The translations under genes were made by a program, and so were the position numbers. Below the pieces are notes generated by a model. The model had not been told where the DNA came from. It was given only the letters and a program-made list of their open reading frames with translations, and did no database searches. 64,000 nucleotides of DNA, from contig NZ_BEWO01000004.1 of the NCBI RefSeq assembly GCF_002723975.1, positions 62,001-126,000 on the forward strand, written 5' to 3'. Shown here piece after piece: positions 1 to 64,000 of this stretch (its first letter is position 1; the number at the start of each line of letters is the position of its first letter). The stretch comes from Gluconobacter japonicus. GTDB lineage: Bacteria > Pseudomonadota > Alphaproteobacteria > Acetobacterales > Acetobacteraceae.

Positions 1-293
1 CCCATCGCCTCAACACCCCAGAGATCATAAGCCACCCGCTCGCCCCATTCCGCCGCCGGGAAACGGGAAGACGGCGCAAGGTAACGACGGTCTTCTACTG
101 CCGTGCTCGCCATCAGGGGGCAATCGCCTTTAAGCAGCAGAACATAGACACGGTGTTCATCAGCCCAGCAGGACAGAAGCGGCAATGTCGCACCCGGGGC
201 AGCCAACATGGCTTCCCACTGCTCTGCATCCAGAGAATAATGAGACAGCGCGACACGCTCCCCGCTTCGGATAACCTTTCCCATGTCGCTCAT
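1..293 (-). CDS. HyfG/NuoC-like large-subunit N-terminus (partial)
   Basis: Partial gene running off the left edge; 97 codons are visible. The ATG overlaps the stop of the upstream gene as ATGA. The visible part resembles the NuoC-like N-terminal domain of hydrogenase-4 component G/EchE: the segment FPAAEWGERVAYDLWGVEA near residue 77 matches the family pattern of an aromatic-Pro-Ala-x-x-Trp-x-Glu-Arg stretch followed by Asp-Leu-x-Gly. In relatives this subunit is the peripheral large subunit that carries either a NiFe site (hydrogenase) or a quinone-facing site. The cysteine pairs that would tell these apart lie outside the window. It is the last visible gene of a five-gene overlapping series, which supports the assignment. 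Confidence 0.6.
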   Translation of the reverse strand, partial: MSDMGKVIRSGERVALSHYSLDAEQWEAMLAAPGATLPLLSCWADEHRVYVLLLKGDCPLMASTAVEDRRYLAPSSRFPAAEWGERVAYDLWGVEAM

Positions 294-1381
294 GGCTGCC
301 ACCCCGGCGTTGGATGCCACGTCAGCAGCAAAGGCCCGCACAGCCCGATCGCGAGAAGGGCAGCCTCAACCACCGGCACAATTTCGGCTTTCAATGCCAG
401 ACCAGACGGCATCAATGTGGAAAAGCGAATTTGCCTCAATCCCGGTAACAGGCACACAATCATCAGAGCCAGAAGGAACGGTTCAAGAGACCGGCCTATT
501 GCCAGAAGTGCGCAGAAGACCGGCCAAGGCGCCATCCCATCGGCAACAGATCGGTAATGGTCAGCATCTCCCTCCCGTTCCAGGACCGCCAGCCCCAGTG
601 ACGTGATGAGCAGCAGCACAATCGCGCTACCTTCCCCGACGGCTGCCGCAATCGCCCCGAGAGCCGCCAGAACCGGCAGGAACTGCCCTCGCCCTTTCGA
701 CTGCACGGCCATCTTCATGATGAGCGTTCCGAACCCCGCGACCAGAACCAGCAGATGAACAAGCGCATGATGATCAAGCCGAAGCATCAGAAGGATTGCT
801 GCAAAGCGCAAACCCGTATCCAATAGAGCAGCCTCAGGCTCCGGAACGGGCGATGGCCCGAGACCGGCCATCATGCAAAGACCAACCGTCAGCAGAACAG
901 GCCCAAGCGGAGACTGCTCCATGGAGAGCAGCGACGCCCCCAGAACGCCCAGAATGACGCCTCCCAGACGGGACCGCGCCATGTCCCAGACGATCGCCGC
1001 CTTCTGCACCCCGCGTCCTTCCCGCCACGCCAGCAGAACAGTCCCAGCCCCACACAGCACCGTCACGGCGAACGCCGAATGAACATTCAGCGCCATCAGG
1101 GCGCACCCTGTCACCAGAAAGGGCAGTATACGGCCAGTTCTATCCCTTGCAGGGGGTAGCAGCAGCGGCATAACGGCCACGGCACACGAACATGCCGCCG
1201 CCAGTGCATCTGCCCCTGGCATCAGCCAGACCGCAATCGGCGTCATGATCGCCCCGGCAATGGCGAATGTCAGACTGCTGGCGGCCTGACGGTTGGCGGG
1301 CGTAAGCATGAGCAGAAAGGCCGCCAGAAGCGGCCAGACCGTGACGGCAAACAATGTCCCGATCGGAGCAAGCGGATGCAT
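290..1381 (-). CDS. HyfF-like antiporter-type membrane subunit, shortened
   Basis: A 363-residue, almost entirely hydrophobic protein with roughly ten predicted membrane segments. Position (after the HyfE-like gene, before the HyfG-like gene) and topology suggest the antiporter-like subunit F of a hydrogenase-4-type complex. E. coli HyfF has about 526 residues, so this one is markedly short. The usual lysine-rich loop and the PxSALLxG stretch of proton-channel subunits are not recognisable; the segment AGFGTLIMKMAVQS near residue 240 may be the remnant. The start at 1381 was chosen because ATG overlaps the preceding TGA as TGATG; an upstream in-frame start at 1498 would give a non-hydrophobic leader lying inside the HyfE-like gene. 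Function is inferred from context more than from sequence. Confidence 0.5.
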   Translation of the reverse strand: MHPLAPIGTLFAVTVWPLLAAFLLMLTPANRQAASSLTFAIAGAIMTPIAVWLMPGADALAAACSCAVAVMPLLLPPARDRTGRILPFLVTGCALMALNVHSAFAVTVLCGAGTVLLAWREGRGVQKAAIVWDMARSRLGGVILGVLGASLLSMEQSPLGPVLLTVGLCMMAGLGPSPVPEPEAALLDTGLRFAAILLMLRLDHHALVHLLVLVAGFGTLIMKMAVQSKGRGQFLPVLAALGAIAAAVGEGSAIVLLLITSLGLAVLEREGDADHYRSVADGMAPWPVFCALLAIGRSLEPFLLALMIVCLLPGLRQIRFSTLMPSGLALKAEIVPVVEAALLAIGLCGPLLLTWHPTPGWQP

Positions 1382-1902
1382 CAGTTTTCCTCCACGCGGC
1401 GCCAGGCCAGACGCGGCAGCAACGTCACGCCCAGCGCACCCAGAACGCCCCAAAGCGCAACAGCCGCGGCAAACAACGGCCAGGATTGCAGGATGCACGC
1501 CATAACGATCAGACCGTCAGCCGCCACCAGAAGGCCCGTAAACTGCACAAGAGACGGCCCGAACGCCGCGCCACAAAGCCCGATCAGAACAACACCGGCA
1601 CCAAGAACAGGCGCAAGTCCCAGACTAGCTCCAGAGAGACCCAGCGCTAGCAACAGCAAAAGAGCCCCCACGACAGGCAATACAGCGCCGCGATCCGGCG
1701 CGTGAGGTGCAAAACGTCGCAGCCAGATCCAGGCGCCAATATTCAGCCCGACCAACGTAACGGACGTCAGCAGCGCAAGAAGACCGCCACAGACCGTCGC
1801 CCCGGCAAACGCACAGACCAACCCGTACAGCGGTAATCCCCGTCCATCCCGGCCCAGGCCAGCCAGCGCCAGAAGAAGGAGAACGCCAAACCCGACAATC
1901 AT
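1381..1902 (-). CDS. HyfE-like small membrane subunit
   Basis: 173 residues with about six membrane segments, ending in a basic tail (RLAWRRVEEN). The segment QFTGLLVAADGLIVMACIL near residue 120 resembles the HyfE pattern around QIFGYCLMENG, with the acidic residue and glycine kept in modified form. HyfE is a NuoK-like subunit of the membrane arm of hydrogenase-4 and related complexes; E. coli HyfE has about 216 residues. The gene overlaps the HyfC-like gene as ATGA and the HyfF-like gene as TGATG, so translation is probably coupled through the whole series. Confidence 0.5.
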   Translation of the reverse strand: MIVGFGVLLLLALAGLGRDGRGLPLYGLVCAFAGATVCGGLLALLTSVTLVGLNIGAWIWLRRFAPHAPDRGAVLPVVGALLLLLALGLSGASLGLAPVLGAGVVLIGLCGAAFGPSLVQFTGLLVAADGLIVMACILQSWPLFAAAVALWGVLGALGVTLLPRLAWRRVEEN

Positions 1903-2759
1903 GTCGCGAACCTCCCAGCCAGTGCCAGAAGAAGCGCTACACCTGCGAACAGTGCCGTCAGCCGTTCACTGCGCTCCTGCGCTGTCAGCCTCAATGCCAC
2001 AAGCACCATCACCACAAGTAAGACACGCGCCAGAAGGGCCGCCAGCCCCACGAACCATCCCGAAAGACCTGCATCACGCAATCCGACGGATATGGGCAGC
2101 GCCAGATCAGCCAACAGGACAATCCAGGCACAATTCAGAACCTGAGCGACCTGTCGCGCCATATCTCGGGCCGCCCGGTCCTTCATGCCTTCCAGACGTA
2201 AAAGCATATCGTCGTCACGAAGCGGCGGACATGAAATGGCCAAAGCCAGAGCACAGGCCCCTAACGCGCCCTCCAATCCCGGTACGGGCTCAATGTGCAA
2301 CATGGCACAAAGCCCTCCCAGACCATCTGCCCCCGGAGCGGCCAGAGCAATCAGGGCTTCCGTCAGACACAGGACTAGCACCGCAGGAAGAACGCGCCGT
2401 CCTTCATCCCGCAAGGAGGAACGTCCCAGCATCAGCCGTCCAACAAGAAGCAGAATGCCGACAAGCAGTGGGTTCGCCAACGAAATCAAGGCGCCTCCCG
2501 TTGTGACAGCAGGCAGAACCGCAAGGCTCAGCAAAGACACGGCGAGAACGAGAGCCAACCCGGGCGCCAAAGGCTGGCGAAATACAGTGCGCCAGAAAAG
2601 CCCGGCATTGTGCACCTGACGAGCAGGCCCGGACACAGCTTCACCGTTGATCAAGCGCGGTAGTTCTTCCAGCATCCAAGCCATCAGCGACGTCAACAGG
2701 AGCAGGAGGACACACTGAAAAAGCGTCTGGGCGACAGTAAGGAAGACAGCCGTCATCAT
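1899..2759 (-). CDS. HyfC/NuoH-like membrane subunit
   Basis: 286 residues with about eight membrane segments. HyfC/NuoH subunits anchor the peripheral arm of group-4 hydrogenases and complex I in the membrane. The order of segments fits: GPARQVHNAGLFWRTVFRQ near residue 35 corresponds to the GPGVLQNYRDIIKLL region of HyfC, followed by VTTGGALISLANPLLVGILL. The acidic-rich cytoplasmic loop is represented by RDDDMLLRLEGMKDRAARDM near residue 180, but the standard FDLAEAEQEL motif is not conserved. The start at 2759 makes an ATGA overlap with the upstream gene; a longer frame to 2912 lies inside that gene in another frame and is not hydrophobic. Confidence 0.5.
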   Translation of the reverse strand: MMTAVFLTVAQTLFQCVLLLLLTSLMAWMLEELPRLINGEAVSGPARQVHNAGLFWRTVFRQPLAPGLALVLAVSLLSLAVLPAVTTGGALISLANPLLVGILLLVGRLMLGRSSLRDEGRRVLPAVLVLCLTEALIALAAPGADGLGGLCAMLHIEPVPGLEGALGACALALAISCPPLRDDDMLLRLEGMKDRAARDMARQVAQVLNCAWIVLLADLALPISVGLRDAGLSGWFVGLAALLARVLLVVMVLVALRLTAQERSERLTALFAGVALLLALAGRFAT

Positions 2760-4003
2760 GATGTCAGCCCCAGAATGGCCAGCACCAGAGCCAGCAGCAC
2801 AAGCCACAGTCCAACAGCCATCCGCCGTGTCTCGGGCATTTTTCCGACTTTCAGAGCCATCATGGCGCGGAAACGTCCCCGCCCACCTACAATCAGACGA
2901 CGAACAACCCACGGCAGAGCGGCTGGCTCTTCAAACAGACCAGTTTCGTCCTGCGTAGTCTGAAGCCGACCGGAAAACAGACCTGCAAAGGCTTTTTCCA
3001 ACCCACGCTCCACCCGCCATGATTTGACCAGCCACAGCCAGATGGCGACGAGAAGAAGGACAATGGCTGGCAACCTGAGATGCGCGCCGTCTCCGCCCCC
3101 CAAAGACCAGAAGGGCCAAACCCATTCGCCCCCCACATGATGAAGAACCGGGCTGAAGACGCCAAACACGATCAGAGGCAGCAGCATGGTTGCCAGAGCA
3201 ATGATACCGACCGCCCCGGCAGGGCCGACAGGCAACGCGCCAGAATCTGGTCTACGCCCAACCGTCAGAACATCCACCAACGAAATCAGACCGATCAGAA
3301 GTGCAACAAACACCCCGATCACGCTCCAGCCCTGCACACCGGCAGCCAATCCAAGAGCGGCATGAATCCCAAGCCACAGCACGATAAATCCCGGCAACGG
3401 CGGAAAAGGCAGCCTGAGAATAGCCAGCACTGGAAGAAGACGAAGCACCGGAACGTACAGAACCAGAAGGGTCAGATCCAGCAACAGAGCTTCAAGGACA
3501 ATGCGGGCGCCCGTCGTCAATCCTTCATCCTGCGCGGCAATCATGAGCGTTGCCAGAATGGCTGGACGGAGCAGCCCAAGGTCTCCAGGCCTTTCCCCCC
3601 ACAACGCACAACGCCCCAAAACAAGAAGCGTCATCGCGCCGAGGCCTGCCATGCAGACAATCGGATTGATGGCCCCAGCGTGCCAGAGAACCGAAACGGC
3701 AAGAATGGCAGAGAGAGCCGGAAACAGCGCCCCATCGCGTGAACTGAGCGCAGGCCAGTAAAGCACCGGGAAAAGTGCCAGAAGGGCCACGGTACTGTCA
3801 GGAAGCAGAACGGAACACAGCAGCGCTGGCAACGCCCACCAGAGCGGACAGGCCCTACGTTCCTGCGTTATCCAGACGCCAAGAGCCACGGCAATGGCCG
3901 GCCCTGACGTTGCAAGGATCGCAACAAGCGCCGCCGGAAGCGCAATCCGGCCACGCCCGGCCACACTGTCCCGATCCGCTTTCAGAACGGCAGGAACAGT
4001 CAA
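2756..4003 (-). CDS. HyfB-like antiporter subunit, 5' end apparently truncated
   Basis: 415 residues from a TTG codon, the first standard start in this frame. The protein is highly hydrophobic, with about ten membrane segments. The stretch PFPPLPGFIVLWLGIHAAL near residue 205 matches the PPLPGFVSEWLL region of HyfB/NuoL-type antiporter subunits. Between residue 8 and about residue 310 there is no lysine, so the conserved membrane lysines of proton-pumping relatives are missing. Coding-like sequence continues upstream of the TTG (FNFSTLFHTDPVSLCLAVL, about 4057-4003), resembling the DPLSL helix of this family, but the frame closes at a TGA at 4117-4115 with no ATG, GTG or TTG between. E. coli HyfB has about 670 residues. 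Either a non-standard start is used or the gene has lost its 5' end next to the aldo/keto reductase gene. Confidence 0.5.
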   Translation of the reverse strand: MTVPAVLKADRDSVAGRGRIALPAALVAILATSGPAIAVALGVWITQERRACPLWWALPALLCSVLLPDSTVALLALFPVLYWPALSSRDGALFPALSAILAVSVLWHAGAINPIVCMAGLGAMTLLVLGRCALWGERPGDLGLLRPAILATLMIAAQDEGLTTGARIVLEALLLDLTLLVLYVPVLRLLPVLAILRLPFPPLPGFIVLWLGIHAALGLAAGVQGWSVIGVFVALLIGLISLVDVLTVGRRPDSGALPVGPAGAVGIIALATMLLPLIVFGVFSPVLHHVGGEWVWPFWSLGGGDGAHLRLPAIVLLLVAIWLWLVKSWRVERGLEKAFAGLFSGRLQTTQDETGLFEEPAALPWVVRRLIVGGRGRFRAMMALKVGKMPETRRMAVGLWLVLLALVLAILGLTS

Positions 4004-4109
4004 TACTGCGAGGCACAGAGAGACCGGATCGGTATGAAACAGGGTCGAAAAATTGAACAGGGTACGGTCCGCTTCGGCAGTGGAAACGGGCCGTATCAGA
4101 TCATGCCCG

Positions 4110-4955
4110 TCAGATCATGGCGAGAGATACCTTGCGTTGCGGCGGAGGAAAAGCACGATCCAGAACTTTCAGATCATCTTCCGTCAGAACAATCTCCAGA
4201 CTGGCAACATTCGAAAGCAGATGCTTCGCAGATCCAGCCTTCGGAATAGCCATGACATTCTCCCGCCGCATCACCCAGGCCAAGGCAATCTGCGCCGGAT
4301 CAGCGGGCCCGACAGAGGTCTCGTGTCGTCCGGCAATCTCCTTGAGTGCGGGATGCTGAAGCAATTCCCCACCCTGCCCCAATGGCGAATACGCCATCGT
4401 GACCACGCCTGCCTTCAGATCATGATCCAGCAGATCAAACTCAGTGCCACGATGTTCCAAGCTGTAGAGGATCTGGTTGATCTGACAGGAGCCTGAAAGG
4501 TCTTCAATTTCTTCCATGTCATCGACATCGAAATTTGAAACACCCCAGCCCCGGATCAGTCCGTCAGCCTGAAGGTCTTCAAACGCCCGGATGGTCTCTT
4601 CCAGCGGCGTACCTCCCCGCCAGTGGAGCAGATACATGTCCAGCCAATCCGTCTCTAGCCGCTCCAGTGAGCGGCGACAGGCCCGGCGCACGCCGTCATA
4701 TGATGCATTGGACGGCAGAACCTTGCTGACGAGATAGACGTCATCACGTACATCCGCGATGGCCTCGCCGACCAGCTTTTCAGACCGGCCATTGCCATAC
4801 ATTTCCGCGGTATCAATCACGCGCAGACCGGCTTCCAGCCCTTTGCGCAGGCTTTCGATTTCCGAAGAGCGACGATCTGCACTGTCTCCGACATTCCATG
4901 TCCCCATTCCAAGGGCTGGAACGGTGGCGCCGTTGCGGAGCGTAACGGTTTTCAT
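4110..4955 (-). CDS. Aldo/keto reductase, YeaE-type
   Basis: 281-residue NADPH-dependent aldo/keto reductase. It aligns along its full length with E. coli YeaE, a methylglyoxal reductase, including DTAEMY, LVSKV, YLLHW and VMAIPKA. The catalytic tetrad is intact: Asp48, Tyr53, Lys78 and His111. The C-terminal IPKAGSAKHLLSN forms the usual NADP phosphate-binding region. Likely role: cytosolic reduction of aldehydes or ketoaldehydes; the physiological substrate cannot be read from the sequence. It is transcribed in the same direction as the hydrogenase-4-like genes and ends 106 bp before the first of them. Its last bases include one copy of a 14-bp tandem repeat. Confidence 0.85.
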   Translation of the reverse strand: MKTVTLRNGATVPALGMGTWNVGDSADRRSSEIESLRKGLEAGLRVIDTAEMYGNGRSEKLVGEAIADVRDDVYLVSKVLPSNASYDGVRRACRRSLERLETDWLDMYLLHWRGGTPLEETIRAFEDLQADGLIRGWGVSNFDVDDMEEIEDLSGSCQINQILYSLEHRGTEFDLLDHDLKAGVVTMAYSPLGQGGELLQHPALKEIAGRHETSVGPADPAQIALAWVMRRENVMAIPKAGSAKHLLSNVASLEIVLTEDDLKVLDRAFPPPQRKVSLAMI

Positions 4956-5021
4956 AAGGCGTCTCCCGGGAAGAACTCAGTCACACAACGACATGAGCGC
5001 GGGAGATGTTCCGCCAAAAGG

Positions 5022-5465
5022 TCAGCCGGATTTCTTCCAGCCCCGCTCCTGCTGCTGCCAGTACACGAGCGTATGACCCACAGCCTTCAAAGCGACCCAA
5101 CGCTGACGCGCCCGCTGGACACTCGCTGGATCACGACCGTCAAACAGATCAAAAATTCTTGTGAAGGGGGAAAAATCGTTGTCTCCCGCTCCATTAACAC
5201 GGAACAGAAATTTCGCACCATTCGGCACGTCATTCCCCTCAGTCAGCCAGATCGGCTGCCGGGCAGCATGCCCCATCTTCGCCGTTCCATGAGGCAACCA
5301 GACCGGATCACGCGACGCCCAAAGTGCCGTATCCAGCGCAGTGACAGACGTGGCATCAGGGCAGCGGACAAGCGCCCGCTCCCCGATATCCAGCGTCTTG
5401 CCCAACAGCGCAGGCAACGCCTCTTCAAGAGGCGTCCGCGTCAGATGGTAAAATCCGACATCCAC
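5022..5465 (-). CDS. holC: DNA polymerase III subunit chi
   Basis: HolC, the chi subunit of the clamp-loader complex that contacts single-strand binding protein at the replication fork. The N-terminus VDVGFYHLTRTPLEEALP is typical of alphaproteobacterial chi, followed by the DTALWASRDPVWLPHG region near residue 45 and the VNGAGDNDF stretch. I place the start at GTG 5465 because family members begin with this VxFYHL segment and a G-rich ribosome-binding sequence precedes it; an in-frame ATG at 5498 would add 11 residues and overlap pepA. The gene follows pepA on the same strand, the usual pepA-holC pairing. Confidence 0.88.
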   Translation of the reverse strand: MDVGFYHLTRTPLEEALPALLGKTLDIGERALVRCPDATSVTALDTALWASRDPVWLPHGTAKMGHAARQPIWLTEGNDVPNGAKFLFRVNGAGDNDFSPFTRIFDLFDGRDPASVQRARQRWVALKAVGHTLVYWQQQERGWKKSG

Positions 5466-5481
5466 CCTCAGGCCCCCGTTC

Positions 5482-6963
5482 TCAGGCACGAGCCTCATGG
5501 GACTGCACGAACTGGTTCAGAAGACGCACACCAAAACCCGTGGCACCCTTCGGAGCGATCGGGGACGCCATCGTCTTCCAGGTTGTGCCCGCGATATCCA
5601 GATGCGCCCATGTGGCATCACCCACGAAACGCTTCAGGAACTCTGCCGCCAGAATGGCACTGCCCGGACGGCCGCCGATGTTCTTCATGTCGGCAATATC
5701 AGAGTCGATCTGACGGTTGTAGGCCTCGCCCATCGGCATCCGCCACAGACCTTCGCCAACCTGCTTTCCGGCCTCGAACAGACTAGACGCAAGCGCATCA
5801 TCATTGCTGAACAGGCCCGCATTTTCCGTGCCAAGGCTCACCACGATCGCACCGGTCAGCGTGGCCAGATCCACCATCAACTTCGGCTTGAAACGGTCTT
5901 TCGTGTAGGCCAGCACGTCCGCCAGAACCAGACGGCCCTCAGCGTCGGTGTTCAGAACTTCAATGGTCTGGCCACTATAGCTCTTTACAATATCGCCCGG
6001 ACGCTGCGCCCGACCGGACACCATATTCTCGACCAGCCCGACAACACCAATAACATTGACCGGTGCCTTACGACGGGCCAGCGCGCTCATCAGGCCGATA
6101 ACGGTCGCCGCACCGCCCATATCGGTCTTCATTTCGTCCATACCAGCGGCTGGTTTGATGGAAATACCACCGCTGTCGAATGTCACACCCTTGCCGATGA
6201 ATGCCAGCGGCGCTTCGTCCCCACCGCCGTTATGGCGAACAATGACCGTGCGGGGTGCATTGGCGCTGCCCTGCGCCACACCGAGCAACGCACCAAACCC
6301 GAGTTCCTGCATCGCTGCCTGATCAAGCACTTCAACCTCAAGACCGATCTCACGCAGCGCCTCGATACGCGCGGTGAACGTCTCGGGATAAAGAATATTG
6401 GCTGGCTCGCTGATCAGATCACGCGTCAGGAACACGCCACGGGACACGGCATCCAGAGCCACCCAGCGGCTTTCTGCAGCAGCCACATCGGACGTTGCCA
6501 CCGTCAAGGCTTTCAGGGACGCACGGTCAGAAGATTTCTTCGTGCGATAAAGATCAAAATCATAGCGGGAGAGACGTGCCCCCGAAGCAGCTTCTGCGGC
6601 AAACCCGGCAACATCCGCAGTCAGAGCCAGAACGGCATTTTCCACACCATCCAGAGCCTTGGCTGCCGTACCGCCAGCATTTTCAACGGCAACAGACGTC
6701 ACAGCCGAACCATCCTTGGCCGCACATCCAACAAGCACAACCTGAGACAGGGAGGCAGAAGGAGCTGTCAGAACAAGCGTTTGCCCCGCATCACCCTTGA
6801 AGCCCTTGAACGAAACAGCACGCCCCAGTGCGCCAGCTGTCGCCTCATCAATCGCCTTGAACGTCGCGTCATCAGACGTTCCTTTACCATGACAGATCAA
6901 CGCGACAGCCTGTGGCGCGCTGTCATTCAGCGCAGGGAACGAACCGAAAGAAATATCGAGCAT
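5482..6963 (-). CDS. pepA: Leucyl aminopeptidase (M17)
   Basis: 493-residue cytosolic aminopeptidase with two metal ions that removes N-terminal residues from peptides. The N-terminal macro-like domain spans about residues 1-150 and the catalytic M17 domain the rest. Signature elements are GKGVTFDSGGISIKP (metal- and substrate-binding Lys and Asp), DMGGAATVIG, and NTDAEGRLVLADVL, the hallmark of the family. The start ATG at 6963 is preceded by AAGGTG at good spacing; upstream in-frame codons to 7029 lack homology. A bacterial PepA can also bind DNA and regulate pyrimidine genes (known for E. coli, not shown here). A 546-codon open frame opposite it is a shadow. Confidence 0.97.
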   Translation of the reverse strand: MLDISFGSFPALNDSAPQAVALICHGKGTSDDATFKAIDEATAGALGRAVSFKGFKGDAGQTLVLTAPSASLSQVVLVGCAAKDGSAVTSVAVENAGGTAAKALDGVENAVLALTADVAGFAAEAASGARLSRYDFDLYRTKKSSDRASLKALTVATSDVAAAESRWVALDAVSRGVFLTRDLISEPANILYPETFTARIEALREIGLEVEVLDQAAMQELGFGALLGVAQGSANAPRTVIVRHNGGGDEAPLAFIGKGVTFDSGGISIKPAAGMDEMKTDMGGAATVIGLMSALARRKAPVNVIGVVGLVENMVSGRAQRPGDIVKSYSGQTIEVLNTDAEGRLVLADVLAYTKDRFKPKLMVDLATLTGAIVVSLGTENAGLFSNDDALASSLFEAGKQVGEGLWRMPMGEAYNRQIDSDIADMKNIGGRPGSAILAAEFLKRFVGDATWAHLDIAGTTWKTMASPIAPKGATGFGVRLLNQFVQSHEARA

Positions 6964-7045
6964 AAAACACCTTTTGCATGGCAGAACCATTTCAGTTCCT
7001 TCGTTATCGGGAACAGCGTGCCTCCACACAAGAGGGTCCAGAACA

Positions 7046-7705
7046 ATGTTCCACCGGATGCGTTACGTCACCGCCCATTCGCTCCCACTTTTCCTGATAA
7101 GCGCTTTCACGGTTTGCGCACCGGCCCTGGCCAGTAGCGTGCAGACTGCCTCCCCGAAACTGGAGCAACTGACCCCCTTGCCGCTGCATGACGGCTTGAA
7201 CAGTTTCAAGGGACCAGACGGACCATTTTCCGTGTTCCAGACATGGCGCGACAATGGAAATGCATGAGGCTACCACCTGTATCTTCTGACCAACACTGTC
7301 GAAGGGAAAACAAGCATCATTGGCGTTGAGGCCAGACCCGAAAGTTCCGACGCGTCGTTACAGGACCATGTAAGCGATGCGCCTCATACGGGCGAAGATG
7401 CCTTGACGACCATTCAGTTCGCCAAGGGGTTACTGAATGGAAAACCGTCAGTCCTGCTCTTCGAAGCCATCCGTGATCCCGGAGAGCACCCGGTTCCATT
7501 CGCAGGCCCGACAGTCATCTACGTCTACAACCTGACGACATCGGACGGGACACCCGGCTGGACGCCTTCCTACTTTCACTTTGTCAAAAAAATTCCTGTT
7601 CCGGGAACATTCTGCAGTTCCGATACAGCTTTGAAGGCCGCCACGGGCCTACCTCTTTCGGCAGACGCTGGCCCTGCACCGTCCGCAGACGGCTGCCTGC
7701 ATTAG
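7046..7705 (+). pseudogene. Exported protein of unknown function, interrupted by in-frame TGA
   Basis: One continuous frame of 219 codons interrupted by a single TGA at 7265-7267. The first part begins with a clear signal peptide (MFHRMRYVTAHSLPLFLISA, cleavage probably after ALAS) and an AGAGGG ribosome-binding site. The second part continues in the same frame with YHLYLLTNTVEGKTSIIGVE and ends at 7705 with two cysteines that could pair. Codon use and frame are unchanged across the stop; reading TGA as TGG (Trp) would restore the protein. I do not recognise the family. It is divergent from pepA. Alternatives are a sequencing error, a true nonsense mutation, or separate expression of the second half from TTG 7403. 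Confidence 0.7.
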
Positions 7706-7756
7706 ACGACGCATCAACACATGACGAAACGTCTTTCATGAAGTAGCCTTGCAGGC

Positions 7757-8554
7757 ATGACCTCAGCTCCTCTTCAAACGGTCTCCCCTGATGATGACCG
7801 CGCCCTGCTGTCACTAGCCTTCCGCCTTGCCTCGGAAGCCGCCGACATCATCAACGAGATCCGCGCCCGCGGCTTTCGCACGGAAGTCAAAAAAGACGCT
7901 TCCGTCGTCACGGAAGCTGACCGCGCTTCGGAGGAGCACATCCTGCGCGGCCTGCGAGCCGCCTGTCCGTCTCTTGCGGCCATCGGTGAAGAGGAAATGT
8001 CCGCTGGGATCGAAGTTGACGCTGGAAAAGCCTACTGGCTGGTCGACCCTCTTGATGGCACACGCGGCTTCTCATCCGGCGGGCGAGACTTCACCGTGAA
8101 TATTGGTCTCGTGCGAGGCGACAAACCCGTTCTCGGCGTCGTTGCTCTTCCCGGCTATGGACTGATCTACAGCGGCGGACAGGGCCTTGGTGCCCATCGT
8201 TTTGACGGGACAGTCAGTACCCCCATCCATACAGCTGTCCCGACCAAAGACGGCCTGCGCGTTCTGGCGTCCAGTCATCATGGCAACACAGAACTGCTGG
8301 AACGCTGGCTTGCAGGCCGAAAAGTCGCGTCCATCGACAAGCTGGCCTCATCCGTGAAGTTCATGCGCGTTGCGGAAGGTGCTGCGGATTTCTATCCCCG
8401 CTTCGGACCCACCATGGAATGGGATACCGCCGCTCCACAGGCCATTCTGGAAGCCGCTGGCGGAAGCCTTCTGGATGAACACGGTCAGCCCCTTCGTTAC
8501 GGCAAGCCCGGCCGTCTGAACTCATCTTTTTACTGCACGGGAGGCGCTTCGTGA
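7757..8554 (+). CDS. cysQ: CysQ/inositol-monophosphatase-family phosphatase
   Basis: 265-residue member of the lithium-sensitive, magnesium-dependent phosphatase superfamily. Metal ligands are visible: GEEE at residues 77-80, VDPLDGT at 96-102 and WDTAAPQAI at 222-230. The spacing and the EVKKDASVVTEAD start fit CysQ, the 3'(2'),5'-bisphosphate nucleotidase that removes the PAP formed during sulfate assimilation. Inositol or histidinol phosphatase activity cannot be excluded. The stop overlaps the next gene's GTG start as GTGA, so the two are probably co-translated. Confidence 0.85.
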   Translation: MTSAPLQTVSPDDDRALLSLAFRLASEAADIINEIRARGFRTEVKKDASVVTEADRASEEHILRGLRAACPSLAAIGEEEMSAGIEVDAGKAYWLVDPLDGTRGFSSGGRDFTVNIGLVRGDKPVLGVVALPGYGLIYSGGQGLGAHRFDGTVSTPIHTAVPTKDGLRVLASSHHGNTELLERWLAGRKVASIDKLASSVKFMRVAEGAADFYPRFGPTMEWDTAAPQAILEAAGGSLLDEHGQPLRYGKPGRLNSSFYCTGGAS

Positions 8555-9564
8555 GCGAGACCCTTCATACCGAACGTCTGGCCGCCAACCCTGAAGGCAT
8601 CCGCCGCGCTGCTGAACTCCTGAAAGCGGGCAAGCTCGTCGCTTTCGGAACCGAAACCGTTTATGGCCTTGGCGCTCTTGCCTCATCGAATACCGCTGTC
8701 GCCCGTATTTTTGCGGCAAAGGGGCGGCCCCGTTTCAATCCGCTCATCAGCCACCTGGCCGATGCGGAAAGCGCCTTTGCCCAAGCCGAATTGCAGGGCC
8801 GGACAAAAGACATCGCCCATGCGCTGGCAGAAAAATTCTGGCCCGGCCCGCTCACAATGGTGCTTCCCCGGTCTCCAAACTCCACGGTTTCGGACCTCGC
8901 TGCCGCCGGGCTGGACACGCTGGCCCTGCGCGTTCCTCGCGGCAAGACGGCTCTGGCGCTGCTGCGCGAAGTCGGCGCCCCGATTGCAGCCCCATCGGCC
9001 AACATCTCAGGCACCGTCAGCCCGTCAGAGGCCTCGCATGTCCTGCGCTCCCTTGATGGCCGGATTGACGCCATTCTTGATTCCGGCCCCTGCTCGGTCG
9101 GCGTCGAAAGCACCGTTCTGGATCTCACACGGGAAACGCCTGTTCTGCTCCGTCCAGGCGGAGTCACACTGGAAGAACTAAGAGCCCTGTGCGGTAGCAT
9201 TCATCATCCTGATGACTTTACAGAAGCGCTCCCCGCCTCTCCCGGACGTCTGGCCTCCCATTATGCCCCGTCCTTACCCGTTCGGCTGGATGCCTATGAG
9301 GTCGAGCCGAACGAAGCCCTGCTCGCTTTCGGGCCGGCCTTGCCGGGAGCAGGCCTGACGTGGAACCTGAGTGAGACAGGAGATCTGGAAGAAGCAGCAG
9401 CCCGACTTTTCGCAGGACTGCGCTTTCTCGATGCAGAAGGAACAAAACGAGGGCTGACACGGATCGCGGCCCAGCCCATTCCACGACACGGACTCGGTCT
9501 GGCCATCCGGGATCGGCTACGTCGTGCCGCCGAGCCTCGACCGTCTTCCACCTCTCTCGGCTGA
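8551..9564 (+). CDS. tsaC: L-threonylcarbamoyladenylate synthase (Sua5 form)
   Basis: 337 residues, the long Sua5 form. It makes threonylcarbamoyl-AMP from threonine, bicarbonate and ATP, the first step of the t6A37 tRNA modification. The YrdC domain covers about residues 10-205 (KLVAFGTETVYGLGALA, then KGRPRFNPLI, and the late SANISG). The C-terminal Sua5 domain (about 225-337) begins after the ASPGRLASHYAP linker, which gates the active site. The GTG start overlaps the cysQ-like stop. The short hydrophilic protein at 9568 follows by 3 nt. Confidence 0.93.
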   Translation: MSETLHTERLAANPEGIRRAAELLKAGKLVAFGTETVYGLGALASSNTAVARIFAAKGRPRFNPLISHLADAESAFAQAELQGRTKDIAHALAEKFWPGPLTMVLPRSPNSTVSDLAAAGLDTLALRVPRGKTALALLREVGAPIAAPSANISGTVSPSEASHVLRSLDGRIDAILDSGPCSVGVESTVLDLTRETPVLLRPGGVTLEELRALCGSIHHPDDFTEALPASPGRLASHYAPSLPVRLDAYEVEPNEALLAFGPALPGAGLTWNLSETGDLEEAAARLFAGLRFLDAEGTKRGLTRIAAQPIPRHGLGLAIRDRLRRAAEPRPSSTSLG

Positions 9565-9567
9565 TAT

Positions 9568-10047
9568 ATGGGCGAGGCATTCGACCCAAAAGACATCAAG
9601 GTGCTGTCCGACATTCTGGCACTCGTGCTGGAAGAGTCGTCCGGCTCCGCCCAGAACGCACTGGATGCCCTGCGAACACGCGCGCAACGCAACGCTCTGA
9701 CAGGTGGCGCCCTCAAAAACCTCTTCATCAGTCTGGCGACAGACCCAATGCGCACCGGGGCAAGCGCCCGTGAAGCCCAACTTCGGCAGACCATTGCGCG
9801 CCTTGAAGGCGAACTGAGGACACAGCAGATCAAAGTCCGCACTGTTCAGGCCGACCTGAGCCGCACACAGAGGGATGCTTACAGCCTTCAGGCAGAAGTG
9901 GTGACCAACAAGGCACAACAACCATGGCGTTACATAGCAATTGCCTTCGGGGTGAGTGCAGGGTTATTGCTGGGTGTCGCTGCCACCCAGCTTTATCACA
10001 GCCTGACAGACCCTCCCCCGATCGATCGATCGATCTACTTGCGCTAA
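9568..10047 (+). CDS. Hypothetical coiled-coil membrane protein
   Basis: 159 residues, family not recognised. The N-terminal half is helical and charged. Residues about 65-115 are predicted coiled coil (REAQLRQTIARLEGELRTQQ). One membrane segment (YIAIAFGVSAGLLLGVAATQ) lies near the C-terminus, followed by a short tail, so it is probably a C-tail-anchored cytoplasmic protein. It begins 3 nt after tsaC and precedes lptF by about 50 bp. The codons for the last residues include a CGAT tetranucleotide repeat at 10019-10035; copy-number change there would shift the last few codons. Confidence 0.65.
   Translation: MGEAFDPKDIKVLSDILALVLEESSGSAQNALDALRTRAQRNALTGGALKNLFISLATDPMRTGASAREAQLRQTIARLEGELRTQQIKVRTVQADLSRTQRDAYSLQAEVVTNKAQQPWRYIAIAFGVSAGLLLGVAATQLYHSLTDPPPIDRSIYLR
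10019..10035. repeat. CGAT tetranucleotide repeat
   Basis: Four tandem CGAT units plus one C at the extreme 3' end of the coiled-coil membrane protein gene. The unit length is not a multiple of three, so slippage would alter the C-terminal tail. Confidence 0.9.
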
Positions 10048-10099
10048 ATACCGCTTTTTCGCCTTTCTCCCGTCACAGGCTAAGGATACACGAAGGGCC

Positions 10100-11248
10100 A
10101 TGGCCTCTTCCCCCGGCACTTCAGTGCGACACCTGCTGCCCCTTCTCGATCGTTATGTCCTTCGACAGCTTCTGATCGCTCTGCTCGCCCTGACCGGCGG
10201 TGCCGTGGCGCTTATCTGGCTGACGCAGTCACTGCATTTCGTCTCGATGATTGTTCAGCATGGACTGTCCCTGCGCGTCTTCCTGCAGTTGACGTCGCTA
10301 ATGTTGCCGTCTTTCGTGGCCGTAATCCTACCGATTACCACTTTTCTTGTGGTGCTCTTCACCTATCAGCGCATGTCCGGAGACCGCGAACTGACTGTCA
10401 TGCGCGCAGCCGGTCTTTCGCCACTTGAACTGGCGCGCCCGGGCCTGATCTGTGGCGTCACATCCGTCGCACTCTGCTATGTTCTGACGCTCTGGCTGGC
10501 CCCCGTATCGTACCACGCCTTCCACCGGTACGAATTCCAGATCCGCAATCAGATGGCCGCCTTCCTGTTACAGGAAGGTGTATTCACAAAGGTTTCGGGG
10601 GACATGACAGTTTATGTGCGCTCACGGGATGCCAACGGGCTCCTCCACGGCGTTCTGGTGGAAGATGACCGTGACCCGGACGCCCATACCACCATTCTGG
10701 CCGAGCGAGGCACCATCGTCACAGTCAACGATAAACCCAGAGTCGTGCTTTATAACGGCTCCCGCGAGGAAATTGACCACCATACCGGCCGCCTGAACGT
10801 TCTGACCTTCGGCCGAAACACCGTTGACCTCACCTCATCCCATCAGAACAATCACGAGGAACGGGATGCAGCGGAAATGTCCCTCCACGAACTTTTCCAC
10901 CCCAATCCCGCCGAAGTCTCGGAACGGGATCGTGGAAAGTTCGCCGTGGAGGGGTGGCACCGTCTGACAGCCCCCCTGACCGTCCTGTCCTTCGCCATGA
11001 TCGGTCTTGTGGCTGTTCTGCGTGGGGCGTTTTCCCGTCATGGCAACATCACCAGGCCCCTGACAGCCATTCTGACGGTTGTGGGCCTTCAGGCTCTCAC
11101 CCTGATGCTTCAGAACCTTGCAGGCCGAAATCTCGCACTTGTTCCGCTCATCTGGGCGGCTGCCCTTCTTCCCAGCTTCATCTGCGCGGCGCTGCTATTT
11201 GCCGAACAATGGACTGGCACATCCCAGCAGGCGAAGCAGTCTTCATGA
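10100..11248 (+). CDS. lptF: LPS export permease LptF
   Basis: 382-residue inner-membrane subunit of the LptB2FG transporter, which extracts lipopolysaccharide from the inner membrane and pushes it along the periplasmic bridge. Three membrane helices lie in the N-terminal 130 residues (LLIALLALTGGAVALIWL and following), then a periplasmic beta-jellyroll (about 140-260) and three further helices. The YQRMSGDRELTVMRAAGLSP segment near residue 90 is the coupling helix that contacts the ATPase. Its stop overlaps the lptG start as ATGA. The LptB ATPase is not in this window. Confidence 0.93.
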   Translation: MASSPGTSVRHLLPLLDRYVLRQLLIALLALTGGAVALIWLTQSLHFVSMIVQHGLSLRVFLQLTSLMLPSFVAVILPITTFLVVLFTYQRMSGDRELTVMRAAGLSPLELARPGLICGVTSVALCYVLTLWLAPVSYHAFHRYEFQIRNQMAAFLLQEGVFTKVSGDMTVYVRSRDANGLLHGVLVEDDRDPDAHTTILAERGTIVTVNDKPRVVLYNGSREEIDHHTGRLNVLTFGRNTVDLTSSHQNNHEERDAAEMSLHELFHPNPAEVSERDRGKFAVEGWHRLTAPLTVLSFAMIGLVAVLRGAFSRHGNITRPLTAILTVVGLQALTLMLQNLAGRNLALVPLIWAAALLPSFICAALLFAEQWTGTSQQAKQSS

Positions 11249-12432
11249 AGCGCATGTTCTACAGTCGGCGCGGCTGGTTCTCCACGCTGCTCCATACGTT
11301 GCGTCCTCAGGAAACCGAGGTCGGTTTCTCCACGACGCTGGCAATCTATATTGCCCGTCATTTTACACTGAACACGCTCGCCATGGTGCTGGCCCTGACC
11401 GGGCTCGTCTCCCTGTTCGACTTCATCGACCTGCTTCGCCGTGCAGCAACGCGCCCCGACGTCCCAACCAGCCTCATTCTGGAAATCGCAGGGCTGCACA
11501 TCCCGTACTACATTATCTACGTGCTGCCCTTTGGCATCCTACTGGGCGGAATTGTCTGCTTTTCGCGCCTGACGCGGTCTTCGGAACTGATCGTGGCCCG
11601 TGCCGCCGGCATCTCCGCATGGCAGTTCCTCGCCAGTCCGCTGGCCTGCGCGCTGATGATCGGACTTTTCACAACCACGGGAATTTCCGCCCTGTCGTCC
11701 ACCATGTACCGGCAGGCAGAATTCCTGGATCAGTCTTACCTGCGAACGGGCGGCGGTCCCCTCACGATGCAGGGCGGCGAATTATGGCTTCGGCAGGCCG
11801 ATGAAGGGCTCGTTCCATACGGCGTTGCCATTCTCCATGCCCAGAATGTGCGTCTGAACAAAAGCACTCTGGAAGTTTCAGGCGTTACAATTTTCCGCCT
11901 GGATGACCGTGACCGTCTGATTGTGCGCGTTGAATCACCGCTGGGTATTCTGGCCAATCAGGAATGGCACCTCAATGATTCGGCCGTTCTGAAGCCCGAT
12001 CATCTTCCTCAGAAAATTGGTGCCCTGACGCTCCCGTCGGATCTGACGGTCAGCCGCATTCAAGAGAGTTTTGCCTCTCCTGATACGCTCTCTGTCTTTA
12101 CTTTGCCGGGATTCATCCACCTGCTGGAACACTCCGGTTTCCCGTCGATCCGTCACAGGTTACATTTCCAATCGCTTCTGGCTCTTCCCATCCTTGCTGG
12201 TACAATGGCATTGGTATCCGCAGGGTTTTCGATGCGCCCCACACGGCGCGGCGGGGTAGCCCGGATGCTGGGATCGGGAATTGCTGCAGGTTTTGCACTT
12301 TTTACCATCTCGAAAGTGGCTGAACAGTTTGGTGAATCCGGTGCATTGCCGCCGGTTCTTGCAGCATGGGCACCTACGGGCGCAGGGCTTTGTCTTGCGG
12401 TCGCGCTTCTGCTGCACATGGAGGATGGTTGA
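11245..12432 (+). CDS. lptG: LPS export permease LptG
   Basis: 395-residue partner of LptF in LptB2FG. The N-terminus STTLAIYIARHFTLNTLAMV starts the first membrane helix; the coupling-helix segment FSRLTRSSELIVARAAGISAW lies near residue 115; a periplasmic jellyroll domain and three C-terminal helices follow. The ATG at 11245 overlaps the lptF stop, and the gene's TGA overlaps the lptD start as TGATG. This order lptF-lptG-lptD-surA is common in alphaproteobacteria. Confidence 0.93.
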   Translation: MKRMFYSRRGWFSTLLHTLRPQETEVGFSTTLAIYIARHFTLNTLAMVLALTGLVSLFDFIDLLRRAATRPDVPTSLILEIAGLHIPYYIIYVLPFGILLGGIVCFSRLTRSSELIVARAAGISAWQFLASPLACALMIGLFTTTGISALSSTMYRQAEFLDQSYLRTGGGPLTMQGGELWLRQADEGLVPYGVAILHAQNVRLNKSTLEVSGVTIFRLDDRDRLIVRVESPLGILANQEWHLNDSAVLKPDHLPQKIGALTLPSDLTVSRIQESFASPDTLSVFTLPGFIHLLEHSGFPSIRHRLHFQSLLALPILAGTMALVSAGFSMRPTRRGGVARMLGSGIAAGFALFTISKVAEQFGESGALPPVLAAWAPTGAGLCLAVALLLHMEDG

Positions 12433-14750
12433 TGTCGGTGCCCCGGTGGCTCCCTAAACGCGCTCGCAGGTACGTTTCCCTTGCAAGCGCCGCCCTGACG
12501 GGAACAGCGCTCGTGGCGCCGCAGGACATGTTTGCCAATACGATGCAGCGCGACAACACGCATATCATCGTTATTGGGAAACCTACGTCTGAACGCGATC
12601 CCCTGACCTACCTTACCGATAGCGAAAGCTATGCCAAAAATGGCCTTGTCACGTGGGAAGGCAACGTCCGGATCTGGCAGGGCGATCATGCGCTTCGTGC
12701 CGACAAGATTACCTATGATCGCAATACAGGCGTTCTGGCAGCAACCGGTCATGTTGCCATCATGGAGCCGGATGGCAGCACCACCTATGCCACCTATATG
12801 GAATTCAGCCATGGCATGCATGATGGAATTGGCACATCCATCTACATGAGAATGCAGGACAATGCGAAGCTGGCCGGAAACGGAATGCGTCGCACGAACG
12901 GCCTCATCAACGATCTGTCACACGCCGTCTATACGGCCTGTGAAATCTGCGCCAAACGCCCGGACGCACCACCTTTCTGGCAATTCCAGGCCTATGGCGC
13001 GACACAGGACACTCAGCACAAGCGGATAGAATTTGATCATGCCTGGCTGAAAATGCTGGGGCTGCCCGTCTTCTACTTCCCGTTCTTCTCCATGAGTGAC
13101 CCGTCCGTAAAGCGCCAGAGCGGCTTTCTGATGGCTGGCATCAGCCCGCATGACAGATATCTCGGCACCTATTTTACGCTCCCCTATTTCTGGGCGATCG
13201 ACGAGCATCAGGATCTGACAGTCCGTGGGCTCGTCTCCTCAAAAACCGGGCCGGAAGTTACAGCCGAATATCGAAACCGCTTCAACTTCGGCACGCTGGA
13301 TATTACAGCCGGTGGCGCCTACGACACCAACCGGGAAAGCCGTTACACCAATACCTTTGGCAACAACGTCAACTCCTCAGGCGAATACGGCCTTCAAGGA
13401 TATATTTTTGGCCGGGGGGAGGCCTCCCTCAGCAAGAACTGGCTGGTAGGTGCGAACATCAACCTCGCAACATCCGCCAACTACATGCGTGATTATCGCG
13501 TTCCGGGCTACGGCTCGGAAATGCTGAACTCGAATATCTTCCTTGAAGGATATGGCATCGGGTCTTACGCGCGCGTCGATGCGCAGGCTTATCAGGGTCT
13601 GAACCAGGGCGTCATTCAGAACTCGGATCTTCCCTGGGTTCTTCCCCGATTTACTTATGCTTTTCAGGGACAACCGGACGCACTCGGTGGTCGGTTCAGC
13701 CTGAACACCACAGATTTTGACGTTTATCGTGTGAACGGCGTCTCCGATCAACGCGGTCAGCTTCAGATGCAATGGGACCGTCCATTCCATAACAGTTGGG
13801 GTCAACAGTTTCTGGTCACGGCACGCTTGGATTCGAATATCTATCGTGCCACCCGGTCCTACCAGCAGCCCCTGTACTACACAGCCCAGGGCACGAAGTT
13901 TACAGGGCAGGTCCTGCCAACAATTGCTGTTAAGATGAACTGGCCATTCCTGCGTTCTTTCGCGCATGGGCGTGGTTCACAGATCTTCGAGCCCATCGTA
14001 CAGGCGATTGCAGCCCCCAACACAGGCAACTCTTCCAACAGCTACATGCCGAACGAAGACAGCCTGACCTACGAATTCACGGATACGACCCTCTTCTCAC
14101 TCAACCGCTATAATGGCACGGACCGTCTTGATGGTGGCTTACGTGCCAATGTTGGCGTGCACCAGAACTGGGTGTGGAACGGACATACGATCGATATGCT
14201 CGTAGGCGAAAGCTTTCAGGAGCATGTCACCCACAACCGTATCCCCTATTCTGGCCTAGACCATCATCTGTCTGACCCGGTCGGTCGACTGCGAATTTCT
14301 CCAAACCAGTATGTCGATGTCACCGCACGAGGGCGCTACAATCCTTGGACCCGTCAGCTTGATTATGGCGAAGGTCTGATGAGTACAGGCATCCCTGCCC
14401 TGCGGTTCACCGCGGGCTATATCTATGCTCCGGTGACCCCATACTATTACTATGCAACGAACTACCGCACGAATGGCGTCAACACGCCTTACACCGTAAA
14501 AACGAACGAAATTACGGGCGGCGTATCTACGCACTGGCGTCAGTATCATGCGTCCGGTTTCTTCCGTCGCAGTCTCTCCCGGAAACAGTTCGTCGCAAAT
14601 GGCGGGGATGTTGGCTATTCCAACGACTGCTTCGGGCTGGATATCATGTATATCAAACAGTACACACGGATCGGCGGCGAGCAGCGGAACACCACAGTGA
14701 TGTTCAACTTCACGTTCAAAACGATCGGCACCTTCGGAATCAACGGCTGA
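12432..14750 (+). CDS. lptD: LPS-assembly protein LptD
   Basis: 772-residue outer-membrane beta-barrel that inserts lipopolysaccharide in the outer leaflet. An N-terminal signal region (ASAALTGTALVAPQDMFA) is followed by the periplasmic LptA-like jellyroll (about residues 50-160; ESYAKNGLVTWEGNVRIWQG) and a 26-strand-type barrel rich in alternating aromatic residues. Cysteines occur at CEIC near residue 168 and a single Cys in NDCFGLD near the C-terminus; E. coli LptD uses two Cys pairs for disulfides, so the disulfide scheme here may be reduced. The start at 12432 is coupled to lptG. Confidence 0.93.
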   Translation: MSVPRWLPKRARRYVSLASAALTGTALVAPQDMFANTMQRDNTHIIVIGKPTSERDPLTYLTDSESYAKNGLVTWEGNVRIWQGDHALRADKITYDRNTGVLAATGHVAIMEPDGSTTYATYMEFSHGMHDGIGTSIYMRMQDNAKLAGNGMRRTNGLINDLSHAVYTACEICAKRPDAPPFWQFQAYGATQDTQHKRIEFDHAWLKMLGLPVFYFPFFSMSDPSVKRQSGFLMAGISPHDRYLGTYFTLPYFWAIDEHQDLTVRGLVSSKTGPEVTAEYRNRFNFGTLDITAGGAYDTNRESRYTNTFGNNVNSSGEYGLQGYIFGRGEASLSKNWLVGANINLATSANYMRDYRVPGYGSEMLNSNIFLEGYGIGSYARVDAQAYQGLNQGVIQNSDLPWVLPRFTYAFQGQPDALGGRFSLNTTDFDVYRVNGVSDQRGQLQMQWDRPFHNSWGQQFLVTARLDSNIYRATRSYQQPLYYTAQGTKFTGQVLPTIAVKMNWPFLRSFAHGRGSQIFEPIVQAIAAPNTGNSSNSYMPNEDSLTYEFTDTTLFSLNRYNGTDRLDGGLRANVGVHQNWVWNGHTIDMLVGESFQEHVTHNRIPYSGLDHHLSDPVGRLRISPNQYVDVTARGRYNPWTRQLDYGEGLMSTGIPALRFTAGYIYAPVTPYYYYATNYRTNGVNTPYTVKTNEITGGVSTHWRQYHASGFFRRSLSRKQFVANGGDVGYSNDCFGLDIMYIKQYTRIGGEQRNTTVMFNFTFKTIGTFGING

Positions 14751-14752
14751 GC

Positions 14753-16111
14753 ATGTCCAAGACCCAACGCACCGCACCTACGGCCCTGGCTGCCCTGCTG
14801 GCTCTCTCTGTCGCAGCGCCCGCCGCTTTGGCCCATCCCGCTCCAGCACATAAAAATGTGCCCCAGAAAGCAGCAGCTCCGGCAAAGCCACCGCCGGAGG
14901 ATCAGATCCTTGCCGTCATCAACGGCCAGGTTCTGACGCAGCGTGATGTGGATAACCGCGCGAAACTGTTCGTGCTCTCAACCGGCCTGCCCGTCAGCCC
15001 GGACGTCATGAACCGCATGCGCGGACAGATTATCCATCAGCTGATTGATGAGCGCCTCAAGACGCAGGAAATGCTCAAGAGACACATCAATGTCGAGCCA
15101 GAGCAGATTGCCGCAGCCATCAGCAACATCGAACAGCGCAACGGCATGCCCAAAAATGCCCTGCGTGACCGTCTTGCTTCTGATGGCGTATCTCTGACCA
15201 CCCTGATTGACCAGATCCGTGTCCAGATCGGCTGGATGCAGGTTCTGCGTGAACAGCTTGGCGAAGGCGGCCGCATCACGGCAACGCAGATTGCCCAGCG
15301 CGAACAGGCGCTTCAGGCCGAACAGGGTCGGGCACAGTACATGATGAGCGAAATTTTCGTTCCTGTGGCGGACCCTCGCCACGACGAAAACGAACTCACC
15401 TTTACCCGCACCATCATTACCCAGCTTCGCAATGGCGCACCCTTCCCCATTGTGGCGGCTCAGTTCTCCCAGGCACAGTCGGCGCTTGATGGCGGCTCTA
15501 TGGGATGGGTTCAGGAAGACAATCTCGATCCAGAGGTTGTGAACATCGTACGTCAGATGCCAATCGGCGCCATCTCCAACCCGATTCAGGTTGCAGGCGG
15601 TTTCGTCATTGCCACGGTTCAGGCCAAACGCGTCGTAGGAAAGCAGATGGGAACACTGGTCGCACTGCGACAGGCGTTCTTCCCATTCGATGCGCCTCTG
15701 AACCCGCAGAATCCAACGCCGCAGCAGCAGGCCTCCTTACAGAAGGCAACACAGGCTATCCAGACCATCCATAGCTGTGACGCCTTGGAAGCCCTGAACA
15801 AGTCTCTCGGGGAAAAGCGCCCCAGCAATCCAGGAACCCAGGTTCTGGAGCGCCTTGCTCCCCAGATGCGCTCGGTTATCGAGCCGCTGCCCGTCAACAA
15901 AGTCAGCCGCCCGCTGGTTTCCATGGATGGAATTGCCTTGCTTATGGTCTGTGACCGTCAGCAGAAAAATCTGGCACAGCAGACACCGGGCGAAATTGCC
16001 GATCAGCTCATGAACGAACGCGTGGAACAGGCGTCCCGCCAGCTTCAGCGCGATCTGCAGCGCCGTTCCATCATCGACATCCGCCCTGCCGCAAAACCGG
16101 CGCTGAACTGA
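14753..16111 (+). CDS. surA: Peptidyl-prolyl isomerase/chaperone SurA
   Basis: 452-residue periplasmic chaperone for outer-membrane proteins such as LptD. A signal peptide (ALLALSVAAPAALA) comes first, then the SurA_N domain (ILAVINGQVLTQRDVDNRAK and the helical region to about residue 185), a parvulin domain around residues 195-290 (SEIFVPV ... FSQAQSALDGGSMGWVQ) and a C-terminal part of about 130 residues that looks like a degenerate second parvulin domain. It starts 2 nt after lptD and ends 1 nt before rsmA. The pdxA gene often found between surA and rsmA is absent. Confidence 0.9.
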   Translation: MSKTQRTAPTALAALLALSVAAPAALAHPAPAHKNVPQKAAAPAKPPPEDQILAVINGQVLTQRDVDNRAKLFVLSTGLPVSPDVMNRMRGQIIHQLIDERLKTQEMLKRHINVEPEQIAAAISNIEQRNGMPKNALRDRLASDGVSLTTLIDQIRVQIGWMQVLREQLGEGGRITATQIAQREQALQAEQGRAQYMMSEIFVPVADPRHDENELTFTRTIITQLRNGAPFPIVAAQFSQAQSALDGGSMGWVQEDNLDPEVVNIVRQMPIGAISNPIQVAGGFVIATVQAKRVVGKQMGTLVALRQAFFPFDAPLNPQNPTPQQQASLQKATQAIQTIHSCDALEALNKSLGEKRPSNPGTQVLERLAPQMRSVIEPLPVNKVSRPLVSMDGIALLMVCDRQQKNLAQQTPGEIADQLMNERVEQASRQLQRDLQRRSIIDIRPAAKPALN

Positions 16112-16112
16112 C

Positions 16113-16937
16113 GTGAACCTTCCTTCCCTTAAAGACACCATTCAGGCCCATGGTCTGGATGCCAAAAAGTCTCTCGGTCAGCACTTTCTTCTCGATCCGG
16201 GCATCTGCGCCCGGATTGTTTCTCTCGGCGGAGATCTGACGGGCCGCAGTGTTGTGGAAATTGGCCCGGGACCCGGTGGTCTGACCCGCGCTCTGCTTGA
16301 AAGTCCCGCAGCGCGTGTTGATGCCGTCGAAATTGACGAACGAGCTTGGCCTCTGCTGGACGAACTGGCAGGCTATTATCCCGACCGGTTGCATGTCGTT
16401 CGTCAGGATGCCCTGAAGCTAGATGCAGCAAGCCTTGCTCCTGCCCCGCGTCAGATTATCGCCAACCTGCCCTATAACGTCGCGACACCTCTGCTCGTAG
16501 GCTGGCTAAAGCAGGCCGCATCCTGGGAACGTCTGTCCCTGATGTTTCAGCTGGAAGTGGCCGAGCGTATCTGCGCGGCCCCAGACACATCGGCCTATGG
16601 CCGGCTGGCCGTGCTGTCTCAATGGTGTGCCTCCTGCTCCGTCGCCCTCCGTATCCCCCCGGGAGCCTTCTCGCCGCCGCCAAAAGTCCATTCTGCCGTT
16701 GCTGTCCTGATCCCTCATGCAGAACAGCCGGAACCGGCTCTCTTTCGTGCCATGGAACGGGTGACAGCAGCGGCTTTTGGACAGCGCCGCAAAATGCTCC
16801 GCTCCTCCCTCAAGTCCATTGGCGGAGAAGCTCTTCTGGCCGAAGCAGGGATCGAACCAACCCGACGCGCCGAAACCCTTTCGGTCGCAGAATTCGCACG
16901 TCTTGCAGAACTGCACCTTGCCCGTTCCCGGTCCTGA
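16113..16937 (+). CDS. rsmA: 16S rRNA (A1518/A1519) dimethyltransferase
   Basis: 274-residue RsmA/KsgA, which dimethylates two adenines in the 3' hairpin of 16S rRNA, a late ribosome-assembly step. The signature KKSLGQHFLLDPGICARIV near residue 18, the SAM-binding VVEIGPGPGGLTRALL, and the catalytic NLPYNVATPLL (NLPY) are all present. The C-terminal helical domain has the FGQRRKMLRSSLK motif. The GTG start lies 1 nt after surA. Its 3' end overlaps the proposed start of tag by about 20 bp. Confidence 0.96.
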   Translation: MNLPSLKDTIQAHGLDAKKSLGQHFLLDPGICARIVSLGGDLTGRSVVEIGPGPGGLTRALLESPAARVDAVEIDERAWPLLDELAGYYPDRLHVVRQDALKLDAASLAPAPRQIIANLPYNVATPLLVGWLKQAASWERLSLMFQLEVAERICAAPDTSAYGRLAVLSQWCASCSVALRIPPGAFSPPPKVHSAVAVLIPHAEQPEPALFRAMERVTAAAFGQRRKMLRSSLKSIGGEALLAEAGIEPTRRAETLSVAEFARLAELHLARSRS

Positions 16938-17508
16938 CCACCCACGTTGCCGCTGGGCTATGACAGATCCGCTTCTTCGTCAGTACCATGACGAAGAATG
17001 GGGCGTCCCTGTCAGGGACAGCCGCCTTCTGTGGGAAACTCTGGTTCTGGAAAGCTTTCAGGCCGGCCTGTCCTGGCTGATTGTCCTGCGTCGTCGAGAA
17101 GGGTTCCGACGTGCTTTTGCCGGTTTTGACCCGGAAAAAATTGCCCTGTTTACAGATGCCGATGTTGATCGGCTGATGCAAGATGAAGGCATTATTCGTG
17201 CTCGTGCCAAAATTGTAGCAACCATCGGGAATGCCCGCGCCTATCTCGCCATGCGAGGCAATGGCGAAGATTTTGCGGATTTCATCTCGAAACTGGTTCC
17301 TGACGCTCCGCTTCATAATCCCAGTGGAACGGTCCTGAGCCAGTCTCCGCTATCCTTGAAAATTTCAAAAGAACTGAAGTCTCGTGGCTTTCGTTTCGTC
17401 GGGCCCGTCATCGTCTATGCATGGATGCAGGCCGTGGGCCTGGTACACGACCATGACCCATCCTGCTTTCGCTATACACCGAAAAGAGAGGTCTCTTCAG
17501 ACCTCTGA
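16918..17508 (+). CDS. tag: DNA-3-methyladenine glycosylase I
   Basis: 196 residues from TTG 16918; removes 3-methyladenine from alkylated DNA. Tag hallmarks are PRCRWAMTDPLLRQYHDEEWG, where the Cys and the His (YHD) are zinc ligands, WETLVLESFQAGLSW, and the C-terminal HDHDPSCF that carries the remaining zinc ligands. Because the first zinc Cys must be included, the start has to lie before the ATG at 16960; TTG 16918 gives a length close to E. coli Tag (187), but the ribosome-binding sequence is weak, so the exact start is uncertain. The 3' end overlaps cfa convergently by 12 bp. Confidence 0.85.
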   Translation: MPVPGPDHPRCRWAMTDPLLRQYHDEEWGVPVRDSRLLWETLVLESFQAGLSWLIVLRRREGFRRAFAGFDPEKIALFTDADVDRLMQDEGIIRARAKIVATIGNARAYLAMRGNGEDFADFISKLVPDAPLHNPSGTVLSQSPLSLKISKELKSRGFRFVGPVIVYAWMQAVGLVHDHDPSCFRYTPKREVSSDL

Positions 17509-18717
17509 CGCCTTATGCTCCGTTTCGTACATGTAATCCCGTGTGAGCGGTAAAGCGTCCACCGATCGCGTCAACTGTATCTGAAAATTCATGTGCCCCT
17601 GTAGGCGAAACGCCAGTTCACTTCCAATTAGATACAACTCGAACATCCGGACGAACCGCTCGTCATAAAGGTCTATGATTTTCTGACGGTTCGCATCAAA
17701 TCGCTTCCGCCATTCAGCAATCGTTTTGGCATAATGCAGACGAAGGATTTCACAGTCCGTCACCCATAACCCTGACCGCTCAACCGCCGCCAGTGTCTCG
17801 CTCAGAGCAGGAGAGTATCCGCCTGGGAAAATATATTTCTGAAGCCATGCATTGGTCGTTCCGGGCCCGTCCGTTCGACCGATGGAATGAACCAACGCAA
17901 TACCATCAGGCCTCAGGCAATCCTTAATCCCCCGGAAATACCGCTCGAATTGGGCTTTGCCCACATGCTCGAACATCCCCACCGAGACAACACGATCAAA
18001 CTGATGCCGGACGTTTCGATAATCCATGAGTTCGAAGCGAACCTGCCCTTCAAGCCCCTCTTCCCCAACCCGCCGGCGCGCCTCTTCCAGCTGTTCTTTC
18101 GAGAGGGTAATGCCCACAACAGTGGCGCCATAATCCTTGGCCAGCGTCAGGGCCAGCCCACCCCATCCGCATCCGATATCCAGAACCTCAAGCCCCGGTC
18201 GATCCAGTTTGAGTTTGGAGGCAATGTGCCGCTTCTTCGCAGTCTGTGCCTCTTCAAGGGTCATATCGTCATGCGCAAAGTAAGCGCAGGAATATTGACG
18301 GTCCTTGTCGAGAAACAGGTCGTAAAGGCGACCGTTCAGATCATAATGATGCGCAACATTGCGACGTGATTTTTTAAGGGAGTTTAATCCCTTGAGGGGA
18401 CGCGCAAAATATCGGAGTCGGTCCTCGATTTCTTCAAAGACGTGGCCACCCTCCATGATGTTGGCCATCAAAACCCTCATCAAGGTCTCAAGCGTACATC
18501 CTTCAGGGGAGAGTTCTCCCGCCATATATTCTTCGCCAAACGCCAGGCCTGAATTGATGACCAGAGAGCGCTCAGCCTGCTTCGTTTTCAGATGAAGCCC
18601 TGCTTCAAGGCCGGGCTTGGTGCCTCTGTAAATATGAACAGTGCCGTCACTGAACGTGACCCTCAGCACTCCAACCTGAATAAATTTCTTCAGAACGAAA
18701 TCGAGAATTGGTTTCAC
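17497..18717 (-). CDS. cfa: Cyclopropane-fatty-acyl-phospholipid synthase family
   Basis: 406-residue SAM-dependent methyltransferase that adds a methylene across double bonds of phospholipid acyl chains, a membrane acid/ethanol-stress adaptation. An N-terminal lipid-binding domain (to about 120) precedes VAHHYDLNGRLYDLFLDKDR, the QYSCAYF segment, and the SAM motif VLDIGCGWGGLALTLA. GMFEHVG and the C-terminal HYAKTIAEWRKRFD are typical. The GTG start at 18717 is preceded by AGGGGGAGG; upstream in-frame sequence to 19008 belongs to the rplI region. The gene is separated from rplI by a strong terminator. Confidence 0.93.
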   Translation of the reverse strand: MKPILDFVLKKFIQVGVLRVTFSDGTVHIYRGTKPGLEAGLHLKTKQAERSLVINSGLAFGEEYMAGELSPEGCTLETLMRVLMANIMEGGHVFEEIEDRLRYFARPLKGLNSLKKSRRNVAHHYDLNGRLYDLFLDKDRQYSCAYFAHDDMTLEEAQTAKKRHIASKLKLDRPGLEVLDIGCGWGGLALTLAKDYGATVVGITLSKEQLEEARRRVGEEGLEGQVRFELMDYRNVRHQFDRVVSVGMFEHVGKAQFERYFRGIKDCLRPDGIALVHSIGRTDGPGTTNAWLQKYIFPGGYSPALSETLAAVERSGLWVTDCEILRLHYAKTIAEWRKRFDANRQKIIDLYDERFVRMFELYLIGSELAFRLQGHMNFQIQLTRSVDALPLTRDYMYETEHKASEV

Positions 18718-18794
18718 ACCTGCCTCCCCCTGTTCACGCGCCTCACGACAAAGCGTGACACATCTGTCAGTTTCCTGACCAGAAGAGCAGACAA

Positions 18795-18828
18795 CAAAAA
18801 ACCCGGCGCGGGAATACCCGGCCGGGTT
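18795..18828 (-). terminator. Rho-independent terminator of rpsF-rpsR-rplI
   Basis: On the minus strand AACCCGGC pairs with GCCGGGTT (18821-18828 with 18800-18807), followed by a run of T. It lies 26 nt after the rplI stop and before cfa. Confidence 0.9.
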
Positions 18829-18853
18829 CTCTGTTTTGGCTATGCCAGCGAAA

Positions 18854-19447
18854 TCAGCCTTCGACTTCTTCCGCAGCAGCGGCTTCGGCGGCAGCTTCTT
18901 CAGCTGCGTTCTCTGCCTGCAGTTCGCCGAGGATGTTCTCATCCTCTTCTTCCACGCCAACGGCTTCGCCGCGGGCCTGGCGCTCAGCTTCTTCAGCAGA
19001 ACGTGCAACGTTGACTGTCAGCGGAATGGACACTTCCGGGTGCAGCACGATGCGGGCTTCCGTCAGGCCAAGGACCTTGATCGGGTGAGCCAGAATAACC
19101 TGCTGACGAGCAACCGTCAGGCCGGCATCCGTAGCAGCAACAGCGATGTCGCGCGTGCTGACGGAACCATACAGGCTGCCGCTGTCGCTGGCCTGGCGGA
19201 TGATAACAACCGAGAGGCTGTCCATACGCTCGGCAAGACGCTCGGCTTCTTCACGCTTCTTGATGTTCAGGGCTTCAAGCTGCGCACGTTCCGTGTCGAA
19301 ACGCTTGCGGTTTGCAGCCGTGGCACGCATGGCCTTGCCCTGCGGAAGCAGGAAGTTACGTGCGTAACCCGGCTTCACCTGGACAAGATCACCCATCTGG
19401 CCGAGATGCTCAACCCGCTGGAGCAGGATCAGTGCGGTCTGGGACAT
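18854..19447 (-). CDS. rplI: 50S ribosomal protein L9
   Basis: 197-residue L9, a 23S rRNA binding protein at the base of the L1 stalk. The N-terminal domain [28 protein letters not shown] is canonical, followed by the long connecting helix and the C-terminal domain ending near residue 150 ([13 protein letters not shown]). About 45 residues beyond the E. coli length (149) form an acidic, alanine-rich tail ([19 protein letters not shown]). Last gene of the rpsF-rpsR-rplI operon. Confidence 0.97.
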
Positions 19448-19457
19448 GGTGCTCTCC

Positions 19458-19739
19458 TCAGCTCACGACGTAGGGGAGCAGGGCGAGGAAGCGGGCACGC
19501 TTGATAGCCTGCGCCAGCTCACGCTGCTTCTTGGCCGAAACGGCCGTGATGCGGCTCGGCACGATCTTGCCGCGCTCGGAAAGGAAGCGGCTCAGCAGAC
19601 GCACGTCCTTGTAGTCGATCTTCGGCGCATTCGGGCCGGAGAACGGGCAGGACTTGCGACGACGGTAGAACGGGCGACGTGCACCAACTGCGGTGCGACG
19701 GGTAGCCGGGTTCACTTCTGGGGTGGTTGTCTCGGACAT
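19458..19739 (-). CDS. rpsR: 30S ribosomal protein S18
   Basis: 93-residue S18, partner of S6 on the 30S platform. The core [29 protein letters not shown]... is canonical (here quoted only in part: [19 protein letters not shown]). It starts 5 nt after rpsF and is followed by rplI after 10 nt. Confidence 0.97.
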
Positions 19740-19744
19740 GATTC

Positions 19745-20227
19745 TTACTCCGCTCCAGCCGCCTCACGAGCATCGTCATGCTCGCCGCGTGCACGATACT
19801 CTTCACGGTCTTCACCGCCACGACGCGGGCCGCCACGGCCGCTCTCGAAACGGCCAGCCGGCTTGGAGCCGCCACGGAAACCGCCACGCTCGCCACGGTC
19901 GTCGTTCTTGCGAGCCAGAACCGGAGACGGGGTCTCGTCGATCTCGTCAACGCGGAGCGTCAGAACGCGCAGCACGTCTTCGTTCAGACCGAGCTGACGC
20001 TCGAGTTCACGCAGCGTGTCAGGGGTGCAGTCGATACCGAGCAGGACGTAATGGCCCTTGCGGTTCTTCTTGATGCGATATGCGAGCGAACGGAGACCCC
20101 AGAATTCGCGCTTCTGGATGGAACCACCATGTTCGGTCAGCAGGGCTTCAATGGTCTCGACCAGGCCTTCGACCTGTGCCTGGGACACATCGTTACGTGC
20201 AATAAGCACGCTTTCGTACAGTGGCAT
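19745..20227 (-). CDS. rpsF: 30S ribosomal protein S6
   Basis: 160-residue S6, a 16S rRNA binding protein forming a pair with S18. The fold is clear: [20 protein letters not shown], the middle [20 protein letters not shown] and [15 protein letters not shown]. The tail after residue 110 is rich in Arg, Gly, Asp and Glu ([20 protein letters not shown]). First gene of the operon, with the strong AAGGGAG ribosome-binding site. The leader of about 130 nt could carry the S6:S18 autoregulatory structure known from other bacteria; I could not confirm that motif by eye. Confidence 0.97.
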
Positions 20228-20384
20228 GAAAACTCCCTTCGGATGAGGTCAACCCAACTGGTCCAGCCCGTGCCGGAGACAGTGCAATCTTGAGGAAAGC
20301 GTGGGTATAGCCGGCGCGACGCCACATCGCTCGGCAGGGAAAGGCTGCATTAATCACGCAGACCTTCGAAAATCAAGAATAAAC

Positions 20385-20957
20385 TCAGAGTCGGCGCAGT
20401 CTCGGCGGCAGATATTCATCCGGAACATCCCAGACTTCCTGCACGACATGCCGGATCACAAAGCCGCCCTTTTGATAATTGGTCAGAGCCCGCGGATGAT
20501 CGAGGGTACAGGTATTCACCCGCAGCCGCCAGCTTCCTGCGTCAAACGCCTGAGAAACCGCACAATTCAGCAAAACAGGCCCAAGCCGCCGACCGATCGC
20601 AGCAGGCACCAGACCGAAATAAGCCAGATTGGCATCCCCATGATCTCTCAGATCCAGTTCATAAAACCCAAGAGCAACTCCGGCAGCATCCCAAAGTACC
20701 ATAAAATAGACGGAGGGATCATGCAGGATTTCCGCGAGCTGCGCATCCGGCATCGGGCGCCGCATCCACCAGCAATAGTCTTCTCCGACATCGCGGTAGA
20801 GCTGGCGATAAAGTGTGAGAGCCGGTGGTAGAACCCGTTCAAGGGACAAACCATCCGGAAGCACTGGAGACGCGCAGGACGTACGCGTTTCCAGAAAAGT
20901 GACATCCACCTCAAGCCGGGTGGATGCCCCCTTTGGACTGAGCCAGTCCGGCACCAT
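20385..20957 (-). CDS. GNAT-family N-acetyltransferase
   Basis: 190 residues with a GNAT fold: VALGFYELDLRDHGDANLAYFGL (beta4), then the acetyl-CoA loop VPAAIGRRLGPVLL (a variant of the R/Q-x-x-G-x-G/A motif), and LRVNTCTLDHPRALTNYQKGGF, the usual Asn-Tyr-x-x-x-Gly-Phe end. It probably acetylates a small molecule or protein; the substrate is unknown. It starts 11 bp after the rpoD stop and is likely co-transcribed with it. Confidence 0.8.
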   Translation of the reverse strand: MVPDWLSPKGASTRLEVDVTFLETRTSCASPVLPDGLSLERVLPPALTLYRQLYRDVGEDYCWWMRRPMPDAQLAEILHDPSVYFMVLWDAAGVALGFYELDLRDHGDANLAYFGLVPAAIGRRLGPVLLNCAVSQAFDAGSWRLRVNTCTLDHPRALTNYQKGGFVIRHVVQEVWDVPDEYLPPRLRRL

Positions 20958-20968
20958 ACCCCCAACGA

Positions 20969-22918
20969 TCAGTTATCGTCGAGGAAGGACCGCAGCTTAC
21001 GGCTACGGCTCGGATGCTTGAGCTTACGAAGCGCCTTCGCCTCGATCTGACGGATACGCTCACGGGTCACGTTGAACTGCTGCCCAACTTCCTCAAGCGT
21101 GTGATCCGTGTTCATACCGATGCCGAAACGCATGCGAAGCACACGCTCTTCACGAGGCGTCAGGGATGCCAGAACGCGGGTCGTGGCTTCACGCAGGTTC
21201 GTCTGAATCGCGGCATCCAAAGGAATAACAGCCGTCTTATCCTCGATGAAGTCACCGAGATGGCTATCTTCCTCGTCGCCAATCGGCGTCTCCAGAGAAA
21301 TTGGCTCCTTGGCGATCTTCAGAACTTTGCGGACCTTCTCCAGCGGCATGCCAAGCTTTTCAGCCAGCTCTTCCGGAGCAGGTTCCCGCCCGATCTCGTG
21401 CAGCATCTGACGGGATGTCCGCACCAGCTTGTTGATCGTTTCGATCATGTGCACCGGAATACGGATGGTCTTGGCCTGATCCGCGATGGAACGCGTGATC
21501 GCCTGACGGATCCACCAGGTGGCGTAGGTCGAGAATTTGTAACCGCGACGGTACTCGAACTTGTCCACGGCCTTCATCAGACCGATGTTCCCTTCCTGAA
21601 TCAAATCCAGGAACTGCAGACCACGGTTCGTGTACTTCTTGGCAATCGAGATCACGAGACGCAGGTTGGCTTCGATCATTTCCTTCTTGGCACGCGTGGA
21701 ATCACGCTCACCACGGGAAATGGTCGCATAGACACGACGGAACTCGCCAACCGGAAGACCCGTCTCATGCGCCAGTGCAGACAGGTCTCCACGGAGACTA
21801 TGAAGCTGCTCCAGATGGCGGGTGGTGAGCGTCTTCCAGCCCTTGCCTGGCAGAGTGCAGATGAAGTCGATCCAGGTCGGGTCCATCTCGCGGTTACGAT
21901 ACTTCAGCAGGAAGTCGTCACGCGTGATCTTGCAGCTTTCCGCAAGACGCAGCATCCGGCCTTCCAGAGTATTCAGGCGCTGAACATGAACCTTGATCTG
22001 CGCAACCAGTTCTTCGATCCGGTTATTGTGCAGATGAACCTGCTCAACCAGCGTCACCAGTTCACGACGCAGTTCTTCGTAAACCTGCTCGGACTTGTCC
22101 GTTGATTCTTCACCAGCGGTCAATGCTTCCAGACGCTTGGTCTGTAGCTGGCGCAGCTTGTGATACAGCGGCTCAATGGCTTCAAAGCGGGCCAAGATTT
22201 CCGGCTTCAGCTTCTCTTCCAGAGCGGACAGAGAAAGTCCACTGCCTTCCTGCTGCTCGCCGTCACCATCCTCGGCATCATCATCGCTATCGTCGTCAGC
22301 AGGCTCTTCGCCTTCTTCGCCTTCTTCGTCTTCAGGTCCTGGACCACCAGACTGGCTGGCCTCCAGATCCACGATATCACGAAGCAGCATCTCGCCGTCC
22401 TTGAGGCGCTCATGCCAGGAAATGATGGCGCGGATCGTCAGTGGGCTTTCGCAAAGCCCACCAATCATCTCGTCCCGACCAGCCTCAATCCGCTTTGCGA
22501 TGGCAATTTCGCCTTCGCGGGACAGCAACTCCACCGAGCCCATCTCGCGCAGGTACATGCGCACCGGATCATCCGTCCGGCTGGCAGCTTCGGCGTCGAT
22601 GTTACCACCCTGCGGCTCATCGGATTCCTCAGCTTCTTCCTTGGCCTCGTCCTGAGTCGTCTCAGCCTCATCCTGTTCTTCGTTCTCGAGAACCTGGATG
22701 CCCATTTCCGACAGAGCTGCCATCACGTCTTCGATCTGCTCAGAGGACATCTGGTCCTGCGGCAGAACGGCGTTCAGCTCGTCAAACGTGATGTGGCCAC
22801 GCTCACGCCCTTTGGCGATCAGCCGCTTTACGGCAGCGGACTGCGTATCAAGAAGAGTGGCATCCCCCTCCTGTTCCTGCGCGTTCCGATCCGTACCAGA
22901 GGCTGTTTTCGTCGCCAT
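20969..22918 (-). CDS. rpoD: RNA polymerase sigma factor RpoD (sigma-70)
   Basis: 649-residue primary sigma factor. Region 1.1 lies near residues 30-85, region 1.2 at [20 protein letters not shown], then a long acidic non-conserved region ([20 protein letters not shown]), region 2 ([34 protein letters not shown]), region 3 and region 4 ([19 protein letters not shown]). The ATG at 22918 has a GAGGGAGA ribosome-binding site; a longer frame to 22993 lacks homology. Upstream on the same strand is dnaG, the classical macromolecular-synthesis arrangement without rpsU. Confidence 0.98.
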
Positions 22919-23052
22919 GCGTCTCTCCCTCAACTCCACCGAAAGCAAGCAATTCGGCAGCGTGCAGGTGGTCGATCCTGAGCTGTAAGTCAAGGTTCAG
23001 ACGAAAAAGAATGCAACTTCAAGGCAAGAAAAAACGTTACCGCCGACCTTTT

Positions 23053-24894
23053 TCAGTTCTCTTCTTCCACATCCTCACCCCGACGCAACGCCTCCAGAAC
23101 ACGCATCCGGGCCAGAAGACTTTCCGGAAAAGAACCGTCTCCGCTTCCTCCTCCAGAGTAAACTTGCATGATGGTTGCCTGAATATCGTTGGCCACTTCG
23201 CGCTCGAAATTTCGAAAATTTACAAGCCCGTAAAAGTGCCACCAGCTTTCCACGACATCGACCTTGAGAACATCATCCCGGTCTTTTCCAAGACCCACCT
23301 CACGAGGCATCGGGCTTTCCGTAACGGCGGTCACGATATCCGTCAGGCCACGATTCTCGATCCAGTGCTGACAGTTCTCTTCCGTCAGATCCTCGTCCTG
23401 ACAGGCCCAGTCCAGAAGGGCCGCGCGAATCCGATCCAGATCACCGGGAAGGGCCAGACTGCTATAGGCCTGTTCCACTTCGGGAAGAATGTCCGGATAT
23501 CGCAGAAGCAGTGCTGTCAGGATATTCAGCCGCTCCACACTGCCCTGCTCGATATGACGCATCTCTCCCGGAGCCTGCGTCGACAGGGGCAGCGGCGCAC
23601 CTTTCTTCTGAAACGGCTTTTTTCCACCGCCTCCGCCACGCCGGAAACGCGCGAAAAACATATCCAGAAACGTGCTGCGATACTCGGAAGACAGGGCACG
23701 ATCCGGAATCAGCTTTGAAAGCGCCACCAGCTTTTCCCGAAGCGCCGCCCGCTGATCAGGGCCGGGGTCCGACATATTCCCCGTCATCAACCCAAACAGT
23801 TCCGTTGCCAGAGACGTTGCGCCCGACAATGCTTCCCCCATCGCGCCAGCCCCGCGCGAACGGATCAGACTGTCCGGGTCATCTTTTGGATCAAGACGGC
23901 AGAAGCGGAGCGTCCTTTCTGGCGACAACAGAGGCAGCGCCACTTCACACACACGCAAAGCCGCACGCGCGCCAGCCGCATCCCCATCCAGACACAGAAT
24001 GGGAGACGGCGTCATCCGCCAGAGAAGATCAAGCTGCTCTTCTCCAAGCGCAGTTCCTAAAGGAGCCACCGCTCCCCCGAACCCGGCCTGATCCAGAGCA
24101 ATGACATCCATATACCCCTCGACCACAACCAACTCGGCGCCCTTGTGGACAGCCTCACGGGCCAGATCGAGATTGTAGAGGGTTCGTCGTTTGGAAAAGA
24201 GCGCCGTTTCCGGTCCGTTCAGATATTTCGGCTGGCCGTCGCCCAAAGTCCGTGCGCCGAAGGAAATGATTTTCCCGCGCCGGTCCCGGATTGGAAACGT
24301 CACGCGATTGAAGAACAGCTCACCCTTGGGCTGCCCTCGATCATCCACACGCAGAATACCAGCCTGCACCAGCATCTCAGGCGTCACATCATGAGCACGC
24401 AGTTCTTCGACCAGATGCCGCCCATCGCCGGACCATCCCAATCCGAACCGCTCTATCGTCGCGTCACTCAGCCCACGTCCACGAAGGTAAGCCAACCCTT
24501 CCCGGCCTTCCGGAAGAGAAAGCCGACGCCGGTAGCTCGCCTGAACGAGAGACAGCACGTCCCCAAGAGATTTGACCTCGCGCGCACGTGCCTCACTTCG
24601 TGGGTCCTGCTTCGGGACTTCAAGTCCGGCTTCAGCGGCGAGCTGCTCCACAGCCTCCGGAAAACTCCGGCCATCGCTCTGCATGACAAACGAAATCGCA
24701 TCGCCATGCGCGCCACAGCCGAAACAATGGAAATGGTCGTCATAGACGTAGAAAGACGGCGTCTTTTCCCCATGGAAAGGACAGCATGTTTTCCAGTTCC
24801 GGCCCGAGCGAACGAGCTTGTTCCGCCGCCCGATCAGGGAGGCCAGGGGCGTCCGGTTGCGGAGTTCATCCAGAAAGGCAGCATCAAATGCCAT
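23053..24894 (-). CDS. dnaG: DNA primase
   Basis: 613-residue primase that makes RNA primers for replication. The CHC2 zinc finger is CCPFHGEKTPSF ... HCFGCGAHGDAI; the RNA polymerase core and TOPRIM domain include VVEGYMDVIALDQAGF and ILCLDGDAAGARAALR; a C-terminal DnaB-binding domain follows. The start was set at 24894 (MAFDAAFLDELRNRTPLASL), the usual family start; ATG 24915 would add seven residues. rpoD follows after about 134 bp. Confidence 0.97.
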   Translation of the reverse strand: MAFDAAFLDELRNRTPLASLIGRRNKLVRSGRNWKTCCPFHGEKTPSFYVYDDHFHCFGCGAHGDAISFVMQSDGRSFPEAVEQLAAEAGLEVPKQDPRSEARAREVKSLGDVLSLVQASYRRRLSLPEGREGLAYLRGRGLSDATIERFGLGWSGDGRHLVEELRAHDVTPEMLVQAGILRVDDRGQPKGELFFNRVTFPIRDRRGKIISFGARTLGDGQPKYLNGPETALFSKRRTLYNLDLAREAVHKGAELVVVEGYMDVIALDQAGFGGAVAPLGTALGEEQLDLLWRMTPSPILCLDGDAAGARAALRVCEVALPLLSPERTLRFCRLDPKDDPDSLIRSRGAGAMGEALSGATSLATELFGLMTGNMSDPGPDQRAALREKLVALSKLIPDRALSSEYRSTFLDMFFARFRRGGGGGKKPFQKKGAPLPLSTQAPGEMRHIEQGSVERLNILTALLLRYPDILPEVEQAYSSLALPGDLDRIRAALLDWACQDEDLTEENCQHWIENRGLTDIVTAVTESPMPREVGLGKDRDDVLKVDVVESWWHFYGLVNFRNFEREVANDIQATIMQVYSGGGSGDGSFPESLLARMRVLEALRRGEDVEEEN

Positions 24895-25223
24895 GGGGCA
24901 GCAGGAGCCTTTCAATCAATTCTGTCAGGAAGGATGCGTCTTACCGCGAGCGGAAAAGAAAATCCATCATCCCCAATCTGAGCAAACCTGCTGGTTACAG
25001 GCAGAACCGCCCATTTCAGAAATAATCGTAACCGCTTTTCGGCCTGTCGCCGCTTACATTATGTCAAATGAAAGAAACTTTTTTTCTTTTGACACCCATC
25101 AAGGGAAGAGAGGCAAATATAGCGTCAATATGGCAGTCGAACGAGGCGCAGCCCCCTGCATCCCTTTAGTGGGGTGGATGAGTCGCGCCTTCACAAAAGA
25201 TTAAAGACGCAGGATTTCAACCT
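24895..25223. other. Intergenic region between dnaG and pntAA
   Basis: 329 bp without a convincing gene. It must hold the divergent promoters of dnaG (minus) and pntAA (plus). The middle is AT-rich and contains a TGTCAAA / TTTGACA inverted repeat (see separate entry). No -10 element with standard spacing is convincing on either strand. Confidence 0.6.
25062..25094. promoter_or_regulatory. Inverted repeat TGTCAAA-N19-TTTGACA upstream of pntAA
   Basis: Seven-base arms at 25062-25068 and 25088-25094 with an A/T-rich centre. TTGACA occurs on both strands in outward orientation, so this could be an operator, overlapping divergent -35 boxes, or a hairpin in a leader RNA. Confidence 0.4.
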
Positions 25224-26444
25224 ATGACCGTCAAAATCACGGTATTAAAAGAACAGGACGAAGGTGGCGAACGCCGCGTCGCCCTGATCCCGCAGGTTGT
25301 CGAGCGCCTCAGCAGCCTCGGCGTCTCTTTCGCGATGGAAAACGGGGCCGGGGCCGCCTCTTCCTACCCGGATGAAACCTATAAAGACGTAACCCTTTCA
25401 ACAGACAGAAAGGCCCTGCTCAGCGACGCGGACATCGTCCTCGCCGTTCAGCCGCCAACCATTGAAACCGTTCAGGCCATGAAGCCCGGCGCCGTTCTGG
25501 TGTCCTTCATCTACGGCCGAAACCACCCAGATCTGGTCAAGGCCCTGCGCGACCAGAAAGTGACCTGCTTCGCCATGGAGCTGGTTCCCCGCATTTCCCG
25601 CGCACAGGCCATGGACGCCCTGTCCAGTCAGGCAACCCTCGCAGGCTATTACGCCGTCCTGCTCGGGTCCGTGCACATGACCAAGATCCTTCCCATGATG
25701 ACCACCGCCGTTGGCTCCCTGCGGGCCGCACAGGTTTTGATCATGGGCCTTGGCGTCGCTGGCCTACAGGCCCTCGCCACGGCCAAGCGCCTTGGCGCGG
25801 TGACAGAAGGCTATGACGTCCGCCCCGAAACACGCGAAGAAGCCCAGTCTCTCGGTGCAAAATTCGTCGATACCGGCGTGAACGCGACTGGAACAGGCGG
25901 ATACGCCCGCGAACTGACGGACGAAGAAAAGCAGACGGTCCGCAAGGCCATCAGCGATCACATCGCCCGCGCCGACCTGATCGTCACCACGGCAGCCGTC
26001 CCCGGCAAGAAGGCTCCGCGCCTGATTGATGCCGAGCAGATCAAGGCCATGAAACCGGGCTCCGTCATCATCGACCTTGGGGCGGAAGGCGGCGGCAACT
26101 GTGAGGGCACACAGGCTGGCCAGACCGTACAGGTCGGCCCGACCACGATCGTGGGCCCGATCAATGTTCCGTCCATGCTCGCTCTTCAGGCCAGTGAACT
26201 CTATTCCAAGAACATCATGCACCTGCTCCAGCAGATCTTGACCAAAGACGGTCAGATCCAGCTGGATTTCACGGATGAAGTCATTTCCGGCACCGCCCTC
26301 ACTCATGATGGCTACATCACGAACGAAGGCATCCGCACGGCCATCGATCCGAATTCCCCGGCACCGCCCGCACCGCAACCCCCTGCCCCGGCTGCCGTCC
26401 CCGCCGCACCGGCACAGGCTTCAGGACAGGAGGCCGCACGATGA
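25224..26444 (+). CDS. pntAA: NAD(P) transhydrogenase subunit alpha 1
   Basis: 406 residues; soluble NAD(H)-binding domain I of proton-translocating transhydrogenase. The AlaDH/PNT N-terminal domain (KEQDEGGERRVALIPQVVER) is followed by the Rossmann domain with VLIMGLGVAGLQALATAKRLGA and the mobile loop region PGKKAPRLI. The C-terminus is a Pro/Ala-rich tail (SPAPPAPQPPAPAAVPAAPA). With the two genes that follow it forms the three-polypeptide enzyme type seen in Rhodospirillum, instead of the E. coli two-chain type. The stop overlaps pntAB as ATGA. Confidence 0.96.
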   Translation: MTVKITVLKEQDEGGERRVALIPQVVERLSSLGVSFAMENGAGAASSYPDETYKDVTLSTDRKALLSDADIVLAVQPPTIETVQAMKPGAVLVSFIYGRNHPDLVKALRDQKVTCFAMELVPRISRAQAMDALSSQATLAGYYAVLLGSVHMTKILPMMTTAVGSLRAAQVLIMGLGVAGLQALATAKRLGAVTEGYDVRPETREEAQSLGAKFVDTGVNATGTGGYARELTDEEKQTVRKAISDHIARADLIVTTAAVPGKKAPRLIDAEQIKAMKPGSVIIDLGAEGGGNCEGTQAGQTVQVGPTTIVGPINVPSMLALQASELYSKNIMHLLQQILTKDGQIQLDFTDEVISGTALTHDGYITNEGIRTAIDPNSPAPPAPQPPAPAAVPAAPAQASGQEAAR

Positions 26445-26761
26445 TCACCGCAATGACCTTCATCATCGCGCTCTACATCTTCATGCTCGCCGCCTTCACA
26501 GGCTACGAAGTCATCAGCCGCGTGCCCTCCATTCTGCACACACCGCTGATGTCCGGCTCGAACTTCGTGCACGGCATCGTGGTCGTGGGTGCGCTGACAG
26601 CCCTGTTCAACGCCTCTTCCGTACTCGAACAGATTGTCGGCTTCCTTGGCGTCGTCATGGGTGCCGGTAACGTCGTCGGCGGTTACGTCGTGACAGACCG
26701 GATGCTGGCCATGTTCAAACCCAGCGACAAAGCGGCTCCGCAGAAGGGAGCACAGAAATGA
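26441..26761 (+). CDS. pntAB: NAD(P) transhydrogenase subunit alpha 2
   Basis: 106 residues; the four-helix membrane part of the alpha subunit that forms part of the proton channel. FIIALYIFMLAAFTGYEVISRVP is the conserved start, followed by SGSNFVHGIVVVGAL and LGVVMGAGNVVGGYVVTDRM. It overlaps both pntAA and pntB by four bases, so the three subunits are translationally coupled. Confidence 0.96.
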   Translation: MITAMTFIIALYIFMLAAFTGYEVISRVPSILHTPLMSGSNFVHGIVVVGALTALFNASSVLEQIVGFLGVVMGAGNVVGGYVVTDRMLAMFKPSDKAAPQKGAQK

Positions 26762-28179
26762 TTCTCCTCGAATATATCGTCGCCATCAGCGCTCTGATCG
26801 CCTCCGGCCTGCTGGTCTACGGCCTGAAGCGCATGTCCTCTCCCGTCACGGCCGTTTCCGGCATCGTAACGGCGGGCTGGGGTATGCTCTTCGTCACAGT
26901 CGCCAGCTTCCTCGGCATTTTCAGCGTTTCTGAAGCTGCAAAGCCGCATCTGGTCGTCAATGTCATTCTGGCCATTCTTGGCCTCGTCATCGGTGGTGGC
27001 TGGGCTGGCTGGAAAGGCCGCAGCGTTGCCATGACGGCGATGCCGCAGATGGTCGCTCTCTTCAACGGCATGGGTGGCGGTGCTGCCGCAGCAGTGTCCG
27101 TCATCGCCCTGACCGGCCCGAAAGAAACAGGCATCGTTCCGCTTCTCGTCACCGTCGCCGGTGGCCTGATCGGCAGCATGTCCCTGTCAGGGTCCATCAT
27201 CGCCTGGGCCAAACTCGATGGCCGGATGAACAAGCCGATCCGCTTTGGTGGCCAACGGATCGTCAATGCTGCCGTCTTCATGCTGACCGTCCTGCTCGGC
27301 ATCATGGCAGCCTTCCTGTACCATCAGGATGGCGGCGGTATCGCTACACTGCTGTTCTTCATCGGCGCCCTGCTGGCTGGTATCTGCATGACGATCCCCA
27401 TCGGCGGCGCAGACATGCCAGTCGTGATCTCGCTCTATAACGCCTTCACAGGTCTGGCCGTCGGCCTCGAAGGCTATGTCATGGCCGATCCGGCCCTGAT
27501 GATCGCCGGTATGGTCGTGGGTTCTGCCGGTACACTGCTGACGGTCATGATGGCCAAAGGCATGAACCGCTCCATTTCCAACGTGCTGTTCAGTAATTTC
27601 GGTGAAGCTTCTGCCTCCACGGCCACAGGTCCGCAGAAAGAAGCCAAATCCGTTGCTCCGGGCGATGCTGCCACAACGATGCGCTATGCGTCGTCTGTCA
27701 TCATTGTTCCGGGTTACGGTCTGGCCGTCGCTCAGGCACAGGGCAAGCTGTACGACTTCGTCAAGCAGCTTCAGGCCGCGGGCGTGGACGTCAAGTTCGC
27801 CATCCACCCGGTCGCCGGTCGTATGCCAGGCCACATGAACGTGCTGCTCGCCGAAGCCGGCGTCCCGTATGACATGATCTATGACATGGAAGACATTAAC
27901 GACAGCTTCGCTGACACGGATGTCGCCCTCATCATCGGCGCCAATGACGTGGTGAACCCGTCGGCCAGAACCGACAAGTCCTCCCCGATCTATGGCATGC
28001 CGATCCTGAACGCCGACAAGGCCCATCAGGTCTTCGTCATCAAGCGTGGCATGGGCATGGGTTATTCTGCCGTCGAAAACCCGCTCTTCTTCCAGGACAA
28101 CTGCGCCATGGTCTTCGGCGATGCGCAGGCCGTCCTCAGCAAGATGGTCGAAGCCGTCAAGGCTCTCGGCACATCGTAA
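26758..28179 (+). CDS. pntB: NAD(P) transhydrogenase subunit beta
   Basis: 473 residues: about nine membrane helices (proton channel) and a C-terminal NADP(H)-binding domain. The latter starts with IVPGYGLAVAQAQGKLYDFV and includes HPVAGRMPGHMNVLLAEAGV, GANDVVNP, and KRGMGMGYSAVENPLF, all diagnostic. The enzyme uses the proton gradient to transfer hydride from NADH to NADP, supplying NADPH. The following alcohol dehydrogenases are 23 bp and more downstream and may share the transcript. Confidence 0.97.
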   Translation: MILLEYIVAISALIASGLLVYGLKRMSSPVTAVSGIVTAGWGMLFVTVASFLGIFSVSEAAKPHLVVNVILAILGLVIGGGWAGWKGRSVAMTAMPQMVALFNGMGGGAAAAVSVIALTGPKETGIVPLLVTVAGGLIGSMSLSGSIIAWAKLDGRMNKPIRFGGQRIVNAAVFMLTVLLGIMAAFLYHQDGGGIATLLFFIGALLAGICMTIPIGGADMPVVISLYNAFTGLAVGLEGYVMADPALMIAGMVVGSAGTLLTVMMAKGMNRSISNVLFSNFGEASASTATGPQKEAKSVAPGDAATTMRYASSVIIVPGYGLAVAQAQGKLYDFVKQLQAAGVDVKFAIHPVAGRMPGHMNVLLAEAGVPYDMIYDMEDINDSFADTDVALIIGANDVVNPSARTDKSSPIYGMPILNADKAHQVFVIKRGMGMGYSAVENPLFFQDNCAMVFGDAQAVLSKMVEAVKALGTS

Positions 28180-28202
28180 CCAGTTCTCAAGGAGACACTC
28201 TC

Positions 28203-29231
28203 ATGGCTGATACAATGCTGGCCGCCGTCGTCCGCGAGTTCGGGAAGCCTCTCTCTGTCGAGAGGCTTCCCATCCCCGAGATCCGGCCCGACCAGATCCT
28301 CGTGAAAGTCGATACCTGCGGCGTCTGCCATACCGACCTGCACGCTGCGGAAGGAGACTGGCCTGCAAAGCCTAATCCTCCGTTCATCCCCGGCCACGAA
28401 GGCGTTGGTCACATCGTTGCGGTTGGCAGCCAAGTCAAACACTCCAAGGTTGGAGACATGGTCGGCGTGCCCTGGCTCTATTCCGCCTGCGGTCACTGCG
28501 AACACTGTCTGGGTGGCTGGGAGACACTGTGTAAGGATCAGGATGACACCGGCTACACGGTCAATGGCTGCTTCGCCGAATATGTCGTCGCAGACCCGAA
28601 CTATGTCGCACACCTGCCCAGCACCATTGACCCGCTTCAGGCAGCACCCGTCCTCTGCGCCGGCCTCACTGTCTACAAGGGTCTCAAGATGACCGAGGCT
28701 CATCCCGGTCAGTGGATGGCTATTTCAGGTGTCGGCGGTCTGGGTCAGATGGCCGTGCAATACGCGGTCGCCATGGGCATGAATGTCGTGGCCGTCGATA
28801 TTGACGACGACAAGCTCGCCACTGCCAAAAAGCTTGGCGCTGCCCTGACCGTCAATGCCAAGGACAAAGACCCGGCCGCCTTCATCCAGCAGGAAGTCGG
28901 CGGTGCTCACGGCGCTCTTGTCACAGCTGTCGGCCGCACCGCATTCTCGCAGGCCATGGGCTATGCCCGCCGTGGCGGCACGATCGTTCTGAACGGCCTG
29001 CCACCCGGAGACTTCCCGGTGTCGATCTTTGATATGGTCATGAATGGCACGACCATTCGTGGCTCCATCGTCGGCACACGGCTGGACATGATCGAAGCCA
29101 TGGATTTCTTTGCCCGCGGCAAAGTAAAATCCGTCGTCACCGCAGACAAGATCGAGAACATCAACACGATATTCGACAACCTCAAGAACGGACGCCTTCA
29201 GGGCCGTACAGTTCTGGATTTCCGTTCCTGA
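28203..29231 (+). CDS. adhP: Zinc-dependent alcohol dehydrogenase, AdhP type
   Basis: 342-residue medium-chain dehydrogenase. Catalytic zinc ligands are in CGVCHTDLHAAEGDW and PGHEGVGH plus the later Cys; the structural zinc is bound by four cysteines in CGHCEHCLGGWETLC. The Rossmann motif is GVGGLGQMAVQYA, and the following strand ends AVDIDDDK, where the acidic residue suggests NAD preference. It interconverts short primary alcohols and aldehydes in the cytosol. Good GGAG ribosome-binding site; 23 bp after pntB. Confidence 0.92.
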   Translation: MADTMLAAVVREFGKPLSVERLPIPEIRPDQILVKVDTCGVCHTDLHAAEGDWPAKPNPPFIPGHEGVGHIVAVGSQVKHSKVGDMVGVPWLYSACGHCEHCLGGWETLCKDQDDTGYTVNGCFAEYVVADPNYVAHLPSTIDPLQAAPVLCAGLTVYKGLKMTEAHPGQWMAISGVGGLGQMAVQYAVAMGMNVVAVDIDDDKLATAKKLGAALTVNAKDKDPAAFIQQEVGGAHGALVTAVGRTAFSQAMGYARRGGTIVLNGLPPGDFPVSIFDMVMNGTTIRGSIVGTRLDMIEAMDFFARGKVKSVVTADKIENINTIFDNLKNGRLQGRTVLDFRS

Positions 29232-29251
29232 GACCTTAGAAAGCACACCCC

Positions 29252-30235
29252 ATGTTTGCCATGCAGCTCCGCCAACACCACCAGCCTCTGGAATGGGTGG
29301 AGCTGCCAGACCCCGAACCCGGACCGGACGAAATCCGCATCCGCATCGGGGCCTGCGGCGTCTGCCGCACAGACCTGCATGTCGTGGACGGCGAACTCGC
29401 CAACCCCACCCTTCCGATTATCCCCGGCCATGAAATCGTCGGGCGAATTGATAAACTCGGCAGCAACGTTACGAGCCTGAGTGTCGGAGAACGGGTCGGT
29501 ATTCCCTGGCTCGGCCATACCTGCGGACATTGCTATTACTGCACACACGGGATGGAAAATCTCTGCGACCATCCGCTCTTCACAGGCTTCACCCGCAATG
29601 GCGGCTACGCGACCATGACAGTCGCTGATGCGCGATATGCCTTTCCCATGGGTGACAAGGGGGAAAACAAGGATCTTGCTCCCCTGCTCTGCGCTGGCCT
29701 GATCGGCTGGCGCTGTCTCAGCAAAGCTGGAGACGGCAACAAGATCGGCCTGTATGGCTTCGGAGCCGCCGCTCACATCATCATTCAGGTGCTGCGCTGG
29801 CAGGGACGCGAGGTTTATGCCTTCACCTCCCCCGGAGACACAGAGAAACAGGCCTTTGCCCGCTCCCTTGGCGCAGTTTGGGCAGGCGGCTCAGACGAAC
29901 TTCCCCCCGAACCACTTGACGCTGTCATCCTGTTTGCACCTGTTGGCGCGCTGGTTCCGGCAGGACTGAAAGCCGTCCGCAAGGGTGGAAAGGTCGTGTG
30001 TGGCGGCATCCACATGAGCCCGATCCCGTCTTTTTCCTATGATACGCTTTGGGAAGAACGCGAAATCGTCTCCGTTGCCAATCTAACCCGGCAGGACGGC
30101 CTGGATTTCCTGAAACTGGCTCCAGAGATCGGTATCAAGGTGACGAACACCCCTTATGCCCTCAAAGACGCCAATCAGGCTCTCGACGATTTGCGGCACG
30201 GCCGCTTTGAAGGCGCCGCGGTTCTAATCCCATAA
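29252..30235 (+). CDS. Zinc-dependent alcohol dehydrogenase
   Basis: 327-residue medium-chain zinc dehydrogenase. Catalytic-zinc region CGVCRTDLHVVDGEL and PGHEIVGR; structural zinc cysteines in CGHCYYCTHGMENLC. The nucleotide-binding region is GLYGFGAAAHIIIQVLRWQG; the strand that follows ends YAFTSPGD with Ser/Thr in place of an acidic residue, which hints at NADP(H). This could make it the NADPH-linked partner of the preceding NADH-type enzyme, next to a transhydrogenase. 20 bp separate the two genes. Confidence 0.88.
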   Translation: MFAMQLRQHHQPLEWVELPDPEPGPDEIRIRIGACGVCRTDLHVVDGELANPTLPIIPGHEIVGRIDKLGSNVTSLSVGERVGIPWLGHTCGHCYYCTHGMENLCDHPLFTGFTRNGGYATMTVADARYAFPMGDKGENKDLAPLLCAGLIGWRCLSKAGDGNKIGLYGFGAAAHIIIQVLRWQGREVYAFTSPGDTEKQAFARSLGAVWAGGSDELPPEPLDAVILFAPVGALVPAGLKAVRKGGKVVCGGIHMSPIPSFSYDTLWEEREIVSVANLTRQDGLDFLKLAPEIGIKVTNTPYALKDANQALDDLRHGRFEGAAVLIP

Positions 30236-30372
30236 TACACAGAAAATATTCCCGTTTCTGCCGTCAGACAGATCTTCCTTATTCCTGAAAAGATCTTTTG
30301 AAACTGCCCCAAACAGCCGGGCATTCTTATTTCACATAAGAAACAAACCATGGAAACAAGGGCCTTTATATT

Positions 30373-31254
30373 ATGCGCCGACTACTCCGAGCGTCCATGT
30401 TCGCCATTGCTCTCGCAGGGATCGGCATTTGTCCCGCCAGTGAGGCGCAGGCTCTCCCACCTTTAAAGAGCATCTCCGTTTACGGGCAGAAAATCCGCTT
30501 TCTGGAAGCCGGAACAGGCCCGGATCTTGTTCTGGTCCACGGCTTGGGAAGTAGCGCCACAATGGACTGGGGCAAAGTCATCCCTGGGCTGGCCCAGCAT
30601 TATCATGTCATCGCTATGGACCAGCTCGGCTTCGGATCATCCGAGAAGCCATTAATCGCCTACGGTATCCAAACATGGGTGGACATGCTGGATGGCTTTC
30701 TGAAAGCCAAACACATCACGCACTTTATGCTTGCCGGGGAATCCCTTGGGGGCTGGATTGCGGGACTTTACGTCGTCGAAGCCGCACAGGACTCTTCCAT
30801 GGCCATGCCAAGTCGTCTTGTCCTAAGCGATGCAGCCGGTCACCGATCACTCGTCGAGCACGGATTACCTCTTTTTGGCCCCGTCTCATTTTTCGGAATC
30901 CGTACAGGACTCAGAAGTCTGTTTTACAACAAGGCTCTCATTACTGATGACCTGGTGAAAGCAATATTTCAAACCCGGATGGCCGAAGGCGCACAATACA
31001 CACAGGAAAGTTTTGCAAGAAACGCCAATGCGCCAGACACTTTCCTTGATAACCGTATGACAGCCATCCAGATCCCAACGCTCGTGATCTGGGGCCAGGA
31101 TGATCAGGTTATTCCCCTATCGGACGGCCAGGATTTTGCCGCCCACATTCCGAACGCTCATCTGGTCATCATTCCACACTCAGGCCACGCCCCAAGCATT
31201 GAGCGCCCGGAAGAATTTCTGAACGCTGTAACGCCCTTTCTGGCCTCACACTAA
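30373..31254 (+). CDS. Exported alpha/beta hydrolase
   Basis: 293 residues with an N-terminal signal peptide (MFAIALAGIGICPASEAQA). The alpha/beta-hydrolase fold shows VLVHGLGSSATMDWGKVIP (oxyanion region), the nucleophile elbow AGESLGGWIA with Ser, the acid in WGQDDQVIPL and the catalytic His in PHSGHAPSIERP. It is probably a periplasmic esterase or related hydrolase; the substrate is unknown. Its TAA overlaps the stop of the CDF gene on the other strand (CTAA, 31251-31254). Confidence 0.85.
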   Translation: MRRLLRASMFAIALAGIGICPASEAQALPPLKSISVYGQKIRFLEAGTGPDLVLVHGLGSSATMDWGKVIPGLAQHYHVIAMDQLGFGSSEKPLIAYGIQTWVDMLDGFLKAKHITHFMLAGESLGGWIAGLYVVEAAQDSSMAMPSRLVLSDAAGHRSLVEHGLPLFGPVSFFGIRTGLRSLFYNKALITDDLVKAIFQTRMAEGAQYTQESFARNANAPDTFLDNRMTAIQIPTLVIWGQDDQVIPLSDGQDFAAHIPNAHLVIIPHSGHAPSIERPEEFLNAVTPFLASH

Positions 31255-32222
31255 AGCAGCCCCGATGAATTGAGAGCCGCAGGGATACCGTCTCTTTTGT
31301 CCTGAGCCTCAATATACATCCGCAAGACAGCCGGATATCGCGCGCGTGTTGTTTTCTCCAGCATCGAAACGCCTCGCTCTACATCTCCGGCTGACATCGC
31401 ATCATCCCAATCCAGAGACAGCAGCACGATAATACTGTCAGGCCCCCGGGTCTCGGTCACAACTTCATTGATCCCAACAACCCCCGGAAGCTTTTGCGCT
31501 TCGGCACGAACAAACGCATCAATTTCCGGATTACTTTCGCCCACAAGAAGAGAGCGCGTCTCATTGGTCAGCAAACCTGCCACGACGACCAGCACAACAC
31601 CGATCAGAAGCGATGCAATCCCGTCCAGAACATGCAGCCCCGTTACAACGGAAAGCACCGTAAACAGAAGAGCAATCACCAGACTGACCAGAGCAGCCCC
31701 GTCTTCAAATAATACGACAAACAATCCCGGGTCTGCACTTCGACGGATCATTCGCCACAAAGAAACACCCTCACTCCGAGGCAGAGATTTCACAGCCGCA
31801 AAGAAACCATATCCTTCCATGCTGCCAGAAATCGCCAGAATGATGACATTCATCCACCAGCCCGGAAAAACATGCCCCAGCAGATGCACCGGCTGCATCT
31901 CCGCCGGGTGCATGACTTTTTCCCAGCCTTCGTACAAAGACGCAACGCCACCGCCCACAAACAGCGCACCCGCCACAACCATCGTCCAGAAATACAGCTC
32001 ACGATGATATCCAAGCGGGTGCTCTTTGGTTGCCGGAGCCGTAGCTCTCTTCATACCGACAAGCAGCAGGATCTGGTTTCCACAGTCCACGAAAGAATGA
32101 ACCGTCTCAGCCAGCATGGCAGCCGAGCCTGTCAGAAGTGCTGCCACGCCTTTCACGCAGGCAATGCCAAAATTGACACCCAACGCGATGAAAACGACTT
32201 TCGTTGAACCACCAGCAGACAT
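31251..32222 (-). CDS. Cation diffusion facilitator (CDF) metal transporter
   Basis: 323-residue cation/proton antiporter, about six membrane helices. Helix 1 starts KVVFIALGVNFGIACVKGVA; helix 2 carries LAETVHSFVDCGNQILLL, with His-x3-Asp metal ligands; helix 5 carries FEDGAALVSLVIAL, the acidic variant typical of the ZnT9-like branch; the cytoplasmic C-terminal domain follows. The ATG at 32222 has a TGAGGA ribosome-binding site and matches the family start; the longer frame to 32285 does not. It faces the hydrolase convergently. Confidence 0.88.
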   Translation of the reverse strand: MSAGGSTKVVFIALGVNFGIACVKGVAALLTGSAAMLAETVHSFVDCGNQILLLVGMKRATAPATKEHPLGYHRELYFWTMVVAGALFVGGGVASLYEGWEKVMHPAEMQPVHLLGHVFPGWWMNVIILAISGSMEGYGFFAAVKSLPRSEGVSLWRMIRRSADPGLFVVLFEDGAALVSLVIALLFTVLSVVTGLHVLDGIASLLIGVVLVVVAGLLTNETRSLLVGESNPEIDAFVRAEAQKLPGVVGINEVVTETRGPDSIIVLLSLDWDDAMSAGDVERGVSMLEKTTRARYPAVLRMYIEAQDKRDGIPAALNSSGLL

Positions 32223-32316
32223 GAAGTCCTCATTTCCGTGAACAAGGACCAACTGAGCCCCTGAATAGTCTGCGTCAAACCCCATGGACCGTCACGGGTT
32301 CATTGCAGATCGCCAC

Positions 32317-32348
32317 AAAAAAAGCCGCCCTTAAAAAGGACGGCCTTT
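32317..32348 (-). terminator. Rho-independent terminator downstream of yqeY
   Basis: Minus strand GCCGTCCT pairs with the matching GGGCGGC side (32324-32344) followed by seven T. It lies 25 nt after the yqeY stop. Confidence 0.88.
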
Positions 32349-32372
32349 TGCATACGGGCATAATTGCCTTTT

Positions 32373-32828
32373 TCAGGCAGCAAGCCGAGCCTTCACCAGA
32401 CCACTGGCCTTGGCCGGATCAAGATCAGCACCGAAGCGCTCTTTCAGAACCGCCATGACCTTGCCCATATCCTTCATGCCCGCGGCACCAACAGCCGTCA
32501 CAGCCTCATCAATCGCAGCCTTCAGAGTATTCTCATCCAGTTCAGGCGGCAGATAGGACTGGATCGTGGCGATCTCGCCCTCTTCCTTTTCCGCAAGTTC
32601 AGGGCGGCCCCCCTGACGGTACATGTTGGCAGACTCCGTGCGAGACTTGATCATGGAGCGCAGGGCCGAAATCATGTCTGCTTCCGTCACCTCCCCACTC
32701 TTGGCACGAGCCGCAACTTCGAGGTCCTTGAGCTTGGCCGTGATACCACGGATCTGCGCCACCTTTTCAGACTGACCTGCCTTCATTGCAGCCTTGAGAT
32801 CGTCCATGATCTGTGCGCGAAGTGACAT
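32373..32828 (-). CDS. yqeY: GatB/YqeY domain protein
   Basis: 151-residue YqeY protein (LRAQIMDDLKAAMKAGQSEK, then RKSG-like region and the C-terminal DMGKVMAVLKERFG). The family is related to the tRNA-interacting tail of GatB and is often adjacent to dnaG or carA; its exact role is unsettled. It is divergent from carA, sharing a 219-bp intergenic region with the paired palindromes. In many alphaproteobacteria yqeY sits beside dnaG; here 7.5 kb lie between them. Confidence 0.92.
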   Translation of the reverse strand: MSLRAQIMDDLKAAMKAGQSEKVAQIRGITAKLKDLEVAARAKSGEVTEADMISALRSMIKSRTESANMYRQGGRPELAEKEEGEIATIQSYLPPELDENTLKAAIDEAVTAVGAAGMKDMGKVMAVLKERFGADLDPAKASGLVKARLAA

Positions 32829-32928
32829 GCGCCTTCTCCCATCTGTTCAGAGGCCCGAGAGCCTCAGGGTCTATTCATGGCCGCAAACTCGCACAAAAGC
32901 AGACGTCCAACAATGGAAGCCCTGCTAA

Positions 32929-32987
32929 GGGAAGTTTTTTCCCACCCTTTTTTGGTCCACCGAGAATCACATGGGAAAAAACTTCCC
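32929..32987. promoter_or_regulatory. Paired palindromes / 16-bp inverted repeat upstream of carA
   Basis: Two 15-bp elements of the form GGGAA-N5-TTCCC occupy 32929-32943 and 32973-32987, 44 bp apart centre to centre (about four helical turns). Read together, 32929-32944 is the exact reverse complement of 32972-32987. They lie about 60 bp upstream of the carA ATG and 100 bp upstream of yqeY. They could be paired operators for a dimeric regulator or an RNA hairpin in the carA leader; no U-tract follows, so a simple terminator is unlikely. Confidence 0.75.
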
Positions 32988-33047
32988 ATCCGCTTCCTAA
33001 TCGCTTATCAGACCTGAAAGTGAACACGGAGCCAGGAACGGGCGACC

Positions 33048-34409
33048 ATGGACATCGACAGAATCATCGAAAAAGCCGGAGGCGCGGACGAGATCGCTGC
33101 TCTTGCCGGCGTCGGCCTCGAAGCCGTCCGCAAGTGGCGTCAGTCGCGAACCGTGCCGACCAAGCACTGGCCCGCCCTGCTACGCGTTCCCGGAATCGAA
33201 CTCCAGGACCTGACTTCCGCTGAAACCCCGCAAGAAAGAGAGACGGACGTGTCCAATTCCTGCCCTGCCGGCGCCAATGCCGCCCTTGTCCTTGCAGATG
33301 GCACGGTCCTGTGGGGCCGAGGCTTCGGCGCCCACACCGATGGCGCCGTCGGTGAACTCTGCTTCTCCACCGGCATGACCGGCTATCAGGAAACCCTGAC
33401 GGACCCGTCTTTCGCCGGGCAGATCGTGACCTTCACCTTCCCGCATATCGGCAATGTCGGCACGAACACGGACGACAATGAAGCGCCGAAGATGGCCGCT
33501 CTTGGCGCCGTCGTGAAGGAAGACGTCACCGCTCCGGCAAGCTGGCGTTCCATGGAATCCCTCGATGGCTGGCTGAAGCAGCATGGCCGCGCAGGTATCA
33601 GCGGAGTAGACACCCGCGCAGTAACCCGCTCCCTGCGTGACAATGGCCCGCAAACTGCCATCCTTGCCTTTCCAGCAAACGGCCGGATCGACACGGACAG
33701 CCTGCTGAACCGCGCCCGCCAGTGGCCTGGGCTCGAAGGCATGGATCTCGCCAAAGAGGTCACGCAGCCGAAGCGCGTCTGGACGGAAGGCGTGTGGGAA
33801 AGCACCCGCCCGGCCCGTACCGAGAACCGCCGCCGCGTGGTCGCCATGGACTACGGCGCCAAAGACAACATCCTGCGCTGCCTCGTGACCGCTGGTTGTG
33901 ACGTCACGGTTCTGCCCGCGACCGCTACGGCTGAGGAAATTCTGGAACTGAAACCCGAAGGTGTGTTCCTGTCCAACGGCCCGGGCGACCCGGCAGCGAC
34001 CGGCACCTATGCCGTCCCGGCCATCAAGAGCGTTCTGGACGCCAACGTGCCAGTTTTCGGCATCTGCCTTGGCCATCAGCTTCTCGCACAGGCTCTTGGT
34101 GGGAAGACCTACAAGCTGGATCGTGGCCATCGCGGCGCCAACCAGCCGGTCAAAGACATCGAAAGTGGCCGAGTGGAAATCACCAGCCAGAACCATGGCT
34201 TCGCCGTGGATGAGAAGTCCCTGCCTGCTGATGTGAAGGTGACGCATGTGAGCCTGTTTGACGGCTCCAACGAAGGCATTGCTTCCACCACAAAGGACGC
34301 CTTCTCCGTTCAGTACCATCCCGAGGCCAGCCCTGGCCCGTCTGACAGTTTCTATCTTTTCGAGCGTTTCGTCGCGGTCATGGACCGTCGCGCCAAAGCA
34401 GGAGCCTGA
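33048..34409 (+). CDS. carA: Carbamoyl-phosphate synthase small subunit with N-terminal HTH domain
   Basis: 453 residues from ATG 33048. Residues about 1-58 look like a YdaS/Cro-type helix-turn-helix (IIEKAGGADEIAALAGVG followed by EAVRKWRQSRTVP). A short linker leads to a normal CarA: ALVLADGTVLWGRGF, the GELCFSTGMTGYQETLTDPS N-domain, and a class-I glutaminase with FGICLGHQLLAQALGG (nucleophile Cys340), and a late HPEASPGP. CarA supplies ammonia from glutamine to CarB for arginine and pyrimidine synthesis. An in-frame GTG at 33249 would give a 386-residue CarA like E. coli's (382), with a purine-rich but weak ribosome-binding site. No stop separates the two parts, so either a fusion or two products are made. 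carB follows by 3 nt. Confidence 0.9.
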   Translation: MDIDRIIEKAGGADEIAALAGVGLEAVRKWRQSRTVPTKHWPALLRVPGIELQDLTSAETPQERETDVSNSCPAGANAALVLADGTVLWGRGFGAHTDGAVGELCFSTGMTGYQETLTDPSFAGQIVTFTFPHIGNVGTNTDDNEAPKMAALGAVVKEDVTAPASWRSMESLDGWLKQHGRAGISGVDTRAVTRSLRDNGPQTAILAFPANGRIDTDSLLNRARQWPGLEGMDLAKEVTQPKRVWTEGVWESTRPARTENRRRVVAMDYGAKDNILRCLVTAGCDVTVLPATATAEEILELKPEGVFLSNGPGDPAATGTYAVPAIKSVLDANVPVFGICLGHQLLAQALGGKTYKLDRGHRGANQPVKDIESGRVEITSQNHGFAVDEKSLPADVKVTHVSLFDGSNEGIASTTKDAFSVQYHPEASPGPSDSFYLFERFVAVMDRRAKAGA

Positions 34410-34412
34410 GCC

Positions 34413-37667
<3,255 letters not shown>

Positions 37668-37681
37668 CATCGCCTCATAAC

Positions 37682-37718
37682 AAAAAAGCCCGTCAGAACA
37701 ATCTGGCGGGCTTTTTTT
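37682..37718. terminator. Bidirectional terminator between carB and the XRE gene
   Basis: AAGCCCGTCAG pairs with CTGGCGGGCTT, flanked by A-run upstream and seven T downstream, so it can serve carB (plus) and the small regulator gene (minus). Confidence 0.92.
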
Positions 37719-37722
37719 GTTC

Positions 37723-37929
37723 TTACTCGCCCGAATACCGAAGAATATCGCCCGGCTGGCAGTCAAGCACGCGACACAGAGCCTCCAGAGTGGAAAACCT
37801 GATCGCCTTTGCCTTGCCAGTCTTGAGAATGGAAAGGTTGGCAAGCGTCAGACCCACCTTCTCCGACAACTCCGTCAAAGACATGCCCCGCTCTTTCAGA
37901 AGCTCATCCAGACTGATCCGGACAGGCAT
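37723..37929 (-). CDS. Small XRE-family transcriptional regulator
   Basis: 68-residue protein consisting of a single Cro/CI-type helix-turn-helix (LLKERGMSLTELSEKVGLTL, then ANLSILKTGKAKAIRFSTLE and the C-terminal CRVLDCQPGDIL), typical of YozG-like regulators. It is monocistronic, with the bidirectional carB terminator at its 3' end. Target genes cannot be read from sequence. The AT-rich region upstream to greA may carry its own operator. Confidence 0.85.
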   Translation of the reverse strand: MPVRISLDELLKERGMSLTELSEKVGLTLANLSILKTGKAKAIRFSTLEALCRVLDCQPGDILRYSGE

Positions 37930-38008
37930 CAGATGACCTCATCTATTTCAGATTGAAGCCGGTTACCTAACTTAAATACAGTTCCTCTACTTGAGACAGA
38001 CCATATTT

Positions 38009-38131
38009 TCCTATGTTGTTTTCCTGACATCAGGATCTTGAATCCTTACCCTTGGCGCTTTATTTTATTATCGTTAATCGATAAATAAAAACACCCTACC
38101 TTGCATAAAACCCCCTGAAATCCTATGTTGT
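38009..38131. repeat. Direct repeat TCCTATGTTGT in the greA upstream region
   Basis: An 11-base direct repeat at 38009-38019 and 38121-38131 flanks an AT-rich segment with an imperfect ATCG-TTAAT-CGAT dyad (38070-38082). The 248-bp region 37930-38177 has no gene and holds the divergent promoters of the XRE gene and greA. Confidence 0.5.
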
Positions 38132-38177
38132 CTGGCTATTCATTCAATTCCAGCCATGCTTTCTCAAGGATTTCAGA

Positions 38178-38651
38178 GTGCAGAAGATCCCAATGACCGC
38201 GCAGGGACTACAGCGTCTCGAAGACGAACTGCGAACTCTCAAGAGCGTCGATCGTCCCGCAGTCATTCGCGCCATTGCGGAAGCCCGCGAACACGGCGAT
38301 CTTTCTGAAAACGCAGAGTACCACGCTGCCCGTGATCGCCAGTCCTTCATCGAAGGACGCGTGCTTGAGCTTGAAAGCATCGTCTCCTCCGCTGACGTGA
38401 TCGATCCTTCCGCGTTCACAGGCACCAAGGTTCGTTTCGGTGCGCATATCGAAGTCGTGGATGAAGAGACAGACAAGGAAAACGCCTACCAGATCGTCGG
38501 CGTCCATGAAGCCGACATCAAGCAGGGCCTGATCTCCATCTCGTCCCCGCTCGCCAAGGCCCTGATCGGCAAGGATGTGGGCGATACCATCTCCGTTCCC
38601 GCCCCCGGCGGCGATCGCACCTACGAGATCCTGAAAGTCACATACCGCTAA
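38178..38651 (+). CDS. greA: Transcription elongation factor GreA
   Basis: 157-residue GreA, which rescues backtracked RNA polymerase by stimulating transcript cleavage. The N-terminal coiled coil carries EAREHGDLSENAEYHAARDR, with the catalytic acidic tip; the C-terminal FKBP-like domain ends SPLAKALIGKDVGDTISVPA. GTG start at 38178 (MQKIPMTAQGL, the usual family start) with AAGGA upstream; an ATG at 38193 is the alternative. The TAA overlaps the ilvA ATG (TAATG). Confidence 0.96.
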   Translation: MQKIPMTAQGLQRLEDELRTLKSVDRPAVIRAIAEAREHGDLSENAEYHAARDRQSFIEGRVLELESIVSSADVIDPSAFTGTKVRFGAHIEVVDEETDKENAYQIVGVHEADIKQGLISISSPLAKALIGKDVGDTISVPAPGGDRTYEILKVTYR

Positions 38652-39877
38652 TGTCTGACGTCCTGACGTCCACCGCCCCTGTCGTTACCATCCAGGACAT
38701 CGAGAGCGCCCATGAGCGCATCGCGTCCACAGTGGTACGCACGCCGACGATTACCTGCCCTGCCCTGTCCCGTCTGACAGGTGCGGAAATTACGCTCAAG
38801 CTCGAAAACCTTCAGGCCATTGGCTCCTTCAAGGAGCGGGGTGCCGCCAACAAAATGGCGCTCCTGACGGCTGAAGAACGGGCATGCGGCGTGATTACCG
38901 TCTCGGCAGGCAATCACGCGCAGGGTGTGGCCCGTCAGGCCAGTCTTCTTGGCATTGATGCGACAATCGTCATGCCGCGCTTTACCCCGGCATCCAAAAT
39001 TGCGGCAACGCAGGCCTGGGGAGCGAATGTCGTTCTGGCTGGCGACGATTTTGCACAGGCCTGCATCACAGCAGAAGAACTGCAGAAGACAGAAGGACGC
39101 GTTCTCGTCCATCCGTTCAATGATCCTGCCGTCATTGCAGGACAGGGCACGGCGGCTCTGGAACTGCTTCAGGACGCCCCCCAGATTGACACGGTCGTTG
39201 TGCCGGTTGGTGGCGGCGGTCTGATTGGTGGCTTTGCAACCGTGATGGCGGCCTTACGGCCGGACGTCGAAGTCATTGGCGTACAGGTCGAGGCCTATGC
39301 ATCCCTGGCTGCCTTCCCTCAAGAGGGAGGCCCGACGCTCGGCGGCTCCACGATCGCGGAAGGCATTGCCGTTACCACGATGGGCGAACACTGCCTGAAC
39401 GCATTCCGCCACCGGATTTCCAGAATTCTGGTAGTCAATGAGCTTCAGGTTGAAAGCGCCATCACCACGCTCGCCGAGAAAGCCAAACAGGTCTGCGAAG
39501 GAGCCGGGGCCACGGGACTGGCTGCCGTTATCGCCAATCCGGAACTGTTCAAGGGTCGCAAAGTCGCCCTTCCCCTGTCTGGCGGCAACATCAACGCCCG
39601 TATTCTGGCAAACACAATCCTGCGCTCGCTCCTGCGGGACGGACGTATCCTACGCCTGATTTTCCAGATCCCTGACCGGCCAGGCATGCTGGCCGATATT
39701 TCCGCCCGGATTGGCAATTACGGTGGAAACATTATCGAAGTGTCCCATCACCGTCTCTTTGCCTCTCCCTCCGTCCAAACGGCAGAGCTGGTCGTGATGA
39801 TTGAAGCCCGCGATACGGAACATGCCAAACAGATCGAGACCGACCTGTCCCGGCATTACATCGTACGCAGGGACTGA
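38651..39877 (+). CDS. ilvA: Threonine ammonia-lyase (biosynthetic-type)
   Basis: 408-residue PLP enzyme turning threonine into 2-oxobutanoate, the first step to isoleucine. Lys61 in GSFKERGAANK binds PLP; TVSAGNHAQGVA and the glycine-rich VPVGGGGLIGG follow. A C-terminal ACT domain (about 330-408, FQIPDRPGMLADISARIGNY) is present, which in relatives binds effectors; a catabolic TdcB-like function cannot be excluded, as the enzyme is shorter than E. coli IlvA (514). It overlaps greA by one base. Confidence 0.92.
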   Translation: MSDVLTSTAPVVTIQDIESAHERIASTVVRTPTITCPALSRLTGAEITLKLENLQAIGSFKERGAANKMALLTAEERACGVITVSAGNHAQGVARQASLLGIDATIVMPRFTPASKIAATQAWGANVVLAGDDFAQACITAEELQKTEGRVLVHPFNDPAVIAGQGTAALELLQDAPQIDTVVVPVGGGGLIGGFATVMAALRPDVEVIGVQVEAYASLAAFPQEGGPTLGGSTIAEGIAVTTMGEHCLNAFRHRISRILVVNELQVESAITTLAEKAKQVCEGAGATGLAAVIANPELFKGRKVALPLSGGNINARILANTILRSLLRDGRILRLIFQIPDRPGMLADISARIGNYGGNIIEVSHHRLFASPSVQTAELVVMIEARDTEHAKQIETDLSRHYIVRRD

Positions 39878-40046
39878 AAACCCATAGGGTCTTTCACACT
39901 CATAGCTGCCACGGGCCTCATGCTCGCTGGCAGCGTCAACCTTCCGAAAACTCGGATCTTCAGCAGATACCCGGCGCAGGAACGGCAAAAATATTGCCGT
40001 CCCCAATCACATAGAACACATTGATTTCACGATTTAGAGCGACAGA

Positions 40047-40334
40047 TCAAACGCCCTCTACAATAACAACATTGTAGGACGCGGCTTTCCAGCGGTGCTT
40101 TGCAGCAGCCTGATACTCCGGGCTATCGTACCAGGCGCGGGCAGAAGTGATATCCGGAAATTCGATAATGACCACACCGTCCGGCTCAATACCTTCAAGC
40201 TTTTCCTGCTTTCCGTAAGCAGCCAGAATTTTGGCGGGATGGCCCTTGAAGGTCTCCCCAACCGTATCTGAGTACGCTTGAAATTCAGCGGGATCTGTCA
40301 GTTTGTCGCGAATGAAAATAGCGTAGGCGGTCAT
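40047..40334 (-). CDS. DUF1330 protein
   Basis: 95-residue DUF1330 (ferredoxin-like dimeric alpha/beta barrel family): MTAYAIFIRDKLTDPAEFQA, then GVVIIEFPDITSARAWYDSPEYQ, the core signature. The biochemical role of this family is not known. The ATG at 40334 has a GGGAG ribosome-binding site; in-frame sequence upstream to 40400 lacks homology. It lies downstream of msrB-upp on the same strand but after a hairpin, so it probably has its own promoter. Confidence 0.88.
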   Translation of the reverse strand: MTAYAIFIRDKLTDPAEFQAYSDTVGETFKGHPAKILAAYGKQEKLEGIEPDGVVIIEFPDITSARAWYDSPEYQAAAKHRWKAASYNVVIVEGV

Positions 40335-40392
40335 GGATGAAACTCCCGAGAAAAGGATGATGATCCATAACCGGCCACAAAACGGCATAACA

Positions 40393-40418
40393 TTCAGCAC
40401 ACAAGCGCGTGTGCCGAA
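40393..40418 (-). terminator. Possible hairpin terminator of msrB-upp
   Basis: GCACAC (40397-40402) pairs with GTGTGC (40409-40414), with outer TTC/GAA pairs beyond one mismatch; 12 nt after the upp stop. No T-run follows, so termination is uncertain. Confidence 0.35.
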
Positions 40419-40430
40419 TATTTACGTCTA

Positions 40431-41069
40431 TCAGCGCGTCCCGAACAGACGGTCGCCAGCATCTCCCAGACCGGGGACAATATAGCCGTGCTCATCAAGC
40501 TTCTGATCCACACAACACGTCACGACCTGCACATCCGGATGCAGCTCCGTCATGTGAGCAATCCCTTCCGGAGCTGCTAGCAGACAGGCGAAAACAGGTG
40601 CGATTGCTCCCGCTTCTTTAACACGCGTGACAGCAGCAGCCGCAGAGTGCCCGGTGGCCAGCATCGGGTCCAGAACAATGCAGGTCCGGCCCGGAACATC
40701 GCTCGGCATGTTGAAGTAGTATTCACTGACTTCCAGCGTCTCATGGTCCCGGCGAAGACCAATATGACCGACACGCGCAGACGGCACGAGATCCAGCATT
40801 CCGTCCAGAAGGCCGTTACCCGCACGCAGAATGGAGACGAAGCAGAGCTTCTTGCCGTCCAGTTCCTCACCTTCCATGAACCCGCTGGGTGCTTCGATCT
40901 GACGCGGCACAAGAGACAGGTTACGCGTGGCTTCATAAGCCAGAAGCAGACTGAGCTCACGGGTCAGGCGACGGAAACCCGCTGTGGATGTATTCTTATC
41001 GCGCAGACGGGTCAGCTTGTGGCGCACCAGCGGATGGTCGAGAACGATAGGCGGCAGCGCCTGACTCAT
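40431..41069 (-). CDS. upp: Uracil phosphoribosyltransferase
   Basis: 212-residue salvage enzyme making UMP from uracil and PRPP. The N-terminus [20 protein letters not shown], the [18 protein letters not shown] segment and the PRPP-binding loop [16 protein letters not shown] are diagnostic; the end carries [14 protein letters not shown]. The ATG at 41069 is preceded by AGGAGAAAAAGT and overlaps the msrB stop as ATGA. Confidence 0.96.
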
Positions 41070-41485
41070 ACTTTTTCTCCTGCGGCCGGGCGAAAATCGA
41101 GCGCCAGACCGTTCATGCAATACCGTAATCCCGTGGGTGGTGGCCCATCAGGAAAGACATGCCCCAGATGCCCCTGGCAGTTCGCACAGTGTACTTCCGT
41201 GCGAACCATTCCATGGCTCCCATCCCGCGTCGTTTCAACAGCGCCTTCAAGAGGCTGGAAAAACGATGGCCAGCCACTCCCGCTTTCGTACTTCGTCGCG
41301 GACGAAAACAGCTCACGGCCACACCCGGCACAGGCGTAAATTCCAGAACGTTTTTCATCGTTCAGCGGGCTGGAACCGGGATATTCAGTGCCATGCTCCA
41401 GCAGAATACGGCGCTGCTCCGGCGTCAGGCCAACACCACATCCGCCACCAGTGGCGCCCTTAACGGAACCGCAGCCTTGGGTCAT
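41066..41485 (-). CDS. msrB: Peptide-methionine (R)-S-oxide reductase
   Basis: 139-residue MsrB that repairs methionine R-sulfoxides. Structural zinc cysteines are in CAGCG and CANCQ; the catalytic residue is the Cys of RYCMNG near residue 119; [10 protein letters not shown] and [11 protein letters not shown] are conserved. The N-terminus has two further Cys in a Gly-rich stretch. The gene is followed by upp with a four-base overlap. Confidence 0.95.
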
Positions 41486-41632
41486 GGTCAGTCTCCAGAA
41501 AATCTGAGGTTTTCAGTTTCCGATATATGGAAGCCACATCCCCTTTTGTCACGCATATCTGAAGCTGCGACCGAAACTTCTTCTGCCGAGAGCCGTTTGA
41601 AGTCCGTAACTCTTTTTCAGGAGGAGATCATC

Positions 41633-41824
41633 ATGAGCTCCATCGAAGACAAAATCAAAGGTGCTACCAACAAGGTCGTCGGCAAGATCAAGGAAGAAGT
41701 TGGTCGTGTCACGAATGACGAAGAGCTTGAAGGTGAAGGCGTCGTCCAGAACCTCAAGGGTCAGGCCCAGACAGCCAAAGGCGACGTCAAGGACGCCGTC
41801 AAAAAGGGTGTCGACAAGATCTGA
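41633..41824 (+). CDS. CsbD-family small stress protein
   Basis: 63-residue hydrophilic CsbD-like protein: EDKIKGATNKVVGKIKEEVG and the repeated KGQAQTAKGDVKDAVKKG are typical. In other bacteria such proteins are induced by general or envelope stress; the mechanism is unknown. The strong AGGAGGAG site (41619-41626) fixes the ATG at 41633. Upstream, 41486-41632, is its likely promoter region. Confidence 0.92.
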   Translation: MSSIEDKIKGATNKVVGKIKEEVGRVTNDEELEGEGVVQNLKGQAQTAKGDVKDAVKKGVDKI

Positions 41825-41851
41825 CGCTCACGTCACGGTCATGAGACATGC

Positions 41852-41885
41852 AACGCCCGCCTCTCCGGCGGGCGTTCGCATTTGT
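41852..41885 (+). terminator. Hairpin terminator after the CsbD gene
   Basis: AACGCCCGCC (41852-41861) pairs perfectly with GGCGGGCGTT (41867-41876); the following bases are only moderately T-rich. Likely terminator between the CsbD gene and gpmI. Confidence 0.7.
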
Positions 41886-41945
41886 GGGGAAAGGTGACAT
41901 AATGGCTCTCTTTTCTTTCCTCCTTCCGCAAGACAGGAAACAGCC

Positions 41946-43484
41946 ATGTCCTCCACCGCTTCATCCCCCCGCCGCCCTGTCATGCTCGTCATTCTGGACG
42001 GGTTCGGCTGGCGTGAGGAAAATTCCGATAACGCGGTGAGACTGGCCAACACACCAACTTTCGATACCCTCTGGGCTAACTCCCCTCATGCCTTTCTCAA
42101 AACCTGTGGCGAAGACGTCGGCCTGCCTGATGGCCAGATGGGCAACTCGGAAGTCGGCCATCTGAATATCGGCGCTGGACGCGTTGTCATGCAGGAACTC
42201 CCGCGCATTTCTCGAAGCGCACGGGACGGCTCCCTCGCTGAAAATACGGCTCTGAAAGAGTTCATCCACGCTCTGAAAGTCTCCGGCGGCACCTGCCATC
42301 TCATGGGCCTGATCTCCCCCGGTGGTGTTCATGCCCATCAGGACCATGTCCTTGCGCTCGCCAAAATCGTCAGCGCGGCTGGTGTTCCTGTGGCCCTGCA
42401 CATTTTCAGTGACGGCCGCGACACCGCCCCCCAGTCCGGTCAGGACTACATCTCCGCCCTGCTGGCCGACCTCCCCAAAAGTGTGCAGGTCGCCACAATC
42501 AGCGGACGCTATTACGCCATGGACCGTGACCGTCGCTGGGAACGCGTCAAACTGGCTGTCGATGCCATTCGGGATGGCAATGGCCCGCATGCGAACGATG
42601 CTCTTTCCGTCCTCAAAGCCAGCTATGCTGAAGACAAGGGAGACGAGTTCGTCGTCCCGACAGTGCTCGGCAGTTACGCAGGCATGAAAGACGGAGATGG
42701 TATTCTGTCCTGCAATTTCCGCGCAGACCGTATCCGCCAGCTTCTGGATGTTCTGGTCGTGCCGGATTTTGACGGTTACGACAGTGGCAGTCTCATCAAT
42801 TTCGCCGCCGTCAGTGGCATGACGCGCTACTCTGACCATCTTGCCCCATACATGACGGTCCTCTTTCCGAAGATCCCCCTCGACGATCTTCTGGGAGACG
42901 TTGTGTCCAAAGCCGGCAAGGCACAGCTTCGCATGGCCGAGACAGAAAAATTCCCGCACGTCACCTACTTCCTGAACGGTGGTCGAGAGGTCCAGCTTCC
43001 GGGTGAAGAGCGTATCCTCGTCCCGTCTCCAAAAGTCGCCACCTATGATCTGCAACCGGAAATGTCGGCTCCTGAACTGACAGATCGTGCTGTGGAAGCC
43101 ATCGACTCAGGCCGGTTCGACATGATCATCCTGAACTTCGCCAACCCGGACATGGTCGGCCATACCGGCTCCCTTCCGGCGGCCATCAAGGCCTGCGAAA
43201 CGGTTGACCAGGGCCTTGGCCGTATCAATGACGCCATTACCCGCGCCGGGGGAACACTGATTGTCACTGCAGATCACGGCAACTGCGAAACCATGCGCGA
43301 CCCCGAAACCGGCGGTGCTCACACGGCCCATACCCTCAACGTCGTTCCGGTCATTCTGGCTCACGCCACAGGCAAGACCATCCATGACGGACGCCTTGCC
43401 GATCTGGCTCCGACCCTTCTTGCGCTCCTCGGCCTGCCTCAGCCCGCAGCCATGACAGGCGTTTCCCTGCTTGAAAACGTCTGA
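41946..43484 (+). CDS. gpmI: 2,3-bisphosphoglycerate-independent phosphoglycerate mutase
   Basis: 512-residue manganese enzyme interconverting 3- and 2-phosphoglycerate. VMLVILDGFGWRE starts the phosphatase domain; Ser68 in MGNSEVGHLNIGAGR is the phosphoryl acceptor; the DGRDTAPQSG and DHGNCETM segments hold metal ligands. First gene of a series gpmI-envC-like-ctpA-yibQ-like-rppH that is common in alphaproteobacteria. Confidence 0.97.
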   Translation: MSSTASSPRRPVMLVILDGFGWREENSDNAVRLANTPTFDTLWANSPHAFLKTCGEDVGLPDGQMGNSEVGHLNIGAGRVVMQELPRISRSARDGSLAENTALKEFIHALKVSGGTCHLMGLISPGGVHAHQDHVLALAKIVSAAGVPVALHIFSDGRDTAPQSGQDYISALLADLPKSVQVATISGRYYAMDRDRRWERVKLAVDAIRDGNGPHANDALSVLKASYAEDKGDEFVVPTVLGSYAGMKDGDGILSCNFRADRIRQLLDVLVVPDFDGYDSGSLINFAAVSGMTRYSDHLAPYMTVLFPKIPLDDLLGDVVSKAGKAQLRMAETEKFPHVTYFLNGGREVQLPGEERILVPSPKVATYDLQPEMSAPELTDRAVEAIDSGRFDMIILNFANPDMVGHTGSLPAAIKACETVDQGLGRINDAITRAGGTLIVTADHGNCETMRDPETGGAHTAHTLNVVPVILAHATGKTIHDGRLADLAPTLLALLGLPQPAAMTGVSLLENV

Positions 43485-44760
43485 TCCAGCCAGACTGCTG
43501 CCATTGGCTCTGGCGATCTCGCCATGGCTGATGGCGGCCTCTCCGGCAGATCACGCCCATCACCGGGCCGCCGCGCATACTCACCATTCATCTGCGGCCA
43601 GCGCTGGACAACAAGCGCTTGCGCGAGCGCAGGCCGCCCGAAAAGCGCTCGAAGCCCAGCAGGCGCAGGAAGCAGCCACTTTACGCGCGCGACAGCAAGC
43701 GGCCACTCAGGCGCAACAAAAAGCGCTTCAGGACAATGCCCGCAAAGTCGCGTTTGCCGCACAGACACGCACAGCACAAACAGCCGTTCAGACAACACGC
43801 TCCCGTATCGACACTCTGAACGCGGAAATTGATGATCTGAAACAGAAACAGGCTAGTATCAGGCAGGATATTGCCCACGAAAACGAGGCCTTGCAGCCTC
43901 TTTTGCCCGTTGCAGCCCGCCTGTCCATTGCGCCTGATGCCGCGCTTCTCGCCTCCCCCTCCGCCGCAACAGACAGCGTAACAGCCCTGTCCATTCTTGG
44001 CGGTTTCTCACGCTTGACCCAGCAGCGGGCCGCGCATCTTCAGGCAAAACAGAACGAACTCCAAACAGTCGAAGACGCGCTTGATAGCCGCCAGAAAGAA
44101 CTGGATGGTCTCCTGAAATCCCAGACACGCCAGCGCGATGTCGCAGCGGCCAGAACAAAGGTCGCGGCCCGTCAGGAAACGCTTTCGGATCAGGCTGCAA
44201 AACGCGCCAGATCCGCTGTCGCCGAAGCCATGAAAGCGTCTGCTGATCTTTCAGCTGAAATCGAAACCATCGCCCGGCAGGAAGCACAGGCCAAAGCCGA
44301 ACTTGAGGCAGAGGCCCGTGCGCTGGCAAAGCAGCACCAGATGGAGCAGGCCCGCAAGGCACGCGCGCAGGCGAAAGCACTGTCGGCTGGCAATGGCGTC
44401 TCTTCCGGCAGCGGGCATGCCCCGGTTTCGGGACATGTCGCAGTCCGTTGGGGACAGGACACAGAGGCTGGTCCCGCTACGGGCATCACTTACGCAGCAG
44501 CCTCATCCGCCGCCGTACAGGCCCCCTGCAGCGGACGAATCGTCTTTTCCGGTCCTTTCCGGTCCTTCGGGCAGATGCTGATCCTGGATTGCGGGCAGAA
44601 TTATCGCTTTGTTCTTTCTGGCCTCGGCTCTCTGGGGGTTTCAAGCGGTCAAAGCGTCAGGAAAGCCGCCACACTCGGGCAAATGCCCGCCTCTGACGGG
44701 CTGCTGTTCGTCCAGTTACGCCATGGCGCACAGATCGTCAGCCCTGCTCCGTTTCTCTGA
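43471..44760 (+). CDS. envC: EnvC-like murein hydrolase activator
   Basis: 429 residues from TTG 43471, overlapping gpmI by 14 bases. A short hydrophobic export signal (LLPLALAISPWLMAASPA) precedes two long coiled-coil regions (about 45-150 and 195-310; Ala/Gln-rich) and a C-terminal LytM/M23 domain (about 325-429). The LytM domain keeps the fold pattern (SGRIVFSGPFRSFGQMLILD) but the zinc-ligand histidines of active M23 peptidases are missing, as in E. coli EnvC, which activates amidases at the division site. The start is uncertain: an internal ATG at about 43531 would lose the signal. Confidence 0.8.
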   Translation: MKTSDPARLLPLALAISPWLMAASPADHAHHRAAAHTHHSSAASAGQQALARAQAARKALEAQQAQEAATLRARQQAATQAQQKALQDNARKVAFAAQTRTAQTAVQTTRSRIDTLNAEIDDLKQKQASIRQDIAHENEALQPLLPVAARLSIAPDAALLASPSAATDSVTALSILGGFSRLTQQRAAHLQAKQNELQTVEDALDSRQKELDGLLKSQTRQRDVAAARTKVAARQETLSDQAAKRARSAVAEAMKASADLSAEIETIARQEAQAKAELEAEARALAKQHQMEQARKARAQAKALSAGNGVSSGSGHAPVSGHVAVRWGQDTEAGPATGITYAAASSAAVQAPCSGRIVFSGPFRSFGQMLILDCGQNYRFVLSGLGSLGVSSGQSVRKAATLGQMPASDGLLFVQLRHGAQIVSPAPFL

Positions 44761-44884
44761 CCCTGTTTTCTGACAGGGCAGGACACTGTAAGATCACGTC
44801 TTAACATTTCGGCAACCCGTTTCGCGCTAGTCCTGCACAGCAAGAGACGCCGGAAGCACGCCCGTTCCCGAGGATGGAGATCAC

Positions 44885-46351
44885 ATGAAGTTCCGTACTG
44901 GCCTGTTGCTGGGCACCGCCTTTCTGGCCGGACTGGCTGTCGGACCGGGCGCACTGCGTCTCGTCGGGTCCGCTGGCACTTTCCCTACCGCCGCCCTCGC
45001 CCGCGACGTCTCTCATGACAACAGCGCCGAAACCGTTCGTCTCCTGACTCTTCTGGGTACGGTCATGGACGTCGTGAAGGCCGAATACGTTCATCCGGTT
45101 TCGGACAAAGACCTCATCAACAACGCGCTTGATGGCATGGTTGGCGAACTGGACCCGCATTCGTCTTACATGACCGCCGCCCAGTTCAAGGACATGCAGA
45201 CCGAGATTTCCGGCAAATTCGGCGGCCTTGGCCTTCAGGTTCAGGCAGAATCCGGCCATGTCCGCGTGGTATCACCGATCGACGGCACACCTGCTGCCCG
45301 CGCGGGTATCCAGACGGGTGATTTCATCACCATGGTCGACCACAAAAGCATTGATGGTCTGACGCTCGATCAGGCCGTCCGCAAAATGCGTGGTGATCCA
45401 GGAACCTCCATCAGCCTGACCGTCGTACGCCCAAAGACGGGTAAGACCCTGACTTTCGACATGAAGCGCGAAATCGTTCACGTTCAGATCGTCCGGTCCG
45501 CCCTGTACGGCAGCACAGCCTATATTCGTCTGACCGAATTCGATGATGACCTCGAAGGTGCAATGCATACGGCTTTCGACAAGCTCAAAGCAGAAGCCGC
45601 CAAAAGTCCTGCCCACAAGCTGACGGGCGTTATTCTGGATCTACGGTCGAACCCTGGTGGCAAGCTCGATCAGGCCATCGCCGTCTCCGATGATTTCATC
45701 AAGGAAGGCGAGATTGTCTCCATCCGTGGACGTCACCCGGAAAACAACCAGCGCTGGGATGCCAAGGGAACGGACATCACCAACGGGTTGCCGATCGTTG
45801 TCCTGACAAATGGCGGTTCTGCCTCAGCCAGCGAAATCGTTGCCGGTGCCCTGAAGGATCATCGCCGTGCGGTCATTCTTGGCGAAAAGACGTTCGGCAA
45901 GGGGTCTGTCCAGACGCTGATCCCGATCGGCGATCAAGGCGCTGTCCGCCTGACAACAGCCCGTTACTATACGCCATCCGGCCGTTCCATTCAGGGGCTG
46001 GGCATTACGCCTGATATTACGGTTGCAGAAACCAAGGATGACGATGGCTACGGTTATCGTGAAGCTGATCTGTCCCATATTCTGACGAATGTGGGCGGAA
46101 ATCGCACCACCGAGACGCCCCGCACAGACCTGCCGGCAATTTCCAAATCCATTCCGAAGGCTCCCCCTGCGGATTGGCCGAAGTTCGATCTCACAAAACC
46201 CGCAACGGACTTCCAGCTTCAGCAGGCAATCAAGGTCGTGAATGCCATGGCAGGCATTCCGAACCCGGCTCCTGCGGTTGAACAGGCCACCGAAGTCAAG
46301 GCGTCTCCAACTGACAAGAAGTCCGCACCGGCTAACACTCCGGCGCACTAA
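44885..46351 (+). CDS. ctpA: Carboxy-terminal processing protease (S41)
   Basis: 488-residue periplasmic serine protease. An N-terminal hydrophobic export signal (GLLLGTAFLAGLAVGPGA) precedes a PDZ domain (about 100-190, GLGLQVQAESGHVRVVSPID) and the catalytic domain: LDLRSNPGGKLDQA, the Ser motif GGSASASEIVAGALKD and the Lys in GEKTFGKGSVQ. Such proteases trim envelope proteins and often regulate peptidoglycan hydrolases, consistent with the preceding EnvC-like gene. The C-terminus has a low-complexity tail. Confidence 0.95.
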   Translation: MKFRTGLLLGTAFLAGLAVGPGALRLVGSAGTFPTAALARDVSHDNSAETVRLLTLLGTVMDVVKAEYVHPVSDKDLINNALDGMVGELDPHSSYMTAAQFKDMQTEISGKFGGLGLQVQAESGHVRVVSPIDGTPAARAGIQTGDFITMVDHKSIDGLTLDQAVRKMRGDPGTSISLTVVRPKTGKTLTFDMKREIVHVQIVRSALYGSTAYIRLTEFDDDLEGAMHTAFDKLKAEAAKSPAHKLTGVILDLRSNPGGKLDQAIAVSDDFIKEGEIVSIRGRHPENNQRWDAKGTDITNGLPIVVLTNGGSASASEIVAGALKDHRRAVILGEKTFGKGSVQTLIPIGDQGAVRLTTARYYTPSGRSIQGLGITPDITVAETKDDDGYGYREADLSHILTNVGGNRTTETPRTDLPAISKSIPKAPPADWPKFDLTKPATDFQLQQAIKVVNAMAGIPNPAPAVEQATEVKASPTDKKSAPANTPAH

Positions 46352-46381
46352 ACTCATAAAACCAGAAGGACAGTCCAGATC

Positions 46382-47500
46382 GTGCAGAACCGTCCCGCTT
46401 CACCCCGTTCCCCCGGGCTCTGGAGCCGTCTTCCCGTTATCGGACGCCTTCTGGTCGCGTTCTGGGGTCTTGTTCTTGTAGGTGGCACGACAGCAGCTCT
46501 GATGCTCCGGCATCAGAGCCAGCCTTCCACTCCGGTACGCACGACAAACAACCAACCTGCCGCCCCCGGTGCTCATCAACCGGATGCGGTGGCCGATAAT
46601 TATTCAGTACGGCCGCCCGTGATACCAGTCGAGAAGGCGCAAAATACATCCACACCTAAACCTGTTCCTGTTCCTGTCCCAGCTCCGGTTCCATCGACGC
46701 CAGCGATCAAATCTCCGCAGATGCCGCCGCCGATTGCACAAGCACCCACTTTCGATCTGAATTCAATCACAGCATCCGGGAAGACGGCCCTTGCCATCGT
46801 GCTTCAGGGCTTTGGCTATTCAGATGCCATGACCTACGATGTGCTTTCACGCATTCCCGCCCCGGTTGCCGTTGGCGTATCGCCTTATATTGGCAATCTG
46901 CCGGATGTTCTGGCGCGTGCCCACGCAGCCCATCGGGAAATCTTTGTCACGCTGCCGATGCAGAGCGCTCATCCAGAAAACGTTGATGAAGGCCCGCACG
47001 CACTGGGCAATGGCAATTCCGAAGCCGATGATCGCCGTGAGCTGGACTGGTGCCTGTCCCGCGCAGAAGGTGCAACTGGTCTGACGGATGCTTCGGAAGC
47101 CGGAGACAGCCAACCCGGTGGCGGATATGCCACCACGCCTGGTTTCCATCCGATTGAAGACATCATCGCCAGTCATGATCTGCTTTACCTCAGCGGATCA
47201 CCTCAGGAAGACCGTCATATCCGGGGCATGACTGCGACGGCATGGATCAACGGTGACACCGATGCCGCAACGCTTGATGCACAGCTTGCCGCCCGGCTTC
47301 CAGACGGTACAAAACCCACACATATCCTGTTGATGGTTGGTCCGTTGACGCCAGTAGCGATCGATCGTCTTGCAACTTGGCTCAGTGGCCCCGTTGCAAA
47401 CCGCTTTGTTCTCGTTCCGCCTTCCGCACTGGCAGACAATGGTACAACAAGTGAACAGGCCTCGGCACAGCCCAAAGACATTCAGACGGCTCCCCTATGA
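46382..47500 (+). CDS. YibQ-like divergent polysaccharide deacetylase
   Basis: 372 residues from GTG 46382. One N-terminal membrane anchor (RLLVAFWGLVLVGGTTAALM) and a Pro-rich linker (TPKPVPVPVPAPVPSTPAIK) lead to a divergent deacetylase domain (about 135-360; LAIVLQGFGYSDAMTYDVLS, LPMQSAHPENVDEGPHALG). The family (DUF610/YibQ) sits next to envC and ctp genes in many proteobacteria and is thought to act in the periplasm on envelope polysaccharide; activity is unproven. It overlaps rppH as ATGA. Confidence 0.85.
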   Translation: MQNRPASPRSPGLWSRLPVIGRLLVAFWGLVLVGGTTAALMLRHQSQPSTPVRTTNNQPAAPGAHQPDAVADNYSVRPPVIPVEKAQNTSTPKPVPVPVPAPVPSTPAIKSPQMPPPIAQAPTFDLNSITASGKTALAIVLQGFGYSDAMTYDVLSRIPAPVAVGVSPYIGNLPDVLARAHAAHREIFVTLPMQSAHPENVDEGPHALGNGNSEADDRRELDWCLSRAEGATGLTDASEAGDSQPGGGYATTPGFHPIEDIIASHDLLYLSGSPQEDRHIRGMTATAWINGDTDAATLDAQLAARLPDGTKPTHILLMVGPLTPVAIDRLATWLSGPVANRFVLVPPSALADNGTTSEQASAQPKDIQTAPL

Positions 47501-48009
47501 CCGATTTTTCCAATCTTCCTTACCGTCCCAATGTTGGGGTCGCCCTTTTTAACCGGGACGGAAAGCTGTTTGTCGCCCGGCGCGCAGATCTGCCGGGAGA
47601 GATCTGGCAATGCCCACAAGGTGGCATAGACGAAGGAGAAGACCCTCGGACTGCCGCCTTGCGTGAACTCGCAGAAGAAACAGGCTGCACACGGGCAACA
47701 GTCCTGGCAGAACGCCCCGAGTGGCTGGCTTATGATCTACCAACAGAATTGATCGGCCGGGCACTGGGAGGGAAATACCGCGGACAGACACAGAAATGGT
47801 TTGTTCTCGGTTTTGAGGGAACAGACAGCGACATCCGGCTGGATCTGCATCTTCCTGCAGAGTTTGATCTCTGGGAATGGATAGAGCCGGAAGACCTGCT
47901 TCAACGCAATCTGGGCTTCAAACAGGAGCTTTACGAAAAACTCCTGCCAGAACTAAAAACCCTCTATCAGGCTGCTTCCAGCGACTGGCTGCGCACCAAC
48001 CGGGCATAA
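47497..48009 (+). CDS. rppH: RNA pyrophosphohydrolase
   Basis: 170-residue Nudix hydrolase converting 5'-triphosphate (or NAD-capped) RNA ends to monophosphate to start decay. YRPNVGVALFNRDGKLFVAR begins the fold and the Nudix box is GGIDEGEDPRTAALRELAEE followed by TG. KYRGQTQKWFVLGF is specific for RppH. The 3' end overlaps the msbA-like gene convergently by 43 bp. Confidence 0.95.
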   Translation: MTDFSNLPYRPNVGVALFNRDGKLFVARRADLPGEIWQCPQGGIDEGEDPRTAALRELAEETGCTRATVLAERPEWLAYDLPTELIGRALGGKYRGQTQKWFVLGFEGTDSDIRLDLHLPAEFDLWEWIEPEDLLQRNLGFKQELYEKLLPELKTLYQAASSDWLRTNRA

Positions 48010-49721
48010 AGGCCGTCTTTTTTCAGAAGATCGGCATGCGACCCTGCCTCAACAGCCCGTCCTTCGTCCATCACGACAATCACATCTGCGGACTGAACCG
48101 TCGAAAGGCGATGCGCCACAATCACCGTGGTGCGCCCGGTCCGCAGAGTTGCGAGAGCCCCCTGCACCCGAGACTCGCTTTCTGAATCCAACGCACTTGT
48201 CGCTTCATCAAGAAGCAGAACGCGGGGATCACGCAGAAGAGCACGCGCAAGCGCTACACGCTGCCTCTGCCCCCCCGAAAGACGGCGCCCCCCTGGACCA
48301 ACGCGCGTTTCCAGACCATGCGGAAGATTGTCCGTAAAATCGACAGCCGCCATCCGGCAGGCCGCTTCTACGTCCTCACGGCTCGCATCTGGCCGACCAA
48401 TCCAGATATTTTCGATCAATGAAAGATCAAACAGTGTGGTGTCCTGACTGACATACGCAATCGCATCACGCAAAGACGCCACCTGCACATCCCGAATATC
48501 CACCCCCTCAAGCAGAATACGCCCACCCGACACATCATGCAGACGCGGTATCAGGGACAGTGCCGTTGATTTTCCTGCTCCGCTCGGCCCAACGAGAGCC
48601 ACAGTCTGGCCTGGTTGTACATCAAGCGTCAGACCAGCCAGCCCCACCCGACCATCTTCGTACTGATAGGATGCCTGCTCAAAAACAAGATGCCCCTTGC
48701 CGCCCGGCAAAGACACGGCATCCGTGCGGTCAATAACCGCAGGCGGCTCATCAATGACGGCAAAAACACGCGCCAGTCCAGCAAGACCTTCCTGCATTGC
48801 CGTGTTGAGTGACCCAAGCGCACGGATAGGCCGGGCGGCAGTCAGGAGAGCGGTGATAAACGCCGTGAAGTCTCCAAGTGTTGCCCCGCCCATGGCCGCA
48901 CGCCAGCCCGCAAACCCCAAAACGACAGCCACAGCCGTTCCGCCCAGAACTTCCAGAACAGGATCAACACGCGCGCGCCCTTTTGCAATGCGTAGAAACG
49001 CGGTGTGCAGCAGATCCAGCGACTGGTCGACACGACTGCTCTCGCGGTCCTCCATGCGGTAAATCCGCACCTGACGTGCCAGCGCAAAACTTTCATTCAG
49101 AAGTGCAGACGTCTCACCAATCTGCTCCTGCATTCCGCCGGACGCCCGACGCACTTTTTTGCCCAGCTTTTGGATCGGAACAGCAGCGACGGGGTACAAC
49201 ACCAACGCAATAAGGCTCAGTTCCCAGTCAGCCCAGATCATGGCGGCCACAAGGCCTACGACCGTCACGGCATCACCCAGCGCATTCACAACACGCACCA
49301 TGGCTTCACGGATGGAAACGGCATCCGTTGTAAAGCGCGCAGCCCACTGGGCAGGGGCTTCGCGCTCAATGCGGGAAACATCAGTCTGAAGGGAATGTCT
49401 GAACATGCGGGACTGCAACCCACGGATCACCGTCAGAACAAGCCCCTGAACGGCAATCGTCTGCCCATACTGGGAAGCTGCTTTCAGTGTGGTCACAATC
49501 ACGACCAGCGCTGGAACCTGATACAAAATCCGAGGGTCCTGCGCAGCGAACATGTCCACGGCACGCTTGATGACGACCGGGTACAGCGCGGTCAGACTAG
49601 CCATCAAAACAGTCAGTACAATGACCGTCACGATCTGACGAACGTGATGACGCATTTCGTCCCGCCAGATCCTGCGGATCAGAATCTGGCTATCTGTATC
49701 AAGGGCTGTCTTTCTGCTCAT
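47967..49721 (-). CDS. msbA: MsbA-like ABC exporter
   Basis: 584-residue half-transporter: six membrane helices (about 25-310) fused to an ATPase. Walker A is GPSGAGKST, the Q-loop VSQDTTLFD, signature LSGGQRQR, Walker B VLLLDEAT and switch His in VAHRLS. The overall layout matches lipid A flippase MsbA and related lipid exporters; with lptFGD in the same window a lipid A role is plausible, but a drug or lipid exporter cannot be excluded. Same strand as cca, 47 bp downstream. Confidence 0.85.
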   Translation of the reverse strand: MSRKTALDTDSQILIRRIWRDEMRHHVRQIVTVIVLTVLMASLTALYPVVIKRAVDMFAAQDPRILYQVPALVVIVTTLKAASQYGQTIAVQGLVLTVIRGLQSRMFRHSLQTDVSRIEREAPAQWAARFTTDAVSIREAMVRVVNALGDAVTVVGLVAAMIWADWELSLIALVLYPVAAVPIQKLGKKVRRASGGMQEQIGETSALLNESFALARQVRIYRMEDRESSRVDQSLDLLHTAFLRIAKGRARVDPVLEVLGGTAVAVVLGFAGWRAAMGGATLGDFTAFITALLTAARPIRALGSLNTAMQEGLAGLARVFAVIDEPPAVIDRTDAVSLPGGKGHLVFEQASYQYEDGRVGLAGLTLDVQPGQTVALVGPSGAGKSTALSLIPRLHDVSGGRILLEGVDIRDVQVASLRDAIAYVSQDTTLFDLSLIENIWIGRPDASREDVEAACRMAAVDFTDNLPHGLETRVGPGGRRLSGGQRQRVALARALLRDPRVLLLDEATSALDSESESRVQGALATLRTGRTTVIVAHRLSTVQSADVIVVMDEGRAVEAGSHADLLKKDGLYARLVRSQSLEAA

Positions 49722-49768
49722 GCGTGGGGGTTTAGCAGGCCTCTTGAAAACTGCGAAACAAGACGGCT

Positions 49769-50980
49769 TTAGTCTGATTTTTCCCGTAGTTCGGAGGCTC
49801 CCGCCAGATGCATAAGACAGGCCTTCCTGTCAGGCCGACAGCCCTGTTCCAGCCACCAGGATTGCCCGGCCTTCAGCCAGGCTCCCATGATAGGCCCCGG
49901 CAGTAATCCGGCGTCTTTTGCATCCTGCCCAGTCAATGGAAAAACCGGCTGGGGCATGTGCTGCAAACGCGTCCTCAGACGATCCCATCCTTTGTCCGGC
50001 ACACCGAGAACAGAAGCCTGCGTCAACCAGCTTCTATCCAGAAGAATGGGAAGAGACTGCCGAAACCGGACCCGGCGGAGATCATCCTCCAGCATGGCCG
50101 GATCAAGAACAGGCGTATTTTCACCATACTGCCGAAGGCGGTCACGATCCGCATTCGACAGTCTCAGTCGTTCCCCCAGATCACTCCAGTCTACATGACA
50201 GAGCGCGAACAACCGTAGAAGTGCTTCTTCAGGAGCCTGACACACCAGAAGCCTGTGCAACGCCTGAATATCCGAAGCGGGGACAAGATGCGCCAGAAGT
50301 CCCACGTCTTTCATAACGGAAAGCGTTTCGACAACCCGTGGTCCGGTCAGAATTCTCAGCAGTTCAGAAGCAATCCGTTCGGCCGACAACGCATCAATCA
50401 GATCCAGCCGTTCCGAAATCGCCTGACAGGCCTCTGCATCAGGCTCCCCATGGCCATATCGGGCATCAAACCGAAAAAACCTGAGCGCTCTCAACGCATC
50501 TTCTTCGATCCGTCGTCCTGCTTCTCCGACAAACCGAACACGATGATCGGCAAGATCCTTTAAACCACCGAAATAGTCATGAAGAACGTCATGCCGGTCC
50601 AGTGACATGGCGTTGATAGTAAAATCCCGACGCGCCGCATCCTCAGCCCAATCTCCCGTCCAGGAAACAACAGCGTGTCTGCCATCTGTTTCCTCATCAC
50701 GGCGCAGGGTTGTGATTTCGTAAGGTTCCCCTCGAATCACAGCCGTCACTGTGCCATGCGCCAGCCCGGTGGGGATGGTTTTTATTCCACCGGATTTGAG
50801 GATGCTCAGGACATCTGCGGGAGCGTCAGGGGTTGCCATATCAAGGTCATGAACCGGCATACCACGCAGAAGATCCCGCACGGACCCACCAACCAGCCGT
50901 GCCTCTGGCAACAAACGCCACACCTCATCCAGACCGCGTCGATCCTTCACGCGGGCCAGAAGTCCCGAAGCCTCTTTCAT
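49769..50980 (-). CDS. cca: CCA tRNA nucleotidyltransferase
   Basis: 403 residues; adds or repairs the 3'-CCA of tRNAs. Class II head motif LVGGSVRDLLRGMPVHDLDMA with the two catalytic aspartates, the RRDFTINAMSLDR motif, and the EEDALRALRFFRFDARYG segment. No HD domain is visible. It is preceded by DUF1285 with a four-base overlap, an arrangement frequent in alphaproteobacteria. Confidence 0.95.
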   Translation of the reverse strand: MKEASGLLARVKDRRGLDEVWRLLPEARLVGGSVRDLLRGMPVHDLDMATPDAPADVLSILKSGGIKTIPTGLAHGTVTAVIRGEPYEITTLRRDEETDGRHAVVSWTGDWAEDAARRDFTINAMSLDRHDVLHDYFGGLKDLADHRVRFVGEAGRRIEEDALRALRFFRFDARYGHGEPDAEACQAISERLDLIDALSAERIASELLRILTGPRVVETLSVMKDVGLLAHLVPASDIQALHRLLVCQAPEEALLRLFALCHVDWSDLGERLRLSNADRDRLRQYGENTPVLDPAMLEDDLRRVRFRQSLPILLDRSWLTQASVLGVPDKGWDRLRTRLQHMPQPVFPLTGQDAKDAGLLPGPIMGAWLKAGQSWWLEQGCRPDRKACLMHLAGASELREKSD

Positions 50981-51570
50981 GGCTGACGTGAAAGCGGGAA
51001 AAAACAGTCCTGACTCCAGACCCCCAGACAGGGTTTGCCTTCCGCATGCCCCGGTACGGCCAGCGCCGCGAGTTCGAAATGAACAGAGCGACTGATTCGC
51101 GCAAGGATCGGAAAATCGCCCTCACCGTCTCTCAGATGCACATAGGGAATAGAACCGCAGTCATCAGCGGGCCGATCCCAGTCACAGGAGATCGGATGGT
51201 CCGGCCCGACGCAGACAAGTTCATCCATATTCGTTCGGAAACAGAGCGTCTGACGCCGCCCACAGCTTCCTTTGAAGTCCATTTCCACAGCAATGTAGGG
51301 CACATCCTCCACCTGTATAACACCGCTTTCCATCGGTGTTTTCAGCCAGTATGTGCCCTCCGCATCCCGGGTCAGCATGGACGAAAACATGCAAAGCATC
51401 GCTTTCCGCGTTACCGGAGAACCGCGATAGAGCCATGTCCCATCCCGACGGATCAGAAAGGGTAATTGGCGCACACCCTTGCCTTGACCTGCGTCAGAAG
51501 TGGTTTCGGATGCCCCTGTCGCGGGGAAAACGTCTGATCGGGAGGCATCCCGACAATCATGCGCGCTCAA
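50977..51570 (-). CDS. DUF1285 protein
   Basis: 197-residue DUF1285 protein: LPFLIRRDGTWLYRGSPVTR, YWLKTPMESGVIQVEDVPYI, and RTNMDELVCVGPDHPISCDW are typical. Its biochemical role is unknown. First gene of a DUF1285-cca-msbA transcription unit; divergent from the MoxR operon with 94 bp between the starts. Confidence 0.88.
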   Translation of the reverse strand: MSAHDCRDASRSDVFPATGASETTSDAGQGKGVRQLPFLIRRDGTWLYRGSPVTRKAMLCMFSSMLTRDAEGTYWLKTPMESGVIQVEDVPYIAVEMDFKGSCGRRQTLCFRTNMDELVCVGPDHPISCDWDRPADDCGSIPYVHLRDGEGDFPILARISRSVHFELAALAVPGHAEGKPCLGVWSQDCFFPLSRQP

Positions 51571-51664
51571 TTTTCCCTCCGGTTAAAATGAAAACTTCTC
51601 TTCTCACACCAAGTTGGGTGCAATCGAGCCTTGATGAAACCCCCACACCTGTCAGACTGGTGAT

Positions 51665-52693
51665 ATGAGCGAGCAGCATTATTCTACCGGCGCCTCCGCC
51701 GGAACCCTCCAGGGCGAAGCGGATGTGGCCGAGGCCGACCGTCTGGCCCCCGTTCTCCGCGATGTCCATCAGGCTATTGGCGGAATTGTGCTGGGACAGG
51801 ACCGTGTGATCGAGCAGGTTCTCGTCACGATCCTTTCTGGCGGTCACGCGCTTCTGATGGGTGCACCCGGTCTCGGCAAGACACTTCTCGTCAATACAGC
51901 GTCCCGCGTGCTGGGCCTTGATGCGACCCGCATCCAGTTCACGCCTGACCTCATGCCGTCCGACATTACAGGTGCGGAGATTCTGGATCAGGACGTCAAC
52001 GGACAGCGGGCCTTCCGATTCCTGCCCGGCCCGATCTTTGGACAACTTGTTCTGGCCGACGAAATCAACCGTGCCAGCCCGCGCACCCAGTCCGCGCTTC
52101 TACAGGCCATGGCCGAACACCGCGTGACGCAGGGTGGCAAGGATTATGTCCTGCCTTCACCCTTCCACGTTCTCGCGACGCAGAACCCGATTGAGCAGGA
52201 AGGCACCTACCCGCTGCCCGAGGCTCAACTCGACCGTTTCATGCTTCGTATTCCGCTGGATTTCCCGAACCGGAATGCAGAGCGCCAGATGCTTCTGCAA
52301 ACCACGGGCGCCACAACAGCCCACGCCCCTACTCTGATGAACGCAACAACCCTTCTGGCTGCCCAGAAGCTGGTTCGTCGTCTGCCCGTGGGAGACAAGA
52401 TCGTCGATGCCATTCTGGCCCTGACACGGTCCCTGCGCCCTGAAGATGCTTCTGCGTCCGCTGATGTGCGGGATGCCGTTTCTTTCGGACCAGGCCCACG
52501 TGCCGCACAGGCCCTCATGATCGCCACCCGCGCCCGCGCCCTTCTGAACGGTCGTTTGGCACCAAGCCTTGATGACGTCGTGGCATTGGCCGAGGCGGTC
52601 CTGTCTCACCGTATCGGGCTTGGCTTCGGTGCAAGAGCTTCTGGCGTGACGGTTGAAGCCCTGATCCGCAAACAGGCCCAGACGATCCTCTGA
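51665..52693 (+). CDS. MoxR-family AAA+ ATPase
   Basis: 342 residues. Walker A GAPGLGKT, the RFLPGPIFGQLVLADEINRA segment with Walker B, and sensor ATQNPIEQEGTYPLPEAQLD are diagnostic for MoxR. Such ATPases act as chaperones that mature or activate complexes, usually together with DUF58 and von Willebrand-type proteins, as here. It begins an operon of five genes with spacings of 5 bp or overlaps. Confidence 0.95.
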   Translation: MSEQHYSTGASAGTLQGEADVAEADRLAPVLRDVHQAIGGIVLGQDRVIEQVLVTILSGGHALLMGAPGLGKTLLVNTASRVLGLDATRIQFTPDLMPSDITGAEILDQDVNGQRAFRFLPGPIFGQLVLADEINRASPRTQSALLQAMAEHRVTQGGKDYVLPSPFHVLATQNPIEQEGTYPLPEAQLDRFMLRIPLDFPNRNAERQMLLQTTGATTAHAPTLMNATTLLAAQKLVRRLPVGDKIVDAILALTRSLRPEDASASADVRDAVSFGPGPRAAQALMIATRARALLNGRLAPSLDDVVALAEAVLSHRIGLGFGARASGVTVEALIRKQAQTIL

Positions 52694-52698
52694 ACCCC

Positions 52699-53625
52699 GT
52701 GAAAAGTCCCACCGAAGCGCTCCGCGGTCTGTTCTCCCGCAAGAACAGCCGCTCCTCAGAGTCCATGACCGCCCCGGCAGAGCGTCTAGCCCTGCCGGCC
52801 CTTCTGCTGCATGCTGAAAAGATTGCCGCCAGCCTTCAGGTTGGCACGCATGGGCGCAGACGGGCTGGCAGCGGCGAAGACTTCTGGCAGTTCAGGCCCT
52901 ACAATGCCGGAGAACCCGCAACGGCCATCGACTGGCGGCAATCCGCCCGGTCCCCGATTGACAACACCTTTTGGGTGCGGGAACGGGAGCGGGAAAACGC
53001 ACAGTCCCTGCTGATCTGGTGCGACCCGTCTCCGTCCATGGACTGGCGTTCTGCGGGCACGTTGCCTACCAAACGCGAACGCGCCCAACTCTGCACGCTG
53101 GCTCTTGCTGGTGCCGCCCTCAGGGGGGGGGAAAAGGCCGGGCTTTTGACGGGGCCGGAAGCGGGACGCACATTCGCTGGCCGTCAGGTGCTTGGACGTC
53201 TTGGTGAAGCCCTTCTCCATTCCTCGCCAGATGAACCAGAGCTCCCCCCTCTGGACGGTATCCAGCCGCAAACAGATCTCGTCCTCATCAGTGATTTTCT
53301 GTGGGAAGAAGATCGGATTGATGCCGTTCTCAAGCACTGCGCCAACCGACCGGTCTGGACGCATCTGCTGTGTATTCTTGATCCCGGTGAGCGCTCCCTC
53401 GACCAGAAGGGACGTATCCGGTTTTCCGGGCTTGAAGGTGGCGTTCTGACCCTTCCCGCAGTTGAGAGCCTCGGGCCAGCTTACGAACAGGCCATGTCCG
53501 CGCATCTCACCGCCCTTCAAAGCAGCGCAGGCCGTCTTCACGCGGATTGCATCATGCATGACACCTCACAGGCCCCGCTCCCGGCGCTTCTAGCCCTACA
53601 TCTTGCCATGGGAGGCGGCCGATGA
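52699..53625 (+). CDS. DUF58 domain protein
   Basis: 308 residues from GTG 52699. The DUF58 core GRRRAGSGEDFWQFRPYNAG, then AIDWRQSARS, leads into a von Willebrand-like region (LLIWCDPSPSMDW) similar to a metal-ion adhesion site start. It lies 5 nt after the MoxR gene, its usual partner, and overlaps the next gene by four bases. A run of nine G at 53123-53131 lies within the codons for Arg142-Gly-Gly-Glu. Confidence 0.92.
   Translation: MKSPTEALRGLFSRKNSRSSESMTAPAERLALPALLLHAEKIAASLQVGTHGRRRAGSGEDFWQFRPYNAGEPATAIDWRQSARSPIDNTFWVRERERENAQSLLIWCDPSPSMDWRSAGTLPTKRERAQLCTLALAGAALRGGEKAGLLTGPEAGRTFAGRQVLGRLGEALLHSSPDEPELPPLDGIQPQTDLVLISDFLWEEDRIDAVLKHCANRPVWTHLLCILDPGERSLDQKGRIRFSGLEGGVLTLPAVESLGPAYEQAMSAHLTALQSSAGRLHADCIMHDTSQAPLPALLALHLAMGGGR
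53123..53131. repeat. Homopolymer of nine G inside the DUF58 gene
   Basis: G9 tract in the coding sequence; a one-base change in length would shift the frame of the DUF58 protein and of the overlapping operon order. It is the longest G-run noticed in the window. Confidence 0.9.
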
Positions 53626-56369
53626 TCTTCCTGTCCCCGCTTCTGCTCCTGGGTCTGCTGGCGCTCCCCGCTCTGTGGTGGCTCGTCCGCGCTACGCCGC
53701 CAGCCCCGCAGGAAAAAACCTTTCCCTCCCTACTGCTGCTCAAGCGACTGACAGCCCGGCGTGAAGATGCAGCGCGCTCACCGTTGTGGCTGCTCATTCT
53801 GCGGATTGCGGCAGTCGCTCTCGTTATTTTTGGCCTCTCCCGACCAGTCTTTATTCCACACACGAGTGACACAACGAACGGCCCCCTCCTGATCGTTCTC
53901 GATGATGGTTGGGCATCCATCCCGCACTGGAATGAACGTGTGGCAGCAGCCTTGTCTTTAGGTCAAACCGCTCTTCGCAATGGCAACCCCGTCACGGTCG
54001 TTCATGCTGCCCGATCTTCAGATGGCGCCATGCCTGAACCGTTCACGACACAGGATGGACACGCCCTGTCCGAACATCTGGAGCATCTGCACGCACACTC
54101 CTGGCCCGTGGATCGCGCTGGACTTGCAGACCTGCTCCAGAGGGTTGACCTGTCTGACAAGCATGTCGTCGTTCTGTCTGATGGGCTTGCATCCCCCGAT
54201 GATGCAGTCCTTCAGGCAGCATTAGGCAAGTCGCGCTCCGTACAGGATATGCGCTGGAACGCGTGCGACATCCTGCGTCTGTCGGCAGGCCCTAATTCCG
54301 ACGGGGCTCTTCACGCCAAAGCTGAAGGCCTGAACTGCCCTTCCCGCGCTGTCACGATTCGCGCGGTTGCCGCCAATGGAGGCACGCTTGCTACCTTCCC
54401 CGCACAGGTTGGCGAGGACAAAACCCTCGTACTCCCGGCTCTGCTACGAAATCAGCTCGATCATTTCACGCTCGAAGGTATGAACGGACCAGCTACAACC
54501 GTTCTGCTCGGCGACGCCGGTCACCGCCGCCCGGTCGGCCTGCTACAGACACCGGGCGATACCACTCCTCTTATCGGTTCGGCATTCTTCCTGAACCACG
54601 CCCTCGATACAGTGTCGGAGCGTCATAACGGCGACGCGAATGCATTGCTCGGTTCGTCCCTTTCCGTTCTGGTCGCAACGGATGGGGCGCTGTCTGGCGA
54701 CCAGACCCGCAAGCGTGTTCTGGAGTGGGTGCGCCACGGTGGGATGCTGATCCGCTTCGCAGGTCCCGGCCTTGCCGCAGAGCCGTCCTCCCAGCAGGAC
54801 ACATCTTCTGCCGATCCGCTCCTTCCCGTCCCGCTGATGAACGGCATGCGCCAGCTTGGCGGCCCCATGTCCTGGGGGAAACCACAGGCACTGGAGCCCT
54901 TTCCGGCCTCTTCGCCTTTTGCTGATCTGAATATTCCTACTGATGTCACAGTCTCCCGTCAGGTTTTGGCAAAGCCTGAAACCGGCCTTCAGGAGCATGT
55001 CTGGGCCGCGCTGGCAGACGGAACACCCCTTGTTACCGCCCGTACGGAAGGAAACGGGGAAATCATCCTGTTCCACGTCACACCCTCTCCCGATTGGTCC
55101 AACCTGCCCATTTCCGGGCTGTTCCCACAAATGCTGGAACACCTGATTGAACGCTCAGCCGGTGTGGCCGGAAGCGGACCAACCGATCTTGCTCCATGGC
55201 GTATGCTCGACAGCGATGGAGGCCTCGTCATGCCTCCCGAAGCCGCACGCTCCATTCGGGCCACTGATCTTTCAAAGACAAACGTTAGCGTAACGCATCC
55301 TGCAGGTCTTTACGGCCCAGCGCATGGAACTCGCGCGCTCAATGTTTCCGATCACGCCCCCCCCCTAAAGGAAGAACCTCTGCTTGGAGCCCGCATTACT
55401 CCGGACGGCGCGCACCCGGATCGCCCGATCGGACCGTGGCTGCTCTCCGCCGGACTTCTGGTATTGATGGTGGATTTTGTTCTGTCACTCCGACGTCGTG
55501 GACTGCTTGGCCCAGTAACCGCATTGCTTGTTCTGATCGCTATGCCACAGGCGCAGGCACAGACAGGCAGCCACACGCCTCCTGCCCTTCCGGCGTCTGC
55601 GCCGCAAGCAGCCCTCGAAACCCGTCTCGCCTATGTTCTGACTGGACATGACGATGTGGATGAAGCCTCAAAAGAAGGCCTTCAGGGCCTGTCCGATTAT
55701 ACCAGTGCGCGGAGTTCAGCGACTCTCGGCCATCCGGATGGCGTGACACCCGGCAAAGATGATCTTGCGTTCTATCCAATGCTCTACTGGCCCATTACCG
55801 CAGATGCCCAGCCCGATGCTGCTAGGACCAAAGCCCTGAATGCCTTCATGGATCACGGCGGTATCCTGCTGATCGATCAACAGGGCGCAGGCACGGATAT
55901 GGATGCCGGATCCGGCGGCGCAGTCCGGGCAGCTCTGAAGCGCGTCACGGATGGGCTAGTCATTCCTCCCCTCGCCAAATTGACGGACAAACACGTTCTG
56001 GGACACACCTTCTATCTTTTGCACAGCGGTTTTCCCGGCCGGATCAACGGTCAGCCCGTTTATGTCGCCCGCAACGGAGACGAGGCGAATGATGACGTCA
56101 GCCCGGTCATCATCGGCAATGGAGACTGGGCACATGCCTGGGCCGTCGATGCATCCGGCAACCATCCTTATGCAGTCCTGCCCGGCGGAGACGACCAGCG
56201 CACACAGGCCTATCGCTTCGGGGTAAACATGGTGCTCTACGCCCTGACTGGAAACTACAAAAGCGATCAGGCTCACTACCCTGAAATGCTGCGCCGACTG
56301 GGACAGGACAATCCAGATGGGCAGACAAACACAGGCAGCACGGATGAAGACGAGGAGGACGCACCATGA
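53622..56369 (+). CDS. BatA/DUF4159 membrane protein
   Basis: 915 residues. The N-terminus is a BatA-like anchor (FLSPLLLLGLLALPALWWLV and LLILRIAAVALVIFGLSRPV), followed by a long extracytoplasmic or cytoplasmic von Willebrand-like region with LLIVLDDGWAS, a membrane segment near residue 610 (LLSAGLLVLMVDFVLSLRRR), and a C-terminal DUF4159 domain (about 660-900: LAYVLTGHDDVDEASKEGLQ, HGGILLIDQQGAG). DUF4159 is related to glutamine amidotransferase-like folds. It overlaps both neighbours by four bases. Function unknown; context suggests envelope or stress-related assembly with MoxR. Confidence 0.85.
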   Translation: MIFLSPLLLLGLLALPALWWLVRATPPAPQEKTFPSLLLLKRLTARREDAARSPLWLLILRIAAVALVIFGLSRPVFIPHTSDTTNGPLLIVLDDGWASIPHWNERVAAALSLGQTALRNGNPVTVVHAARSSDGAMPEPFTTQDGHALSEHLEHLHAHSWPVDRAGLADLLQRVDLSDKHVVVLSDGLASPDDAVLQAALGKSRSVQDMRWNACDILRLSAGPNSDGALHAKAEGLNCPSRAVTIRAVAANGGTLATFPAQVGEDKTLVLPALLRNQLDHFTLEGMNGPATTVLLGDAGHRRPVGLLQTPGDTTPLIGSAFFLNHALDTVSERHNGDANALLGSSLSVLVATDGALSGDQTRKRVLEWVRHGGMLIRFAGPGLAAEPSSQQDTSSADPLLPVPLMNGMRQLGGPMSWGKPQALEPFPASSPFADLNIPTDVTVSRQVLAKPETGLQEHVWAALADGTPLVTARTEGNGEIILFHVTPSPDWSNLPISGLFPQMLEHLIERSAGVAGSGPTDLAPWRMLDSDGGLVMPPEAARSIRATDLSKTNVSVTHPAGLYGPAHGTRALNVSDHAPPLKEEPLLGARITPDGAHPDRPIGPWLLSAGLLVLMVDFVLSLRRRGLLGPVTALLVLIAMPQAQAQTGSHTPPALPASAPQAALETRLAYVLTGHDDVDEASKEGLQGLSDYTSARSSATLGHPDGVTPGKDDLAFYPMLYWPITADAQPDAARTKALNAFMDHGGILLIDQQGAGTDMDAGSGGAVRAALKRVTDGLVIPPLAKLTDKHVLGHTFYLLHSGFPGRINGQPVYVARNGDEANDDVSPVIIGNGDWAHAWAVDASGNHPYAVLPGGDDQRTQAYRFGVNMVLYALTGNYKSDQAHYPEMLRRLGQDNPDGQTNTGSTDEDEEDAP

Positions 56370-58414
56370 CGTTCGATCTCGTTCCTCTTCTGCCGCTCTG
56401 GCTGCTCATCACGATTGCAGCCGTCATTACCATAGGCGCAGTGTACGGTTTCATCCGTGGCGCACGTGGGATGATCTGGCGCGCTCTTGCCGTTCTTTTG
56501 CTTCTGGGCTGGATGGCGGGACCGCGCTCGCTCCATCCGGTTTTCAAGCCTGTTCCTCAGGATGCGCTCCTGATCGTGGATCGCTCTCCCTCCATGCAGG
56601 TTGGCCAAAGAACAGCGCTTGCCGATCAGACTGCCAGCCAGATCATGCAGGATGCCGCTCATCTCCCCGGCCTGACTCTACACCGGATCGACGTTCCCGG
56701 AGGCAACGGGAACGGCACACGCCTGTTCGACGCAATGGATCATGCTGACCTGCCGCAGGGTCGCTTTGCCGGTGCAATTGTTGTCACGGACGGGATGGAC
56801 CATGACGTGCCCGCGCATCTACCTGCGCGATTCCACGGCCCAAATGGGCAGACGCTGCCGATGCATCTCCTTGTGGCGGCCAAGAGAGAAGAAACAGACC
56901 GCAGACTACGTATTCTCAGCACGCCGCCCTATGCCATCGTCGGGCAGAACGCGATCATTCGCCTTCAGGTTGATGATCTCGGATCGCCCGCCGTGAAAGA
57001 AGCAACGCTGACTGTACGCGCAGGCGATGCCGCCCCTGCGACACGCACGATCCAGACCGGCCAGCCGCAGGACATCACTGTCCCGGTTCAACACCCCGGC
57101 GAAACGCTGGTTGGCCTGTCCGTTTCCGCCCTTCCTGGTGAAGCCTCACAACTCAACAACTCTGATGTCATCCGGATCCGCGGCGTGCGGGACAGGCTCC
57201 GCGTCCTGCTGGTTTCGGGAGTGCCCAACCAAAGCGAACGCGTCTGGCGCCGCCTTCTGAAAGCTGACCCGTCTGTTGATCTGGTCCACTTCACCATTCT
57301 GCGTTCTCCCAACACGGATGACGGCACACCGCTTTCCGATCTCGCGCTGATTCCATTCCCTATTCGGGAACTGTTCCAGGAAAAGATCCGCAGCTTTGAT
57401 CTCATCATTCTGGATGGGTTCCGAAACAGCAATATCCTGCCCGAAGAGTATCTCACCAACATTGCGGACTATGTGCGCAAGGGAGGCGGCCTGCTTGTTA
57501 CGGCCGGTCCGGAATTCGTGCAGGACGGGTCTTTGCAGGACACGACACTGGCGCAGGTTTTTCCCGCTCATGTCCCAACGGACGGGATCGTCACCCAGCC
57601 TTTCCGCCCCGGCCTTACAGATCTCGGTAAGGCGCATCCTGTCACCGCAGGTCTTGGAAACAGCAGCGACTGGGGGCCTTGGTATCGGTCTGCCAAAGTT
57701 GATCAGTCTCACGGGCAGAATCTGATGAGCGGGCCTGACGGCTCTCCTCTTCTTCTACTCGATCGTGTGGAACAGGGCCGCGTGGCCATGCTTCTGTCTG
57801 ATCAGCTTTGGCTCTGGTCTCGTGGCGAAGGCGGTGGCGGCCCGCAGGCCGAACTGCTCCGTCGCCTGTCCCACTGGCTGATGAAAGAGCCAGACCTTGA
57901 AGAAAACCGCCTGACGGCGCGCATCGAAAATGGACAGCTTCTTGTCGAGCGCCATGCTCTTGGCCAGACGACCATCACACCGCAGGCCATGGTGACACTC
58001 CCGGATGGCCGGACCCAACCCCTCTCCATGACGGGCGGAAAAGGACTGTGGACTGGCACGCTCCCCGTCAATGGAAACGGAATCTGGACTATCCGGCAGG
58101 ATGGCCTTGTCGCTTTCGCAAGCCCCGTGTCTCAGGATGCTTTGGAACGGCAGGATCTCCGCGCAACGGCGACCGTCATGGGAGCAACCGCCAACACCTC
58201 GGGCGGCAGCCAGAACTGGGCAGGGCTTTCAATCCCGCATCTTCGACAGGTTCAGGCCGGGCAGGATTTGTCTGGATCCGGCTGGATTGGCCTTCCTGTG
58301 AGCAAGGCCGCTGTCGCCGGAGAAACGCGGACCCAGGACCTGATCCCTGGATGGCTCGCTCTTGTTCTCGCTCTTGGATGTCTTGGGCTCGGCTGGTGGC
58401 GGGAAGGACGCTGA
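56366..58414 (+). CDS. Large membrane protein, glutamine-amidotransferase-like
   Basis: 682 residues. Two membrane helices (LLITIAAVITIGAVYGFIRG, IWRALAVLLLLGWMAG) precede a soluble region starting with LLIVDRSPSMQVG, like a von Willebrand MIDAS start. A class-I amidotransferase-like fold follows (about 270-480; SFDLIILDGFRNSN, YVRKGGGLLVTAGPEF) without a recognisable nucleophile Cys; a C-terminal membrane helix ends the protein. Such proteins accompany MoxR-DUF58-BatA/DUF4159 operons. Function unknown. Confidence 0.82.
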   Translation: MTFDLVPLLPLWLLITIAAVITIGAVYGFIRGARGMIWRALAVLLLLGWMAGPRSLHPVFKPVPQDALLIVDRSPSMQVGQRTALADQTASQIMQDAAHLPGLTLHRIDVPGGNGNGTRLFDAMDHADLPQGRFAGAIVVTDGMDHDVPAHLPARFHGPNGQTLPMHLLVAAKREETDRRLRILSTPPYAIVGQNAIIRLQVDDLGSPAVKEATLTVRAGDAAPATRTIQTGQPQDITVPVQHPGETLVGLSVSALPGEASQLNNSDVIRIRGVRDRLRVLLVSGVPNQSERVWRRLLKADPSVDLVHFTILRSPNTDDGTPLSDLALIPFPIRELFQEKIRSFDLIILDGFRNSNILPEEYLTNIADYVRKGGGLLVTAGPEFVQDGSLQDTTLAQVFPAHVPTDGIVTQPFRPGLTDLGKAHPVTAGLGNSSDWGPWYRSAKVDQSHGQNLMSGPDGSPLLLLDRVEQGRVAMLLSDQLWLWSRGEGGGGPQAELLRRLSHWLMKEPDLEENRLTARIENGQLLVERHALGQTTITPQAMVTLPDGRTQPLSMTGGKGLWTGTLPVNGNGIWTIRQDGLVAFASPVSQDALERQDLRATATVMGATANTSGGSQNWAGLSIPHLRQVQAGQDLSGSGWIGLPVSKAAVAGETRTQDLIPGWLALVLALGCLGLGWWREGR

Positions 58415-59103
58415 TGTTGCGACGTGTGACAAGTTGGGGACGACGATTCTGGAGACTCGCACAGGACTTCAGATCGCAGTATATTGACCCTATGCGACTG
58501 CCTCTGACCCTTCCCCGCCTTTTGCTGATTGCCGCCCTGGCAGCCACACCGACAATTTTTGTGCCTTGGCACTCTGCCCATGCGCAGGACGCCGATGACG
58601 CAGAGGCTGAACAGGAAGCCGAGGAATCCGCCAAAAAGGCTGAGGCCCGCAAAGCTGCCAAGCGGGCAGCGCCTCCATCAGCATTGCCCGGTGCTGAAGC
58701 CTCCGACGATGATGCCGGCCATGCCCGTACGGATACGAACCCGACAACGGCCCTGTTTGATGCCGTCAATCGCGGTTCACTGAACGCGGCCAAGGAAGCC
58801 CTGAATCGCGGTGCGGACATGAACGCGCACAACATTCTCGATCAGACGCCCCTCGACATGGCCATCGATCTAAATCGCAACGACATCATGTTCCTGCTGC
58901 TCTCCATGCGCACTTACAATCCTGATGGCCGTCTGGAAACAAGCGTTCAGGATAGTGGCGTTCAGATGAAAGGCGGAAGCGGCCATCTGACAATCGGCGG
59001 CAGCGCTGCCACCTCAAGCCGCAAGAAAGTTGCTCCACGTTTCGATGAAAAGGGCGCTAGCACTGATCCGGCTTCCGGTTTTCTGGGCTTCGCCGGTCGC
59101 TAA
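58414..59103 (+). CDS. Exported ankyrin-repeat protein
   Basis: 229 residues from ATG 58414, which overlaps the preceding TGA (TGATG) and has AAGGA upstream. A later ATG at 58492 would start directly before the signal peptide (LPRLLLIAALAATPTIFVPW) but lacks a ribosome-binding site. After the signal comes an acidic, then Lys/Ala-rich segment, and about two ankyrin repeats (near residues 112-165, TALFDAVNRGSLNAAKEALN, then TPLDMAIDLNRNDIMFLLL), and a Gly/Ser-rich tail. Probably a periplasmic protein-interaction partner of the MoxR operon products. A strong terminator follows. Confidence 0.8.
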   Translation: MLRRVTSWGRRFWRLAQDFRSQYIDPMRLPLTLPRLLLIAALAATPTIFVPWHSAHAQDADDAEAEQEAEESAKKAEARKAAKRAAPPSALPGAEASDDDAGHARTDTNPTTALFDAVNRGSLNAAKEALNRGADMNAHNILDQTPLDMAIDLNRNDIMFLLLSMRTYNPDGRLETSVQDSGVQMKGGSGHLTIGGSAATSSRKKVAPRFDEKGASTDPASGFLGFAGR

Positions 59104-59124
59104 TCCCTTCATTTTCAGAGACAC

Positions 59125-59164
59125 AAAAAAAGCCGAAAGGAATTTTCTCCTTTCGGCTTTTTTT
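59125..59164. terminator. Strong bidirectional terminator after the ankyrin gene
   Basis: AAAAAAAGCCGAAAGGA pairs with TCCTTTCGGCTTTTTTT around a six-base loop, ending the MoxR operon; the symmetric A/T flanks allow action on both strands. Confidence 0.93.
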
Positions 59165-59230
59165 ATTCATCGGCCTATGCGTCATCAGTTCCGAGAGATC
59201 GGACGAACACCACCATACTTAATATTTTCG

Positions 59231-59345
59231 TCCCCCATGGCAGGGGTCCGGGTACGGCTCACGTGCAAGGTAACCTCCAAACACGTTTCAGAAGCCGTAC
59301 AAGCAGCTCTCTGCAGCTCTTGAAGCTGCAGATGGCGTCTGGGGA
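59231..59345. ncRNA. Candidate structured RNA or complex inverted-repeat region
   Basis: Nested and tandem perfect arms: GTACGGCT (59252-59259) with AGCCGTAC (59293-59300); inside it ACGTG (59261-59265) with CACGT (59282-59286) and the small palindrome AGGTAACCT; then CTGCAGCT (59311-59318) with AGCTGCAG (59324-59331); TCCCC (59231) and GGGGA (59341) enclose all. Strand is undetermined. It may be an untranslated small RNA, part of the ccrM 3' region, or a regulatory element. I could not match it to a known family. Confidence 0.35.
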
Positions 59346-59348
59346 AAA

Positions 59349-60434
59349 TTAGCCCACGTTTCGGAGGGCTACACTCTCCTGACGCAGGATATCAATCGGC
59401 ACCATCTGCCCGTCACGCTCGAAGAACCAGAACGTCCACCCGTTGCAGGACGGCGCATTCGTTAGCATTGCGCCCAGCTTGTGAATGGACCCCCGCTGAT
59501 TGCCAGACACGAGCGTTCCATCAGGCGTCACCGTCGCCTTCAGGCGTTTCTGACGGTCATAGAGAACTGTTCCAGCAGGCAGAACACCTGTTTCCACGAA
59601 ACTGCCAAACGGAATACGCGGCATCTCGCGCTTCGCCGGCGTGACGGCGATTTGCTCGGAGGTCAGGCGTTCTTCACGCGCCACACGCTCCCGCGCAGCC
59701 TTCACATAATCCGGATGACGCTCGATGCCGACATAATGACGTCCCAGCCGCTTGGCGACGGCAGGCGTTGTGCCGCTTCCGCAGAACGGATCCAGCACGA
59801 CATCTTCCACATTCGTGGACGCCACAAGCACACGATGCAGCAGGCTCTCAGGCTTCTGGGTGGGATGCAGCTTCAGGCCATGCTCGTTCTTCAGGCGCTC
59901 GTTGCCCGTGCAGAGCGGCAGATACCAGTCGGACCGCATCTGAAGATCATCATTCAGCGCTTTCATGGCCTGATAGTTGAACCGATACCGGCTCTGCGGG
60001 CTTTTGGCGGCCCAAATCATGGTTTCGTGGGCATTCGTGAAACGACGCCCACGGAAGTTCGGCATGGGGTTGGATTTGCGCCAGATGATATCGTTCAGGA
60101 TCCAGAAGCCAAGATCCTGAAGGATAGCGCCCAGACGGAACACGTTGTGATAGGAGCCGATCACCCAGATCGTGCCGTCCTTGTCCAGAATACGATGTGC
60201 TTCGGACAGCCATTCCCGCGTAAACTTGTCATAGGCGGAATAGTCGTCGAACTTGTCCCAGGCGTCATCAACACCATCGACAACCGTCTCATCCGGGCGA
60301 CGCAGTTCGCCACGAAGCTGAAGATTATATGGCGGATCGGCAAAGATGCAGTCCACACTGCCATCTGGCAGGGTCTTCATCGTTTCCACGCATTCACCAC
60401 GCAGGATCTGGTCCACGGGAAGTTCGCCGGTCAT
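59349..60434 (-). CDS. ccrM: Cell-cycle DNA adenine methyltransferase CcrM (GANTC)
   Basis: 361-residue beta-class N6-adenine methyltransferase. Catalytic DPPYNLQL (motif IV), the target-recognition region [30 protein letters not shown] and SAM motif [14 protein letters not shown] are present, with a C-terminal RAMA-type DNA-binding domain (about 275-361, [20 protein letters not shown]). CcrM methylates GANTC late in the cell cycle in Alphaproteobacteria and controls cell-cycle transcription. It overlaps rnhB as ATGA, so its expression depends on the rnhB promoter, which has three GANTC sites. Confidence 0.96.
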
Positions 60435-61054
60435 GCTGCGTGCGCCTTTGCTTCAATCATGTTTCGGATCGGCGCAAATCCGCGCCTGTGATGGGGCGTA
60501 ACGCCCCGAATTTTCAGACCGCTCATATGAATGGCAGTGCCGTAACCGGCATTGCGCTCCCACCCATAGGCGTCGTGCCGAACAGCAAGACGGGCCATCA
60601 GACGGTCGCGTGTAATTTTTGCGATAATGGATGCTGCTGCGATGGAAAGACTGATGCCATCTCCGCCAATCACCATCTGAATGGGGCACGGCAGCTTCGG
60701 GGCGTGCTTGCCATCAACCAGAGCCAGATCAGGCATCCGGCCAAGCCGGTCTAATGCCCGACGCATGGCGAGATGGCAGGCCTGAGCAATATTGATTTTT
60801 TCGATTTCGGTTACGGAAGCAGCGCCGATACCCGTCAGAATATCCGGCGTCTGCATGAGCAGGTCATAGGCGACCATGCGCCGCTTTGCCGTGAGCTTCT
60901 TGGAATCATCCAGAAGAGCCGAGAGTTTCTCATCAGGCTTGGACGTGAAAGCAACAGCAGCAGCAACCACAGGTCCCGCCAGAGGACCACGCCCTACTTC
61001 GTCGATCCCGACGACCAACCCTCCATGGGCGGCTTCAAGGGCGTAATCTGGCAT
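60431..61054 (-). CDS. rnhB: Ribonuclease HII
   Basis: 207-residue RNase HII, which cuts RNA in RNA-DNA hybrids and single ribonucleotides. [20 protein letters not shown] holds the first catalytic Asp and Glu; [21 protein letters not shown] and [12 protein letters not shown] complete the active site. Upstream of ccrM, as in Caulobacter and other alphaproteobacteria. The start ATG at 61054 lies 45-70 bp from the GANTC cluster. Confidence 0.96.
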
Positions 61055-61098
61055 TCCTGAACTGCTCCCCGACCGATCCGGTCAATAAACTGACTACC

Positions 61099-61124
61099 GA
61101 ATCGGTTTTGAATCATGGCGACTC
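61099..61124 (-). promoter_or_regulatory. Cluster of three GANTC sites upstream of rnhB-ccrM
   Basis: GAATC at 61099-61103, GAATC at 61110-61114 and GACTC at 61120-61124, spaced 11 and 10 bp, in the 146-bp gap before rnhB. GANTC is the target of the enzyme encoded by this operon, and Caulobacter ccrM transcription is known to respond to promoter methylation, so this is a likely feedback element. Confidence 0.75.
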
Positions 61125-61200
61125 GAAAGGGAAGCCCAAAAATGGGTTATTTTTCAGAATAAGCTGTCAAGTGTGTTCCGAAAGACTCTTTCCAGCCGCT

Positions 61201-61830
61201 TCAGAGGTTCTCTTGGTCTCCGTCTCCATCCGCCGGCGCCGTTGACTGAACAGATCCTGATGCGTGGTGTGCATGTCTCGCCTGCTCACGGATTTCGGGA
61301 AAACGGGCAATCGTATCTCCAATGTTGAACACCAGGAGAACCAGACTGACCACCAGCAACGACATCCCTTTCCCAACAACCTGACGACGACGCCAGAAAT
61401 AGCCAGGCAGAAACAGCCACCACCAGAAACCCGGCGGTGTATTTCCTGCTTCCCGGATGGCATTCCGATCCAAGGTAAATGCTGTAAAAAACAACCCCAG
61501 AACCAGAAGCCCGACGATGCCGTTAGTATTCATGCGAGCGGCCTCAGGAACATGTCGCCAGTCCATGATATAAAGTGTCATTCGTCCCATGAGCCATGGG
61601 CCAACCAGAAGCACCCAGGCCCAGTGTTCCGACACTTCCGCCTTCGGTCTCAGAAAGCCGGTCAACGGGGACACCAGTCCGGCAGCTGAAGCCGGTCGCC
61701 AGCTATCGCCAAACGACGGATTCCAGACCAGTGTTTCCGGCCGGATACGCTGCTGCATGATCAGGCGTAAAATTTCTTCACGGGAAACAGGGCCAGACTG
61801 TTGCCCATTGTTCTCGTAAAACCAGTCCAT
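61201..61830 (-). CDS. GYF_2-domain membrane protein
   Basis: 209 residues. The N-terminal GYF_2/DUF4339 domain is DWFYENNGQQSGPVSREEIL (then QRIRPETLVWNPSFGDSWRPA). About four membrane segments follow (WAWVLLVGPWLMGRMTLYIM; NGIVGLLVLGLFFTAFTL; GFWWWLFLPGYFW; MSLLVVSLVLLVFNIGD), with a hydrophilic tail. Family function is not established. The ATG at 61830 uses a GGGAGG site that is itself the 3' arm of the upstream gene's terminator; a GTG at 61872 is possible. Confidence 0.8.
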   Translation of the reverse strand: MDWFYENNGQQSGPVSREEILRLIMQQRIRPETLVWNPSFGDSWRPASAAGLVSPLTGFLRPKAEVSEHWAWVLLVGPWLMGRMTLYIMDWRHVPEAARMNTNGIVGLLVLGLFFTAFTLDRNAIREAGNTPPGFWWWLFLPGYFWRRRQVVGKGMSLLVVSLVLLVFNIGDTIARFPEIREQARHAHHASGSVQSTAPADGDGDQENL

Positions 61831-61864
61831 AAAAATAAAGCCTCCCGGATTACTCCGGAAGGCT
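61831..61864 (-). terminator. Terminator of the CsbD/DUF883-like gene, overlapping the next leader
   Basis: Minus strand AGCCTTCCGGA (61864-61854) pairs with TCCGGGAGGCT (61849-61839), then TTATTTTT to 61831, directly before the ATG of the GYF_2 gene. The GGGAGG in the 3' arm is that gene's only apparent ribosome-binding site. Confidence 0.85.
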
Positions 61865-61894
61865 TCTAACACACGAAGTCATTCGTGCGCGAAA

Positions 61895-62185
61895 TTAGCT
61901 GCTCTTACGACCGAACAGCAGACCACCGATAATCATGCCAACAACGGTCGCAATGACGACGGAAATCAGCGGGCGATCCTGAACAAAGGCCGTTGCAGCC
62001 TCAAGTTTCGTTTCACCTTCATCATACAGATCGGCGAATTCCTGCTGGGCCATACCCGAAAGCTGATCGAACTTGCCCTCAGCCTGGGTTGCCGTGTCGC
62101 CGGTCAGACCACCGATACCGTCCTTGATCTTGCCCTTGGCTTCGTCGAGAAGGCCTTCAGCCTTGGTTGTCGTCGTATCAGCCAT
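61895..62185 (-). CDS. CsbD/DUF883-like membrane-anchored protein
   Basis: 96 residues. The first half is CsbD-like (GLLDEAKGKIKDGIGGLTGD, then QAEGKFDQLSGMAQQEFADL); the C-terminus is an amphipathic helix and one membrane segment (PLISVVIATVVGMIIGGLLF), as in DUF883/ElaB-type ribosome- or membrane-associated proteins. The ATG at 62185 has GGAGAG upstream; upstream in-frame codons to 62242 lack homology. A terminator follows immediately. Likely a stress-induced membrane protein, by analogy. Confidence 0.85.
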   Translation of the reverse strand: MADTTTTKAEGLLDEAKGKIKDGIGGLTGDTATQAEGKFDQLSGMAQQEFADLYDEGETKLEAATAFVQDRPLISVVIATVVGMIIGGLLFGRKSS

Positions 62186-62470
62186 GTGTCTCTCCTGTCT
62201 CCGGATATGATCCGTTCCTGGTCTTAACGACCTGCGAACCATAGGGTTGCCTCAAGAATATGGTGCGATCATGAAATGGAGCAAGAGAGTAATATCCTGA
62301 AAAAGCAACTTGTTAAGGCCAATGGTTTCAGAACCGTTTCCAAACCTGAACAGGATTTAAGGTCTTGTCATGGCAGGGTTGCACAGCCTGCACTATAGAA
62401 GAATGACTGACAAAGGGGTGCCCTTCTCAAGCACATCCGGATCCAAGTGTACGGGAAAGACAGAACGATT

Positions 62471-63805
62471 ATGGACGAGCAGACGGCCGGCTCCAGCGAC
62501 CGCCACCAGAGCAGCAACGCCCAGCCCCTTCCCGCCGCCCGACGTCCCCGTCGGCGCTGGCTCCTCTGGGGGATCGTCGTTCTTGTTCTCCTGCTGATTC
62601 TTTTTGCGGTCCTCCGTCCGCACGGAAGGAACGCCGGAGGCGGACACAAGGGCCAATCCGGCGATACACAGCCGGTCGCCGTCGCCACAGTTCATACCGG
62701 CGACATGCCAGTAGTTCTTCAGCTTCTCGGCACGGTCGTCCCCGTCACCAACGTCACGATTACCCCTCGTGTCAGCGGCCATATTCTGGACGTGTATTAC
62801 CAGGAAGGTCAGCACGTTAAGAAGGGCGACGAACTGGAACTGATCGATCCACGCCCCTATGAGGCGACACTGGCGCAATACAAAGGCACTCTCGCCGCAG
62901 ATCGCGCCCAGCTTGAGAAGGCACGCGTGGACAATGCGCGTTACCAAAAGCTGATCCGTCAAAACTCCACATCAGCCATGACGGCACGGGATCAGGAATT
63001 CACAGTCCAGCAGTTGGAAGGCACCGTAAAGTTCGACGAAGCCAATGTCCGCAATGCCGAACTGAACGTGATGTACTGCCACATCATTGCGCCCGTTGAT
63101 GGACGCGTCGGTATCCGCGTGCTGGATAAAGGAAACTACGTTGCCGCGGGTCAGTCTGGGGGTCTGACGATCCTGACTCAGATGGAACCGATTTCCGTTA
63201 TCTTCACTGTTCCGCAGAATCAGATCGGCCCCGTTGCTGACAGGCTGCATGACGTCAGTGAACTCCCAGTCGAAGCCTGGAACAGCGACAACACCCAAAA
63301 AATCGCCGATGGCACCGTGAAGGCTCTGGACAGTCAGATCGACACTTCAACCGGTACGGTCCGTATGCGTGGCATCTTCACCAATGAAGATGAGCGCCTG
63401 TTCCCGAACGAATTCGTCAACGCACACCTGCTTGTCAAGACGCTGCATAATGCTCTGATTGTTCCAGGCAATGCGCTCCAGACCGGTCCCGACGGCCAGT
63501 TCCTCTACGTCGTCCAGCCAGACATGACGGTGAAGGACGTCCCCGTGAAGGTGGGTGAGACCGACGACAGCAATGCCGTCATCCTTTCCGGTGTAAAGGC
63601 TGGAGACCGTGTGGTGACCGACGGTGTCAGCCATCTGCGCCCTGGCCAGAAGGTGTCGATCCCGGATACGTCCACCAACCAGACCGCTGCCGCAGAAGCC
63701 AAGACGGCCGAAACCCATCATCGCCACAGCAACGGCCAGCAGAGCACTGATGCTGCCAAGCACAGCAATGATCCTTCTGCCCCCGATGCCGCTGGCACTC
63801 ACTGA
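62471..63805 (+). CDS. RND efflux periplasmic adaptor (MdtA-type)
   Basis: 444 residues. A cytoplasmic basic stretch and one membrane anchor (WLLWGIVVLVLLLILFAVLR) precede the adaptor domains: GTVVPVTNVTITPRVSGHIL and the lipoyl half-motifs, coiled-coil hairpin (about 120-190, YKGTLAADRAQLEKARVDNA), the second lipoyl half (APVDGRVGIRVLDKGNYVAA), beta-barrel and membrane-proximal domain. The tail is His/Ser-rich. It links the RND pump to an outer-membrane channel. ATG 62471 was chosen; an in-frame GTG at 62447 is possible. The pump gene begins 24 nt downstream. Confidence 0.92.
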   Translation: MDEQTAGSSDRHQSSNAQPLPAARRPRRRWLLWGIVVLVLLLILFAVLRPHGRNAGGGHKGQSGDTQPVAVATVHTGDMPVVLQLLGTVVPVTNVTITPRVSGHILDVYYQEGQHVKKGDELELIDPRPYEATLAQYKGTLAADRAQLEKARVDNARYQKLIRQNSTSAMTARDQEFTVQQLEGTVKFDEANVRNAELNVMYCHIIAPVDGRVGIRVLDKGNYVAAGQSGGLTILTQMEPISVIFTVPQNQIGPVADRLHDVSELPVEAWNSDNTQKIADGTVKALDSQIDTSTGTVRMRGIFTNEDERLFPNEFVNAHLLVKTLHNALIVPGNALQTGPDGQFLYVVQPDMTVKDVPVKVGETDDSNAVILSGVKAGDRVVTDGVSHLRPGQKVSIPDTSTNQTAAAEAKTAETHHRHSNGQQSTDAAKHSNDPSAPDAAGTH

Positions 63806-63829
63806 CCGTTCACAGGGAACAGCAAGACC

Positions 63830-64000
63830 GTGAATCCGTCCCGCCTGTTCATCGAACGTCCGGTTGCCACCAGCCTCCTGATGTTCGCCATCCTGCTGAG
63901 CGGTCTGCTCGGCTACCATTTTCTGGCTGTTTCAGCGCTTCCTCAAGTCGAGTATCCGACGATTACGGTCTCGACTTCCTATCCGGGCGCCGGACCAGAC
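63830..64000 (+). CDS. RND multidrug efflux permease (partial)
   Basis: First 57 codons of an RND pump, cut by the window edge. GTG start at 63830 with AGGGAA upstream. The typical first helix [20 protein letters not shown], followed by [20 protein letters not shown], marks a proton-driven AcrB/MdtB-type inner-membrane transporter paired with the adaptor just upstream. Substrate cannot be inferred from this part. Confidence 0.92.

What the first reader, a model, noticed from the sequence alone, without database searches (positions are those of the whole stretch)
33048..33251. CarA carries an N-terminal helix-turn-helix domain in the same frame
Seen: 67 extra codons precede the normal CarA start region with no stop between; they read like a YdaS/Cro-type DNA-binding helix-turn-helix. 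Known: CarA of other bacteria begins close to the equivalent of GTG 33249. Inference: a biosynthetic enzyme fused to a DNA-binding domain could sense glutamine or nucleotide status and regulate its own operon, comparable in concept to PutA. An alternative is two products: the fusion from ATG 33048 and plain CarA from GTG 33249.
Basis: partly seen in the sequence, partly recalled or inferred. Interest (0 to 1): 0.72.

Follow-up and report, generated by a model that had tools for sequence, protein, structure and literature searches.

The report
Enzyme subunit carrying its own repressor
In acetic acid bacteria and their relatives, one subunit of an essential biosynthetic enzyme carries a phage-type DNA-binding domain, and a matching conserved DNA site sits in the promoter of its own gene, so the enzyme very probably turns down its own gene.

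Summary
An in-frame Cro-type HTH (residues 3-56; NCBIfam NF046037, 64 bits, cut-off 38) precedes the only CarA of this Gluconobacter-like genome. The fusion is in 151 of 160 genomes of its family and was not seen in other families among the class and phylum genomes searched.

Two palindromes GGGAA-N5-TTCCC (32929-32943, 32973-32987) are the only ones in the window. Of 109 family genomes, 104 have a perfect GGAA-N5-TTCC core upstream of the fused gene and 5 have one mismatch. None of 80 unfused carA loci has a perfect core there (7 have one mismatch); two of these are family genomes without the HTH.

The site fills the predicted -35/-10 spacer or overlaps -35: repressor geometry. When recognition residue Gln32 changes, the outermost base pair usually changes too, in at least three lineages. 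An HTH-GlmU fusion (one genome) has the same core upstream.

Most linkers keep an internal start (here GTG 33249), so HTH-CarA and plain CarA are probably both made.

Best reading: CarA is an operon-specific autorepressor, a new variant of enzyme autoregulators such as PutA. Binding, sign and effector are untested.

The parts
32929..32943 (.). distal operator GGGAAGTTTTTTCCC (exact reverse complement of the proximal one)
   Evidence: conserved in relatives
32973..32987 (.). proximal operator GGGAAAAAACTTCCC
32983..32988 (+). predicted -35 element TTCCCA, overlapping the right half of the proximal operator
   Evidence: the generic scan listed no promoter here
33006..33011 (+). predicted -10 element TATCAG, 17 nt after TTCCCA; start site expected near 33018
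   Evidence: TA at the same place in 20 of 35 genomes of this class; inference
33048..33221 (+). Cro-type helix-turn-helix domain, residues 1-58 of the long product
33117..33146 (+). recognition helix, residues 24-33 (contains R28, K29, Q32)
   Evidence: secondary structure; covariation at Q32
33222..33248 (+). flexible linker; contains the SD-like stretch AAAGAGAG before GTG 33249
   Evidence: residues 56-69 pLDDT under 50; anti-SD -5.2 kcal/mol
33249..34409 (+). plain CarA from internal start GTG 33249 (CarA body; C340, H424, E426 in the numbering of the long product)
33048..34409 (+). long product HTH-CarA, 453 aa, the only CarA over the cut-off in the genome
34413..37667 (+). carB (name read from the protein, recalled), three bases after carA
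32373..32828 (-). divergent GatB/YqeY-like gene (name recalled) sharing the intergenic region with the operators

Best explanation
CarA of this family (Acetobacteraceae in the wide, GTDB-like sense) is an enzyme subunit with a built-in, operon-specific repressor. The N-terminal Cro-type HTH of HTH-CarA binds, as a pair of HTHs, one or two palindromes GGGAA-N5-TTCCC that lie inside or on the core promoter of carAB, and so blocks RNA polymerase when CarA is plentiful (negative autoregulation). In most species the same gene also makes plain CarA from an internal start in the linker, so the amounts of repressor-enzyme and plain enzyme can differ. Shown by sequence: domain, palindromes, their place relative to promoter-like elements, joint absence, covariation, internal start codons with SD-like sequence. 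Inferred: binding, repression, use of both starts. Unknown: whether binding is modulated by glutamine, UMP, ornithine or assembly with CarB.
For: Fusion in 151 of 160 family genomes (97 of 102 genera), one match each; in the draws of 385 class and 299 phylum genomes only members of this family score above 80 bits. Operator core perfect in 104 of 109 upstream regions, one mismatch in 5; reversed control perfect in 1 of 109; dinucleotide shuffles mean 0.76, at most 3 of 109. No perfect core upstream of carA in 57 unfused loci or 23. Two of the 23 are complete genomes of one genus of the family without the HTH, and they have no full-pattern site even with 2 mismatches. In the 62 genomes whose proximal site starts 28-30 nt before the ATG, TTG and the A of a -10 flank it at 17-nt spacing, both exactly in place in 50 of 62. 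In the second class the site overlaps a TTCCCA -35, with TA of a -10 in 20 of 35. Gln32 (100 genomes): outer pair G..C in 127 of 159 perfect-core sites, C..G in 2; non-Gln (9 genomes): C..G in 6 of 8, G..C in 0 (Fisher p 3e-8 on sites that are not independent); at least three lineages. HTH-GlmU in another family has the same core upstream. Nearest relatives by sequence and fold are phage Cro repressors.
Against: No binding, expression or proteomic data. HTHs fused to enzymes need not bind DNA (HppE and MPnS are among the structural matches). The promoters are predicted; the generic sigma-70 scan found none here, and 15 of 35 class 2 genomes lack TA at the expected -10. Related genomes are not independent. 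31 of 159 Gln sites have an outer pair that is neither G..C nor C..G, 2 have C..G, and the two Thr32 genomes have C..C or imperfect sites. 7 of the 57 unfused loci have a one-mismatch core, and in four unfused loci (L071, L074, L075, L079) a perfect core lies just inside the coding sequence. 6 of 63 linkers have no start codon. At least two intergenic palindromes not at carA exist, one in this genome and one in G033. In E. coli UMP favours the heterodimer and ornithine the tetramer (PMC6245113, passages), which gives no obvious sign for an assembly-based switch.
Confidence: 0.8

Rival explanations
1. A separate transcription factor binds the palindromes and the HTH of CarA is only a structural or protein-contact appendage, as the HTHs of some enzymes are.
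For: HTH-bearing metalloenzymes HppE and MPnS appear among the structural matches. A small Xre-type regulator lies just downstream of carB at 37723-37929.
Against: Operator and HTH are present and absent together. The operator's outer base covaries with residue 32 of CarA's own recognition helix. The neighbouring Xre gene is found in only 2 of 16 family genomes tested, both of the window's genus. HTH-GlmU has the same operator core at its own gene.
Confidence: 0.08
2. HTH-CarA binds the operator but acts as an activator, or does both, rather than as a simple repressor.
For: In class 2 the proximal operator overlaps -35 and the distal site is upstream, a layout some activators also have.
Against: In the 62 genomes of class 1 the site fills the predicted -35/-10 spacer, where a bound dimer should exclude RNA polymerase.
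Confidence: 0.08
3. The palindromes act as RNA hairpins (attenuator or leader element) rather than as DNA operators; the pair 32929-32944/32972-32987 could form a stem-loop.
For: The two 16-mers are exact reverse complements, and the distal copy, followed by a T-run, is listed as terminator-like (1 found, 0.5 expected).
Against: In class 1 both copies lie upstream of the predicted start site and would not be transcribed. The half-site sequence, not just pairing, is conserved and covaries with a DNA-recognition residue.
Confidence: 0.03
4. Only plain CarA from GTG 33249 is made and the upstream codons are not translated.
For: Internal start codons with SD-like sequence are common.
Against: Purifying selection on the HTH codons. 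G061 has no start codon in its linker (L124) and only one CarA over the cut-off, so there the fusion must be the enzyme.
Confidence: 0.01

Closest known systems
Trifunctional PutA (proline utilization A)
   Same: Metabolic enzyme with an N-terminal DNA-binding domain that represses its own genes (PMC5293562, start of the abstract in the listing).
   Different: PutA uses a ribbon-helix-helix and serves proline catabolism. Here the domain is a Cro-type HTH on one subunit of an anabolic enzyme, with a probable second product lacking the domain.
Phage Cro repressors (Xfaso 1, N15, P22)
   Different: Cro is a free-standing phage repressor. Here the domain is fused to a housekeeping enzyme and the palindromes lie at the enzyme's gene. 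By the tool's own note, a Z this low can also mean only a common helical arrangement, so the sequence match carries the assignment.
NCBIfam NF046037 carph-isopro domain
   Same: The HTH scores above its cut-off, so the domain was already described by NCBI's curators.
   Different: The tool output names a domain only, without DNA target or function. No paper of the library uses the name.
E. coli carAB control with the trigger enzymes PepA and PyrH
   Same: carAB controlled in part by enzymes with a second, regulatory role (PMC6245113, passages).
   Different: There the regulators are other enzymes together with several DNA-binding factors. Here CarA itself carries the DNA-binding domain.

Membership tests
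CarA (glutamine-hydrolysing CPSase small subunit) | TIGR01368 over cut-off; Cys-His-Glu amidotransferase residues | tested here: met
   446 bits vs 307; C340, H424, E426 invariant in 16 sequences (the triad assignment is recalled)
NCBIfam NF046037 carph-isopro | score over curated cut-off | tested here: met
   64.3 bits vs 38
Pfam YdaS_toxin PF15943 | score over gathering threshold | tested here: not met
   27.1 bits vs 30
Cro-type repressor DNA-binding domain | sequence and helical HTH fold like phage Cro | tested here: met
Cro-type repressor DNA-binding domain | binds a palindromic operator as a dimer | not testable with these tools
   only indirect: conserved palindrome and covariation
PutA-like autogenous enzyme-repressor (as a kind) | DNA-binding domain fused to the enzyme | tested here: met
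PutA-like autogenous enzyme-repressor (as a kind) | conserved operator-like site in the control region of its own gene | tested here: met
   binding itself not tested
PutA-like autogenous enzyme-repressor (as a kind) | represses, and is released by a metabolite | not testable with these tools
   no expression or effector data
PutA family proper | ribbon-helix-helix domain and proline/P5C dehydrogenase domains | tested here: not met
   HTH plus CarA domains only

The most novel reading that the evidence does not exclude
One gene encodes both an enzyme subunit and its dedicated repressor by two nested starts: a long HTH-CarA, leaderless in many species, that occupies an operator inside its own promoter, and a plain CarA from an SD-led internal start. 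A whole bacterial family thereby controls carbamoyl-phosphate synthesis with no separate regulator. The HTH plus its operator is a portable module, found also on GlmU.
Probability: 0.5. Interest if true: 0.85.

Novelty: new variant of a known kind. Interest (0 to 1): 0.74.

Why it matters
Carbamoyl phosphate feeds both arginine and pyrimidine synthesis, and its control in E. coli needs many separate factors (PMC6245113, passages). Here a whole family of bacteria appears to have put the repressor into the enzyme itself. The predicted operator, the covarying residue and the dual start give immediate, cheap tests. If true, it adds a clean case of an anabolic enzyme as its own operon-specific repressor, and a general route by which a phage-type Cro domain becomes a regulator of housekeeping enzymes.

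Tried and rejected
A wider regulon. The exact pattern was searched in the own genome (9 places; reversed control 2). Of the seven not at carA, six lie inside a long ORF and one between genes that I read as purB and purC. In four relatives it has 18 places. Six are carA's. Of the other twelve, three in G735 were given no locus and were not examined. Five (L200, L202, L204, L205, L210) lie inside ORFs that look like genes, three (L206, L212, L213) in ORFs of doubtful coding or start, and one (L214, G033) lies between the ORFs listed. A regulon is therefore unsupported but not excluded; sites with mismatches were not searched genome-wide.

A neighbouring regulator as the binder. The Xre-type gene at 37723-37929 was found in 2 of 16 family genomes, so it cannot be the general binder.

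HTH-crotonyl-CoA carboxylase/reductase of G166 (L136). No convincing palindrome near its start; not pursued.

Corrections and dropped rows. One search gave wrong start codons to L159 and L273; read again, both have sites. re-anchored the set and left out L215, the same genome as L141. One search lacked L159 and L273 and counted L215; one search repeats the count on the 109 genomes. Of the 151 genomes with the domain, 42 were not examined for the operator. One search dropped L003 and L166, whose linker end was not recognised. One search lost L301 and L302. Tree support for some Gln32 changes is moderate (L295 with L008 94/85; L296 with L307 97/89). Two loci with odd titles, L019 ('Acidobacteria') and L008 ('Alphaproteobacteria'), match family genomes: L019 is identical to L304 over the CarA stretch used for the tree, and L008 has the HTH start of L164.

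The full-length AlphaFold model had low confidence in the HTH (blocks of 49-60), so the HTH was predicted alone. A search of G051's family and order reached one genome only. In the phage records the best matches to the HTH were repressor-like genes of Caulobacter phages at 40% identity, E 2e-4; origin not pursued. Paper searches found no paper; others listed none on this fusion, as far as titles and abstract starts show.

Full report
ATG 33048 starts a 453-codon frame that runs without a stop through GTG 33249 into CarA. Residues 3-56 match the NCBIfam domain NF046037, 'carph-isopro', well above its cut-off, and Pfam's YdaS domain just below its threshold. CarA itself scores 446 bits against TIGR01368. 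It is the only CarA over the cut-off in the genome, and each of five relatives checked also has one. The genome is Gluconobacter-like (the G. cerinus locus encodes a protein 99% identical). carB follows directly, and a GatB/YqeY-like gene points away from carA (names recalled).

Distribution. With a profile of 17 CarA N-termini the domain was found in 151 of 160 genomes of the window's own family, 97 of 102 genera, one match each. Named loci show that this family covers what NCBI calls Acetobacteraceae and also Roseomonadaceae and Acidocellaceae. In 385 class genomes the five that score above 80 bits all belong to this family, and the next best has 43 bits; in 299 phylum genomes the three high scorers do too. 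Nine family genomes gave no match. In seven of them no whole carA is in the assembly: none over the cut-off in G697, G717, G749 and G784, a part only in G704, G743 and G818. The other two, G707 and G790 of one genus, have a plain CarA. In a tree of 51 CarA rows they group with a genome that has the HTH (100/98), though on a long branch, so the HTH was probably lost there.

The HTH codons are under purifying selection. Against three nearer relatives dN is 0.016-0.033, below that of a 120-codon CarA stretch (0.052-0.067), with dS 0.49-1.06. Against distant ones (L102, L004, L002, L005, L021) the HTH's dN (0.34-0.45) exceeds CarA's (0.24-0.31), with dS near saturation. The linker between the parts is variable in length and sequence.

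The operator. Between the divergent genes lie GGGAAGTTTTTTCCC (32929-32943) and GGGAAAAAACTTCCC (32973-32987). Each is a palindrome GGGAA-N5-TTCCC and they are exact reverse complements of one another. They are the only matches in the 64 kb window (expected 0.07; 1 of 100 shuffles had two). I then examined 109 of the 151 family genomes with the domain. A perfect GGAA-N5-TTCC core lies within 200 nt upstream of the fused start in 104, and a one-mismatch core in the other 5. The reversed control is perfect in 1, and dinucleotide shuffles gave a mean of 0.76 and at most 3. Two perfect cores are present in 63 of 109. Of 98 site spacings, counting sites with one mismatch, 72 are 37-40 nt.

Controls. 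Upstream of unfused carA (250 nt, to 30 nt past the start) no perfect core was found in 57 loci (7 had one mismatch) or in 23 loci (none with one mismatch). The 23 include G707 and G790, which have no full-pattern site even with two mismatches. In four unfused loci a perfect core lies just inside the coding sequence (L071, L074, L075, L079); I take these as coding coincidence.

Promoter geometry. In 62 of the 109 genomes the proximal site starts 28-30 nt before the ATG. There the columns 7 to 5 nt before the site read T, T, G (98, 92 and 94%), and A stands at offset 17 in 92%. TTG and that A are both present in 50 of 62. This is TTGnnn-N17-nAnnnn with the operator filling the spacer and the ATG 6-8 nt after the -10, so the mRNA should be leaderless. 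In a second class of 35 genomes, and in the window, the site lies further upstream and its right half merges into TTCCCA as -35; TA of a -10 follows at 17-nt spacing in 20 of 35. In the window this is TTCCCA 32983-32988 and TATCAG 33006-33011. Twelve genomes fit neither class. The promoters are predictions, and the generic scan listed none here. A protein bound at these places should block RNA polymerase; that is inference.

Covariation. The recognition helix reads (T/L)EA(V/I)RKWRQ in most. In 100 genomes with Gln after RKWR the outermost operator pair is G..C in 127 of 159 perfect-core sites, C..G in 2 and something else in 30. In nine genomes with Ser, Ala, His or Thr it is C..G in 6 of 8, C..C in 2 and G..C in none (Fisher p 3e-8, on sites that are not independent). 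Exceptions: the two Thr genomes, and two Gln genomes with RQAG and C..G. On the CarA tree Gln is replaced with a C..G site in at least three places (L295, L296, the Acidocella group) and perhaps separately in L299/L300. This is the strongest indirect sign that CarA's own HTH reads these sites.

Two products. Of 63 distinct linkers 47 contain an ATG, 57 some start codon, and 42 an SD-like stretch before one. Anti-SD pairing at linker ATGs (n = 52, median -5.8 kcal/mol) exceeds that at ATGs in the CarA body (n = 233, median -2.5; p 3e-13) and at linker codons in general (n = 1543, median -1.7). Met is 3.4% of linker residues against 1.0% in the body (related sequences, so the p value is too good). 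The window's GTG 33249 has -5.2 kcal/mol. So the ancestral CarA start seems to be kept inside the fusion. Six linkers have no start codon (L008, L019, L094, L124, L127, L168). In G061 (L124) the fusion is then the only possible CarA.

Target range. In the own genome nine places match the pattern against two for the reversed control. Besides carA's two, six lie inside long ORFs and one between genes that I read as purB and purC. Of 18 places in four relatives six are carA's, five lie in likely genes, three in doubtful ORFs, one between ORFs (L214) and three were not examined. A larger regulon is unsupported but open.

An independent case. In G051, of another family, the same kind of HTH is fused to GlmU (NF010933, 623 bits). 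Upstream of that gene lie GGAATTTAATTCC, a perfect core, and a one-mismatch copy, just before a promoter-like TTGCCA-N17-TATCGT-N7-ATG read by eye. Its own carA is unfused and has no such site. This is one genome only.

Mechanism. I commit to negative autoregulation: HTH-CarA, paired through CarA or CarAB contacts, binds the operator in the carAB promoter and lowers its own synthesis. What modulates it is open. In E. coli the enzyme is essentially heterodimer with UMP and tetramer with ornithine (PMC6245113, passages), so a switch by assembly is possible, but its sign does not follow. A simpler reading is that surplus HTH-CarA, free of CarB, represses.

Novelty. The domain is already named by NCBI, so the fusion is not unknown. 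I found no paper on it or on an operator: searches returned none, and the listings of 41, 83, 87 and 95 showed nothing on point. As a kind it belongs with enzyme autoregulators such as PutA (PMC5293562, start of the abstract only). New here are the operator, its family-wide conservation in the promoter, the covariation and the dual start.

Noticed in passing
L129 (G051:C77:21670-, minus strand), upstream -77 and -48 of its ATG: The same kind of HTH fused N-terminally to GlmU in another family, with a perfect GGAA-N5-TTCC core and a one-mismatch copy upstream.
   Followed up: partly
L136:1489-3072: A carph-isopro HTH fused to a crotonyl-CoA carboxylase/reductase, with an internal Met before the enzyme part; no convincing palindrome upstream.
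   Followed up: partly
L097, L099, L101, L105: In other Alphaproteobacteria NF046037 matches the N-terminus of proteins that look like mitofilin/Mic60 relatives (name recalled, not tested; L105 is cut off), with different recognition helices.
   Followed up: no
G000:C5:142465-142479 (L089:1501-1515): One GGGAA-N5-TTCCC palindrome, within GCGGGAATAGTTTTCCCGC, lies between two genes read as purB and purC (names recalled); it may be a terminator or a second target.
   Followed up: partly
L214:1501-1515 (G033:C4:132759-132773): An intergenic GGGAA-N5-TTCCC palindrome in a G-rich repeat-like stretch, not near carA.
   Followed up: no
window 37723-37929 (-): A 68-aa Xre-type regulator (kind recalled) sits between carB and greA; present in 2 of 16 family genomes tested, both of the window's genus.
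   Followed up: yes
L020: A MAG called Rhodospirillaceae whose CarA falls inside the family tree on a long branch has neither HTH hit nor site; possibly a second joint loss.
   Followed up: no
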